Origin: a virus
Length of the DNA: 40,285 nt
Direction: 5' to 3' (one strand)
IMG/VR virus record: IMGVR_UViG_3300036771_000010
Coordinates: 1 to 40,285 of that record
The notes under the pieces were generated by a model that did no database searches, was not told where the DNA came from, and saw nothing but the letters and a program-made list of their open reading frames with translations. Both the position numbers and the translations under genes were made by a program. Positions 1 through 40,285 of this stretch are shown here, in pieces (position 1 is the first letter of the stretch; every line of letters starts with the position of its first letter).

Positions 1-3
1 ATT

Positions 4-252
4 CTACTCACCTTTCATCATCCCCTTACACTTAGCAGGTTGTACTAAATCGGGGGTAATATACCCATCATCAGTTATTAAGTATCTGCAAGTTGTTTCC
101 TTGTCTTCTAGCTTAATTGTTCGGTACGGGGACTCTTCATATTGACCAATGGGTTTAAACCCTTGTGGGGTCTCTTTATACTCAGGAGGCTTAGGTGGAT
201 CACAAGCCCCCAGTAATAGTACGCAACCTGCTAGTATCAATACTTTCTTCAT
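4..252 (-). CDS. small secreted lipoprotein
   Basis: This 82-residue protein starts MKK, continues as a short hydrophobic stretch and reaches a lipobox LLGAC at residues 13-17, so Cys17 should be lipidated and the protein anchored on the outer face of the membrane. The mature part is short, proline- and charge-rich, and holds two more cysteines (C54 and C74) that could form a disulfide. A ribosome binding site GAGGAAGGGG lies just upstream. Similar small lipoproteins in phages of Gram-positive bacteria are of unknown use; superinfection exclusion is one possibility. It ends an operon of leftward genes. Confidence 0.8.
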   Translation of the reverse strand: MKKVLILAGCVLLLGACDPPKPPEYKETPQGFKPIGQYEESPYRTIKLEDKETTCRYLITDDGYITPDLVQPAKCKGMMKGE

Positions 253-253
253 A

Positions 254-664
254 TTAATTCCCCTTCCTCATTAAAGGCAGTAACTTGTTATGATTGTCAA
301 TCAGCCTTAGTAAAGCTTTATAATCATACTCCGTTCCTGACCAGTAGTAATTATCCATGGCACTAAGTATAGACCTGCCATCCTTCTTCCTAGTCACTCT
401 TATATGGAATGGCTCCCATTCATCAGAGAATAAGTGATACTCTGGAGTATGATAGTTCTCATCGAATGTACCTCCAGCACCACAACCTCTCCAGATTACT
501 ATGTTTTGTAACTTGATTGCTAAATCCCTTAGCTCATCATCGCTGATATTGAATCTACGTTCCTCACGTTTAGGCTTACTTGGTTTTTCCTCATGGCTTA
601 GTGGATTTAAATGTATGCCTTGTTGGGCTAATCCAAGTAGTACTTGAGACTCTAGTGGATTCAT
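254..664 (-). CDS. hypothetical phage protein
   Basis: I do not recognise this 136-residue protein. The first 40 residues are polar and probably disordered (PSKPKREERR). The rest looks like a compact alpha/beta domain with several Trp and Tyr residues and a central WRGCGAGG stretch. Translation starts at an ATG behind AAGGAGGATAACAG, and the ATG overlaps the stop of the upstream 66-residue gene by four bases, so the two are probably translated together. Confidence 0.7.
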   Translation of the reverse strand: MNPLESQVLLGLAQQGIHLNPLSHEEKPSKPKREERRFNISDDELRDLAIKLQNIVIWRGCGAGGTFDENYHTPEYHLFSDEWEPFHIRVTRKKDGRSILSAMDNYYWSGTEYDYKALLRLIDNHNKLLPLMRKGN

Positions 665-861
665 CTGTTATCCTCCTTCGCTTTAGCACAATTGTGCATA
701 TATTGCTGACTGATTCTCATATTGTTTACTGCTAATGGACGCTTACTCCAGTGTCCTTTGTCTATTTGCTTGTGGAACTCCTTCATATTAGGTGCAAATG
801 CCCCACACGTAAAGCACTCTGCACAATGTCCAGCCCACTCTATGTTTTCCACCTTCTTCAT
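661..861 (-). CDS. small cysteine-containing protein
   Basis: This 66-residue basic protein carries CAECFTC at residues 14-20, with one more cysteine near the C-terminus (HNCAK). Those four Cys and nearby His could bind one zinc ion, but the spacing is not that of a family I know. The ribosome binding site AAGGGAGGGAG is strong. It follows a likely terminator (884-912), so it may be the first gene of a short unit with the two genes to its left. Confidence 0.65.
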   Translation of the reverse strand: MKKVENIEWAGHCAECFTCGAFAPNMKEFHKQIDKGHWSKRPLAVNNMRISQQYMHNCAKAKEDNR

Positions 862-883
862 CGTCTCTCCCTCCCTTCACATT

Positions 884-912
884 AAAAGAAGGAGAAGACC
901 AAAAGTCCTCTC
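884..912 (-). terminator. rho-independent terminator
   Basis: On the minus strand a GGAGA/TCTCC stem continued by GAC/GTC across one mismatch (891-912) is followed by TTCTTTTAAT. It lies directly after the stop of the 114-residue gene at 920. Confidence 0.6.
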
Positions 913-919
913 CCTCGTA

Positions 920-1264
920 TTACTTTGGTTGGATCAAGAATAAAACGTCTTCTAATGCCCTATAGTGCTCACTACTAGCACCTTCCACGCAAGCCTGTAG
1001 ATAGCATTCACCTTCAATACGGTCATCTCCCTCTCCTGTTAGCTTAAACTCCAATGGTTCTGTATTCATCAAAGCATCCATTATAGGAGAAGGTATGACC
1101 ATTCTCTTGAACTTAACATAGTATGCTCCACGTTCTCTAGTTACACTGTAGGGTTCAATCTGGTGCTTGGTGTGTACCCCTCCAATGAGTAATTCTGTGT
1201 TCTTTGTCTTAAAACTAACATTGCCTGTAAGTTGCTCTAAGTATGCTTTCTGCCACGGTCTCAT
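920..1264 (-). CDS. hypothetical protein, paralog of the 1939-2283 product
   Basis: This 114-residue protein aligns by eye with the product at 1939-2283. Both share AYY or AYF, then a hydrophobic-charged strand, IP or LP with Met-x-x-Leu, then E-x-x-L, and a C-terminal LEDVLFL or LEHVHFIL block. The pattern suggests a beta-rich domain with a closing amphipathic strand. I do not know the family. The ATG sits behind AGGAGGTAGCAGATA and overlaps the stop of the upstream gene (TAATG). Its place in the terminase-side late operon fits a virion component, which is inference. Confidence 0.7.
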   Translation of the reverse strand: MRPWQKAYLEQLTGNVSFKTKNTELLIGGVHTKHQIEPYSVTRERGAYYVKFKRMVIPSPIMDALMNTEPLEFKLTGEGDDRIEGECYLQACVEGASSEHYRALEDVLFLIQPK

Positions 1265-1584
1265 TATCTGCTACCTCCTGATATAATAACGTCTGTCAGT
1301 TCGATGCCTATGTCCTTCAGCTCTACCTTCTTCTGACACAGTACTCTAAAGAACCTTAGCGAATCAATTACTCCTGATGCACCTAGTATGGTATCTGAAC
1401 CATATTGCATAGTAACTTTTACTCTCTGACCCTTTGTCTGTACATCTCTTATAAACATACTATCATTGCGTTCCACAATTATAGAGTTTATAAGGACTGT
1501 TACGCCACCCTCATTATTCAGACTAAAGAATACATCCTTACATTCCACAGGCTTGTCACCAAACAGAACGATAGATTTACTCAC
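1264..1584 (-). CDS. hypothetical protein of the ~110-residue cluster
   Basis: This 106-residue protein is predicted to be mostly beta strands. I start it at the GTG at 1584, five bases after a GGAG and two bases beyond the stop of the upstream gene; the in-frame TTG at 1602 lies inside that gene and lacks a site. It has the same size as its three neighbours and a similar C-terminal hydrophobic strand (ELTDVIISG). Its sequence match to them is too weak to call homology by eye. A structural role is possible. Confidence 0.65.
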   Translation of the reverse strand: MSKSIVLFGDKPVECKDVFFSLNNEGGVTVLINSIIVERNDSMFIRDVQTKGQRVKVTMQYGSDTILGASGVIDSLRFFRVLCQKKVELKDIGIELTDVIISGGSR

Positions 1585-1586
1585 CC

Positions 1587-1937
1587 TTACTCCACCACCC
1601 AACTAGGGTTAACCGTAAGTGTCACTGATTCCACCGCAACTGTATACTCGAATGTATCCTTGGCATGGTAGTTAATCTTAGCTAATTTACCTGTGAATGC
1701 TCGGTTGGCAATGCCAGTACTACCCTTTCCACCATCAGTAACTACTTTTCTGGTATACATAGCCGACACCTTTGGGCTACCTGTTTGTAGCTCTTCCCAG
1801 TCGTCTATAGTCATATTAAGAGACCTAATCTTGATGATAGCGCCTCCATTTGGTGCCATTTCTAGCTTTAACCCCTCGTGACTTACCTCTACCCCATCAA
1901 TACTAAGTGTGCTCTTTTCAGTAACAGTAACTCCCAT
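1587..1937 (-). CDS. hypothetical protein of the ~110-residue cluster
   Basis: This 116-residue protein is rich in beta-branched residues and glycine, with alternating strands (KLEMAPNGG, SVTLTVNP) typical of small phage tail or head accessory folds. No motif identifies it. AGGAGGAGAATAAA precedes the ATG. The gene is packed between two others of the same length with gaps of 1-2 bases, so the four are almost certainly co-transcribed. Confidence 0.68.
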   Translation of the reverse strand: MGVTVTEKSTLSIDGVEVSHEGLKLEMAPNGGAIIKIRSLNMTIDDWEELQTGSPKVSAMYTRKVVTDGGKGSTGIANRAFTGKLAKINYHAKDTFEYTVAVESVTLTVNPSWVVE

Positions 1938-1938
1938 T

Positions 1939-2283
1939 TTATTCTCCTCCTATTAAATGTAATATGAAATGAACGTGTTCCAATACCAGCATATCTTGTT
2001 CTACTCTTTTCTCCTCATAACTACTAATTCCTATGTGACCGTTGTATGCCATCCAGTTATACTCTTGACCTGCGAACCTCATGCCTAACCACATATTTAG
2101 TCGTGCTTCAGCCCATACGTGATTGGTTAGAACTCCCATAAGGTCTTTAGGTAGCATTATTCTATGCAGTTCAAAGTAGGCAGTTCTATTCCTTATCTGA
2201 AATCTCATGTTGCCAGGTATAATTATAGGAATATTCATACCATGGATGTTAAGAGTAGGCGGTTCTGACTTTATATGCGTCAT
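1939..2283 (-). CDS. hypothetical protein, paralog of the 920-1264 product
   Basis: This 114-residue protein shares with the 920-1264 product the AYFEL / AYYVKF strand, the LPKDLM / IPSPIM turn, a Gly-Glu or Gly-Gln-Glu strand, and the C-terminal LEHVHFIL / LEDVLFLI block, so the two look like old duplicates. The ATG overlaps the stop of the HNH gene (ATGA) and has only a weak GGGGTG site, so it may rely on translational coupling. Function unknown; a virion role is inferred from the operon. Confidence 0.7.
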   Translation of the reverse strand: MTHIKSEPPTLNIHGMNIPIIIPGNMRFQIRNRTAYFELHRIMLPKDLMGVLTNHVWAEARLNMWLGMRFAGQEYNWMAYNGHIGISSYEEKRVEQDMLVLEHVHFILHLIGGE

Positions 2284-2813
2284 TGTTGGTCACCCCAGTA
2301 TTCTTTTTCGGCTTCTTGTCTAGCATGGATAGCATCAGCCTTTTCCTTAAACCTACCAATGTCTATACGCTTGCCATCAACCTTGATACGTGCTATCCAT
2401 CGCTTATCCCTTTTGTGCCAGACAACCCCTACAGGGTTATCCTCCGTACACGCAGTCCTTTTAGAGCCTTTACTCAGGTTATCCTTCCAGCAGTGCTCTA
2501 TGTTCTCCCTTTGAGTTACCACTCTTAGGTTTTCCTTCTTGTTGTTGAAGGTGTTACCGTCCCTATGGTCAACTACCATGCCCTCAGGGAATCCCATTAA
2601 CATCCTATGCAATGTTGCTCTTTTTGTACTCCCCTTTACCCCAGCGATAACGTAGGGCTTAACTTGCTTGCCGTAAGGTAGATTGATGCACCAAGTCCTA
2701 TACTCTTGTAACCTCGGTAAATCCTCGGTATCAATGAGCACCTCGATTATATCTCCCTTACTCTTGCAGTATATCGTTGTAGTGTCTCCATCAATGGTGT
2801 AGTGGTTCTTCAC
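2280..2813 (-). CDS. HNH homing-type endonuclease with AP2-like C-terminus
   Basis: This 177-residue protein has an HNH nuclease core at residues 69-95: His69, then Asp82-His83, Asn87 and Asn95 in the VDHRDGN context of phage HNH enzymes. Residues 127-175 form an AP2-type DNA-binding module (GVVWHKRDKRW, then IGRFK). I choose the GTG at 2813 because AGGGAGGGA lies eight bases upstream; longer in-frame starts run into a low-complexity region that does not look coding. Such genes are usually selfish free-standing endonucleases that nick or cut a DNA site. Here its stop overlaps the start of the next gene, so it is built into the operon. Confidence 0.88.
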   Translation of the reverse strand: MKNHYTIDGDTTTIYCKSKGDIIEVLIDTEDLPRLQEYRTWCINLPYGKQVKPYVIAGVKGSTKRATLHRMLMGFPEGMVVDHRDGNTFNNKKENLRVVTQRENIEHCWKDNLSKGSKRTACTEDNPVGVVWHKRDKRWIARIKVDGKRIDIGRFKEKADAIHARQEAEKEYWGDQQ

Positions 2814-3039
2814 TTCAGAATCCCTCCCTTCTACCTTTGAAAAAACGGTCATAAGGGAAGTTTTCTCTATAAATATCGAAAATAAGGTTTCCTTTAGAGA
2901 AAAAGGAGGTGGGGTACTTTTTTGTAGGGTAGAAATAAGGGTGGGGGTGGTTTGAAAAAGTAGGGGGTAGTGTGTAAAGGCATCGGGTTGGAGGGCATCT
3001 AGGGACTCCAAAGGAAACAGGATTCCTTATACTCCCGAA
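2814..3039. other. non-coding stretch rich in homopolymer runs
   Basis: About 225 bases with G-runs on the plus strand (GGGTGGGGGTGG, AGGGGGTAG) and A/T runs. The HNH frame stays open here, but there is no start with a binding site and the translation is unlike protein (TTPPPFS). It separates a strong terminator from the HNH gene. I see no clear promoter. Confidence 0.5.
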
Positions 3040-3084
3040 AAAGAAAACTTTACCACCCCCCATGTTTCTAGGAAGGGGGGTGGT
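3040..3084 (-). terminator. strong rho-independent terminator
   Basis: A perfect 10-bp stem (ACCACCCCCC at 3052-3061 with GGGGGGTGGT at 3075-3084) is followed on the minus strand by TAAAGTTTTCTTTTT. It lies three bases past the 54-residue gene, so it ends the terminase operon before the HNH gene. Confidence 0.85.
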
Positions 3085-3086
3085 GC

Positions 3087-3251
3087 CTACCCACCCCGTA
3101 CCTCTGGGTTCTTCCTAGCCACTCCAGCACTAGGGTGGAGCCAGCTGTCATCTCTTATTGTCTTGCCATCTTTAGACTTGAGTAATCCCTCTGTGCCCTC
3201 ACGCTTATGCTTAGGCTTAACACTTGTGAATTGTCTCAGCTTATCACCCAT
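3087..3251 (-). CDS. small basic protein, 54 residues
   Basis: This short gene reads MGDKLRQFTSV and ends KNPEVRGG. It starts at an ATG seven bases behind AGGAGGAAG and overlaps the end of the 614-residue gene by eight bases. The product is lysine-rich, polar and probably disordered or DNA/RNA-binding. I do not recognise it. The perfect ribosome binding site, the overlap with the upstream gene and the terminator three bases beyond the stop argue that it is real. Confidence 0.72.
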   Translation of the reverse strand: MGDKLRQFTSVKPKHKREGTEGLLKSKDGKTIRDDSWLHPSAGVARKNPEVRGG

Positions 3252-5088
3252 TATACTTCCTCCTAAACGCTTCTAGTTCCTCATCACTAACGTCATCCAA
3301 GTCCTCTAGGTCTTCATAGTCCAAGTCCTCTTGCCCTGTGTCAGCTAGGTAGTCATCAACACTATTATCACGTAGTTGCTCTTGGTATGCCTTGCCATCA
3401 GTATTGATATGCTTCTCAGCTTCCCATGAGGACTTACTAGTGAGCATGAATGCCTTGCCCAAGTGGGCATCACCCTTGATATCCTCAAAGGCATGTGGTG
3501 TTAGGTCATACCTGTATCCATCATCCAGTTCAGCGAACTCCCAAGCATGCTCTAGCTCATCCACATTCTCATATCCGCAGGCTTGCATGACTTCCTCTTC
3601 ATCCCAGTTGTTGTTACTTATGAAGTCCTTAAGCTCAGACCTAGCAGCCTTTAGCTCATAGCTATCAGCAAAGTCAAAGCCCTTGCTCTTGTCAGCCCAT
3701 GCATAAGCACCTACTGTGATGTTAGCACATATGCTTATCTTAACCTTGTTGCCCTTGCTCATATGCTTCCACATCTGTTCACTTCTGTTATATACGTTGC
3801 TTGCTATGCCTATGTTCTGATAGTCCTCATCCACTTCTAGCAAGTCATTATGCACAACTAGTGTGCCATCATGGTCACGTCCAACTGTACGGTTGATGTT
3901 ACCAGCATGGTATCCATCCTTTGATTTAAGCTTGATACTCATAGACCAGTTGACATCATACTTGCCCATACCCAAGTTCATTATGTCAGGCTTAATGGAT
4001 GATATGTGAGCAGTATACTTACCTTCAGGTGAGCTGAACACATGCTCAATGGCTGTAGGTGATAGCTCACCAAAGACATCCTTAGCTGACTCCTTAGCAG
4101 CCTCTAGCTGACTGTTAAGCATATGCTTCATTGCTGTCTCATGTTGCTCATGCAAGTCACCATACTTGTCTTGGTCTTCTAGCATGCCAGTTACTGTATC
4201 CTCATCCATACTCTCCAACTCATCAAAGTCTATACTCTGGGTGATTGCTTCCTTTTTGTTCTTCCCTTGCATCTCCTTCTCAGTGGCTTCCCTACGCCAC
4301 TCAGTCATGTTGTTAATCTTCTCATCATGAGTATGGTAATGTGGGCGGTAGTCCTCTGGTGTGCCGTATGCAGGCTTCTCATCCTTAGGCTCTATTACAT
4401 GCTCTACCTTCTGTTCCCCTTGCTCTTGCTTATCTGGGTCTGGCTCCATATCCTTAATGGCATTATACTGGATACTGTCCTCACCATAGGTCATCTTAGC
4501 TAACTCCTTGGCTCTGTCCATATCAGCACCATTCATCTTAGATACAGACCAGCCTATATCCACTGTTGAGCCTTCATCTAAGGTCTCAAGGAAAGAGCTA
4601 GGTAGCTTAGCCCCTAGTGAACTCATGCGTTCAGCCTCTTCCATACCTGTTATGTCATCTATCTTGCTCATCTCTCTGGAGTGTTGGTAGATGTCGTTAT
4701 CAAACATACCAAGGTACTTCTGACTACCATGCTGTATATGGTTGGCTAAGAACATTGCCCCTTGTGATGATTCCTCTGTCTCAGGTAAGAACAGAGGATG
4801 GTCAAAGTGTAGTTTATCCTTTAAGTCTAGTGTTGAGTGTATACCCTGATGAGATAGGTGTTGCTGTAGGTTAGGCTGTCTGGTGATGCCATGTCGTATT
4901 GCCTCATCTAACTGTTTGCCATTGTGTATTGCCCTCACACCATGACCAGTACTAGCATCCCATGGATTCACCCATTGCATACGATAGAACGTTCTCCCAT
5001 TCTTCCCCTTAACCATTACACGCTTACGTGTCAGCTTACCAGTGTTGAGTGTGTGCATCCCTTTGCTTATGTTTATATACAGTTCCAT
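3244..5088 (-). CDS. large protein with GNAT-like domain, next to terminase
   Basis: I start this 614-residue protein at MELYIN (ATG 5088), five bases after the terminase stop with AGGATG upstream; the longer open frame overlaps terminase. Residues 1-35 are basic (KRVMVKGKNGR). The middle is charged and probably extended. Around 370-475 the order of beta strands, YQNIGIASNVYN and then VGAYAWADKSKGFDF resembles the acetyl-CoA-binding turn and following strands of GNAT acetyltransferases, with QNIGIA in place of the usual Q-x-x-G-x-G/A. The C-terminus (about 570-600) is very acidic. The position suggests a head-assembly or DNA-ejection protein, or an enzyme carried in the virion. Function is inferred. 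Confidence 0.7.
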   Translation of the reverse strand: MELYINISKGMHTLNTGKLTRKRVMVKGKNGRTFYRMQWVNPWDASTGHGVRAIHNGKQLDEAIRHGITRQPNLQQHLSHQGIHSTLDLKDKLHFDHPLFLPETEESSQGAMFLANHIQHGSQKYLGMFDNDIYQHSREMSKIDDITGMEEAERMSSLGAKLPSSFLETLDEGSTVDIGWSVSKMNGADMDRAKELAKMTYGEDSIQYNAIKDMEPDPDKQEQGEQKVEHVIEPKDEKPAYGTPEDYRPHYHTHDEKINNMTEWRREATEKEMQGKNKKEAITQSIDFDELESMDEDTVTGMLEDQDKYGDLHEQHETAMKHMLNSQLEAAKESAKDVFGELSPTAIEHVFSSPEGKYTAHISSIKPDIMNLGMGKYDVNWSMSIKLKSKDGYHAGNINRTVGRDHDGTLVVHNDLLEVDEDYQNIGIASNVYNRSEQMWKHMSKGNKVKISICANITVGAYAWADKSKGFDFADSYELKAARSELKDFISNNNWDEEEVMQACGYENVDELEHAWEFAELDDGYRYDLTPHAFEDIKGDAHLGKAFMLTSKSSWEAEKHINTDGKAYQEQLRDNSVDDYLADTGQEDLDYEDLEDLDDVSDEELEAFRRKYNG

Positions 5089-5092
5089 ATCA

Positions 5093-6769
5093 TCACATCC
5101 TATCGTATCCATGTGTTCCTTGTCCTGTTGGCATAAAGTCAAAGTCAAGGTTAGTGTTAGGCTCATGTAGAGCAAGTATTCTGTCAAGAGCTATATACGC
5201 ATATGTTAATGAACAGGCTAAGTGGTCATCACCTACACGTGTTACCCTTTCATACACTTCTCCATCTTCCTCTTCCATGATAGTTCTCACGTTCTTTAAA
5301 TGCTTGGTTAACATGTCCAGCTTCTCACACTGACCAAACATCCCTATTGCTCTTGCTTTCAGGTTGTATAGAGTACGCTTCATCTTAGTAGTTTTGTCAA
5401 CCCTTACACGTCTACCTTTGTCATTCCATGCATCCACGAGAGGTATTGAGTTCCTTGGTGTATCCCAGTCACATGCATACACTCTACCTGGGAACTGTTG
5501 CATTAAGTAACTATTACGGTCAGCTCCAAAACCATTATCGGCAACAATAACGTCAGGGTCAAATGGCTTCAATAGGGCTGTGAAGATGTTAACGCTCTCT
5601 AGAGGTTTGTTAGGGTTATCAGCCACCCAATGCAGGTCTAATAGGTCTACACGGTTGTCATGAGTAAGACCCAACACTACCATCCAGTTGAAGTAACCCC
5701 AGTCTACTCCAGCTACAATCTTCTGATACTTTGAATAATCCCTGTAACCTATTGGCTCTTCATACTTCTTACACGCAAGTATGTCTTGGTCAGTGATAAG
5801 CAAGCCTTCAGACGCATAAGGTATACCAATAACGTAGTTATAGAACAATTGCTTAATCTTATACTGGAATTGGTTACGCATAATCTCATCAGCATTAATC
5901 CATACAGCATCTAACTGACTGATGTGGTAGCCACGTATCTCATGCACATCTGGGTGCTTTGCTACATACTCACCTTGATGCCAACGATTAAGAGGTTGCT
6001 TACAACCACTACAAATAAATATAAATGTTCCATCCTTTATCTGTTCCCTTACTATATCAACACCATCATCCTTAACTTGTAGGATGTTATCCTCAACTGT
6101 AAGGAATTGCCAATGTCCACACTTCTCACACTTGTGATGGTAGAAGCGTTGGTCACTCTTCTGGAATAGTAAATCCACACCACGACCAGGTATAGTAGGA
6201 GTACTCCAACGTCTCATTAGACCATACGCAGATGACTTCATAGACTCACGGAAGGCTAGCTCTACTCCGTCTTTCATACGGTCATACTCATCCAGTCCTA
6301 GCATATCAATATCAGTACCCTCACCCAGTGCACTACCCCACGCTGAACGTAGGAACAATACACTCTGGTTAGTAAGCTTTTTAAGACGAACGTTGTTCAT
6401 CTTAGGGTCAAGACGACTGTTCAAGTAGTCTGACTCAGTGAAGATAGGAGTTATACGAGTGTTACTAAAATCCTCCATTTGCTCTTTACGTGGGAACGTG
6501 TACATAGCCTTAGTATTTGGATGAGTATCCAAGAACCATGTGAACTCTGTGATAGCCATCTCTGACAGACCTAACTGACGTGACTTACGTACTACCTTAT
6601 CAGGGTGCTGGTCATTGAGGATGTCTATTTGCCAAGGTCTATGTTTGATTGCATTCTTCGTACTATGGAATGTAAGGGGGTTTCCCTTGATGAAACGATG
6701 TCGTAATGCATACAGAGATGGTGTCTTGTTTATTAGCATCTCTTGCAGTTGTGCTTTGGATATTTGCAT
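5093..6769 (-). CDS. terL: terminase large subunit
   Basis: This 558-residue protein is the ATPase-nuclease motor that pumps phage DNA into the prohead and cuts it. An ATPase domain shows a degenerate Walker A at RKSRQLGLSE (61-70) and a Walker B at IDMLGLDEYD (154-163), with the catalytic Asp-Glu pair at 160-161. A zinc-binding pair, C214/C217 and C253/C256, lies between the two domains, as in the GpA-like terminase group. The RNase H-type nuclease follows, with acidic residues at D356 (VDWG), D411 (VADNG) and D514/D515 (GDDH). Length and motif order are normal, and no intron or intein is seen. The ATG has AAGGAGGGAG in front. Confidence 0.95.
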   Translation of the reverse strand: MQISKAQLQEMLINKTPSLYALRHRFIKGNPLTFHSTKNAIKHRPWQIDILNDQHPDKVVRKSRQLGLSEMAITEFTWFLDTHPNTKAMYTFPRKEQMEDFSNTRITPIFTESDYLNSRLDPKMNNVRLKKLTNQSVLFLRSAWGSALGEGTDIDMLGLDEYDRMKDGVELAFRESMKSSAYGLMRRWSTPTIPGRGVDLLFQKSDQRFYHHKCEKCGHWQFLTVEDNILQVKDDGVDIVREQIKDGTFIFICSGCKQPLNRWHQGEYVAKHPDVHEIRGYHISQLDAVWINADEIMRNQFQYKIKQLFYNYVIGIPYASEGLLITDQDILACKKYEEPIGYRDYSKYQKIVAGVDWGYFNWMVVLGLTHDNRVDLLDLHWVADNPNKPLESVNIFTALLKPFDPDVIVADNGFGADRNSYLMQQFPGRVYACDWDTPRNSIPLVDAWNDKGRRVRVDKTTKMKRTLYNLKARAIGMFGQCEKLDMLTKHLKNVRTIMEEEDGEVYERVTRVGDDHLACSLTYAYIALDRILALHEPNTNLDFDFMPTGQGTHGYDRM

Positions 6770-6786
6770 CTTTCTCCCTCCTTAAT

Positions 6787-6809
6787 AGATAAAGGGGGTC
6801 TACACCCCC
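6787..6809 (-). terminator. weak terminator or attenuator before terL
   Basis: GGGGGT/ACCCCC (6794-6799 with 6804-6809) folds with a CTAC-type loop and is followed on the minus strand by TTTATCT. It includes the stop of the upstream gene and lies 25 bases before the terL start, so it may lower rather than stop transcription. Confidence 0.4.
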
Positions 6810-7189
6810 TTCTTAGCTACTGACATATCAGCATCGTCATTAGCCTTGTTAAGCTCCTTCATCATATTAGCAAGTAAGTCACTAATATGAGGGTCATCCA
6901 AATCAATAAGCTCAGCCACCTTATTGATTTTCACTTCATCCAGTTCACTAAGCTGTTCAGTACGCTCAGTTACATCACCCATAAGAAGTAAGTCTAGCTT
7001 AATAATCTCAGCAAGCTCCTTAGCATTCCTAATGCCCTCTACCTTGTTTTGGGCTAAGTCTTCAAAATAGGTATCAATCAGGTTTCTGACCGTTGCCCTA
7101 TGCTCTAACTTAGCTTCCTCCGCATTCTCAGGTAGGGTAGCTTTTCGGAATGACGCAGATAAGCTTGATACCAGTGTTGGACGTTTCAT
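6800..7189 (-). CDS. hypothetical helical protein upstream of terL
   Basis: This 129-residue protein is almost all charged helix (AEEAKLEHRATVRNLID, ELAEIIKLDLLLMGD), with an acidic middle. The start is the ATG at 7189 behind AAAGGAGGGATACC; an upstream in-frame start overlaps a terminator. Its place immediately before terL is where a small terminase subunit often lies, and size and helical content would allow that. I see no helix-turn-helix, however, and the 18487-19200 product is a better match to that role. Confidence 0.65.
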   Translation of the reverse strand: MKRPTLVSSLSASFRKATLPENAEEAKLEHRATVRNLIDTYFEDLAQNKVEGIRNAKELAEIIKLDLLLMGDVTERTEQLSELDEVKINKVAELIDLDDPHISDLLANMMKELNKANDDADMSVAKKGV

Positions 7190-7207
7190 GGTATCCCTCC
7201 TTTCTTT

Positions 7208-7244
7208 GAAAAAATACAAAAAAGACGTGTATCAATGATACACG
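7208..7244 (-). terminator. rho-independent terminator
   Basis: A perfect 9-bp stem CGTGTATCA/TGATACACG (7226-7244) is followed on the minus strand by TCTTTTTTGTATTTTTT. It separates the 7266-8941 genes from the terminase unit, so the latter needs either its own promoter or read-through. Confidence 0.9.
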
Positions 7245-7265
7245 CCTGTTATGCCAACTATTCTA

Positions 7266-7799
7266 TTAGAACTCTTCTTCCTCACCGTCTTCTTCAGTCT
7301 CTTCAGTATGACCTAGCCAGAACATACCTAGCTCCATGTCATCATCGTACTCCACATCAAGGTCACCAAAGCCTGGTACAGAGTATATACCTGATAGTTC
7401 AAGTCCCACCATCTCTAAGGTCTCTGGGTTGAACTTAATCATGTCAGGGTCTATCTTTTCCTGTACTTGATAGTCACGGATACCCTTCAAGATATACTCA
7501 TTCATTTGTTGTATAGCCTCATCTGGGTCTTTCTTACCTACATGTCTACGAATCACCTTGTCGTTAGCTTCCTTAGTAAACTGATCCATAGACATGAACT
7601 GTACGTTAGGGCTAGTCTTGAGCATAGTCTTAATGAGTTCATCTACCCCAGCATCACCTACATCAGGTTCAAATGCAGTACACAAGCTTGGGTCTTCATA
7701 GTCTACTGGTACACCGTTGTCCTTCATGTTCTTGAATACATCAATGTACTTACAAACCTTCTCATGTCTACAATCCTTACAGTTCTCTAATGTATACAT
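7266..7799 (-). CDS. hypothetical protein with N-terminal Cys cluster
   Basis: The N-terminus of this 177-residue protein reads NCKDCRHEKVCKY, with C7, C10 and C16 plus a fourth Cys near residue 40, which suggests a small zinc site. The C-terminus ends in a run of Glu (EETEEDGEEEEF). The middle holds amphipathic helices. Comparable short proteins with CxxC-x5-C starts and acidic tails are common in phages without known function. CTAGGAGGAGATAGG precedes the ATG. Confidence 0.7.
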   Translation of the reverse strand: MYTLENCKDCRHEKVCKYIDVFKNMKDNGVPVDYEDPSLCTAFEPDVGDAGVDELIKTMLKTSPNVQFMSMDQFTKEANDKVIRRHVGKKDPDEAIQQMNEYILKGIRDYQVQEKIDPDMIKFNPETLEMVGLELSGIYSVPGFGDLDVEYDDDMELGMFWLGHTEETEEDGEEEEF

Positions 7800-7810
7800 C
7801 CTATCTCCTC

Positions 7811-8941
7811 CTAGTTCGTTTTGGATTTACGGAATAGCTTATTACGTTCAGCTTCATATTCCTTCTTATGACTAGCAAGAGTCTTGTCTGATAGGTCAAG
7901 AGATGCAGTAATCTCTGTCTTATGTGCTCTAAGAGCTTCTAGCTTAGCTAGTAGCAACGCTTCCTCATCAGCTATCAAGTCTAGGGAGGATTTAGCATTC
8001 TCATGCTCATTAGCGTTCTCTACCTGAAGCTGACAGTAGTACTCATAGGCATTCTTCAACTCTTCTACCTGTTGCATTACAATGCTACGGTTGATATGCT
8101 TGGCAAAGCCAAAGTCCTCTTCATAGAAGGTAATGATTCTACCATCGCCTTTACCCCAAAGGTATACAAAGTTATCAGCATCAAAGTAGTACGCTATACC
8201 TTCTTCATCTTCAAACAATAACTCTGTAGTAGGAGCATGGAATGCTTCTAGAATCTTAGGCTTGATTTCTGTTACATTGTGTAGGAAATGCTTCTGAGCC
8301 TTATCTAAAGAGCTAACATGTAGCATCAACTTACGTTGAACAAACCTACCACCAGCATGAACTGTTACACTATTATCTGGCTTAGGCTCTACTACTATCT
8401 GGGATTCTCCATTGACCTCAGCTACTGTTATCTTAGGTAAAGGTTTAATTACCACTTGGTCAGCTACTTCAACCTTAGGCTTCTCTATAGCATAGATTGG
8501 ATACAGTTTAGCAACCTCTAGCTTTACCTCATCTTGCCATAAATGCTTACTGAAGGTATTCTCCATTGCTGGAAGGAAGAAGTCTAAGTCAGCTCTACTT
8601 AACTCTCTATCATTCCTACCATCTCTACGAAGCTTTGGAGTTTCTCCAGGTATTAGACACTTTAGCTCTAAAGCAGTTTCACCACCTGGTCTAACATGAC
8701 GTACTACATACCAGTCATCCCACAATCTCTCTACGTTACTGGCTAACTTCATAGTCTTAAGAGCTTTATCCATCAAGGTACCCATATCTTCCTTGGCTTT
8801 AGTTAGCTCCCATTTAATAGCTTGCTCTGACTCTTTGAATTCTGATACACCACTTATATCTTTCAACAACTCCTTATGGCTACAGATTTCTAAGTATTTG
8901 TTTCTCAATTTCTGTATTAATTCGTTACTGAACACTCCCAT
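7811..8941 (-). CDS. hypothetical protein with coiled-coil ends
   Basis: This 376-residue protein begins with about 80 residues of charged helix. A globular part follows (PGGETALELK, then repeated V-x-V strands around 150-200), and it closes with long heptad-like helices (about 305-376, ending AERNKLFRKSKTN). I choose the ATG at 8941 because GGGAGG lies nine bases upstream. It is the first gene of the leftward late-side unit. The coiled coils suggest a structural or scaffold-like protein, but no family is recognised. Confidence 0.68.
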   Translation of the reverse strand: MGVFSNELIQKLRNKYLEICSHKELLKDISGVSEFKESEQAIKWELTKAKEDMGTLMDKALKTMKLASNVERLWDDWYVVRHVRPGGETALELKCLIPGETPKLRRDGRNDRELSRADLDFFLPAMENTFSKHLWQDEVKLEVAKLYPIYAIEKPKVEVADQVVIKPLPKITVAEVNGESQIVVEPKPDNSVTVHAGGRFVQRKLMLHVSSLDKAQKHFLHNVTEIKPKILEAFHAPTTELLFEDEEGIAYYFDADNFVYLWGKGDGRIITFYEEDFGFAKHINRSIVMQQVEELKNAYEYYCQLQVENANEHENAKSSLDLIADEEALLLAKLEALRAHKTEITASLDLSDKTLASHKKEYEAERNKLFRKSKTN

Positions 8942-9074
8942 GCTCACAACCTCCCTTTGCACTAAAAGAAGGGAACAAGTCCCAAATCTTCTCCTTCCTA
9001 CGAAACTGGTAGAGGATGACCCACCATCCTATAATCTACCTCTTGCAGGTGGGACGTTCCTATGGTCGCTATCG

Positions 9075-9110
9075 CTTTTTAGTTACGTACTTCGTACGTA
9101 ATTTAAAGCT
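9075..9110. repeat. palindrome TTACGTAC-ttc-GTACGTAA
   Basis: A perfect 8-bp inverted repeat around TTC extends imperfectly outward to GCTTT/AAAGC. Neither strand carries a clear T-run after it, so a protein-binding site or cruciform is as likely as a terminator. Confidence 0.6.
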
Positions 9111-9387
9111 TTTAAGTATTTATTTTTTAATTTAAAAAAGAGTATATTAAAAGACTCTTTTAAGTATTTATATCTTTAAGCTTTAATAAAAAATTTAAAT
9201 GCGGAGGCATATACCACGTACAGTCAGAACGAGACCATAGACGAAGAAGAGAGAAAACATACAGTAACAAAATGTGTACAGTTGATAGTTGTAGGAGTTG
9301 AAGGCACAAAAAGAAAAAGAGGAAGGAAGATGAACATAGCTAACAGATGAAAGTTATAAGAGAGTAGAGTTTATAATATCTATTTAG

Positions 9388-9454
9388 TACGAAAGGTTGG
9401 TGGTGGGGTAATTGGTGGTGAAGAGAGTAAGTGATAACGAACGTCGATTACTAT
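9388..9454 (+). repeat. dispersed repeat R1 (5' half)
   Basis: This copy holds the G-rich 5' half: GAAAGGTTGGTGGTGGGG, ATTGGTGG and GATAACGAACGTCGATTACT. It resembles R3 at 11304 and R4 at 12503. The 3' half (TTTATTTGAAG to CATAGAAACG) is absent. Confidence 0.65.
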
Positions 9455-9868
9455 CTAAGACTGCCCCAAGGATTCTGGGGACGCCTAGCGTCTTAGTGCT
9501 GCCCCACGGACTGCTGGAACGCTTAGGCACTATAGCGCTGCCTCTGCTGTATCAGGTACGCCCTAAGCCCTGTCCTGCGCCACGCAAATGCTCGATGTCT
9601 ACAGTCCGTGTATATCGTATTATTCGTATATTGCAAGTAATGTCCTGCCCCAAGGATATCGTGATATCGTGATATCGTGTTATTGTGATTTAGTGTTATA
9701 GCCCGTATATATCGTATTATTCGCTTATTAAGAGTATGTGTTTTAGTATATTGTGCTTTGTGTATATATTAAGTGTGTAATATGCGTATATCGTATTATT
9801 AGTATACTAAAAGGAAATTATATAGGAGAAAGAGAATATTAGAACATTATATTATATTTATATTAAAG

Positions 9869-9960
9869 ATAAGGGTTGTGGTGGGGGAACTGGTGGTGAA
9901 GCGATACCTCGCTCTTCTTTATATGAAGCAAGTTTCTACCTAGACCCCATAGAAACGCCT
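9869..9960 (+). repeat. dispersed repeat R2 (both halves)
   Basis: The 5' half reads AAGGGTTGTGGTGGGGG and CTGGTGGTGAAGCGA. The 3' half reads CTTTATATGAAGCAAGTTTC, then CCCCATAGAAACGCCTAGG. It ends about 40 bases before the promoter at 10002. Confidence 0.7.
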
Positions 9961-10001
9961 AGGGCTAGGGATATACCCCCACTCTAGATAGGGAAACGTC
10001 C

Positions 10002-10030
10002 TTGACTTTCACCCCCACCCGTGATAAAAT
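10002..10030 (+). promoter_or_regulatory. early promoter P1
   Basis: TTGACT (10002-10007), 17 bases, TAAAAT (10025-10030), preceded by AACGTCC and with CGTGA just before the -10, which makes an extended -10. It serves the genes at 10128-11068. Confidence 0.9.
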
Positions 10031-10127
10031 AAGTTCAAGAGGAAGAGGGCACCACACCAGAGCAACACACGGACGGTACCCACGACCTACACAAAAAACT
10101 CAAGAGCGAAAAGGAGATTGATTGATT

Positions 10128-10529
10128 ATGGCTAAAGCGAAAAAGGTAGACGCAGTGAAACACGTAGAGGAAAACGGATTCCCAGAGGTAGGGCACTTCA
10201 CAGAGAAAAAAGACCTACAAAAGTTCTACAAACAACTTGATGATGTTGTCCTAGGGGAGTGGATTGCCCTAGAAGGTCTAGAGTTCAAACCTTGTGAGGA
10301 TTCTGAGGCTATCAACCGTATGAGAATGTGTATGGCTATCCTGTACGCACACTTCCCAAAAGAGCCTTCTGCTAAGAAAAAAGCTAAGTACGCAGACTAC
10401 AGTATGGAACAGCTTATGAAGATGTGCCTAGACAACGACGTGGCGGTGGAGTACACAGAGTCTGAACAGATTATGCGTATGAGAACTATCATGGCGCTAC
10501 GTGCAGCAGGTCACATCGAGAAAGCTTAG
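10128..10529 (+). CDS. early protein with two SAP/HeH-like repeats (paralog 1)
   Basis: This 133-residue protein is one of three paralogs in the window. After a basic start (MAKAKK) comes FPEVGHF and a KFYKQL helix. Two helix-loop-helix units of about 40 residues then follow. The first is near 40-78, with INRMRMCMAI in its second helix; the second is near 92-130, with QIMRMRTIMAL at the same place. A lysine-rich linker (KKKAKY) lies between. The layout resembles SAP or HeH/LEM domains, which bind DNA or proteins, but this is judged by eye. I start at the ATG at 10128; a TTG at 10122 is closer to AAGGAG but has no paralog support. First gene after promoter P1. Confidence 0.82.
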   Translation: MAKAKKVDAVKHVEENGFPEVGHFTEKKDLQKFYKQLDDVVLGEWIALEGLEFKPCEDSEAINRMRMCMAILYAHFPKEPSAKKKAKYADYSMEQLMKMCLDNDVAVEYTESEQIMRMRTIMALRAAGHIEKA

Positions 10530-10604
10530 GGTTGCTAGGCTACCCCCTACGGGGGGTATCCCATGGAGCTTGTGTAAGCTACCTAGACAAAAGGAGTGGT
10601 TAGT
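10530..10604 (+). promoter_or_regulatory. two-hairpin intercistronic RNA element, copy 1
   Basis: GTTGCTAGG is followed by hairpin 1 (TACCCCC/GGGGGTA, 10541-10558) and hairpin 2 (GGAGCTT/AAGCTaCC, 10565-10583, with one bulged A). The ribosome binding site AAAGGAGTGG follows at once. Hairpin 1 has no T-run, so it is not an ordinary terminator. Confidence 0.8.
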
Positions 10605-10925
10605 ATGGGTAAAACTAAAACGTACGTCCCTGAGTGGGTTATTCTGGAGGAGAACTCACCTAGTGAGATGCACTACTTCCGTATGGTGGGCAGTGATGCT
10701 CGTGAGTATGAAGGTACGGAAAGTATCTGGGTGGTTATCCTAGACCAAGTGCAGGAGGATGAGTTCTGTGCCTCTATCGTAGCAGTGAACGACTCGTTAG
10801 TGGGCAGTGTAGTACCGTTGATGAGTACTGGAGTAGTGAGTGAGCAGAGTGCTAGGAACAACCTAGCGTACCTCATCAGGTACGCTCGTAAGGGTATCGT
10901 GAGTATCGGAGGTGGAAGCCTGTGA
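10605..10925 (+). CDS. hypothetical early protein
   Basis: This 106-residue protein begins MGKTKTYVPEW and seems to be a small alpha/beta fold with a beta hairpin (IWVVILDQ) and a C-terminal helix (SARNNLAYLIRYARKG). I do not recognise it. The ATG at 10605 lies eight bases after AAAGGAG within intercistronic element copy 1. Its stop overlaps the GTG of the next gene. Confidence 0.72.
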   Translation: MGKTKTYVPEWVILEENSPSEMHYFRMVGSDAREYEGTESIWVVILDQVQEDEFCASIVAVNDSLVGSVVPLMSTGVVSEQSARNNLAYLIRYARKGIVSIGGGSL

Positions 10926-11068
10926 GAACGATTAAACGAGTGCTAGTGGTAACAGGAGCGTGTACTCTCCTTTACCTAGCTTGTAACTTTGTGTATACAG
11001 CAGTGACGTGGACACACCCTGGAGTAGAGAAGCAGTTAGAAGCGTATCAAGACACCTACAGTAAGTAG
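10922..11068 (+). CDS. small single-span membrane protein
   Basis: This 48-residue gene starts with GTG overlapping the previous stop (GTGA), so it is probably translated by coupling. The product reads MRTIKRVLVV, then a hydrophobic span of about 18 residues containing two Cys, then a polar tail ending DTYSK. The basic N-terminus suggests an N-in membrane anchor. The stop lies inside the terminator stem. Small membrane proteins of this kind in early phage regions often act on the host envelope, but nothing here shows a target. Confidence 0.68.
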   Translation: MRTIKRVLVVTGACTLLYLACNFVYTAVTWTHPGVEKQLEAYQDTYSK

Positions 11069-11080
11069 GTGTCTATTTTT
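11051..11080 (+). terminator. rho-independent terminator
   Basis: A perfect 9-bp stem GACACCTAC/GTAGGTGTC (11051-11073) with loop AGTAA is followed by TATTTTT. It includes the stop codon of the membrane protein gene. Confidence 0.9.
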
Positions 11081-11454
11081 GTGCGTTTGTGGGTGTAGGG
11101 CATCTTTTAGCCCGTTTTCGCATCTTTGTGAGTGGAAGGGCAAAAGGGTTCAAACCTGCTTCAACAAGAAATTTGAGTACAAAAGTTGTAGCTCAAAAAT
11201 CCTGTTTGGTGTGTTGTTCGGGTGTGAATTTCGTTTCAAAATCAATCAGAACCATTTGTATATGAAAGAGAGAGAAGAGAGAAATTCACATACAAAAGAT
11301 ATATGAGCGAAGGGTTGTTGTTGGGTATATTGGTGGGGAGAAAGTAATTGATAAGCGAACTCCGATTGCTTTATTTGAAAGGAGTTTGTAGGTAACCCTC
11401 CTAGAAAGCCCAACAGGGCTAGGTGTATGCCCCATCCTATATGAGTAAACGTCC
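11081..11454. other. non-coding spacer with repeats
   Basis: No gene is supported. The 11079-11306 frame has no ribosome binding site and an unlikely composition. A segment near 11145-11185 (AAGGGTTCAAA, then GAAATTTGAGTAC) recurs in similar form near 12447-12485, so the spacers between early operons share ancestry. Repeat R3 and promoter P2 follow. Confidence 0.55.
11304..11410 (+). repeat. dispersed repeat R3 (both halves)
   Basis: It carries GAGCGAAGGGTTGTTG, ATTGGTGGGGAG, GATAAGCGAACTCCGATTGC, TTTATTTGAAAGGAGTTTG, and CCCTCCTAGAAAGC. It aligns over its whole length with R4 at 12503 and ends about 45 bases before promoter P2. Confidence 0.75.
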
Positions 11455-11483
11455 TTGAGTTATCGACACACCCGTGATATAAT
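11455..11483 (+). promoter_or_regulatory. early promoter P2
   Basis: TTGAGT (11455-11460), 17 bases, TATAAT (11478-11483), with AAACGTCC directly before the -35 and CGTGA before the -10. It is the best consensus copy in the window and serves 11553-12341. Confidence 0.93.
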
Positions 11484-11552
11484 TTATTCAAGGGGAGCGG
11501 GTCACACCGACTCCTACAAGACCAGCCCACAGAGGCATAGGAGGAATATGAT

Positions 11553-11963
11553 ATGAGTAAAAAAGAGAATATCATCAACGGTAAGGTAGACGCTATGGAA
11601 TGGATTACTAGTAATAATGGGTATCCAGAGGTAGGTATCTTCGAGGATAAGAAATGGCTACAAAAATTCTATAAGCAACTGGATGTGTCTATCCTAGAGG
11701 ATTGGTGTCAAGTAGAAGGATTAGTATTCACACCTAATGATAACGAACAAATTCATAGAATGAGAGTATGTATGGCTATCCTATACTTCCACTATCCTAA
11801 GGAGCCATCTACTAAGAAGAAAGCTAAATACTCGGACTATACTATGGAGGCTCTTATGACACTCTGCTTAGATAACGATATAGCAGTAGAGTTTACAGAT
11901 AGCGAGCAGATTATGAGAATGCGTACTATTATGGCACTACGTGCGGCTGGTAAGATTCAGTAA
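11553..11963 (+). CDS. early protein with two SAP/HeH-like repeats (paralog 2)
   Basis: This 136-residue protein is a close paralog of the 10128 product. It shares YPEVG, KFYKQLD, RMRVCMAI, PSTKKKAKYSDY and RMRTIMALRAAG. The two internal units are very similar to each other here: DNEQIHRMRVCMAIL near residue 66 and DSEQIMRMRTIMAL near 116, each preceded by a helix that begins S/T-x-E. AGGAGG lies eight bases before the ATG. It heads the P2 operon, and intercistronic element copy 2 follows it. A DNA-binding role is inferred from the SAP-like layout. Confidence 0.85.
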   Translation: MSKKENIINGKVDAMEWITSNNGYPEVGIFEDKKWLQKFYKQLDVSILEDWCQVEGLVFTPNDNEQIHRMRVCMAILYFHYPKEPSTKKKAKYSDYTMEALMTLCLDNDIAVEFTDSEQIMRMRTIMALRAAGKIQ

Positions 11964-12035
11964 GTTGCTAGTACTCCCTCTACGGAGGGGGTATCATGGA
12001 ACCTATTGGTTACCTAGATAAGAGGAGTGGTAAGT
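11964..12035 (+). promoter_or_regulatory. two-hairpin intercistronic RNA element, copy 2
   Basis: GTTGCTAG leads to hairpin 1 (TACTCCCTC/GAGGGGGTA, 11972-11993, one G-U pair) and hairpin 2 (GGAACC/GGTTaCC, 11998-12014, bulged A). Then comes TAGATAAGAGGAGTGG. Hairpin 2 has A-T where copy 1 has G-C, which is a compensatory change. Confidence 0.82.
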
Positions 12036-12341
12036 ATGAGTAAGTTAGTAGTAGCAGTTGAGCCATTTGGATATTATGATTTAGATGCAGGTGACTTCAT
12101 ACGTGAGAGTGAGTATGTATCCTTACTGCTAGTGAGTGGTGAGGGTGAGATACCTGAGGTTGACTACCCAGATGTTAAGGCTATCGTGTATCGAGTGCGT
12201 GGGTTAGACCCTCTAGATGAAGAGATAGATGACGTAGAGACAAGTATGAGTGAGTGGATAAGTGCCACTACTGAGTGGTATACGGAGCGTGGATTTGAAG
12301 TAGAGACACTGCCTCCTATAGCTATAGTATCACCTATGTAA
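12036..12341 (+). CDS. hypothetical acidic early protein
   Basis: This 101-residue, strongly acidic protein begins MSKLVVAVEPF. It has a run of acidic residues at about 62-70 (DEEIDDVE) and two short hydrophobic strands. I do not recognise it. Acidic small early phage proteins often mimic DNA or bind host enzymes, but there is no direct sign of that here. The ATG lies behind AGAGGAGTGG of element copy 2, and a terminator follows the stop by ten bases. Confidence 0.7.
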   Translation: MSKLVVAVEPFGYYDLDAGDFIRESEYVSLLLVSGEGEIPEVDYPDVKAIVYRVRGLDPLDEEIDDVETSMSEWISATTEWYTERGFEVETLPPIAIVSPM

Positions 12342-12351
12342 GTGAGTGTAA

Positions 12352-12378
12352 GGGAGTACCAATTGGTACTCCCTTTTT
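12352..12378 (+). terminator. rho-independent terminator
   Basis: GGGAGTACC AATT GGTACTCCC is a self-complementary 22-base sequence (12352-12373) followed by TTTTT. It ends the P2 operon. Confidence 0.9.
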
Positions 12379-12502
12379 CTATGCCTTCTTCTGCTCCTAT
12401 GTGAGTGTTATAGCGAGTGTGTAGGTTGATTTCTCTCAAAGGTGAAAGGGTTCAAAGATTGAAGCAGGAGAAATTCGAGTAAGTGAGTGGTAGAACTTTT
12501 TG

Positions 12503-12610
12503 TAGAGCGAAAGGTTGGTGGAGGGGATGAATTGGTGGGAGGAGATTCTGATGAGCGAACCGAGTTGCTTTAATAGGAAGTGAGTTTGTAGGTACCCCTC
12601 ATAGAAACGA
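12503..12610 (+). repeat. dispersed repeat R4 (both halves, no promoter)
   Basis: It carries GAGCGAAAGGTTGGTGG, ATTGGTGGGAGG, GATGAGCGAACCGAGTTGC, TTTAATAGGAAGTGAGTTTG and CCCCTCATAGAAACG. It sits between two convergent terminators and, unlike R2 and R3, has no promoter after it. Confidence 0.72.
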
Positions 12611-12613
12611 GCA

Positions 12614-12648
12614 TAAGAAAACCCTATATACGTTTGTGTATATAGGGT
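12614..12648 (-). terminator. rho-independent terminator
   Basis: A perfect 11-bp stem ACCCTATATAC/GTATATAGGGT (12621-12648) is followed on the minus strand by TTTCTTATG. It ends the leftward operon that starts at promoter P3. Confidence 0.85.
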
Positions 12649-12657
12649 GTATATTAC

Positions 12658-12876
12658 CTAGTAGTCTGGGTTATTCATGTCTATACCTAGTGCGTCCTCT
12701 ATAGCCTTAGCTACTAGGTGTTGGTCTATATCCTCTAGTAAGTTACTAGCAGCCCTATCCACATCATACTGTGTCATACTAGGTACATGGAAGCCCTGCT
12801 CCCTACAGTTCTTAGCCTCTGCTACTACCTTTTCCTTTAGCCATTCTAATACCTGCTCGTCTGTAATAGTATCCAT
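12658..12876 (-). CDS. hypothetical small early protein
   Basis: This 72-residue acidic, helical protein begins MDTITDEQVLEWLKEK and ends NNPDY. Three amphipathic helices can be drawn. I do not recognise it. The ATG shares its first base with the upstream stop (TAATG), and GGAGG lies upstream inside that gene. The neighbouring 76-residue product has a comparable build. Confidence 0.65.
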   Translation of the reverse strand: MDTITDEQVLEWLKEKVVAEAKNCREQGFHVPSMTQYDVDRAASNLLEDIDQHLVAKAIEDALGIDMNNPDY

Positions 12877-13106
12877 TATAGTAAGTCCTCCTCTATTTCG
12901 AATCTACTAGCCATATCAATAGTAACCTGTTCATGTACGCCATTTAGGAAGTCTATTACTAGGCATTCAATATCCTCTTCTGTATACTTGATAGGGTCTT
13001 TACCCTTACCTACTAGCCAGGCACTAGTACCCTCTATATTACCACGTATCTCCTTTGCTATCCATTCCTTTACCTCTGGTGTTACTGTTCCATATAGGTT
13101 TATCAT
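12876..13106 (-). CDS. hypothetical small early protein
   Basis: This 76-residue protein begins MINLYGTVTPEVKEW. The start is the ATG at 13106, behind AGATAAAAGGAGAGAG; longer frames run back through the hairpins of the intercistronic element. The product is mostly helical with no known motif. The pattern of a short N-terminal helix followed by an E-E-D-I-E-C-L helix is shared loosely with the gene that follows, so the two might be diverged copies. Confidence 0.66.
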   Translation of the reverse strand: MINLYGTVTPEVKEWIAKEIRGNIEGTSAWLVGKGKDPIKYTEEDIECLVIDFLNGVHEQVTIDMASRFEIEEDLL

Positions 13107-13178
13107 AGCCAACTCTCTCCTTTTATCTGTGAGTATAGGTATTCCAGGAGTAGCCCTGCGTACAAGGCTACCTAGCAA
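13107..13178 (-). promoter_or_regulatory. intercistronic RNA element, diverged copy 6
   Basis: On the minus strand TTGCTAGG leads to GTAGCC/GGCTAC (hairpin 1), then TGGAATACC and AGATAAAAGGAG. The order and the ends match the other copies, but hairpin 2 is weak. Confidence 0.55.
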
Positions 13179-13181
13179 TCT

Positions 13182-13478
13182 CTATACGTGAGTAGTACAT
13201 CCTAGGAACACTTTAGTTGGTAAGTATAGTATACTATTAGGGTCATCTACATATACGAAGCGTATCCAGACACTATCCTTAGGGTGAGTGTATTCAGCTT
13301 GGCTAAATAGACCCTGATAGTCCTCTGGTACCTCTCTGTATCTAGAGATGCCTAGTACCTTGACTGCGCCCTGCTCCATATCCTGTAGCCCATTAGCGAA
13401 TGTAGGATATATATTCCACCAGCTATCTGGTTTTACCTCTAGGGTAATGTGTGCCTCTGCGCCACCTAGTTCGTTCAT
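13182..13478 (-). CDS. hypothetical early protein
   Basis: This 98-residue protein begins MNELGGAEAHITLEV and looks beta-rich with several aromatic residues (DSWWNIYPTF). No family is recognised. AAGGGAGAGG precedes the ATG. A hairpin CTAGGGGC/GCCCCTAG (13505-13523) lies just upstream and may play the same part as hairpin 1 of the intercistronic elements. Confidence 0.68.
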   Translation of the reverse strand: MNELGGAEAHITLEVKPDSWWNIYPTFANGLQDMEQGAVKVLGISRYREVPEDYQGLFSQAEYTHPKDSVWIRFVYVDDPNSILYLPTKVFLGCTTHV

Positions 13479-13526
13479 ATTAACCTCTCCCTTATGTATA
13501 TAATACTAGGGGCTATGCCCCTAGCT

Positions 13527-13703
13527 CTATTTAATAATAGTATCCGCTTTACAACTTGGACATATGTGGATAGTATCTACTTCCTGCTTACTGATGCTAC
13601 CTATCATATCCATGCTGTATCCCTCACCTAGGAACTCATCCGCAGTAGCTCTATCCCATGATAGGGAGGGGCTAGAAGCCCCACAGTAGGTACACTTATG
13701 CAT
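13527..13703 (-). CDS. small zinc-ribbon-like protein
   Basis: This 58-residue gene starts one base after the upstream stop, with GAGGAGG in front. The product begins MHKCTYCGASS and has a second pair CPSC near residues 48-51, so four cysteines in a CxxC-x40-CxxC order can hold one zinc. Small zinc ribbons of this kind in phages may contact RNA polymerase or nucleic acid. There is no further sign of function. Confidence 0.75.
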   Translation of the reverse strand: MHKCTYCGASSPSLSWDRATADEFLGEGYSMDMIGSISKQEVDTIHICPSCKADTIIK

Positions 13704-13704
13704 A

Positions 13705-14010
13705 CTACTCTGCCTCCTCTGCTAGCTCTAGCTTTAGGATAGGTACGCCTTCGATACCCTCTATGTTTAGCCCTAGTGTCTCCTTATATGGAACGTCTAG
13801 GCTATTCATGAGTAGGTGGTACACAGTACCCCAACTAGTATAGTCCCTACCATCGGCTATAACACCGAATGTACAGATCATATCTTCCGATACATCTACT
13901 AGCTTAGTACCGTCGTTAGAGGTATCCTTTACTACCTGCTCCTTATCTACATCTATGATAGCCACCTTAGTACTACAGTCTACATTCGATTTATATGTTA
14001 CCTTTATCAT
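13705..14010 (-). CDS. hypothetical early protein
   Basis: This 101-residue protein begins MIKVTYKSN and ends in an acidic helix (LKLELAEEAE). Short strands alternate with turns. I do not recognise it. TAGGAGGAGATAGTA precedes the ATG, which lies about 50 bases downstream of promoter P3, so it is the first gene of that operon. Confidence 0.7.
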   Translation of the reverse strand: MIKVTYKSNVDCSTKVAIIDVDKEQVVKDTSNDGTKLVDVSEDMICTFGVIADGRDYTSWGTVYHLLMNSLDVPYKETLGLNIEGIEGVPILKLELAEEAE

Positions 14011-14061
14011 TACTATCTCCTCCTAGCCTCTAGTAGGAGCACCCCTGCTCCTCTTGAAAAA

Positions 14062-14090
14062 ATTATACCACGGAGCAGGGGAAACATCAA
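14062..14090 (-). promoter_or_regulatory. early promoter P3
   Basis: On the minus strand: TTGATG (14085-14090), 17 bases, TATAAT (14062-14067), with AACGTCC before the -35 and CGTGG before the -10. It serves the genes from 14010 down to 12658. Confidence 0.92.
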
Positions 14091-14110
14091 GGACGTTCCC
14101 CTACCCTAGG

Positions 14111-14509
14111 CTATCTAGGGTTTCTCACATAAGGGTTGTCTATGAACAATAGGTAGATGTCCTTATCGTTCTGCTTACGTATAATAGCTCTATTATCATC
14201 GCCCTTACGTTCTACCTTATTAACCTCCCACACACTATAGTGCTCATATAGAGTCTTACCAGGGATATCCTTACTCTGCCATACATCCTCTTGTAGCATA
14301 GCTCCTGTAGGTATTACTACATTTACAAGGTCTTCTACCCAGTCATCTGGATACTCCTCAGGTAGCGCTAGTAGGTTAAACTGCTCCCCATCCTCTACAA
14401 ACTTAGTTAGACCTGTAGCCATAGCACGCTTTACAAACTCTGCTACCTCTGTAGCTGTAGCACGCTCACTATATAGGTATGCTACTGGTATCATTTTCTT
14501 ACTCAACAT
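14111..14509 (-). CDS. hypothetical early protein
   Basis: This 132-residue protein begins MLSKKMIPVAYLYSER. The ATG at 14509 is eight bases after AAAGGAG of element copy 3; an in-frame GTG nine bases earlier overlaps the site itself. The product seems to be an alpha/beta fold with a C-terminal strand (DIYLLFIDNP). No motif is recognised. Last gene of the P4 operon. Confidence 0.68.
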   Translation of the reverse strand: MLSKKMIPVAYLYSERATATEVAEFVKRAMATGLTKFVEDGEQFNLLALPEEYPDDWVEDLVNVVIPTGAMLQEDVWQSKDIPGKTLYEHYSVWEVNKVERKGDDNRAIIRKQNDKDIYLLFIDNPYVRNPR

Positions 14510-14580
14510 ATATACCACTCCTTTTATCTAGGTAGCTATTAGCTCCATAAGGAAGGCGATACTATCGCCTGCCCTAGCAA
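14510..14580 (-). promoter_or_regulatory. two-hairpin intercistronic RNA element, copy 3
   Basis: Minus strand: TTGCTAGG, hairpin 1 (GGCGAT/ATCGCC, 14555-14569), hairpin 2 (GGAGCT/AGCTaCC, 14531-14546, bulged A), then TAGATAAAAGGAGTGGTATAT before the ATG. The hairpin 1 stem is unrelated in sequence to the other copies but keeps the pairing. Confidence 0.82.
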
Positions 14581-14581
14581 C

Positions 14582-14902
14582 CTATAGCTGACTCATATGG
14601 TCTGCAAACTCCTCTACAGGGAAGTACTCATAGTGGTCATCGTCCTCACGTTGCTTAGGGTCTGTATACTGGAACCCTACCCACTGCCAGTTCTGTATAT
14701 CGCTAGGGTCGTCTTGGAACTGCTCCCATGCATACAGGTCGATATACTTAGGTAGCTCAGATGTAGGTACAATCTTCTTAACCTCTACCTCACCACTATC
14801 CAGTCCTAGGTATCCATAGCTAGTATTGACACGACATATTGTACCTACCTTAATAGTTCTTTCTACACACACCGTTACTGAAGTTAATTTAGCTGTACTC
14901 AT
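14582..14902 (-). CDS. hypothetical early protein
   Basis: This 106-residue protein begins MSTAKLTSVTV and has a beta-rich first half with GTICRV and GYLGLDSGEVEVKK, which resembles a small SH3-like barrel. An acidic, aromatic second half follows (WQWVGFQY). I cannot name a family. The ATG follows AAAGGAGTGGTATATA of element copy 4. Confidence 0.68.
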   Translation of the reverse strand: MSTAKLTSVTVCVERTIKVGTICRVNTSYGYLGLDSGEVEVKKIVPTSELPKYIDLYAWEQFQDDPSDIQNWQWVGFQYTDPKQREDDDHYEYFPVEEFADHMSQL

Positions 14903-14975
14903 TATATACCACTCCTTTTATCTAGGTAGCTCTTATGTAAGCTCCAGGATACCTACCCCTGAGGGTAAGTACTAG
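14903..14975 (-). promoter_or_regulatory. two-hairpin intercistronic RNA element, copy 4
   Basis: Minus strand: TGCTAG, hairpin 1 (TACTTACC/GGTAGGTA with one G-U pair), hairpin 2 (GGAGC/GCTaCC, 14925-14945, bulged A, longer loop), then TAGATAAAAGGAGTGG and the ATG. Confidence 0.8.
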
Positions 14976-14979
14976 CAGA

Positions 14980-15291
14980 CTACATATCTTCTTCTAGGCA
15001 CACTGTATATACTGATACCTTAGTGTCGTTCTCTAGGGTAACGTATGTACCTGGAGATACAGCTCTCTTAATATCTGCTATATCCCTAGCAGTAAACTGT
15101 AAAGGTTCTGTAGCTACCCACGTGTCTAGGTAGTTATCTCTTACTACGTGGCTGTAGCCAGCCTGGATATACGGTATAACCTGTTGTAGGGTACCACCAA
15201 ACGTTTCGGTAGCCTCCCCTAGTATAAGAACGTTTACCACTCCTACCTCTACAGGGTAAGCTTCCTGTACTGCCTCTCTAGATACTGTCAT
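14980..15291 (-). CDS. hypothetical early protein
   Basis: This 103-residue protein begins MTVSREAVQEAYPVEVG. Helical and strand segments alternate (VVNVLILGE, QQVIPYIQAG, VSVYTVCLEEDM). I do not recognise it. AGGAGGAAGATAAT precedes the ATG, about 60 bases after promoter P4. It is the first gene of a three-gene operon whose later genes each sit behind an intercistronic element. Confidence 0.7.
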   Translation of the reverse strand: MTVSREAVQEAYPVEVGVVNVLILGEATETFGGTLQQVIPYIQAGYSHVVRDNYLDTWVATEPLQFTARDIADIKRAVSPGTYVTLENDTKVSVYTVCLEEDM

Positions 15292-15349
15292 ATTATCTTC
15301 CTCCTAGTGTTGTAGTCTGGTTGACGTTGTTCCCGTCCCCCGTAACAAA

Positions 15350-15378
15350 ATTATCGCACGGAGGGGAGAAAATCTCAA
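15350..15378 (-). promoter_or_regulatory. early promoter P4
   Basis: Minus strand: TTGAGA (15373-15378), 17 bases, GATAAT (15350-15355), with AACGTCC before the -35 and CGTGC before the -10. Further upstream TATAGGGTCAGCC is shared with promoter P5. Confidence 0.9.
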
Positions 15379-15420
15379 GGACGTTGGCTACTGGTATCCT
15401 AGTTACGGGCTGACCCTATA

Positions 15421-15480
15421 GCGTGGGAGTGTTTTATTTGAAGCGATTTTCTACCTACCCTCCATAGAGACGTCTAGGCA
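15421..15480 (+). repeat. dispersed repeat R5 (3' half)
   Basis: TTTTATTTGAAGCGATTTTC, ACCTACC, and CCTCCATAGAGACGTCTAGG match the 3' half of R2 to R4. It lies upstream of the leftward promoter P4 but keeps the plus orientation. Confidence 0.68.
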
Positions 15481-15481
15481 T

Positions 15482-15503
15482 AAAAATAGCCCCATGTAGG
15501 GGC
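15482..15503 (-). terminator. rho-independent terminator
   Basis: GCCCC/GGGGC (15489-15503) with loop TACAT is followed on the minus strand by TATTTTTATG. It ends the operon that starts at promoter P5. Confidence 0.8.
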
Positions 15504-15507
15504 GGTA

Positions 15508-15849
15508 TCAGTCTAGATTATATGTACCTGGTCTACAGAAGTAGTACCATGCTTCATAGTAGTAGGATAGGCTATCATGGGTGCGATTCATTAGGGCTAG
15601 ACCTTCATAGTGAGACATATAGAACTCTGTCCACTTAGTATGATAGTGCTCTAGGCACTGTTGTAGGAGTTTAGCACTATCTTTAGTTAGCATGTCTTGT
15701 ACATTAAGCTCATCTAGGATAGTGTTACACTCCTCTAGGTAGATAGGACAGCTATCCTCCCCACGTCTAATCTCTTGTATACGCTCCTGTACAAAGCCTA
15801 CTACCCATGTCATTACTTCTTCTCTAGTATACATCTCTTTCTTAGCCAT
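15508..15849 (-). CDS. hypothetical early protein
   Basis: This 113-residue protein begins MAKKEMYTREEVMTW and is all helical with many aromatic residues near the end (SYYYEAWYYF). Nothing identifies it. A purine-rich AAGGGAGCGG site precedes the ATG. It is the last of five genes of the P5 operon and is followed by a terminator five bases after the stop. Confidence 0.68.
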   Translation of the reverse strand: MAKKEMYTREEVMTWVVGFVQERIQEIRRGEDSCPIYLEECNTILDELNVQDMLTKDSAKLLQQCLEHYHTKWTEFYMSHYEGLALMNRTHDSLSYYYEAWYYFCRPGTYNLD

Positions 15850-15869
15850 TTATATCCGCTCCCTTAGTA

Positions 15870-16073
15870 TTAGTATTCACTACTATGCTTATAACCATTA
15901 CCACGCCGTATGACATTATATGCACTCTTATCTTGGGTATTATTACCCTCGAAGGTAGCTAATGCGTAATCTGTGAGTTCCTTATCCTTTATAAACTCCC
16001 TCATACGACCCATAGACTTGTATGTCTTATGCCCCTTTAACCCATTCTGTGAGTACTCTACATTTAATAACAT
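15870..16073 (-). CDS. hypothetical small basic early protein
   Basis: This 67-residue basic protein begins MLLNVEYSQNG and contains a KTYKSMGRMREFIK helix. The ATG shares a base with the previous stop (TAATG), so translation is probably coupled. No family is recognised; the charge would allow nucleic-acid binding. Confidence 0.65.
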   Translation of the reverse strand: MLLNVEYSQNGLKGHKTYKSMGRMREFIKDKELTDYALATFEGNNTQDKSAYNVIRRGNGYKHSSEY

Positions 16074-16384
16074 TAGATATTCACCACCAGTACGTGTAGG
16101 AAGGTAACGTCAATGTAGAATTCCTCATACACTGATACTGTGACGCCATGAGTACTTATATCCTCCGTATGAGTGAGTGGTAGGTCATCTAGGGCGGGTA
16201 TCTCGTTCATATGGTCTGCGTGTGCCCATACAGTCATCATATTATTCTCGTGCATATTAGGAGGCACTAGGTACATATCCCCTTCTATGTTCTCCCACTC
16301 TACACACTGCATAGTTAACTTTAAGGCTATCTCCTCCATTACTTCAGTAGGTAGCAATTTGTTATTTACCAGTACACTAGTCAT
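16073..16384 (-). CDS. hypothetical early protein
   Basis: This 103-residue protein begins MTSVLVNNKLLP and is acidic, with several Met-His pairs and a C-terminal hydrophobic strand (TFLHVLVVNI). The start overlaps the stop of the 142-residue gene. No motif is recognised. Confidence 0.66.
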   Translation of the reverse strand: MTSVLVNNKLLPTEVMEEIALKLTMQCVEWENIEGDMYLVPPNMHENNMMTVWAHADHMNEIPALDDLPLTHTEDISTHGVTVSVYEEFYIDVTFLHVLVVNI

Positions 16385-16812
16385 TATAGAGTCCCCCTTA
16401 CTATGCGCTCGATAGTACCACTGATTTGGTTATCTACCTCTGCTCTATACTGTCCTGGATTAGTGGATATACCTGCATCTACTTGCTCCTTGACACTATC
16501 CCAGCTTATACTCATATCACTAACCTTACCCCATATACCATTTACCCTATTAGGGCAGTCAGGGTCACTACCTACTATTATACCCTCGCTATCTATAACA
16601 AGGTTATCACCCTCAGTGAACACAATACAGTACTGACCTAACTCTAGGTCGGGTATCTCTACCTTAGGTAGTTGTTCCTCTAGGAGGGCTACCATCTCTT
16701 CTACCTTGTAGATATCACTATCAGTGGCTACCCCATGATACTTAACTCCTTCTAGTACGCTCTTAAGAGCGTCTAGGTTTGATACTAGTCTATTAATATG
16801 GTAATCGTTCAT
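16384..16812 (-). CDS. hypothetical early protein
   Basis: This 142-residue protein begins MNDYHINRLVSNLDAL, with a helical first 50 residues. A beta-rich part with GQYCIVFTEGDNLVI follows, and then a third, polar helical section. I start at the ATG at 16812, eight bases behind AAAGGAG of element copy 5. It is the second gene of the P5 operon and directly follows SAP-like paralog 3. Confidence 0.68.
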   Translation of the reverse strand: MNDYHINRLVSNLDALKSVLEGVKYHGVATDSDIYKVEEMVALLEEQLPKVEIPDLELGQYCIVFTEGDNLVIDSEGIIVGSDPDCPNRVNGIWGKVSDMSISWDSVKEQVDAGISTNPGQYRAEVDNQISGTIERIVRGTL

Positions 16813-16885
16813 ATATACCACTCCTTTTATCTAGGTAACATATAATGTTCCAGTGCTACAGCCCCCGTAGGGGCTATGCTAGCAA
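16813..16885 (-). promoter_or_regulatory. two-hairpin intercistronic RNA element, copy 5
   Basis: Minus strand: TTGCTAG, hairpin 1 (AGCCCC/GGGGCT, 16859-16876), hairpin 2 (GGAACAT/ATGTTaCC, 16834-16851, bulged A), then TAGATAAAAGGAGTGGTATAT before the ATG. The stem of hairpin 2 differs from copy 1 at paired positions only. Confidence 0.83.
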
Positions 16886-16888
16886 CAC

Positions 16889-17683
16889 CTATGCTAATAG
16901 TCCAGCTTCACGTAAAGCCATGATAGTGTACATGCGTAGGATATTTTCGTTATCACCTTTAGGCTCTCTTACCTCTACATCGTTCTCAATAGCCATTGCT
17001 AGTAAGTCCTCTGTAGATAGGTGACCATACTTAGCTTTCTTCTTACCACTAGTCTTCTTAGGGAAGTGGTGGTTACTGATAGCCATGCACACTCTCATAC
17101 GATTGATACCAGGGTTATCGTTAGCCTTCCACTCTAAGCCTTCAATATCAGCCCACTCCATAACCTGCTCCATAGATAGGCGCTTGTAGAACTTCTTGAT
17201 ATCGTCGATAGAGTCAAAGTGTCCTACTTCAGGATACTCTACTTCCTGACCTGCTAGGTCTTCCTTAACCTTAGGAGCCTTAGCCTTAGCTTCTGGCTGT
17301 TTAAGTTTCTTAGCCATAGCTCTCCAGTCTGCTACAGGCTCTTCAGTAGTTAGAGCTTCCTTAACCTCTTCTACAGGAGCAGGTACTTCCTCTTCAGTAT
17401 GTACCTCTTCCTCAATAGGCTCCTCTTCTAGAGCTAGTTCCTCCTGCTCTTCCTCTACTGGAGTAACTACTTCCTCTTCTACCACTGTTTCCTCTACTAC
17501 CTGCTCCTCTACTAAAGTAGTCTCTTCCATATTAACATCCTCCTTAGTATCTTCTGCTTCTACAACCTCTACCTCTGGATACTCGCCAGCTAGGATACCC
17601 TTCTTAGTTACCTTCATACCAAGGATAGCTCCTACCTCTTTAACTGTTACCACTGTTTCCTCACCGTTTACTAGATATGCCAT
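16889..17683 (-). CDS. acidic protein with C-terminal SAP/HeH-like repeats (paralog 3)
   Basis: This 264-residue protein has four parts. Residues 1-40 are a small domain (MAYLVNGEE, then EVGAILGMKVTKKG). Residues about 42-120 are very rich in Glu and Val (VEEEVVTPVEEEQ). A basic linker follows (KKLKQPEAKAKAPKVK). The last 115 residues are a paralog of the 10128 and 11553 products, with YPEVGHF, FYKRLSMEQ, INRMRVCMAI, SGKKKAKYGH and NILRMYTIMALREAG. The ATG lies behind AAAGGAG; the frame upstream of it runs into promoter P5. The acidic part could mimic DNA or act as a spacer. Function unknown. Confidence 0.82.
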   Translation of the reverse strand: MAYLVNGEETVVTVKEVGAILGMKVTKKGILAGEYPEVEVVEAEDTKEDVNMEETTLVEEQVVEETVVEEEVVTPVEEEQEELALEEEPIEEEVHTEEEVPAPVEEVKEALTTEEPVADWRAMAKKLKQPEAKAKAPKVKEDLAGQEVEYPEVGHFDSIDDIKKFYKRLSMEQVMEWADIEGLEWKANDNPGINRMRVCMAISNHHFPKKTSGKKKAKYGHLSTEDLLAMAIENDVEVREPKGDNENILRMYTIMALREAGLLA

Positions 17684-17759
17684 AATTATCGTCTCCTTTA
17701 TTCTCGAATATTTGTTGAGTGGGATTCCCTTGTGGGGTGTGCCCCTCTCGCTTGAAGCA

Positions 17760-17788
17760 ATTATGTCATGGTGAGGTGAGGAAGTCAA
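17760..17788 (-). promoter_or_regulatory. early promoter P5
   Basis: Minus strand: TTGACT (17783-17788), 17 bases, CATAAT (17760-17765), with AACGTCC before the -35 and ATGA before the -10. It serves the operon from 17683 to 15508. Confidence 0.9.
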
Positions 17789-17869
17789 GGACGTTTTGTT
17801 ACTCTAGCCTACTCTACTGGCTGACCCTATACGGTTTTGATGTGCTACTGATGTAACCTACGTAGGACG

Positions 17870-17916
17870 CAAAGAAAAAATAAAAAAGGAAGAGATGCGG
17901 TTTCGCTATCTCTTCC
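17870..17916 (-). terminator. rho-independent terminator
   Basis: GGAAGAGAT/ATCTCTTCC (17888-17896 with 17908-17916), extended by GCG/CGC, is followed on the minus strand by TTTTTTATTTTTTC. It separates the 17970-19502 genes from promoter P5. Confidence 0.9.
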
Positions 17917-17925
17917 CTAGTTCTT

Positions 17926-17972
17926 TTCCTTTATTGGAACTGATTTTCTAGCTAACCCTCATAGAAACCCTA
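17926..17972 (+). repeat. dispersed repeat R6 (3' half)
   Basis: CTTTATTGGAACTGATTTTC, AGCTAACCCTCATAGAAACC matches the 3' half of the other copies. It runs up to the stop codon of the 84-residue leftward gene. Confidence 0.65.
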
Positions 17973-18224
17973 CTCGTGGGGGTTATGAGGTGGGGCTACC
18001 ATATCTCTAATGTTGATATAATGCTCTACATCAGTAGCAGTAGTGCCTTCCCCTGTACCAGTCTGTACACACAGAGGACATACAGGGTTCTCTGCCTTAT
18101 AATGAGATAGGAACATCCCATGTAGGTCACATGGATGTAGCTTCATACCCTTTGGTAGATACCTTACTACACCTTCCATACCAATCTGGTTGATAGACTT
18201 TTGTATATCATTAACGCTATTCAT
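17970..18224 (-). CDS. small zinc-binding-like protein
   Basis: This 84-residue protein begins MNSVNDIQKS and carries HPCDLHG and, 13 residues on, NPVCPLC, which together give Cys/His ligands for one zinc. TAAGGAGGGATAACA precedes the ATG. The composition does not tell whether it binds nucleic acid or protein. A terminator on each side makes it a one-gene unit; I do not see its promoter. Confidence 0.7.
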   Translation of the reverse strand: MNSVNDIQKSINQIGMEGVVRYLPKGMKLHPCDLHGMFLSHYKAENPVCPLCVQTGTGEGTTATDVEHYINIRDMVAPPHNPHE

Positions 18225-18251
18225 TGTTATCCCTCCTTAATATACTAACAG

Positions 18252-18295
18252 AAATAAAAATAGAGTATGGCTTGTCATTCTTGTACCATACTCTA
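18252..18295 (-). terminator. rho-independent terminator
   Basis: A perfect 10-bp stem TAGAGTATGG/CCATACTCTA (18261-18270 with 18286-18295) is followed on the minus strand by TTTTTATTTC. It ends the 18302-19502 unit. Confidence 0.85.
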
Positions 18296-18301
18296 GTCAT
18301 A

Positions 18302-18472
18302 CTACTTATATAGATCCATATCCATCTTCTTACCTAGTGGTTCTGGTCTGTCTAGCTTCTGTATACTATCAGCATCTAGCTTAGCTAAAGCCTTACGCAT
18401 CTCTTCCTTAGCTTTATCAGACTCTACTCGTTTATTCATCTCTGCTATCTGTTCATCAGTCATTCTATGCAT
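18302..18472 (-). CDS. small charged helical protein, 56 residues
   Basis: The gene begins MHRMTDEQIAEM and ends DMDLYK. AAGGAGG lies nine bases before the ATG and overlaps the stop of the upstream gene. The product is one or two charged helices (KAKEEMRKALAKLD), perhaps a coiled-coil partner of the upstream protein. An internal ATG three codons on is possible. I do not recognise it. Confidence 0.7.
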   Translation of the reverse strand: MHRMTDEQIAEMNKRVESDKAKEEMRKALAKLDADSIQKLDRPEPLGKKMDMDLYK

Positions 18473-18486
18473 GTGTAAGTGCCTCC

Positions 18487-19200
18487 TTAGAATTGGCTAT
18501 CTGATACTACTATTGTATCCTTATCATCACCGTACTGCTCATCTACAGTCTTCTCATACTCTTCTAATAGCTCTGGTGCATAGTTCTCATAGTAACTACG
18601 TTCTGCATCTAGTATTGCCTGCTCTAGCTCTAGATGTTTATCCTCTGGTAAGTACTTCATAACCACTTCTATAATAGCTTGGAACTTAGCCTGCTCTACT
18701 GCTCTCAGCTGGTCTAGACCGTAGCTAGTGAGTCCACCATGATTACCTCCAGTTAATTTATGCTTTAGCTCTATAGCCTTCATAGCATCTTGGAATTTAA
18801 CTGTAGGTGAAGTATATAGAGCATTCATACCAATCTGTACTAGTCCATCTAAGAACTCTAACTCGTTCTTTACCATATGCTTAGTGTTTTGCAGTGCTAT
18901 GGTATTAAGTACTATAGGTTTACGTTTTGGCATCCCTATACCTAACATACGTTCTACTGTTATCTGCTTTGTTATAGCTTCCTGCAACATGTCTTTGTAT
19001 TCATATAGCTTAGGGTGTGATATGTTGAAGCCACGCTCCTTACACCAGTCGGATACCTTATGGGGAGATACCCCTGTAAGCAGCATCTCATTAACCTCTT
19101 CCCCATGTTCCCACTTTACTAGGCGTTCTAGCTTATGGTGTCTTGTTTCTAGCATTTCTGTGGATAACTCCTCAATACTTAGCTTCTTTCTGTGAGTCAT
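18487..19200 (-). CDS. putative terminase small subunit-like protein
   Basis: This 237-residue protein has an N-terminal helical region with a helix-turn-helix-like segment (MLLTGVSPHKVSDWC), which resembles the DNA-recognition end of small terminase subunits. A second part is more telling: KFQDAMKAIELKHKLTGG, then YGLDQLRAVE and a KYLPEDKHLELEQA helix, a pattern I associate with small terminase subunits and related DNA-binding phage proteins. The C-terminus is acidic. It lies 12 kb from terL and in another unit, which is unusual for that role. GGAGG precedes the ATG, which overlaps the upstream stop. Confidence 0.55.
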   Translation of the reverse strand: MTHRKKLSIEELSTEMLETRHHKLERLVKWEHGEEVNEMLLTGVSPHKVSDWCKERGFNISHPKLYEYKDMLQEAITKQITVERMLGIGMPKRKPIVLNTIALQNTKHMVKNELEFLDGLVQIGMNALYTSPTVKFQDAMKAIELKHKLTGGNHGGLTSYGLDQLRAVEQAKFQAIIEVVMKYLPEDKHLELEQAILDAERSYYENYAPELLEEYEKTVDEQYGDDKDTIVVSDSQF

Positions 19201-19502
19201 AGTAGGCTACCTCCAGTGTTGTTAGTAGTAGGTATTGCTCTAATACCATACTCTTCTGGTTTAAAATACTGTTGCTTAAGACAGTGTTCACACACATATC
19301 CTCTATCCTGTATCTCCGCTGTATTGTTGTGTGAGTGTTTGGGTATTAGTTTGTAGCTTGCCGTATTCGTGCATACAATGCACGTAGGGGCAGTGCCCTG
19401 TTGTATACTGTTGAATTGTTTATCTATATGGTCTCTGTCTGCTCCGTATGAGGAGTCAGTACCTAGATGAGGCTTACTAGTAATGAAGTTATTCTCTGAC
19501 AT
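19197..19502 (-). CDS. zinc-ribbon-like hypothetical protein
   Basis: This 101-residue protein, started at the ATG 19502 (MSENNFITSKPH) with AAAGGAGAG upstream, carries CIVC near the middle and CEHC about 30 residues later, so it probably holds one zinc. Flanking parts are polar. The longer in-frame start at 19574 has no binding site. It is the first recognisable gene of the 18302-19502 unit. Function unknown. Confidence 0.65.
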   Translation of the reverse strand: MSENNFITSKPHLGTDSSYGADRDHIDKQFNSIQQGTAPTCIVCTNTASYKLIPKHSHNNTAEIQDRGYVCEHCLKQQYFKPEEYGIRAIPTTNNTGGSLL

Positions 19503-19633
19503 AATAGTGTGGCACTCTCCTTTAGTAGTTTTATGAGTGAGTGATGCCATATCTTGGCTGTGTGTAGGTAGCAATTTGTAAGATAAGAGAAGTGAGTTGG
19601 AGTAGAAAAATTAGCTATGGTGTGCCTATAGGG

Positions 19634-19668
19634 GGCGGTACGGGCACCCCAAACGGGTGTTCTCCGCC
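19634..19668. promoter_or_regulatory. nested GC-rich hairpin in leader
   Basis: GGCGG/CCGCC encloses CACCC/GGGTG with a CAAAC loop. On the minus strand it lies in the leader of the 19502 gene, about 130 bases before the ATG, with no T-run after it. Confidence 0.5.
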
Positions 19669-19679
19669 AATACCTACTC

Positions 19680-20014
19680 TGTTTCCTACTGTACATCCGC
19701 ATCTACATTAATAGAACTGGGATTCTATATCTATTCTCCACACAGTACAACTTCATGTCTGTGTGTGAGTACATCCATATACTCAGTAACTATTCCTATA
19801 CTTTTAGGCATAGTTTCCCACCCACACTATCCTGTCCCAAGTGTCAACTAGGGTACGCTACAGGTAATCCGCTGGATACCTCCATACTCCGCTATGCATC
19901 CGTATGGCTCCGCTGACACCTCCGCTATGCTCCGTGTACATGCTCGGTAGCCCCTGTTGCCAGTTGTGTCGAGGTAGCAAGTACCTCAGCACCCCTTTGG
20001 GGCACATGCCCTAA
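19680..20014. other. non-coding GC-rich stretch with TCCGCT repeats
   Basis: No gene is supported. TCCGCT occurs at 19868, 19888, 19909 and 19921, twice as TCCGCTATGC, with related TCCGTATGGC and TCCGTGTACATGC between them. Two hairpins follow: GAGGTA/TACCTC (19971-19987) and CACCCC/GGGGCAC-type (about 19990-20005). The base composition is clearly richer in GC than the flanks. Confidence 0.6.
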
Positions 20015-20119
20015 ATATCGTTGTTACTCAAATGATTCTCATAAATCCTATAGGATTCATCTCCTTAGTTTATTGATTTAGAAATAGGAGATTGAGAATG
20101 TGTAGAGTTGTAACGATAT
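20015..20119. other. long interrupted hairpin, three helices
   Basis: Outer helix 20015-20029 with 20105-20119: 15 positions with ATATCGTT/AACGATAT and ACTC/GAGT joined by two G-U pairs and one mismatch. Middle helix: ATTCTCA/TGAGAAT (20035-20041 with 20093-20099). Inner helix: TCCTAT/ATAGGA (20046-20051 with 20084-20089). The loops between helices are nearly symmetrical. It lies just beyond the leftward terminator at 20129, so it would be transcribed leftward only by read-through. Confidence 0.65.
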
Positions 20120-20128
20120 AAAGGCATA

Positions 20129-20163
20129 CAAAAAAGAGAGTCCTTATATAAAGGAACTCTCTT
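20129..20163 (-). terminator. rho-independent terminator of the candidate ncRNA
   Basis: AAGAGAGT/ACTCTCTT with inner CCTT/AAGG and loop ATATA (20134-20163) is followed on the minus strand by TTTTTTGTATG. Confidence 0.88.
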
Positions 20164-20348
20164 CATTGTCTAACAACTATAAAGGAGATGTACGCTTGAT
20201 AGCAAGCTCTCCATGTAAGAAAACACTAGTTAAACGTATGTTTTCTAGCTCCGTTCTGGATGCTTGCTATCACAGTAAAGTGTGTGTCAGTAAGTACTGA
20301 ACTAAACTTTACTTTTAATAACTGCTTCCTAACTGACGGTTACAGTTA
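20129..20348 (-). ncRNA. candidate structured non-coding RNA (~215 nt)
   Basis: No open frame is present, but the folding is dense. In plus coordinates: TGATAGCAAGC (20197-20207) pairs perfectly with 20262-20272 and encloses AGAAAACA/TGTTTTCT (20218-20225 with 20239-20246). AGTAAAGT (20274-20281) pairs with 20306-20313 and encloses TCAGT/ACTGA with an AAGT loop. TAACTG/CAGTTA (20330-20348) lies at the promoter end. The unit ends at a strong leftward terminator and is isolated from upstream genes by another terminator at 20472. It does not match tRNA, tmRNA or group I intron patterns that I can recognise. Confidence 0.62.
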
Positions 20349-20351
20349 TAA

Positions 20352-20379
20352 ACTATAGGCATTTCGATACATTATTCAA
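20352..20379 (-). promoter_or_regulatory. putative promoter of the candidate ncRNA
   Basis: Minus strand: TTGAAT (20374-20379), 16 bases, TATAGT (20352-20357). It lacks the ACGTCC and CGTG marks of the early promoters. Start of transcription would be near 20345. Confidence 0.5.
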
Positions 20380-20471
20380 ATGGTTGAAAGTCATACTAAA
20401 TAAAACGATTCTGGACACCTGAACTTTTACATCGAATTACATTTTCGTATGTCTATGATTTCTATACATAA

Positions 20472-20509
20472 AGAAAAGGCAGGAACACTCTAGAAAGAGT
20501 AGCCCTGCC
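20472..20509 (-). terminator. rho-independent terminator
   Basis: GGCAGG/CCTGCC enclosing ACTCT/AGAGT (20478-20509) is followed on the minus strand by TTTTCTTTATG. It ends the surface-protein operon right after the stop at 20511. Confidence 0.88.
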
Positions 20510-20510
20510 C

Positions 20511-21446
20511 TTAGGATTCGTAAGGTGTCCAGTTGCCTGCCATATCTTGTCCATAGATATTTATCTTGTTGAGACCTTCTAATAGCTGGTCAGAATAGTA
20601 TAGGTCAGTGGTAATGAGTGTGTTAGCAGTCTTACTTGTACCTGCACCCAATAGTACACCAAGTCCTTGCCCCATACCACCAGCTCTAAACTCATACTTC
20701 TGTACATCCTTATCGAACTTGAATGTAACAGTAGCTTTGTCTACCCCTAGCTTCTTACTAACAGTAGTCCTTGTTATGTTAGTGATAGTCACTAATGGTG
20801 CAGGATTGGTGAGTCCTATATCAGAGGAACTGTTATAGTTCTCTAATATTTGTGCAGGAGTCAGTGCCTTGTTGTACATCCTAGCTACATGTAGCTTACC
20901 ATCGAACTGTTGTCCGGCGGTACCACTAAGGAATGATGCACCTATATACAGATTATAGTTGTTCTTAGTGTAGTTACCTAGACCAGGCATGCTACCAATC
21001 TTAACACCGTTCATATAGACGTCACCAACACCACCAGTGTTAACTACTGCTAACTGAGTCTTACCATCCATCACTACATCTGTATTAAACTGAACAGGTC
21101 TAGTGATAGCACCTAGTGCATTTAATTGAGTACCTGTCTTAGCTAAGGCTAACATCTCAAACCCTACACCGAACATAATCATTGTCATCTTAGTAGCATC
21201 CTCTGGTCTCCTAAGAGAAAATACTACCTCCATAGTAGACTGACCTGTGGACAGGTTAATACCTGGTACTGTTAAATATCTTGGTGCTATGTTAACCACG
21301 CCATCCCCCTCGATGACTAGGTTACCTCCTTGTGGAATCGCATCTAGTGTTCCTACAGTAGCAGGAGCAATATTCTTCCACAAAGTAGGTGTACAATCCT
21401 TCTGTGCATTCCAGTATCCAATTAATCCATCTGTTATTATGCCCAT
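20511..21446 (-). CDS. surface protein: LamG-like lectin domain plus Ig-like C-terminus
   Basis: The first 205 residues of this 311-residue protein follow the concanavalin-A-like (LamG) pattern: GLIGYWNAQ at the start, a strand with TMEVVFSLR, GVGDVYMNGVKIG, NLYIGASF, then KLHVARMYNKALTPAQI with its closing helix, as in many phage lectin-like modules. The rest is an Ig-like beta domain that ends QDMAGNWTP, matching the DAAGNWSA end of the 22222 product. Such proteins commonly bind surface sugars as fibre tips or as capsid decorations. Which of these applies is not shown. It is the last gene of its operon. Confidence 0.85.
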   Translation of the reverse strand: MGIITDGLIGYWNAQKDCTPTLWKNIAPATVGTLDAIPQGGNLVIEGDGVVNIAPRYLTVPGINLSTGQSTMEVVFSLRRPEDATKMTMIMFGVGFEMLALAKTGTQLNALGAITRPVQFNTDVVMDGKTQLAVVNTGGVGDVYMNGVKIGSMPGLGNYTKNNYNLYIGASFLSGTAGQQFDGKLHVARMYNKALTPAQILENYNSSSDIGLTNPAPLVTITNITRTTVSKKLGVDKATVTFKFDKDVQKYEFRAGGMGQGLGVLLGAGTSKTANTLITTDLYYSDQLLEGLNKINIYGQDMAGNWTPYES

Positions 21447-21450
21447 ATAC

Positions 21451-21765
21451 TCACCAACGTCCTAGGAACTTAGTGTCGAACTGCTTACGCTTTAAGTTTG
21501 GATACCCTCCTGTTTCGCTATACCATTCGTATGTGATTACTTGAGCTTTCTCTGGCAATATGAAGTCGTAATAGTATGCACCTTCTATTCTCTGTGTCTT
21601 AGGTACATCGAACTCTTCTATTGGCTTCTCTGTCTTTGTATCCATGATACGGAACTTAACCATGTCTGGCTCTATAATCTTGTTATTGTGGTCTCTAAAC
21701 ATACACCAGAAACGTTGAGTATTACCTGTCTGGTATACTATAGCTCCTTGGTTCTTCTGTAACAT
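21451..21765 (-). CDS. small beta-rich virion-type protein
   Basis: This 104-residue protein begins MLQKNQGAIVYQTGNT and looks like a beta sandwich (KFRIMDTKTEKPI, GAYYYDFILP, ITYEWYSETGGYPN). The order of strands resembles small baseplate or fibre-attachment proteins of Gram-positive phages, but this is a judgement by eye. Only a single base separates it from the gene upstream. It probably works with the lectin-like protein that follows. Confidence 0.68.
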   Translation of the reverse strand: MLQKNQGAIVYQTGNTQRFWCMFRDHNNKIIEPDMVKFRIMDTKTEKPIEEFDVPKTQRIEGAYYYDFILPEKAQVITYEWYSETGGYPNLKRKQFDTKFLGRW

Positions 21766-21766
21766 A

Positions 21767-22219
21767 CTACCACTCTCCTTCCTCTATGATGACTCTAGGC
21801 ATCACACCTACTTCCATGTCTACAATTGGTGTCTCCCATACTTCCATGGTTATCAGTGAGTAGTTGCCTAACTCTAAGTCTTGTTTATTAGCTAGTGCTG
21901 ACGTTCTTAGGTTGATTACTGATACATATTCCTCTGACATATTGTCCACAACATCCTTTACCGTACAATAGATTCTGCAAGTACCCAGAGCTATACCGAT
22001 GAAGTTAGTCTTGTAAGTAATAGTGTCATAGTCTAACGTACCTATAAGAGAATGACGAGTACCAAGACTGTCAACAATGTACAGACCCTGGTACTCTGCC
22101 AATTCTTCGTTAGCTTTCACTATAATCTCTGTATTAGCCCCATAGATAGGTTGTCTAGGATGTGTAATCTCAATAGTTGGAGGTGTAGTATCTACGGTTA
22201 TAGTGAAAAAGTTACCCAT
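21767..22219 (-). CDS. Ig-like surface protein, short
   Basis: This 150-residue protein begins MGNFFTITVDTTPPTIEI, nearly the same start as the upstream MANFFYITVDT product. One Ig-like domain follows, with CTVKDVVDNMSEE near its end, and then a different C-terminal part of about 45 residues (DLELGNYSLITMEVW). TVDTTPP-type openings are common to bacterial Ig-like repeats on cell and phage surfaces. The shared N-terminus suggests both proteins attach to the same partner. Confidence 0.75.
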   Translation of the reverse strand: MGNFFTITVDTTPPTIEITHPRQPIYGANTEIIVKANEELAEYQGLYIVDSLGTRHSLIGTLDYDTITYKTNFIGIALGTCRIYCTVKDVVDNMSEEYVSVINLRTSALANKQDLELGNYSLITMEVWETPIVDMEVGVMPRVIIEEGEW

Positions 22220-22221
22220 AA

Positions 22222-22902
22222 TTATGCACTCCAGTTCCCTGCGGCATCCTTAACAAATACTTTGATACCTTTCTGTCCATCACCAGAGCTAGCTACTAGT
22301 AAGTCATTCGTCTTAATAGTAACATTGATAGGAACAGTAGAAGTATCGTAGTTACCTGCTGTACCAGCTGTGTTAATAGAACCATTAGTAGTTGGGATAG
22401 TAGTACCTGTGTTCTGTGCTGATGATGCATTAGCTACTACCTTAACTGCGTACTCCACAAATGGCTTATCAGCAGAGAATGTGAATGTGTATCCATCTTT
22501 AGTAGCCTTCTTAGACACACGTACATCAGAAGCAACTGAAGTAACGTTTGGTAACGTTGCACTAAGCTTGATACCATCGGTAGCTACTGCTGATTCATTC
22601 AATACATCATCTCTAATCTTGATACTAATGTTCTTATCTGCGTCACCTGCTGTTAGCTTAATCTGTTTCGTAGTTGTGTAAGAAATCCAGTTAGACGATG
22701 CCTCTATATCCTGAATATCAGAATCATAAGCCTTGTCTACATCTCCCCAAATCTTCATCTGGTATCCAACCGTACTAGCATCTGTTGTTCCTATAGCGAT
22801 GTTTACAAGTTGTTTAGTAGTGTATTGTGCTCCACTCTCTATGCTAGCTGTAGGGTTAGCTGGACCAACAGTATCAACAGTAATATAGAAAAAGTTAGCC
22901 AT
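22222..22902 (-). CDS. Ig-like surface protein, two domains
   Basis: This 226-residue protein begins MANFFYITVDT. Residues 10-112 form one Ig-like domain with DDVLNESA near its end, and about 113-226 a second that ends KDAAGNWSA. It is rich in Thr, Ser, Ala and Val with no cysteine, as is usual for exposed virion beta domains. The N-terminal block is repeated in the next gene and the C-terminal DxAGNW block in the 20511 product, so modules have been exchanged in this cluster. A purine-rich AAGGAGG lies before the ATG. Confidence 0.78.
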   Translation of the reverse strand: MANFFYITVDTVGPANPTASIESGAQYTTKQLVNIAIGTTDASTVGYQMKIWGDVDKAYDSDIQDIEASSNWISYTTTKQIKLTAGDADKNISIKIRDDVLNESAVATDGIKLSATLPNVTSVASDVRVSKKATKDGYTFTFSADKPFVEYAVKVVANASSAQNTGTTIPTTNGSINTAGTAGNYDTSTVPINVTIKTNDLLVASSGDGQKGIKVFVKDAAGNWSA

Positions 22903-22903
22903 T

Positions 22904-23050
22904 CTATTCTACCTCCTTGATATTATCAGATACTACTCTGCTACCATCCTCAAGCTGTATTACATACTTGCCATTCTCACTGGCAACTAGGACTCCTGTG
23001 ATCCGTACTCCGTCTACTATAGCTTCTACTATTTTCTTTAGTCCTTCCAT
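22904..23050 (-). CDS. small hypothetical protein, 48 residues
   Basis: The gene begins MEGLKKIVEAIVDG and ends NIKEVE. It is a helix followed by beta strands (RITGVLVASENGKYVIQLEDGS is the strand region), which looks like a small barrel or hairpin. Two ATGs in a row follow AGGAGG; I use the second, with a spacing of six. It opens the surface-protein operon. Function unknown. Confidence 0.68.
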   Translation of the reverse strand: MEGLKKIVEAIVDGVRITGVLVASENGKYVIQLEDGSRVVSDNIKEVE

Positions 23051-23245
23051 CATGCACCTCCTAATGTTACCAACTACAAAGAAATATATGCGGAAATGGG
23101 TACTGATTCAAACAGGAGAAACCCTTATCAAGTCTGGTAGGGAAGTTTTCTGAAAGGCAAACGGATTCGGGGGAAGTTTCAAATAGGAGGATGATTGGAA
23201 ACTTCATTAGAAAGTTCTGTAGAGGGGAGGAAACCAACGGAGGGC
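23051..23245. other. non-coding spacer upstream of the surface-protein operon
   Basis: No gene is supported; the open frame at 23067-23279 crosses a terminator and has no binding site. The minus strand has GAAAACTTCCCT (near 23130), which also occurs upstream of the HNH gene near 2860; if real, this could mark a late promoter type. No sigma-70-like pair is clear. Confidence 0.45.
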
Positions 23246-23274
23246 AAAAAGAAAAGGACTCCCGTAGGAGTCCT
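23246..23274 (-). terminator. rho-independent terminator
   Basis: A perfect 8-bp stem AGGACTCC/GGAGTCCT (23255-23262 with 23267-23274) is followed on the minus strand by TTTCTTTTTG. It ends the operon 23276 and upstream. Confidence 0.88.
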
Positions 23275-23275
23275 A

Positions 23276-23683
23276 TCATGATAGTATATTGCTCTTAAAT
23301 CCACGTTCATCGTCAGGGGTTCTAGTAAAGTAGAAGGTGTGGTTAGAGTTATAGAACCTCTCCTTAGGGTTTCTTACTAGTTCATTATACCATTCCTCTA
23401 TCATTCCTTCACGGAAACCAAAGTTTTTCATATGGTCTTCTAGTTCCTCTGCAAAAAAGGCTGCTACTCTAATTTCTCTACCATTGCCACCTATTTTGTA
23501 TACAGAATACTCTGGCTTCATTACCATAGGCTGACCGAATGGTGTGAAGCGTATAACGAATGCTTTACCAAACCGTTCCATGCATAGCTCCCTTACCTCA
23601 CCGTTAACTATACGAATGAACCGAACCTCACAATTATTGTTAAGCATGTCCTGTATAGCTTTATCATTATTGGTTGACAACAT
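23276..23683 (-). CDS. hypothetical protein
   Basis: This 135-residue protein begins MLSTNNDKAIQDML. It has a beta-rich first half (CEVRFIRIVNGEVREL, FVIRFTPFG) and a helical second half ending KSNILS. I do not recognise it. The start overlaps the end of the 93-residue gene by 17 bases, with GGGGAGAG upstream. It is the last gene of its unit. Confidence 0.7.
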   Translation of the reverse strand: MLSTNNDKAIQDMLNNNCEVRFIRIVNGEVRELCMERFGKAFVIRFTPFGQPMVMKPEYSVYKIGGNGREIRVAAFFAEELEDHMKNFGFREGMIEEWYNELVRNPKERFYNSNHTFYFTRTPDDERGFKSNILS

Positions 23684-23948
23684 TGTTATCAGCTCTCCCC
23701 ATAATGGATTCTATGTGACCGCACTCATCACATTTATAGTTAGCCTGCATAAATACTAGAGTAGTAGCGCTATCCACCTTAGTCCACTCAGAAACACGAG
23801 TCATACGTTCATGTTCACACTCCATATATAACTCCTTCTCTAGTGTTGTTAACTCTGCACTCATCTCTGATAGGTTCTTATTAGTCTCTTCAATAGTGTG
23901 TCGTAGTGTTAATACCCTCTTTAATTTAGCATCTTTAATATTGCCCAT
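23667..23948 (-). CDS. coiled-coil protein with zinc-binding end
   Basis: This 93-residue protein has a heptad-like helix at 10-42 (RHTIEETNKNLSEMS), then CEHERM and YKCDECGHIES, giving Cys/His ligands for one zinc. The combination resembles small adaptor proteins, but no family is certain. AAAAGGGGG precedes the ATG. Confidence 0.7.
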   Translation of the reverse strand: MGNIKDAKLKRVLTLRHTIEETNKNLSEMSAELTTLEKELYMECEHERMTRVSEWTKVDSATTLVFMQANYKCDECGHIESIMGRADNNVVNQ

Positions 23949-23964
23949 AGTGCTTGTCCCCCTT

Positions 23965-24228
23965 TTATTTTTTCTCTAGTAAATCTACAACCATACGAGC
24001 AGATTCTACATCAATACTGGTATCTATAATATCTCTATCTTTACTAGCTATTTGGTAATTGGAAGTAAAGGTAAGTCTAACTGCATCACCATTGTCCCCT
24101 TGGAACTCCAGTACTATGCTCTCATAGTCTCCACTAGCGTCATCATGTTTAACAACAGATGCATCCTTTAATCTATGACCTTGAGCAAGTTTTAGGAGAG
24201 ACAGAAATTGAGTAGTATTTGCTACCAT
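23965..24228 (-). CDS. hypothetical protein
   Basis: This 87-residue protein begins MVANTTQFLSLLKLA. It has an alpha-beta-alpha layout (SIVLEFQGDNGDAVRLTF in the middle, a C-terminal ARMVVDLLEKK helix). No motif is recognised. GAGGTGATTAACTA lies before the ATG; the start overlaps the P-loop protein's stop. Confidence 0.66.
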   Translation of the reverse strand: MVANTTQFLSLLKLAQGHRLKDASVVKHDDASGDYESIVLEFQGDNGDAVRLTFTSNYQIASKDRDIIDTSIDVESARMVVDLLEKK

Positions 24229-24653
24229 TAGTTAATCACCTCTTCCACGTCTACTACTTGTACACCTTGTGCGAAGTCGCTATTGGCTTGTACCACCATA
24301 TAAACCTTGGCTTTCATTACAGACTCTAGATTCATGATAGCTAGTACCAAGTCTCTAGAGAAGACCTCAGCATGCACTATGATAACGTCAGGGGTAGCAC
24401 CGAATACAGGAATCATACCTTTTATTACTGCAAAGTCTGGGTTATCCGATGAGTGGGGCTTGATAGAAGTCACCATAAAGTTACCCTTATGCTCATCTCC
24501 TAGTTCCCGCTTAGCTGCTCCAAAGCGCTCACCTAGTTCCTCTCCTAGGCTTGTTACAATTAATGTCTCTTCCCCATTAGAAGCATGCTCTTTAGCTATA
24601 TCAATAACCTTCTGGCTCTTACCTGACGCTACCTTACCAATAATTAGTTTCAT
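24228..24653 (-). CDS. small P-loop protein
   Basis: This 141-residue protein has a Walker A motif GKVASGKS at 6-13 right after the first strand, and a possible Walker B strand VIIVHAE about 80 residues later. The short length and the MxSGK-like loop recall thymidine-kinase-type or adaptor-type P-loop folds, but there is no zinc site or other kinase motif. An NTPase of unknown role is the safe call. It is followed closely by genes of unknown function. Confidence 0.72.
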   Translation of the reverse strand: MKLIIGKVASGKSQKVIDIAKEHASNGEETLIVTSLGEELGERFGAAKRELGDEHKGNFMVTSIKPHSSDNPDFAVIKGMIPVFGATPDVIIVHAEVFSRDLVLAIMNLESVMKAKVYMVVQANSDFAQGVQVVDVEEVIN

Positions 24654-24654
24654 A

Positions 24655-24957
24655 TTATTTCTCTCCCTCTTGTAGTTTTTTCATGTATAATTTGTAAATC
24701 TTAGATACCTTAGAGATACTAGACCCACTAGAGAATCCTACGATTCTTACTGCTGGATTATGTGCGTGTTCTAATTCATCGTTGTATGTATTACGGAGAA
24801 AGTTAAGTCTTGCAGTAAAGTTCTCCTTAGGGTCAATAATAAGTTGTGGTGCTGGGTGTTCTGGCATTACTACTAATAGAGCCATCCATTCTGCTCCTTC
24901 TATCATTGCTGAACGGATACATACAATTAAGTCTTCCTTACTATTTTCTAGTTTCAT
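24655..24957 (-). CDS. hypothetical protein
   Basis: This 100-residue protein begins MKLENSKEDLIVCI. It has a helix, a strand (WMALLVVMPEHPAP), then helices, ending YKLYMKKLQEGEK. No family is recognised. GGGGGAGAGGATTAG precedes the ATG. It precedes the P-loop gene by one base, so the two probably act together. Confidence 0.66.
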   Translation of the reverse strand: MKLENSKEDLIVCIRSAMIEGAEWMALLVVMPEHPAPQLIIDPKENFTARLNFLRNTYNDELEHAHNPAVRIVGFSSGSSISKVSKIYKLYMKKLQEGEK

Positions 24958-25038
24958 CTAATCCTCTCCCCCTTTAATACTTAGAGCCTTAGACCCTCTA
25001 TAATACTCACCCCCTAAGGGGTAAGCATGTAACAAAGT

Positions 25039-25299
25039 CTACTTCTTCTCTAGGTTACGCAACACATTAATTTCTAGTGCTATCCACAACAAACCAAAAG
25101 TTACCACTACTGCTACATGTCTTATCATCTGCATAATAGACTCACTTGACAGTTGGGTAGCCTGCATAGCAGACTGTGCATCTCCTACTCTAGTGTTGTA
25201 GATATCTATCATGTCCTTAACATTACCCAAGTATATAAACAACATTAGTAGTGATGATATCCGTATTGCCAACGGAATATACTTGATGACTCTTTTCAT
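25039..25299 (-). CDS. two-span membrane protein
   Basis: This 86-residue protein has a basic N-terminus (MKRVIKYIPLAIRI), a first hydrophobic span (about 10-26), a polar middle rich in Gln and Ser (AMQATQLSSES), and a second span (about 61-80) before a charged tail. This shape is that of a small inner-membrane protein, for example a holin-like or exclusion protein. No lysis gene is adjacent, so holin is only a possibility. GGGGGTATAGTT lies before the ATG. Confidence 0.7.
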   Translation of the reverse strand: MKRVIKYIPLAIRISSLLMLFIYLGNVKDMIDIYNTRVGDAQSAMQATQLSSESIMQMIRHVAVVVTFGLLWIALEINVLRNLEKK

Positions 25300-25301
25300 A
25301 A

Positions 25302-25478
25302 CTATACCCCCAATTTATGGTTATTCAACTGGTTGCGAAGGGTATAGAGCTTAGCCTTAGCTTGTTGTTTAGCTTGGTCATCATTAGACTTCATAGCATC
25401 GAATAAAGTTTGTAACTGGTAATCAATATCTAACTTAATCACATTCAACTTTACTACAGCTTCTCTTCTCCCTTTCAT
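25302..25478 (-). CDS. small hypothetical helical protein
   Basis: This 58-residue protein begins MKGRREAVVKLNV and forms one long helix with many Gln and Lys (AKQQAKAKLYTL). I use the ATG at 25478 behind AAAAGGAGTG; a GTG nine bases earlier overlaps that site. No family is recognised. Confidence 0.66.
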   Translation of the reverse strand: MKGRREAVVKLNVIKLDIDYQLQTLFDAMKSNDDQAKQQAKAKLYTLRNQLNNHKLGV

Positions 25479-25555
25479 TGGACACACTCCTTTTTATATT
25501 GGACTTATGTTATCCCCTGATGTTAGAACCAAATATTGTGTATCATCCCCAGTTG

Positions 25556-25747
25556 TCAAACATCCTTACTGCTCCACTTCTTGACTACTAAACTCTCCAA
25601 CGTACTCTCATGCTCTGACCTAGTAATGTTACGGAACACCTTGTTCTGTACTCGCTTCAGCAGGGTCTTATAACCATGCTTATTCTTCCTCATGGCTTCA
25701 CTTACCTCTAGCTGAAAGGCTCGTAAAGTGTCCTTACGTTTCCCCAC
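25556..25747 (-). CDS. small basic protein
   Basis: This 63-residue protein has a high share of Lys and Arg (GKRKDTLRAFQ, KTLLKRVQNKV) and is probably helical and able to bind nucleic acid. I prefer the GTG at 25747, eight bases after AAAGGGGG; a GTG at 25756 lies inside that site. No family is recognised. Confidence 0.62.
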   Translation of the reverse strand: MGKRKDTLRAFQLEVSEAMRKNKHGYKTLLKRVQNKVFRNITRSEHESTLESLVVKKWSSKDV

Positions 25748-25769
25748 AGGTCTCACCCCCTTTAGGGGA

Positions 25770-25892
25770 TTAGCTAACGAATAGTCTACGAATTAGTGAG
25801 AAAGGTGACAGGACAGGGTTACGTCCTGATTTCTCGTAGTAATGATAGTTACGCAATGCTCTAGCTAATCCACCCATAGTATTGTTATCCAT
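25770..25892 (-). CDS. small basic protein, 40 residues
   Basis: The gene begins MDNNTMGGLARAL and ends IRRLFVS. AGGAGG lies seven bases before the ATG, directly after the previous gene. The product is basic with an amphipathic helix and several aromatic residues (NYHYYEK). It is too short to classify, but the site and the packing support translation. Confidence 0.62.
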   Translation of the reverse strand: MDNNTMGGLARALRNYHYYEKSGRNPVLSPFSLIRRLFVS

Positions 25893-25903
25893 TTAAGTTC
25901 CTC

Positions 25904-26104
25904 CTACTCGACTGTATCTTTACGTTTATCTATGCATTTGTTACATGCAATCTTACCTGGGTTATCTATCTCTTCCCCACAATACTTACACTCCTCAGGT
26001 ATGTCATCATGAAACCCTTTATCAGAGCCATTCTCATCTATACCCTCTTTACTAAATGTAACTGTTTGGTTCTCGTAATCCATGTGCATAAATAGTCTGC
26101 CCAT
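25904..26104 (-). CDS. small zinc-ribbon protein
   Basis: This 66-residue protein begins MGRLFMHMDYENQ. Its second half carries CKYCGEE and, 11 residues on, CNKC, the usual four-cysteine zinc ribbon. AAGGAGGTAATTATT precedes the ATG. Similar zinc ribbons are frequent in this genome; role unknown. Confidence 0.74.
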   Translation of the reverse strand: MGRLFMHMDYENQTVTFSKEGIDENGSDKGFHDDIPEECKYCGEEIDNPGKIACNKCIDKRKDTVE

Positions 26105-26109
26105 AATAA

Positions 26110-26340
26110 TTACCTCCTTAGTAAGTTTTCTTGGCTACGAGCAAGCTCCACTAATGCTGGATACTTTCTATAGAAGTCACTAACGAACTTTAGTGCTGAC
26201 TCCTCAGTTGGAAGACCTGTAGCCTTTAATACATTTGCAATCTCTTTAGCTAACATCTGGTCGAAAAGGTCACCTTGTATTGGCACTGATGCTACTCCCT
26301 TACGATTACTCTTAGCTGTAAACTCAATCACGTTTGTCAT
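26110..26340 (-). CDS. hypothetical helical protein
   Basis: This 76-residue protein begins MTNVIEFTAKSNRK, then has three helices (LFDQMLAKEIANVL, SALKFVSDFYRKY, LVELARSQEN). Nothing identifies it. AAAGGAGAG precedes the ATG. Confidence 0.66.
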   Translation of the reverse strand: MTNVIEFTAKSNRKGVASVPIQGDLFDQMLAKEIANVLKATGLPTEESALKFVSDFYRKYPALVELARSQENLLRR

Positions 26341-26376
26341 ATGGACACTCTCCTTTGATTAATAAAACGAGGACGG

Positions 26377-26757
26377 TTAAATTGTTCTCTTCTCGGTATT
26401 AACGTCAACTATTACTTCACCTAGACACTCATAATAACTTTTCAATAGCCCTACGCTAATTTCTACGTCCCTTATACATCCACATTTGACAACCTCTTCT
26501 GTATCAGGAAGTGCTTCATCAGTTAGCTTTATAAGGTAATGACCTTCAGGCATCTCTATAACGTTAAGCCACTTAGGGGCTTTATATTCTCCAGGTTTAA
26601 GGTCAACCCATTCCCAGTTATCATGGATAGGGGTACCGATGTTCTTCCAGTACCCGTATTCCGTCCACTTGCGCCTACGGTGATCATATTGCTTACGCAA
26701 ATCTCGCTCATAAGCTTTCCCACCCAACCGTCTAAAGATATCTCCAAAGAGACCCAT
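26377..26757 (-). CDS. hypothetical protein
   Basis: This 126-residue protein begins MGLFGDIFRRLGG, an amphipathic helix. A basic aromatic stretch (DHRRRKWTEYGYW) and a beta part with VVKCGCIRDVEI follow. I use the ATG at 26757 behind AGGAGGTGGG. No family is recognised; the short N-terminal amphipathic helix might touch membrane or DNA. Confidence 0.67.
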   Translation of the reverse strand: MGLFGDIFRRLGGKAYERDLRKQYDHRRRKWTEYGYWKNIGTPIHDNWEWVDLKPGEYKAPKWLNVIEMPEGHYLIKLTDEALPDTEEVVKCGCIRDVEISVGLLKSYYECLGEVIVDVNTEKRTI

Positions 26758-26776
26758 AGACACCCACCTCCTGTTA

Positions 26777-27181
26777 TTATAGTACTGTAGTCTTGAATGT
26801 TACGGAAGGCTTCTTCATCTTAAACTCTTCACACATCTTCTTAGAAAGCTTCTTCTCCTTGATGAAGCCCTCTACCATATCCTTGTTGACTACTACTTCT
26901 TTACATTGACGTGCTAACCCAGCAGGGATACAAGTCAGTAGAGAAGGGTCATAAGTAGTATACAATGACGACGATGTTACTCTCTCACTCTCTATTACCT
27001 CTACACCTCCACCCTTAGTTCCAGATATTGCGTATACCTGACGTGCTTCCATTTCCTCTTCAATAAGACCACGTAATCTTTTTAGCTCCTTCTCTAGCTT
27101 CTTAGAAGCCTCATACACCTTTAAATAGTCATCTACATGTGCCTGCATTTGTTTAGTGATAATACGTTGTTTTACTGCCAT
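26777..27181 (-). CDS. coiled-coil hypothetical protein
   Basis: The first 50 residues of this 134-residue protein are a strong heptad helix (YEASKKLEKELKRLR). The rest contains GTKGGGVEVIE and a basic C-terminus (KKLSKKMCEEFKMKK). The pattern is like small phage proteins often listed as unknown coiled-coil proteins near recombination genes. AGATAAAAGGAGCTGG precedes the ATG. It is the first gene after promoter P7. Confidence 0.68.
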   Translation of the reverse strand: MAVKQRIITKQMQAHVDDYLKVYEASKKLEKELKRLRGLIEEEMEARQVYAISGTKGGGVEVIESERVTSSSLYTTYDPSLLTCIPAGLARQCKEVVVNKDMVEGFIKEKKLSKKMCEEFKMKKPSVTFKTTVL

Positions 27182-27294
27182 TATAACCAGCTCCTTTTAT
27201 CTTTGGTATCTTTTGAAGTTAGTTTGCCCGAAGAACGGAATCTCCATCCTTATCTACTCAGTAGAGTGAACCAACCAACTCAACTCGATGACTC

Positions 27295-27323
27295 ATTTTT
27301 GCACGAAAGAGGAAAGAAGTCAA
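27295..27323 (-). promoter_or_regulatory. early-type promoter P7
   Basis: Minus strand: TTGACT (27318-27323), 17 bases, AAAAAT (27295-27300), with TTCC before the -35 and CGTGC before the -10. It serves genes from 27181 leftward. Confidence 0.85.
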
Positions 27324-27336
27324 GGAACAGAGAACA

Positions 27337-27372
27337 AATGAAAAGGAACTAGGCTGAAGTACCTAGTTCCTT
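27337..27372 (-). terminator. rho-independent terminator after the sirtuin gene
   Basis: An 11-bp perfect stem AAGGAACTAGG/CCTAGTTCCTT (27343-27353 with 27362-27372) covers the end of the gene and is followed on the minus strand by TTTTCATTTG. Confidence 0.88.
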
Positions 27373-28104
27373 ATTGATTGCACTTATTGTTTCTCCCAAG
27401 GGGGAGTTTATAATAACATCAGCTATATGGTCTAATGGTGTCTCTTCATTGTTAATGATTACTAGCTTTCCACCATTCTTCTTAGTGTAGGCAGGTAGAA
27501 TAGCTGCTGGGGTTACCTGTAGGGAAGAACCCATTACAATAGTTAGTTCAGCAGTCTGTACAGCAGATAATGATAAGGCTAGAGTTCTCTGGGATAACTG
27601 CTCGTTGAATAAGATAACATTAGGTCTCATCAACCCACTACCACAGTGGGGACATCTAATATTATGCATATAATAGGAACTAGCAACAGTTTTCTTACAC
27701 TCAGCACAGAAGCAATTAGCTAAGTCCCCATGTAACATATGGATCGGAATATCAGCAGTATTAACCTGTCCATGATAACCATCTACATTCTGAGTGATAA
27801 TATGGTGGACTAAGCCCTGTTCAGCCCAGTCATTAATACACATATAAGACTCATCAGGCTCATTAGCTAGTACTTGACCAATACGCTCCCTGTAATACTG
27901 GGTAAACTTATGCGTGTTATTCCACAACCCTCTAGTTGTTGCTAGCTCTTGAATATTGCTATCTCTGTACAGACCATTAGTGCTTCTAAAGTCTTGTAGA
28001 CCACATTCAGTCGAAAGCCCTGCACCAGAGAGAACCACCGTCTTTTTCGATTCCTTTAGCAACTCACTAACCTTTTTGATAGTCTCATTATATGTTGTGT
28101 TCAT
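27349..28104 (-). CDS. Sir2-family NAD-dependent deacylase (sirtuin)
   Basis: This 251-residue protein has the complete sirtuin set. GAGLS lies at 27-31, TQNVDGYH at 104-111 and the catalytic His at LHGDL (His125). Zinc cysteine pairs are C133/C136 and C151/C154, followed by MRPNVILFNE, then GSSLQVTPA (192-200) and INNEETPLD near the end. Sirtuins remove acyl groups from lysine while using up NAD+; some prokaryotic relatives act in or against phage defence through NAD+. Length is that of a single catalytic domain, with no extra effector domain. GGAGAGG lies before the ATG. It is downstream of the UvrD gene in the P6 operon. Confidence 0.95.
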   Translation of the reverse strand: MNTTYNETIKKVSELLKESKKTVVLSGAGLSTECGLQDFRSTNGLYRDSNIQELATTRGLWNNTHKFTQYYRERIGQVLANEPDESYMCINDWAEQGLVHHIITQNVDGYHGQVNTADIPIHMLHGDLANCFCAECKKTVASSYYMHNIRCPHCGSGLMRPNVILFNEQLSQRTLALSLSAVQTAELTIVMGSSLQVTPAAILPAYTKKNGGKLVIINNEETPLDHIADVIINSPLGETISAINKELGTSA

Positions 28105-28142
28105 CTGAACCTCTCCTTTTTCTCGGTTGTATTTTTACAAAG

Positions 28143-28163
28143 CTAAAGGGGGATTACTCCCCC
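28143..28163 (-). terminator. weak terminator or processing hairpin
   Basis: GGGGG/CCCCC with loop AGTAAT (minus strand) covers the end of the helicase gene and is followed by TTTAGCTTTG. The T-run is poor, so read-through into the sirtuin gene is likely. Confidence 0.4.
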
Positions 28164-30187
28164 ACTGCATCTCTCATAATCTCTTGCTGTTCTCTAAGAA
28201 TAGGGTCTAGCACTCTGCCTTGATACTCTTCATTTATTTTCTTAGCATTGAAGGCACCAATACCTAACTCTCTAGCAAAGCGACTTACCTTACAACGTCT
28301 ACCATTGAAGCCTTGTAGACAAGATACATACACTTCACTCTCTGCTCTAGTAATACCAACGTATAGTAATCTACGCTCTTCCTCTACCGCTAAAGGCTTA
28401 CCATTCTCTGCTGCTTCTACTGCTCTAAAGTGAGGTAATACTCCTTCAGACACACCCACACAGAATGCTACAGGGAACTCAAGACCCTTACTCTTATGGA
28501 TAGTCATTAACTGAACCCCATCAATACTATGCTTAGCTTGGGAAGTCATTAACTCAATGTAGCCTAGGAAGTCTTCAATATTCTCATATCGGTCTAGAAC
28601 GTATTGAAGAGTTGCAATATTCTCCATACGGCTACTCTCTTCCTCTTCTTCCTCACCTAAGATGTAGTCTTTATAACCAACGTTATCTAACAGATGATTA
28701 ACTAAGTCTGTAGGAGTTGCACCCTCTTGTAACATCTCTTGTAGGTCTTTAATAACCCCTGCAAACTCTAGAGAGCCTTTAACTTGATAGTTTTGTAGCT
28801 TCAGCTTACCAGACAGAATAGCTTCCCAATGTGAGCCATCAAAAGCACTTACCTTAGCATAGAACTCTTTACCTAAGTAACGACTAGGTACATTGTATAC
28901 ACGTTTGAATGCTTGGTTATTGTCTGGGTTAACCGCTAATTGCAGGTAGGATACAAGGTCTTTAACCTCTTTACGTTCGTAGAAAGAGATACCTCCATGA
29001 ATAACATATGGTAGACCTGCCATGATTAATTCATCTTCAATAGCACGAGATTGGACATTAGTACGGTAAAGCACTGCAATATCCTTGTGGTTTCTACCTT
29101 TCTTCTCTACCTGAATCTTGATATCCTCCACTACCTGTTTAGCTTCCTCTGTCTCATCCTTGAATACAGATAATGCTACGCAATCACTATCATCTTGCTT
29201 ATGTGCTTTAAGCGTCTTCTTGATACGCTTAGTATTATGTTTGATAAGGTTGTTAGCAATCTCTAGGATTGCTGGGTTACTACGGTAGTTATCCTCTAGT
29301 GCAATAGACTGTACGCCACCAAATGCAGAGCTAAATTCGATAAACTGTTCTGGTCTTGCACCACGGAAACCATACATAGACTGGTCATCATCACCTACGA
29401 TAAATAAGTTATTCTCTGGATAAGCAAGCATAGCCATTAGCTCATATTGTAATGAGTTACTATCTTGTGCTTCATCCACTAGTATGTATTTGTAGATGTC
29501 TTGGTATTTTTTAAGGATATCTGGATGCTCTTTGAATAGCTTCCATGTAAGGTAAAGCATGTCGTCACCGTCAATCTTATTCTGACTAGCTTTAGCAAGC
29601 TCATAACGTCTGAAGAACTCAATATAGCAGTCCATTCTAGTACCCTTACCTGCATTCTCTTCCTCAAACTCTTTGTAGTCTTTACCCTCATTCTTAGTTA
29701 AACCTGCTACTTTTAGTAATCCTGGAACTGGCATATCTCTTAGCTCTTCCTTGATACTAAACTCAACTGTTCTATCCATCATGATAGACTTGATAACACT
29801 CTCAGCAAAGTACTTTTGAGATGCACCCATTAGTACCCCATCCTTCTTCTTAAACGCTTGTAATAAGGGATTGCCTAGAGCCTCATATTCCTTCTTCAGA
29901 ATACGGTAACCGATAGAATGTGTAGTACCAATTGTTAACTGCATAAGCTTCATCTGTGGTAACAGTTTGCTAAGACGCTCAGTCATCTCTTCACTAGCCT
30001 TCTTAGTAAATGTTGTTAACATGATATTCTTAGGCTTGATTTTAAGGTCAGTAATCATATGTGCTGTACGGTGTGTTAGGACACGAGTCTTACCTGAACC
30101 TGCTACTGCATTGATTTGGATACGACCCTCTATTGCTAATACTGCTTTCTCTTGACTAACATTAAGACCTTCAATAAATTTACTCAC
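28154..30187 (-). CDS. UvrD/PcrA-type superfamily 1 DNA helicase
   Basis: This 677-residue protein has all the SF1A motifs in order: Q-motif near the start (NVSQEKAV), Walker A AVAGSGKTR (27-35), Walker B LVDEAQDS (236-243), GDDDQSMYGFRGA (265-277), YRSNP (301-305), TIHKSKGLEFP and LLYVGITRAES near the C-terminus. It unwinds DNA 3' to 5' using ATP, and should serve replication, repair or recombination of phage DNA. Length is near that of host PcrA. The start is a GTG behind AGGAGAGGG. It is the first gene after promoter P6. Confidence 0.95.
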   Translation of the reverse strand: MSKFIEGLNVSQEKAVLAIEGRIQINAVAGSGKTRVLTHRTAHMITDLKIKPKNIMLTTFTKKASEEMTERLSKLLPQMKLMQLTIGTTHSIGYRILKKEYEALGNPLLQAFKKKDGVLMGASQKYFAESVIKSIMMDRTVEFSIKEELRDMPVPGLLKVAGLTKNEGKDYKEFEEENAGKGTRMDCYIEFFRRYELAKASQNKIDGDDMLYLTWKLFKEHPDILKKYQDIYKYILVDEAQDSNSLQYELMAMLAYPENNLFIVGDDDQSMYGFRGARPEQFIEFSSAFGGVQSIALEDNYRSNPAILEIANNLIKHNTKRIKKTLKAHKQDDSDCVALSVFKDETEEAKQVVEDIKIQVEKKGRNHKDIAVLYRTNVQSRAIEDELIMAGLPYVIHGGISFYERKEVKDLVSYLQLAVNPDNNQAFKRVYNVPSRYLGKEFYAKVSAFDGSHWEAILSGKLKLQNYQVKGSLEFAGVIKDLQEMLQEGATPTDLVNHLLDNVGYKDYILGEEEEEESSRMENIATLQYVLDRYENIEDFLGYIELMTSQAKHSIDGVQLMTIHKSKGLEFPVAFCVGVSEGVLPHFRAVEAAENGKPLAVEEERRLLYVGITRAESEVYVSCLQGFNGRRCKVSRFARELGIGAFNAKKINEEYQGRVLDPILREQQEIMRDAVGE

Positions 30188-30195
30188 TAATACCC

Positions 30196-30240
30196 TCTCC
30201 TTTTAGCTCTGGTCTGTAGGGGAGGACTCCCTCCCTCTCA
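30196..30240 (-). promoter_or_regulatory. hairpin in the leader of the helicase mRNA
   Basis: The first 45 bases after promoter P6 fold as GGTCT/AGACC enclosing GGGAGG/CCTCCC. It would lie at the 5' end of the message, where such stems often protect from decay. Confidence 0.5.
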
Positions 30241-30247
30241 CAAGACC

Positions 30248-30276
30248 ATTTTCTCACGACTGGAAACAGAAATCAA
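30248..30276 (-). promoter_or_regulatory. early-type promoter P6
   Basis: Minus strand: TTGATT (30271-30276), 17 bases, GAAAAT (30248-30253), with AACGTCC before the -35 and CGTGA before the -10. The -35 overlaps the stop of the upstream gene. Confidence 0.88.
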
Positions 30277-30839
30277 GGACGTTTGCTACTGCTACGCTTT
30301 ACTTTGTCGTCCTTAAACCATTGCCTAATGGTTTCTCTTGGGACTGACACGGTTACGCTATCAAGAGGAAGTCCTCTTGGTACGTCTAGGGTAATGACAT
30401 CATGTTTCCGCTCTAAGATATGCACCACCGTACCTGATAATATGAGTCTCTTTTCTGTTTCTACTCCATAGACAATATCTAAAGTCTCACCCTCACGTAG
30501 ATAAACGTTATTATTACTGTCTATTACTTCATGCTCACATTTTTGTACATGTTTAGACAGACAATGTTTATCCACACAGTAGTAAGATGCAGGTACGCCA
30601 TGCTCTTTCCAGTCTGGGTTGCCTAGGAGACCCCCACCCTCACCTGAATGTAGGTTTCCTACAAGCTCCACATAGGTGCTTGATTCATACAAGTGTCGTG
30701 CTTGACAGTAAGAACAGGTAACATAATCTACCTGTTCCCCTTCTGGTACTTCTTGAATAACCCCCGTACGCTTAACTACACCTTTTCTAAGCTGCTTGTT
30801 AACCTTCATTCCTACTACATCCTCTAGAGTTTTAGTCAT
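30273..30839 (-). CDS. zinc-binding hypothetical protein, tandem paralog A
   Basis: This 188-residue protein aligns over its first 105 residues with the next product upstream. Both share an N-terminal LEDVVG/LEEVIG helix, V-x-C-x-x-C near 42-45, VELVGNLHSGE / LEIIGNLHVGG, GGLLGN-DWK, GVP, then YYCVDKHCLS / HFCINNHCLS. The Cys pairs should bind zinc and the GGLLGN-DW block is likely a surface loop. The C-terminal half is beta-rich and basic at the end (KVKRSSSKRP). I know no family. The ATG is behind GGAGGGAGAG. Confidence 0.75.
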   Translation of the reverse strand: MTKTLEDVVGMKVNKQLRKGVVKRTGVIQEVPEGEQVDYVTCSYCQARHLYESSTYVELVGNLHSGEGGGLLGNPDWKEHGVPASYYCVDKHCLSKHVQKCEHEVIDSNNNVYLREGETLDIVYGVETEKRLILSGTVVHILERKHDVITLDVPRGLPLDSVTVSVPRETIRQWFKDDKVKRSSSKRP

Positions 30840-30840
30840 A

Positions 30841-31437
30841 CTACTCTCCCTCCTTAGTGTCAGGAAGTACCTCTAGCTTACCCTCTTCTAACCACTTTTG
30901 AAGTACAAATTCTTGTACTGACAACTCTCTACACTTTCTGCCTTCACCTTCTGTATGAACATCAGTTCTAATCCTGATGCCATCCTCACGGATGTTCACT
31001 ACCTCTACCGTAGTATGATCCTTTATGTGGCTGTCATTAGACACGGCTAAAGGCACAGTAGTATAGAATCTTGACTTATAATGTATGCTCGGTATCTGAC
31101 CTGCATCCGATAGCTCTTTCAACTCTATTTTACGCACATAATCAGACAGGCAATGATTGTTTATACAGAAGTGATATACAGGGACACCAATATTCTTCCA
31201 GTCCCCATTACCTAGAAGACCACCTCTGCCCTCACCCCCAACATGGAGGTTTCCTATTATCTCCAGGTAGCTATTCTCATGTACTAGGTGTTCGATGTTA
31301 CACTCATTACAACGAATAACTTCCACTATCTGGTCGTTATACTCAATAGGCTCAAGTTTACCGCTAGCTTTAAGTACAGCCTGTCTAGGCTTGTTTTGAA
31401 GCTTACCACCTATTACTTCTTCTAATGTGCTCTTCAC
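30841..31437 (-). CDS. zinc-binding hypothetical protein, tandem paralog B
   Basis: This 198-residue protein is the sister of the 30273 product, with the same order of Cys pairs (IRCNEC, FCINNHC) and the GNLHVGGEG and GGLLGNGDW blocks. The C-terminal 80 residues have diverged more, so the two copies may have different partners but the same core binding. The GTG start overlaps the upstream stop (GTGA), with GGGAGAG before it. Function unknown. Confidence 0.75.
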   Translation of the reverse strand: MKSTLEEVIGGKLQNKPRQAVLKASGKLEPIEYNDQIVEVIRCNECNIEHLVHENSYLEIIGNLHVGGEGRGGLLGNGDWKNIGVPVYHFCINNHCLSDYVRKIELKELSDAGQIPSIHYKSRFYTTVPLAVSNDSHIKDHTTVEVVNIREDGIRIRTDVHTEGEGRKCRELSVQEFVLQKWLEEGKLEVLPDTKEGE

Positions 31438-31808
31438 TTTACATCTCTCCCATCTACTTTAATACCTAGCTCATCCATCTTCTCCACAGTGTACCATAAA
31501 GTACTAGCTTCAACACTACCATATGCCCCACCCATATCTTCAAATATCCAGTGTACTTCTTCGAACAGTATAGAGTATAAAATCTTATCCTTTGTTATCC
31601 TAACTTCCTGAATTACCCCTTTAGTACCTTCTCTTAACTCTGAACCTTGGTCATCTAGGTAGTGGCTCTTGCTGACAGTAACTCCTGTACCAATAATTAG
31701 GATGCACTTCATTGTATAGATAGGCTCAACCTCTGGTGTTACAGATATATTCCAAGGTCTTTTACCTATTTCTCGTACTTCTTCCTTCTTAGCTTTATCG
31801 AATGCCAT
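31434..31808 (-). CDS. hypothetical protein
   Basis: This 124-residue protein begins MAFDKAKKEEVREIG. It seems beta-rich, with a KGVIQEVRITKDKILYSILF section that looks like a small barrel also seen as GTVVHILERK in paralog A. I start at the ATG at 31808, behind GGAGGGG; it shares a base with the upstream stop. No family is recognised. Confidence 0.67.
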   Translation of the reverse strand: MAFDKAKKEEVREIGKRPWNISVTPEVEPIYTMKCILIIGTGVTVSKSHYLDDQGSELREGTKGVIQEVRITKDKILYSILFEEVHWIFEDMGGAYGSVEASTLWYTVEKMDELGIKVDGRDVK

Positions 31809-32245
31809 TAATAACCCCTCCAGTACCAAATTTTAGTATCAACAAAGTAACCTAACTGCATACTAGCCTTCTTCCAATGGCGACCACCAGAGTGTGGATG
31901 GTTACTACACTCCATTAGCTCTCTTTCATCATCCCTAAAGTCACTACTGCAATTCTCTTTCCACTCCATTGAAAGTCCTATCCACCTAGTATCCTTGACA
32001 ACCCCTATTGGTAGTTTATCTGTTATTTGTGAACCACACTCATGACAGAATTTACCTTTTCTTGAGATATTACACTTTCTACACCCTTTAACATGTTGGT
32101 GCTCAATAGTCTCAAATTTAGCAAAGACTTCCCTACCTTCCATTAGCTTACCAAAAGCCTTATTAGTTGTTAGCTTTAGTAACTTCTCTCCTGGGTCTAA
32201 ATCCTTATCCATATCTGCATGTATGTTTCTGTGTACTAATCCCAT
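31808..32245 (-). CDS. zinc-ribbon hypothetical protein
   Basis: This 145-residue protein begins MGLVHRNIHADMD. It contains GCRKCNIS and, 9 residues after, FCHECGS, a clear four-cysteine ribbon in the middle, then a His/Trp-rich end (HPHSGGRHWKK). AAGGAGGTAGC precedes the ATG. Possibly nucleic-acid binding. Confidence 0.7.
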   Translation of the reverse strand: MGLVHRNIHADMDKDLDPGEKLLKLTTNKAFGKLMEGREVFAKFETIEHQHVKGCRKCNISRKGKFCHECGSQITDKLPIGVVKDTRWIGLSMEWKENCSSDFRDDERELMECSNHPHSGGRHWKKASMQLGYFVDTKIWYWRGY

Positions 32246-32916
32246 TATTGTGCTACCTCCTTACGTTTACGTGCTTCACGTATTCTGATTGCCATATTCT
32301 TTAAAGCATCAAACTGCTTATCAGATAGAGCATTACCCTCGTTCCATTGCTTCTGTAGGCTTTGGAAGAAACTATTGTCCCCATGCCCAGCGCTATGTAT
32401 AATTCCTGCTGCATATCTAATTGCGTCCATTTGGTGGTTACGTCTATGCTCCACATCTTGTGGGTCTGGAGTATAAGGTTTCTTTCTAAGACTATCTAAG
32501 CCTTCTACAAAATTCTTACTAAACTCTTTATCCCTCATCTTAGCTTCCCCATGTACAATATAACCTACGCACACGCTTCCAAGTTCCAGATAGACACCAG
32601 TTTTAGTATTCTTGCATAAGTATCTATATCTAATCTGCTGATGTTGGCAGTATTCACATGTTGTTTTATTACCTCTACCGTTGTCTTTTACCTTACCAGT
32701 GAATATCCACTCTTTTCTAAATTGTTCTCTAAAGTGTTCACCCTGCCCATCTGCAAGGTACTCATTCAGAATCTTAGCATCTCCCCTAGTGATTGACAGA
32801 ATCGCTCTCTTACCTTCTCTGCGTAACACATCAGTGTACATGTACAGATCAGCGTCTTCCTCTACACACTTGCTAAGCAAAAGTATTCTCCATTCACCAA
32901 CTGTTAAGCTATCCAT
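32245..32916 (-). CDS. zinc-binding hypothetical protein
   Basis: This 223-residue protein, started at the ATG 32916 (MDSLTVGEWRILL) behind AAAAGGAGAGG, has CEYCQHQ, then 9 residues later LCKNTKTG and VCVGY, giving four Cys for zinc. A long charged helix follows. The CEYC-x-LC-x-TG-x-GSVCV order recalls small phage proteins with a treble-clef fold, but I cannot name one. First gene after promoter P8. Confidence 0.7.
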   Translation of the reverse strand: MDSLTVGEWRILLLSKCVEEDADLYMYTDVLRREGKRAILSITRGDAKILNEYLADGQGEHFREQFRKEWIFTGKVKDNGRGNKTTCEYCQHQQIRYRYLCKNTKTGVYLELGSVCVGYIVHGEAKMRDKEFSKNFVEGLDSLRKKPYTPDPQDVEHRRNHQMDAIRYAAGIIHSAGHGDNSFFQSLQKQWNEGNALSDKQFDALKNMAIRIREARKRKEVAQ

Positions 32917-32967
32917 TTTATACACCTCTCCTTTTAGACTCAATGTACTTCTGACTTCCATGAGTCA

Positions 32968-32996
32968 ATTTTCACACGAAACAGAGAGAAAAGCAA
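32968..32996 (-). promoter_or_regulatory. early-type promoter P8
   Basis: Minus strand: TTGCTT (32991-32996), 17 bases, GAAAAT (32968-32973), with CGTGT before the -10. The -35 is weaker and the ACGTCC mark is absent. Confidence 0.7.
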
Positions 32997-33012
32997 ATCA
33001 ATCCTCTTACAG

Positions 33013-33049
33013 TAAATAAAAAAGGAGACAACATTAAAGTTGTCTCCTT
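33013..33049 (-). terminator. rho-independent terminator
   Basis: An 11-bp perfect stem AAGGAGACAAC/GTTGTCTCCTT (33022-33032 with 33039-33049) is followed on the minus strand by TTTTATTTACTG. The stem also encodes the last residues of the 98-residue gene. Confidence 0.9.
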
Positions 33050-33330
33050 AGTCTGTCTTCTCGGTACTTCCTCATGAAGATGATGTCCTTCTGCATACGC
33101 CTTTTAATCCGACTCTTATTAGTGAGAGGTATTAATCGTTCGTACCTCTCTATACCAAAGTCAATCCATGCTTCCCCATTAAAGGTACGTAAACCATTAA
33201 CTTTAGGGAACATCTTATCATGAGGTGCTTGGTGTAAAGGCAAGCGGTTCATAACCCTCTCTACCGCTTGGCTCTCTTCCTTTACCCCCTCTGGTGCTTC
33301 TGTAATCTTATTTGCTATTTCTGTCTTCAT
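33034..33330 (-). CDS. hypothetical basic protein
   Basis: This 98-residue protein begins MKTEIANKITEAP. A strand-like middle (LRTFNGEAWIDFGIERYERL) is followed by a very basic C-terminus (SRIKRRMQKD, REDRLRRQL), which suggests nucleic-acid binding. AAGGAG lies before the ATG. Its 3' end is also the stem of the terminator. Confidence 0.67.
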   Translation of the reverse strand: MKTEIANKITEAPEGVKEESQAVERVMNRLPLHQAPHDKMFPKVNGLRTFNGEAWIDFGIERYERLIPLTNKSRIKRRMQKDIIFMRKYREDRLRRQL

Positions 33331-33664
33331 TAGCTTTCTCCTTACTTGTGTAATAGTTTTCCATGTCTTCTTTAGCCTTGGCTAGCATATGTTGCTTAAA
33401 GTTTACCTTACGTTTGATACGCTTCTTCTGACTAGCCTTGTTAGTAGCCCTATATTTACGCTCCCAAAATGCTAACTCTTTCTCTCTATGAGCAACCTCA
33501 GTCTCAGGCTTGATACCCATTATATCATAGATGCTGAAGGTTGGCATGAAATCACTAACCTCTACTACACCTACAAAACTCATCTGTGGTACTGCTACCT
33601 CATTCTCTGCTTCTGAAGTAAAGCGACCTGTTACAGTCCCTTGTAGATTAATGTACTGTTCCAT
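33308..33664 (-). CDS. hypothetical protein
   Basis: This 118-residue protein begins MEQYINLQGTVTGRF. A short beta domain is followed by a long Lys/Arg-rich helix (KRIKRKVNFKQHMLAKAKED). I start at the ATG at 33664 behind GGGGAGGATG. It overlaps the next gene by 23 bases. No family is recognised. Confidence 0.66.
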   Translation of the reverse strand: MEQYINLQGTVTGRFTSEAENEVAVPQMSFVGVVEVSDFMPTFSIYDIMGIKPETEVAHREKELAFWERKYRATNKASQKKRIKRKVNFKQHMLAKAKEDMENYYTSKEKANEDRNSK

Positions 33665-33986
33665 TCTTAACATCCTCCCCACTGGCAATAGCCATCATCA
33701 TTTGTAGGACTTGCTTAGACAATCTTTCCTCACCATCAGGTATAGGTGCGGCACCACATCTTGCTTCATCAAATAGTGCCATTGTAATACCTTTACTACC
33801 ATGATCCACTATGAATACATGGCTCACTCCATCAGGGTACACCACTAGATGAGATAAGATTACTGTGCCTTCTGGCTTACCAGCATGAACAGATACATCT
33901 ATATTAAGGCTACCAACCTTTACCCCTGGTAATAGAAACTTGTCTATATCCAGGAACAACTCAATATCCATATTAAATTCATTCAT
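33648..33986 (-). CDS. hypothetical protein
   Basis: This 112-residue protein begins MNEFNMDIELFLDID. Its first 70 residues look beta-rich (NIDVSVHAGKPEGTVILSHL), then a helix (LSKQVLQMMMAIA). AGGAGGAATGG lies before the ATG. It is one of several compact unknowns in this unit. Confidence 0.67.
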   Translation of the reverse strand: MNEFNMDIELFLDIDKFLLPGVKVGSLNIDVSVHAGKPEGTVILSHLVVYPDGVSHVFIVDHGSKGITMALFDEARCGAAPIPDGEERLSKQVLQMMMAIASGEDVKNGTVH

Positions 33987-33998
33987 TTTCCATTCCTC

Positions 33999-34310
33999 CT
34001 ACATAAAGTCTGATTGTCTGTGACCTACTTCAGCCACCTTACTAAACTTACCGTGTTCCTCTGCTAGGTACTCTTCTACATACTTTCTTGCTGTTGCTAG
34101 ATGACTGTAGTGTAAGAAACCATCAATCTGTTCGATATCATCCATGTACTCAGTAATGTCATTATCCTCTAGCACCTTTCTGATAGCTGAATGTCTCATC
34201 TCCCAACAGAAACTAGGCTCTCCACCAGATACAAACATTTCTGGCTTCTCTTGTGCCCACTCTTCCAATACCTTTACTGCTTCATCCCTTACTTCACCAT
34301 TTGTCATCAT
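33999..34310 (-). CDS. hypothetical helical protein
   Basis: This 103-residue protein begins MMTNGEVRDEAVKVLEEW and is helical and acidic with scattered aromatic residues (GGEPSFCWEMRH). GAGGGG precedes a double ATG, and either start is possible. Nothing identifies it. Confidence 0.66.
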   Translation of the reverse strand: MMTNGEVRDEAVKVLEEWAQEKPEMFVSGGEPSFCWEMRHSAIRKVLEDNDITEYMDDIEQIDGFLHYSHLATARKYVEEYLAEEHGKFSKVAEVGHRQSDFM

Positions 34311-34313
34311 TAT

Positions 34314-34538
34314 CTACCCCTCCATATGGTCAATTATAGTAAGCGCCAACTTGTGGTCAGCCTTTAGTTCTTTACACTGAATAGCTCCATACATGAAATC
34401 TAGTATCAGTTGTGCCTCATCTGGATGAAGTACCAGCATCATATCCTCTTGTGTAAGGGCTGAAGCTCCTTTAGGTTGTTTCTTACTGTTTCGTGCTAGG
34501 AGTGCTCTACGTTTAAGTTCTTCTAGGTCATTTGACAT
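34314..34538 (-). CDS. hypothetical helical protein
   Basis: This 74-residue protein begins MSNDLEELKRRALLARN, then a Lys/Gln linker and two helices (HPDEAQLILDFMYG, HKLALTIIDHMEG). AGGGAGGAATAGTAC precedes the ATG. Function unknown. Confidence 0.66.
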   Translation of the reverse strand: MSNDLEELKRRALLARNSKKQPKGASALTQEDMMLVLHPDEAQLILDFMYGAIQCKELKADHKLALTIIDHMEG

Positions 34539-34541
34539 GTA

Positions 34542-34763
34542 CTATTCCTCCCTACCCTTTTGAAGAGAAACAACTATATCACTCATGGCTAGCTTCCTAA
34601 CCTCTCTGTGAATATCAGCGTCTAATCTAACTAGACACCCTACACATAGAGTTATTACAGTCGTCGTGGAAGTTCTACCCACATATATCTTGTAGGCTTC
34701 TTTCAAACCTCTGTCCAAACAGTTGTTACAACTACAGTCATCTGTTATTCGTTGTATCCTCAC
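34542..34763 (-). CDS. small zinc-binding protein
   Basis: This 73-residue protein carries CSCNNC near residues 10-15 and CVGC about 24 residues on, a likely zinc site, with a helical C-terminus (REVRKLAMSDIVVSL). I use the GTG at 34763, eight bases after GAGAGG; an earlier GTG touches the site. It is the first gene after promoter P9. Confidence 0.66.
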   Translation of the reverse strand: MRIQRITDDCSCNNCLDRGLKEAYKIYVGRTSTTTVITLCVGCLVRLDADIHREVRKLAMSDIVVSLQKGREE

Positions 34764-34811
34764 GAATATCACCTCTCCTTTATGCTTGGTGTGTCCCTCG
34801 ACCACATCCTT

Positions 34812-34840
34812 ATTTTTTCCGAATCCTTGAAAAAAGTCAA
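34812..34840 (-). promoter_or_regulatory. early-type promoter P9
   Basis: Minus strand: TTGACT (34835-34840), 17 bases, AAAAAT (34812-34817). The CGTG and ACGTCC marks are absent, so this is the least typical copy. Confidence 0.65.
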
Positions 34841-34854
34841 ACCAGTAGACCTAT

Positions 34855-34883
34855 AAAAGAAAAGACTACCCTAAAGGGTAGCC
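34855..34883 (-). terminator. rho-independent terminator
   Basis: CTACCC/GGGTAG (34866-34871 with 34876-34881) with loop TTTA is followed on the minus strand by TCTTTTCTTTTA. It overlaps the end of the kinase gene. Confidence 0.85.
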
Positions 34884-35497
34884 TTGACGTGTTCTTTCAT
34901 AATAGTCTCCATTACATAGTGAGCTGATTCCTTGCTATCAACTATGTTGATATTTGTAACGTCAATTTCAACCTTAGGACTGTAGGAGTATGTTCTGTAC
35001 CACACTTCATACGCTTGGTTTAGCTTCTCCCAATACGAACGCTCTACGTCCAACTCCGATTTCCTATTTCTTTTTTGAATTCGGTTGATACATTCATCAG
35101 TGGAGCACTTTAAGTAGACCATAAGTGCTGGTGGTTCAGTTAGCTTACGGAATTGATGGAACATATTAACATAGTCATTCATATTACGCTCAGATATAAT
35201 GCCCTCTTGAGTCATAATAGAAGCAAATATTAAGTTTCCATACATGCTCATATCCATAATGTGTTCGTCTAATCGAGTTGCATGTAGGGCTTGCTTGAAG
35301 CGTTCATGTAGTAGGAATACCTGCATTGCATACCCATGTTTATGTGGATCTTTATAGTAATCAGTTAAGTAAGGGTTGCTCTTAACTGGTTCTCTGAATA
35401 AAGTAATACCTGTATGTGCTGCCAACATCTCAGCTAGAGTACTCTTCCCTGCTCCAACACTACCTTGTATTACAATTCCCTTACCCTTATTCTTCAT
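34871..35497 (-). CDS. deoxynucleoside kinase
   Basis: This 208-residue protein belongs to the deoxynucleoside kinase family that phosphorylates deoxynucleosides to monophosphates. Evidence: P-loop GSVGAGKST at 12-20, REPV after the second strand, and a late LID-type stretch RIQKRNRKSE. The usual D/E-R-S motif before the central helix appears as DMSMYGNLIFA, with Met in place of Arg. Substrate (dG/dA against dC/dT) cannot be told. I start at the ATG at 35497 behind GGGGGAGAC. It overlaps the end of the zinc-protein gene and would feed dNTP supply during replication. Confidence 0.88.
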   Translation of the reverse strand: MKNKGKGIVIQGSVGAGKSTLAEMLAAHTGITLFREPVKSNPYLTDYYKDPHKHGYAMQVFLLHERFKQALHATRLDEHIMDMSMYGNLIFASIMTQEGIISERNMNDYVNMFHQFRKLTEPPALMVYLKCSTDECINRIQKRNRKSELDVERSYWEKLNQAYEVWYRTYSYSPKVEIDVTNINIVDSKESAHYVMETIMKEHVKATL

Positions 35498-35780
35498 CTG
35501 ATGTCTCCCCCTTGATAGTAACAGTAATGGACGTGTCATTGTTCACTTGAAGACTTACTGGAATCTTCATGCGTTTAGCAAGGGTATTTATTGCTCTAGA
35601 CAGCCTGATAGCCGTAAGGGATACACTTCTGCTTTTAGTGATAGGCTTCTTTGCTCCTCTGTTCATCTTAGTACACAATTTACATTTGCGTACTCTTCCA
35701 TCAGGAGACTTCTTGTCTCTATGGAACTCATCCACAGATAGCTCTAAATCACAGGCGATGCATATTTTTGTGCCTTCCAT
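35487..35780 (-). CDS. zinc-ribbon protein
   Basis: The first 40 residues of this 97-residue protein carry CIACD and CKLC with an F-x-R-D-K-K-S-x-D-G spacer, a pattern well known at the start of phage HNH and zinc-ribbon proteins. No HNH core follows; the rest is basic then beta (SITVTIKGETS). GGAGGGAGCGG lies before the ATG. It overlaps the Toprim gene by 32 bases, so the two are tightly linked. Confidence 0.75.
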   Translation of the reverse strand: MEGTKICIACDLELSVDEFHRDKKSPDGRVRKCKLCTKMNRGAKKPITKSRSVSLTAIRLSRAINTLAKRMKIPVSLQVNNDTSITVTIKGETSDEE

Positions 35781-36123
35781 ACTGAACCGCTCCCTCCAGT
35801 AACTCTTTTAAATATTCATCGGTGCAATACTCAATGCCATATTTCGTTCTAAACATACGCTCTTGCTTTGCCTTAGCAGGGTCTACCGTGAGCCTAGAGA
35901 TATTAAAGTTACTCTTAACCATACTAGCAAGGTCATCTCCAGCCTTATCAGGGTCAGATAATATGAAAGTAGGAAGCCCCATGTCTAAGGCTTCCTGAAT
36001 CTGCTCACTGATACGGTTATTCATTTTAGTACCATTAGTTACTATGGTTTGAACGTCTTTTGGGCTGTAGACTCTGCGAATAGCATTATGGTCTGACCAC
36101 CCCTCGATAATAACTGCTATCAT
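35749..36123 (-). CDS. RNase M5-like Toprim protein
   Basis: This 124-residue protein is a single Toprim domain: IIEGWSD at the start (catalytic Glu7), VTNGT (28-32), then ILSDPDKAGDDL with Asp57 and Asp59, and a C-terminal part KYGIEYCTDEYLKELL. The order NG-T/S after the first helix and the closing GIEY-x-x-D-E block fit RNase M5 (5S rRNA maturation) relatives better than primases. In phages such short Toprims may process RNA or act in DNA metabolism. AAGGAGGG lies before the ATG. Confidence 0.82.
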   Translation of the reverse strand: MIAVIIEGWSDHNAIRRVYSPKDVQTIVTNGTKMNNRISEQIQEALDMGLPTFILSDPDKAGDDLASMVKSNFNISRLTVDPAKAKQERMFRTKYGIEYCTDEYLKELLEGAVQYGRHKNMHRL

Positions 36124-36124
36124 C

Positions 36125-36520
36125 TTATACCCTCCTTGTCACCAATAAAATTGAGCCATTCTCTTTGGGTAGCCACTTAACGGACTCTATTAAATCCGTC
36201 CCAAGGAGGGTCTGTGTTACAACCTTATGAAATCTATCATTTTGTGGGTGGTCATCCGCAAAGAATGGGTACAGGTTAGCATTCATCTTAACTAATGTAT
36301 ATACTTGTACAAAATTGGTACTGACTTCTAGGAAGTGTGGCTTAGGTTCAGAACCACAAGAAACTAGACAGTCTTCTACGATAGTCATAAGCTGTATAGG
36401 ACTGTCTATCTTGTCAAGGTTACGGTGAAATTTCTCAAAGCTGGCTATAGCTTTTAAAATATCACTAACCCTGGTTGCCATAGCTTCCTCATGCTTCTTC
36501 ATTTGGTATTCATTAGTCAT
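36125..36520 (-). CDS. hypothetical protein
   Basis: This 131-residue protein begins MTNEYQMKKHEEAM. Helical first half, then a beta part (FVQVYTLVKMN) and a final strand (SILLVTRRV). I start at the ATG at 36520 behind GGGGAGAGG; it overlaps the sigma-like gene by eight bases. No family is recognised. Confidence 0.66.
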   Translation of the reverse strand: MTNEYQMKKHEEAMATRVSDILKAIASFEKFHRNLDKIDSPIQLMTIVEDCLVSCGSEPKPHFLEVSTNFVQVYTLVKMNANLYPFFADDHPQNDRFHKVVTQTLLGTDLIESVKWLPKENGSILLVTRRV

Positions 36521-37076
36521 ATAAGTCCTCTCCCCACCACTCAATTAGTCTTGCATACTCTTTGTCAAATTTCTGTATTAAGAAGTACAATCTAGCATGA
36601 AGCCTATTAGCAGGTACCCCTTCTTCCTCTGCTAACTGCTGGATAGTCTTCTGCTCTACTAGAAGCCCAATCATGAGATTTCTGTGTTTCTCTCCTAGTT
36701 GGATGTCTGGGTCAATACTATGAAGGTCAACTATACGCTGAAGCAACTCTGCATACTGGGTATCCTCCACCACAATACCATTATCATCATTGCTATACGT
36801 CTCACGGTTTATGTTCTTGTGGTACTTGTTAACCCAATGGAAGATACGTAAATCAAGCATCTTCTTAATATAGTATGGAAAGTCAACCCCACGATGGGGG
36901 TTGTATTCCGTTACTAAACTTAGGAATGTACGGTCTATTTCAGCAGACAACTCTTCCTTATCTGTGTAGTTAGCCATCTGGTCTTTGAACTTGTTGTATA
37001 TCTTTCTTCTAAGTGGCTCATACTTATTAAAGAGATATACAGGCTCAAAGTGAGTAGGAGGTGTCATATCGTTCAT
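36513..37076 (-). CDS. sigma-like transcription factor
   Basis: This 187-residue protein shows a region 2-like part (17-92: helices with FLSLVTEYNPHRGVDFPYYI and LRIFHWVNKY) and a region 4-like helix-turn-helix (about 128-172: IGLLVEQKTIQQLAEEEG, NRLHARLYFL). The order, the spacing and the length fit small phage-encoded sigma factors that redirect host RNA polymerase to middle or late promoters. No anti-sigma is seen. The ATG overlaps the upstream stop. Its target could be the genes with no sigma-70 promoter (surface and terminase units), which is inference. Confidence 0.8.
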   Translation of the reverse strand: MNDMTPPTHFEPVYLFNKYEPLRRKIYNKFKDQMANYTDKEELSAEIDRTFLSLVTEYNPHRGVDFPYYIKKMLDLRIFHWVNKYHKNINRETYSNDDNGIVVEDTQYAELLQRIVDLHSIDPDIQLGEKHRNLMIGLLVEQKTIQQLAEEEGVPANRLHARLYFLIQKFDKEYARLIEWWGEDLYD

Positions 37077-37375
37077 TCTACGTCACTAATCCTTTCTTCC
37101 CCACTGAAGATACCATTCCAGCATATGCAGGTAAAGACTTCAACCGTATAGTCCATCCCAAAGCACTCATAACTAACTCGTAGGTATCTCTCGTGAGCTT
37201 CCACTATTCTGATAACACGAACTTCCTTGGTAGAGCCACTACTAAACAGTGCACGTCTACCTTCAAGAGCCTTATACTCTTCTCTTAACTTTTTGTGTTG
37301 CTCGTCTACAGCACCAGCTACAGGAGAGCTATCTATCATAGATCGATATTGTAGTGCTTTGAGAAATTCCTTCAT
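37073..37375 (-). CDS. hypothetical protein
   Basis: This 100-residue protein begins MKEFLKALQYRSMID. A basic helix (KKLREEYKALEGRRAL) is followed by a beta part (VRVIRIVEAHERYLRVSYE) that resembles a small barrel. AATAGGAGTGG lies before the ATG. Position between ligase and the sigma-like factor suggests a role in DNA or RNA metabolism, without proof. Confidence 0.67.
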   Translation of the reverse strand: MKEFLKALQYRSMIDSSPVAGAVDEQHKKLREEYKALEGRRALFSSGSTKEVRVIRIVEAHERYLRVSYECFGMDYTVEVFTCICWNGIFSGEERISDVE

Positions 37376-37388
37376 ACATTAACCACTC

Positions 37389-38675
37389 CTATTCTTTGTC
37401 AGGACGGAATCTTATGAACTCAGGGAAACGTAGAGACTTCTTACCAGTCTTACTATTAGTAGACTCTTCTCGGTATTCAATCTCTATCACCTTGTTAATC
37501 AGTTCATTACGTCTAGCCCAAAGGTCTACACGCATCTCATCAGTGTAACCGCCACCAATAGATACCTCATTGCCTTTGTACTCAACGACTAAAGCTCCTA
37601 GTACCCCTTCATTTTTAGTTCCTTCTTTGCCCTCTTCAAATCCTACTACTTCAAGGTCAACTCTTTCTACGTCTACCACTTTTTGGATGTCACGACTACG
37701 CTTACACTTATAGGTAGCATCCAAGTCCTTAACCATAGTACCCTCATATCCCAAGGCTCTATTCTTCCTATGAATACTGAATACCTCTGCTTGAGTCTCT
37801 TCAGTGTCTTCATAGAAGATTCCATCAGGTACTACGTATTCCAAGTTCCATAAAGGAAGTTCTTGAATATACTCAGCATCTATTGATTCCATGAAGACAA
37901 TACGCTCTTCAAGGATTGCAGTACTTTCTCCTACTTCAAATTCCTCTATAGGAACAGCATCAAAGATATGGAGAATACCAATTTTGTCATCTGCTTTCTT
38001 AAAGGCAGATTTCTGTACATCGGCAAACTTACCAGAGGGTGCCATAATCTCACCGTCATATACATACCCAGCAGGTAGTTGAGCAATATCTTGTTCAATG
38101 CCAGTATAACCAGAGATTATCTTACCATTCCTAGATTTAAGAAGAACTCTTCCCCCACCGTAGTTTACAGCATTACATCTGTAACCATCTAGTTTCTTAT
38201 CAGCCATGTAACGTTTAGGATAAGTTTTCAGTGGCATAGCCAAAGCACAGGAATGCTGGTGTATAAATCCAGGGAACACTTTATTTATACTCTTAGCAGT
38301 AATGCCAATTTTAAAGTCTTTTTGGATAGACTTCATATACCACTCAGCTTCTATAAAGCCACATGTAGATATTAATCCATCTAGTGCTTCTAGTGCAGCG
38401 TTACCTGTCAGGTCTCTGCTAACTAGTAAGTTAGTAAGGAGCATATATTTATCATAGTTGTATTGAAGGTCATCATTGAATTCAATACCAAGGGGTTTAG
38501 TTTTGGACTTCTTCTTAATCCCAAATATTAAGTCTGGATGGTATGTTCTCCTTAGAATCTCCTTAAATATCAGGTTACCCTCACCTGCTCTCAGGTAATC
38601 TTCTTTAGCTGTTCTTGATGTAGTTCCACCTATCTCTGCCAACAATTGGAATGCTTCTATAATCTGATTAGTCAT
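37389..38675 (-). CDS. ATP-dependent DNA ligase
   Basis: This 428-residue protein seals nicks in double-stranded DNA. Motif I is ADKKLDGYR with the AMP-carrying Lys161; motif III is YVYDGEIM (204-211); motif IV is EGTMVKD (311-317); motif V holds KCKRSRDIQK (323-332). The C-terminal part contains GALVVEYKG and ends FIRFRPDKE, an OB-fold. The N-terminal 140 residues are helical, as in T4-type ligases. AAAGGAGAG lies before the ATG. It would join Okazaki fragments after the 5'-3' exonuclease coded just upstream. Confidence 0.95.
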   Translation of the reverse strand: MTNQIIEAFQLLAEIGGTTSRTAKEDYLRAGEGNLIFKEILRRTYHPDLIFGIKKKSKTKPLGIEFNDDLQYNYDKYMLLTNLLVSRDLTGNAALEALDGLISTCGFIEAEWYMKSIQKDFKIGITAKSINKVFPGFIHQHSCALAMPLKTYPKRYMADKKLDGYRCNAVNYGGGRVLLKSRNGKIISGYTGIEQDIAQLPAGYVYDGEIMAPSGKFADVQKSAFKKADDKIGILHIFDAVPIEEFEVGESTAILEERIVFMESIDAEYIQELPLWNLEYVVPDGIFYEDTEETQAEVFSIHRKNRALGYEGTMVKDLDATYKCKRSRDIQKVVDVERVDLEVVGFEEGKEGTKNEGVLGALVVEYKGNEVSIGGGYTDEMRVDLWARRNELINKVIEIEYREESTNSKTGKKSLRFPEFIRFRPDKE

Positions 38676-38704
38676 TTAGATAAATCTCTCCTTTCAAGGT
38701 CTCT

Positions 38705-38740
38705 GAAATAAAAGAAGGGAAGTTCTCAGAGTTTTCCCTT
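38705..38740 (-). terminator. probable rho-independent terminator
   Basis: AAGGGAA/TTCCCTT (38715-38721 with 38734-38740) is followed on the minus strand by TTCTTTTATTTC, 30 bases before the ligase start. With the next terminator at 38750 it forms a double stop. Confidence 0.55.
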
Positions 38741-38749
38741 TATTTGTCA

Positions 38750-38788
38750 TATAACACAAAATAAGAGGTCTCTCTACAGAGACCCCTC
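38750..38788 (-). terminator. rho-independent terminator
   Basis: GGTCTCT/AGAGACC (38767-38773 with 38778-38784), extended by GA/TC, is followed on the minus strand by TTATTTTGTG. The stop of the 78-residue membrane protein gene lies in its loop. Confidence 0.8.
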
Positions 38789-39010
38789 CTTTTTAGCTAG
38801 ACGATATACCAGAATGAAACTGGTTACCCAACTTAGAACCTTTATACTCCAAATAGTCAAGTTTGGAGGGTAGGTAGCGTAGTAGTCATCCAAGTCTAGG
38901 ATACCCCACCACACTACTCCTACTAGAATAAGTCCTGCCAACTGGAATAAGTAGCTGAACAGCCAGCACCACCATACTTTTTCTAAGGTGTTCCATACTC
39001 TTACTCCCAT
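38774..39010 (-). CDS. two-span membrane protein
   Basis: This 78-residue protein begins MGVRVWNTLEKVWW. Two hydrophobic stretches (about 12-38 and 51-70) separated by DDYYATYPPN suggest two membrane passes with a positive end (YRLAKKEGSL). The ATG overlaps the preceding gene's last codons and its binding site is weak, so it may be translated by coupling. Function unknown. Confidence 0.66.
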   Translation of the reverse strand: MGVRVWNTLEKVWWCWLFSYLFQLAGLILVGVVWWGILDLDDYYATYPPNLTIWSIKVLSWVTSFILVYRLAKKEGSL

Positions 39011-39429
39011 TTATGTTCTGCCACATGTACTTGGATATGGGGATTGTGACCAGGTATAATGTGGTCATATAAAGCCTTAAATCCAATAGTCTCAGCTAAG
39101 GTTTCATACTTAACTGGAAATTTCTTTAGCGCCCATGCAGGGAAGTGGGATTGCTTAAAGTGTTGCCACCATGTGGCAGGTACTTGGAAGGTAACTGTCT
39201 TCTCAAACTCTTTAGCAGGCACTCTTCTTGAGATACCCATCACATACCCACTAGCTAGACCATTGATTGCCTCTTCCATAAAGACCTCAAAGTTACCCAT
39301 ACAGGGGTCATAGTTTACATGATGAGTAACAGTCTCCCTAATACACTGTAGAGTTACTGTCCTAAATTCTGACCTTTCTAGCTGTCTCCACATATCACCT
39401 TTGGCTCTATCGTGCCACATATTACTCAT
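39001..39429 (-). CDS. hypothetical phage protein
   Basis: This 142-residue protein begins MSNMWHDRAKGD. It has the segment PATWWQHFKQSHFPAWAL followed by KKFPVKYE, which I have seen in many phage proteins of unknown function located in replication regions. Helical, with several His and Trp. The start is uncertain: three ATGs within 13 bases follow GAGGAGG, and I give the second. It overlaps the exonuclease gene by eight bases. Confidence 0.7.
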   Translation of the reverse strand: MSNMWHDRAKGDMWRQLERSEFRTVTLQCIRETVTHHVNYDPCMGNFEVFMEEAINGLASGYVMGISRRVPAKEFEKTVTFQVPATWWQHFKQSHFPAWALKKFPVKYETLAETIGFKALYDHIIPGHNPHIQVHVAEHKWE

Positions 39430-40285
39430 CATCCTCCTCTAGTGCTCGGAATACCATAGAGAACGCTAGGTACTCTGCTAAGATAGCAGCAAACTGGTTA
39501 CGCATCAGCCAGTTCTTGAAGTAGTTGCTATCGAACTCAATAGGATCATTTAGGGCTTTGTCTAGGTCATTACGGATTCCTGTGTAATCAAAGAATTTAA
39601 GATTCATAATCTTGTTATTGATACCCAGACGTTGTAGATTCTCTGGTTCAAAGATACGTGCATTAACCTTAGACTTCATTAAGGCTTTCTTCACATCACC
39701 AGTAGCACCTAGGATGTGGTCAATATGACCATATTTGTCCATCAGAGCCTTAGCTTTCTTCTCACCGATACCGTGGACACCAATAATATTATCTGATTTA
39801 TCCCCCACTAGTGCTCGGTAACCAAGATAGGCTTTCATAGTTACCCCAGTTTCATCATAGAAGTCACTGATACCAATTACTCGGTCTTTATAAGGAGTAT
39901 ACACTGACACACGCTCATTGATGAGCTGTAGCATATCCTTATCACTTGAGACAATCATAACGTTATCTTGAGTAAGCTCACAGAATGCATATATTAAATC
40001 GTCCGCTTCATGTCCATCTAGCTTAATACTGCGAACATTAATTTTAGGTAACATCTCATTAAGTTCATTTAGCTGATTAAATAGTCCTTCAAATCGCTCT
40101 TTCTCTTCAGGGTCATCACCATAACTACGATTTGCCTTATATTCGGGATATAATTCCTTACGCCATTCTGCTTTCCCACCATCGAAACACACCAAACATT
40201 TAGTAGTCTCTGGGAAGCGTTCCAGATATAACTTAATGGATTTAAGGACACCTTGCATTACACCTGTAGGCTTGCCATCCTTTGT
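39422..40285 (-). CDS. 5'-3' exonuclease, FEN/RNase H-like (start outside window)
   Basis: The frame continues in phase to the right edge (TKDGKPTGV before the Met at 40258), so at least the N-terminal metal-binding strand is missing. Visible motifs: CFDGGKAEWRKELYPEYKANR-type arch region, DGHEADDLIYAF, VSSDKDMLQL, then the helix-hairpin-helix region VGDKSDNIIGVHGIGEKKA. This is the family of T5 D15 exonuclease and of the N-terminal domain of bacterial DNA polymerase I, which removes RNA primers and flaps. The acidic end (EEDDE) is ordinary. Next to DNA ligase it completes lagging-strand processing. Confidence 0.93.
   Translation of the reverse strand, partial: TKDGKPTGVMQGVLKSIKLYLERFPETTKCLVCFDGGKAEWRKELYPEYKANRSYGDDPEEKERFEGLFNQLNELNEMLPKINVRSIKLDGHEADDLIYAFCELTQDNVMIVSSDKDMLQLINERVSVYTPYKDRVIGISDFYDETGVTMKAYLGYRALVGDKSDNIIGVHGIGEKKAKALMDKYGHIDHILGATGDVKKALMKSKVNARIFEPENLQRLGINNKIMNLKFFDYTGIRNDLDKALNDPIEFDSNYFKNWLMRNQFAAILAEYLAFSMVFRALEEDDE

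Follow-up and report, generated by a model that had tools for sequence, protein, structure and literature searches.

Bacillus subtilis RNase III reportedly cleaves the early mRNA of phage SP82, as described by Panganiban and Whiteley in 1983 (cited in PMC12502629). For SPO1, the GenBank record AF031901 annotates six RNAse III sites, and this annotation may itself have been made by similarity to SP82. The 5′ regions of SP82 have a stabilising effect on mRNA (PMC11805744; PMC7509114). Stems of the T7 R1.1 type are targets of E. coli RNase III, whose cutting matures the early message, and those B. subtilis targets that have been tried are left uncut by the E. coli enzyme (PMC8708148). Repeats of another kind have been described in cluster K mycobacteriophages, where the start-associated and extended start-associated sequences (SAS/ESAS) involve imperfect inverted repeats of 17 bp, set upstream of a start-associated sequence; their letters are conserved and they have no known function (PMC3203893).

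A repeated element between early genes

We analysed a 40,285-nt stretch of viral DNA, the whole of which is called the window here. The phage is SPO1-like (Spounavirinae), and between its early genes we found six strong copies of one element and a diverged seventh. Scores are given for model R1 and for model R2, a covariance model that was built from the SPO1 sites RS-A to RS-D (each labelled 'RNAse III site') and their orthologs, and that contains no window sequence.

10518 to 10599, plus strand: copy c1, after the gene at 10122-10529 and before the ATG at 10605 (R1 72.4 bits; R2 35.6 bits, E = 6.9e-8)
11951 to 12030, plus strand: copy c2, after the gene at 11553-11963 and before the ATG at 12036 (R1 78.7 bits; R2 55.6 bits, E = 1.6e-13)
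14515 to 14594, minus strand: copy c3, with the gene at 14582-14902 on one side and the ATG at 14509 on the other (R1 61.7 bits; R2 33.9 bits, E = 2.1e-7)
14909 to 14992, minus strand: copy c4, a CTGCTAG variant, with the gene at 14980-15291 on one side and the ATG at 14902 on the other (R1 69.1 bits; R2 35.6 bits, E = 6.8e-8)
16818 to 16899, minus strand: copy c5, with the gp44-like gene at 16889-17788 on one side and the ATG at 16812 on the other (R1 59.3 bits; R2 22.7 bits, E = 3.1e-4)
13117 to 13192, minus strand: copy c6, with the gene at 13182-13478 on one side and the ATG at 13106 on the other (R1 57.2 bits; R2 12.8 bits, E = 0.18)
24970 to 25049, minus strand: copy c7, diverged, between the genes at 25039-25299 and 24655-24957 (R1 27.3 bits, E = 2e-5; R2 26.9 bits, E = 2e-5)

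The preliminary description had placed the element at six positions, and it is present at all six (57.2–78.7 bits with R1). The R1 matches span 10518-10596 (c1), 11951-12027 (c2), 14518-14594 (c3), 14912-14992 (c4), 16821-16899 (c5) and 13117-13192 (c6). Its tally of five clear copies and one diverged copy was incomplete, since c7 (27.3 bits) had been missed; this copy carries the letters TTGTTAC.. TAGAG..CTCTA and has orthologs, scoring 25–34 bits, in four relatives of ~139 kb (G001-G004). The motif TTGCTAG, said to occur in the clear copies, does so except in c4. Copy c6 had been called weak; its model score is strong and it keeps the rod form described below, but its second hairpin is indeed not stable. 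The sequence ACCTAGATAAAAGGAGTGG occurs five times with up to three mismatches, compared to 0.01 expected in shuffles, and the distance from the upstream gene's stop codon to the start of the motif is only 1–3 nt in 7 of 7 window copies.

Using R2, we recovered c1–c5 and c7 at E-values from 1.6e-13 to 3e-4; c6 ranked directly after them (E = 0.18, not significant alone). These matches therefore make the window copies members of the SP82/SPO1 early-mRNA RNase III site family and, judging from sequence, each copy is very probably an SP82/SPO1-type early-mRNA RNase III processing site. Among the functions proposed earlier, a processing site thus gains support from homology to annotated SPO1 sites, found with a model blind to the window. 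RS-A to RS-D share the sequence core and the rod fold of the window element; the annotated sites RS-E and RS-F fall outside this family, and SPO1 has two further element sites that its record leaves unannotated. SPO1 thus has six copies of the element, among them 4102-4178 and 10524-10600 of AF031901. The kind of element is already known, and the detail is new. A known Rfam RNA was ruled out: with release 15, nothing in the window, SPO1, SP8 or a relative scored above the gathering score, and only weak chance hits were seen.

Genomic setting

The window's early module is homologous to the terminal-redundancy module of AF031901. Each of its five early operons contains at least one copy, where operons and co-transcription are predicted from promoter and terminator scans. 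The relevant features are as follows, each promoter-like site lying upstream of the operon, gene or copies named with it.

10002 to 10030, plus strand: early promoter-like site of the c1 operon, TTGACT-17-TAAAAT with TG, inside repeat family D6
11455 to 11483, plus strand: early promoter-like site of the c2 operon, repeat family D6
17760 to 17788, minus strand: early promoter-like site for the gp44-like gene and c5, repeat family D4
15350 to 15378, minus strand: early promoter-like site for c4 and c3, repeat family D4
14062 to 14090, minus strand: early promoter-like site of the operon with c6, repeat family D4
16889 to 17788, minus strand: gp44-like gene, with homology to SPO1 gp51 and to the genes at 10122-10529 and 11553-11963 in its C-terminal part

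The promoter-like sites were not enriched over shuffles in the scan, and their support comes from the repeat context. A strong G+C-rich hairpin between genes is also what an intrinsic terminator or attenuator would present. However, no T-run follows the hairpin, and the terminator scan found its sites at operon ends, with none overlapping any of the six early-region copies. We rejected a terminator identity on these two grounds, in agreement with the earlier view that the element is not a plain terminator, and consider this explanation hardly credible.

Pairing within the element

The RNAalifold consensus is a single long imperfect rod of ~20 bp, composed of two helices, P1 and P2. The lower stem, P1, is formed by GGAGCY and the last part of the upstream gene, and closes P2, a variable hairpin of 9–10 bp. 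P1 and P2 are separated by an internal loop that hardly varies (UGCUAG opposite UGGA); no other letters of the element are as well conserved as those of its two strands. Copy c1 illustrates the order of parts: the P1 5′ arm, TTGCTAG at 10532, hairpin P2, TGGAGC..GCTACC and the SD sequence. A third helix, P3, pairs the GGAGCY strand with RGCUACC, with a bulged A. Because P1 and P3 both use the GGAGCY strand, P3 is an alternative to P1 and cannot form simultaneously with it.

Four P2 pairs covary significantly under a phylogeny-preserving null (E < 0.05), and P2 stems differ between copies while their pairing is kept. In this phylogeny-aware test, no single P1 or P3 pair was significant (the best E-values were about 0.6 for P1 and about 17 for P3). 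When arms were swapped among 14 paralogs, all three helices showed copy-specific pairing (P1, p = 5e-5; P2, p = 5e-5; P3, p = 1.5e-4), and the control pairing of the 5′ arm with the P3 right arm showed none. Copy-specific pairing thus supports both P1 and P3 at the helix level. In predicted ensembles of the full leader, P1 is not favoured in c1 (probability 0.07) or c2 (0.02). The two-hairpin anatomy first proposed is retained only in part: hairpin 1 covaries strongly, but the second hairpin, P3, competes with the consensus lower stem. The G-C to A-T change reported in hairpin 2 was read correctly, as most rows have G-C at column pair 53-68, where copies 2 and 5 have A-U.

Mutually exclusive helices, each supported at the helix level, could also form a translation switch, in which the UACC strand, when free of P3, masks the ribosome-binding site by pairing with GGUA or with the SD (P4), so that P1 with P4 is the off state and P3 the on state. 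In several copies the sequence allows such P4 pairings (UACC/GGUA, UUACC/GGUAA, ACUC/GAGU and AAAUC/GAUUU). However, this SD-masking helix failed the arm-swap permutation test: a copy's own C-strand pairs with its SD/spacer no better than swapped ones do (z = +1.6 across all families and +0.3 in the window lineage), and the SPO1 lineage gives only a modest signal (z = -2.0). In the cut form the SD is predicted to be only modestly more accessible, and in several copies it becomes less accessible. The translation control suggested earlier is therefore not sustained in its SD-masking version, and we judge the switch improbable.

The conserved loop strands might instead be bound by an RNA-binding protein of the phage or the host, and processing might then be lacking or play a minor part; SPO1 Gp49 is reported to be an RNA-binding protein (PMC10531801). 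An RNase III site would, however, be expected just as much to show an invariant internal loop within a ~20-bp rod, and the homologous SPO1 sites bear the RNase III annotation. We consider the protein-binding explanation quite improbable, and favor the RNase III processing site.

Distribution and the boundaries of homology

The element was found in every SPO1-type B. subtilis phage and close IMG/VR relative that was searched with the model, at about 6–8 copies per genome when terminal-repeat duplicates are not counted; almost all of these copies lie in the early module. The preliminary description had called for a covariance search of related phages, which returned matches in both groups; loss of the element from close relatives that keep the genes, which it had named as contrary evidence, did not occur. 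Among more distant Spounavirinae, the model search found no copy in EalM-132 or SBSphiC, and LysYB1 has a single weak match (16.5 bits). EalM-132 keeps gp44/gp51 homologs, with 42–52% identity to the window's gp51-like protein, without the element, and none was found in an IMG/VR contig that carries a gp51 relative of 43% identity. In bacteria, the strict SPO1-type pattern is absent from a collection of 84,980 genomes. We discounted three IMG/VR contigs (L063-L065) as chance matches, because they matched a loose pattern and none matched the model.

Comparing c1, c2 and c5 to relatives, identity is 81–98% upstream and 92–100% within the element. In 12 of 15 comparisons it falls directly after the element to 51–59%, which is what random pairs give. 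Homology between relatives therefore often ends at the element, which also marks swapped early genes. Such a break could mean that the element is mainly a recombination boundary, a repeat kept for swapping small early genes, with an incidental RNA fold. If the element were just a repeat, however, its letters should be preserved, whereas the P2 stems differ between copies and keep their pairing; at c3, two relatives have a differently lettered element between conserved flanks (68% versus 88–93%). Swapping is more easily understood as a consequence of a portable processing site joined to a ribosome-binding site, and a mainly recombinational role is very improbable.

A proposed processing mechanism

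An RNase III site at these positions would work as follows. In the uncut polycistronic early message, GGAGCYnnn would pair below P2 with the final codons of the upstream gene, its stop codon included (P1). Host RNase III would cut the rod, the internal loop or its vicinity being the likeliest place; we assign the enzyme to the host because no RNase III domain was found in seven phage records (the window record and six relatives). The cut would part the upstream message from a downstream one, an mRNA with its 5′ end close to GGAGCY and with a strong AAAAGGAG ribosome-binding site. Once this RNA is free, its GGAGCY could refold with RGCUACC into P3, a hairpin near the new 5′ end, with possible effects on stability and translation.

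We put forward, tentatively, a two-state RNA as one possible reading of this order of events. The uncut GGAGCY would be held in the RNase III rod, P3 would become a protective 5′-end hairpin after cutting, and the site together with its ribosome-binding site would act as a portable joint for exchanging early host-takeover genes. Because the rod's 5′ arm is made up of the final codons of the upstream gene together with its stop codon, a terminating ribosome could then delay cutting.

Comparison with known systems

The element links this phage lineage to a classic and little-followed system, the RNase III processing of SPO1/SP82 early mRNA, and the calibrated model covers a family for which Rfam has no entry. 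One strand with two copy-specific partners offers a testable idea about the fate of an RNA end after RNase III cutting, and the element's position at gene-replacement junctions suggests how early regions gain and lose host-takeover genes.

Three systems invite comparison. The window element resembles the T7 early-mRNA RNase III sites (R1.1 type), where stems in a phage early pre-mRNA are cut to yield mature messages. It resembles the cluster K SAS/ESAS in being a repeated inverted-repeat element just 5′ of the start codons of many small phage genes. In contrast to those, the window stems covary and are homologous to RNase III sites, and the sequences are unrelated; we excluded membership since stem letters differ between copies, which sets them apart from the published description (PMC3203893). 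The closest likeness is to the sites of the Bacillus phages SPO1 and SP82, which share the core GGTTGCTAGT, a 9–10 bp hairpin, ATGGAGCC and GGCTACY, together with the rod fold and the position between early genes of a host-takeover module. The window copies differ from them in their stem letters, in a C for A before UGGA in three copies and in a more uniform CTAGATAAAAGGAGTGG tail. The gap from stop codon to motif is 1–3 nt in the window; in AF031901 it is no more than about 2 nt at RS-C and RS-D and about 20–50 nt at RS-A and RS-B.

Copies of the element and their surroundings

The preliminary description had placed a folded RNA element at six sites between early genes, and all six do carry it on the message strand. 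Its shared tail, ACCTAGATAAAAGGAGTGG, occurs five times in the window, compared with 0.01 occurrences expected, and a covariance model built from 45 sequences (R1) scores the six copies at 57–79 bits. R1 adds a seventh, diverged copy (c7) with orthologs in four relatives of ~139 kb; c7 sits outside the early cluster and is kept in those relatives. In 7/7 window copies, the stop codon of the upstream gene ends 1–3 nt ahead of the motif.

Copies of the element in the window
10518-10599 (+), c1
11951-12030 (+), c2
14515-14594 (-), c3
14909-14992 (-), c4
16818-16899 (-), c5
13117-13192 (-), c6
24970-25049 (-), c7

A search with the model turned up copies in all the SPO1-type B. subtilis phages and close IMG/VR relatives that it covered. 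The same search returned no copies in EalM-132 or SBSphiC and only a weak match in LysYB1, a strict SPO1-type pattern did not match any of 84,980 genomes of bacteria and archaea, and Rfam holds no such family.

The window spans an entire IMG/VR virus record (40,285 bases) and encodes a terminase with up to 77% identity to those of SPO1-type Bacillus phages; its early region (~9–18 kb) is the counterpart of the SPO1 host-takeover module. SPO1 gp44 is an RNA-polymerase inhibitor; gp51 and the C-terminal part of gp44 have homologs in three window genes. The gp51 domain is present three times, in two cases as stand-alone genes heading early operons.

Genes with a gp51 domain
10122-10529 (+), stand-alone homolog of SPO1 gp51
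11553-11963 (+), stand-alone homolog of SPO1 gp51
16889-17788 (-), gp44-like gene, gp51 domain in its C-terminal part

The early promoter-like sites lie in repeated units of 48–76 nt with a constant ACGTCCTTGA start, found on both strands, and upstream of these units are further long diverged repeats (GGTTGTGGTGGGG...; TTTGTAGGTAACCCTCCTAGAAA).

Other repeats in the early region
9977-10052, 11430-11505, 14050-14097, 15338-15385, 17748-17795 (both strands), promoter-bearing repeated units
9363-9426, 9841-9904, 11349-11407, 12549-12607, 17909-17967, long diverged repeats

Fold of the element

The RNAalifold consensus is a rod in which hairpin P2 stands on a lower stem, P1, formed by GGAGCY and the end of the upstream gene; the internal loop between the two (UGCUAG/UGGA) is almost constant. 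The first hairpin of the earlier two-hairpin fold is retained as P2, but the second, P3 (GGAGCY with RGCUACC and a bulged A), excludes P1 because both need the same GGAGCY strand. Compared with slid and shuffled controls, pair counts strongly favour P2, clearly favour P1 and weakly favour P3. Under a purpose-written, phylogeny-preserving null, four P2 pairs covary at E<0.05, and no single P1 pair (best E 0.6) or P3 pair (best E about 17) does. Swapping arms among 14 paralogs weakens whole-helix pairing for P1 (p=5e-5), P2 (p=5e-5) and P3 (p=1.5e-4); the P3 signal comes from the window lineage (p=5e-5) and is absent from the SPO1 lineage (p=0.18), where the strand is nearly invariant. A control pairing of the P1 5′ arm with the P3 right arm gives no signal. 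P1 predominates in the thermodynamic ensembles of most copies, c1 and c2 excepted.

Proposed processing

SP82 early mRNA is cut by B. subtilis RNase III (Panganiban and Whiteley 1983, as cited in PMC12502629), and in this bacterium 5′ sequences of SP82 make mRNA more stable (PMC11805744; PMC7509114). Scans for promoter-like and terminator-like sites put the element within predicted early operons: all five promoter-like sites fall in repeated units, operon ends carry terminator-like sites and the elements carry none. Seven phage records contain no phage-encoded RNase III. RNase III would cut in the internal loop or close by; the downstream RNA would probably begin close to GGAGCY, and its polypurine AAAAGGAG may act as ribosome-binding site and stabiliser. 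After cutting, P3 might form near the 5′ end of that RNA; this is only a proposal, since P3 is the best fold in roughly half of the families when simulated products begin one letter ahead of UGGA. Because the upstream stop codon sits in P1's 5′ arm, a ribosome terminating there would probably disturb the rod.

Gene exchange at the element

At c1, c2 and c5, six relatives, counting the window, all have an upstream gene of the same family and differ in the gene after the element. Homology between relatives often stops at the element (window 10518-10610, 11951-12040 and 16810-16899, compared with L032, L033, L036, L037 and L038). At c5, the window and L038 share 97% identity ahead of the element, 100% within it and 55% beyond it; random pairs give 54%. 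The element and its ribosome-binding site are thus located at early-gene replacement junctions, with the same upstream gene and element followed by a different downstream gene. L033 and L038 carry, after c1, an extra small gene that has an element of its own, ahead of the gene that comes directly after c1 in the window; at c3, two relatives differ in the element itself between conserved flanks.

Homology to the annotated SPO1 RNase III sites

The GenBank record of the SPO1 early region, AF031901 (L020), annotates six features as 'RNAse III site' (RS-A to RS-F). The four sites RS-A to RS-D have, exactly or nearly, the core of the window element: GGTTGYTAGT-hairpin-ATGGAGCC and then a GGCTACY-like strand. 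The RS-C sequence also occurs in other SPO1-type records (blastn). In a blind test, a second model (R2) was given only RS-A to RS-D and their orthologs, and its best seven matches in the window were exactly the seven copies. Six had E-values of 1.6e-13 to 3e-4; the other, c6, had E 0.18, only just better than the first chance match (E 0.21). R2 also finds two SPO1 copies that bear no RNase III site mark in AF031901.

Additional SPO1 copies (AF031901)
4102-4178 (+), upstream of gene 44
10524-10600 (-), between genes 58 and 57

RS-E and RS-F are outside the element family, because neither model matches them. In RS-B and RS-D (AF031901 5411-5500, 10715-10807), the element is separated from the ribosome-binding site by a second hairpin, a perfect one (TGAGTAAGTCCT...).

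The element is a real, structured, repeated RNA that belongs to the known RNase III sites of SP82/SPO1 early mRNA. New here are the corrected fold, a hairpin that competes with it and shows copy-specific pairing of its own, additional copies in both the window phage and SPO1, and the coincidence of the element with gene-swap junctions.
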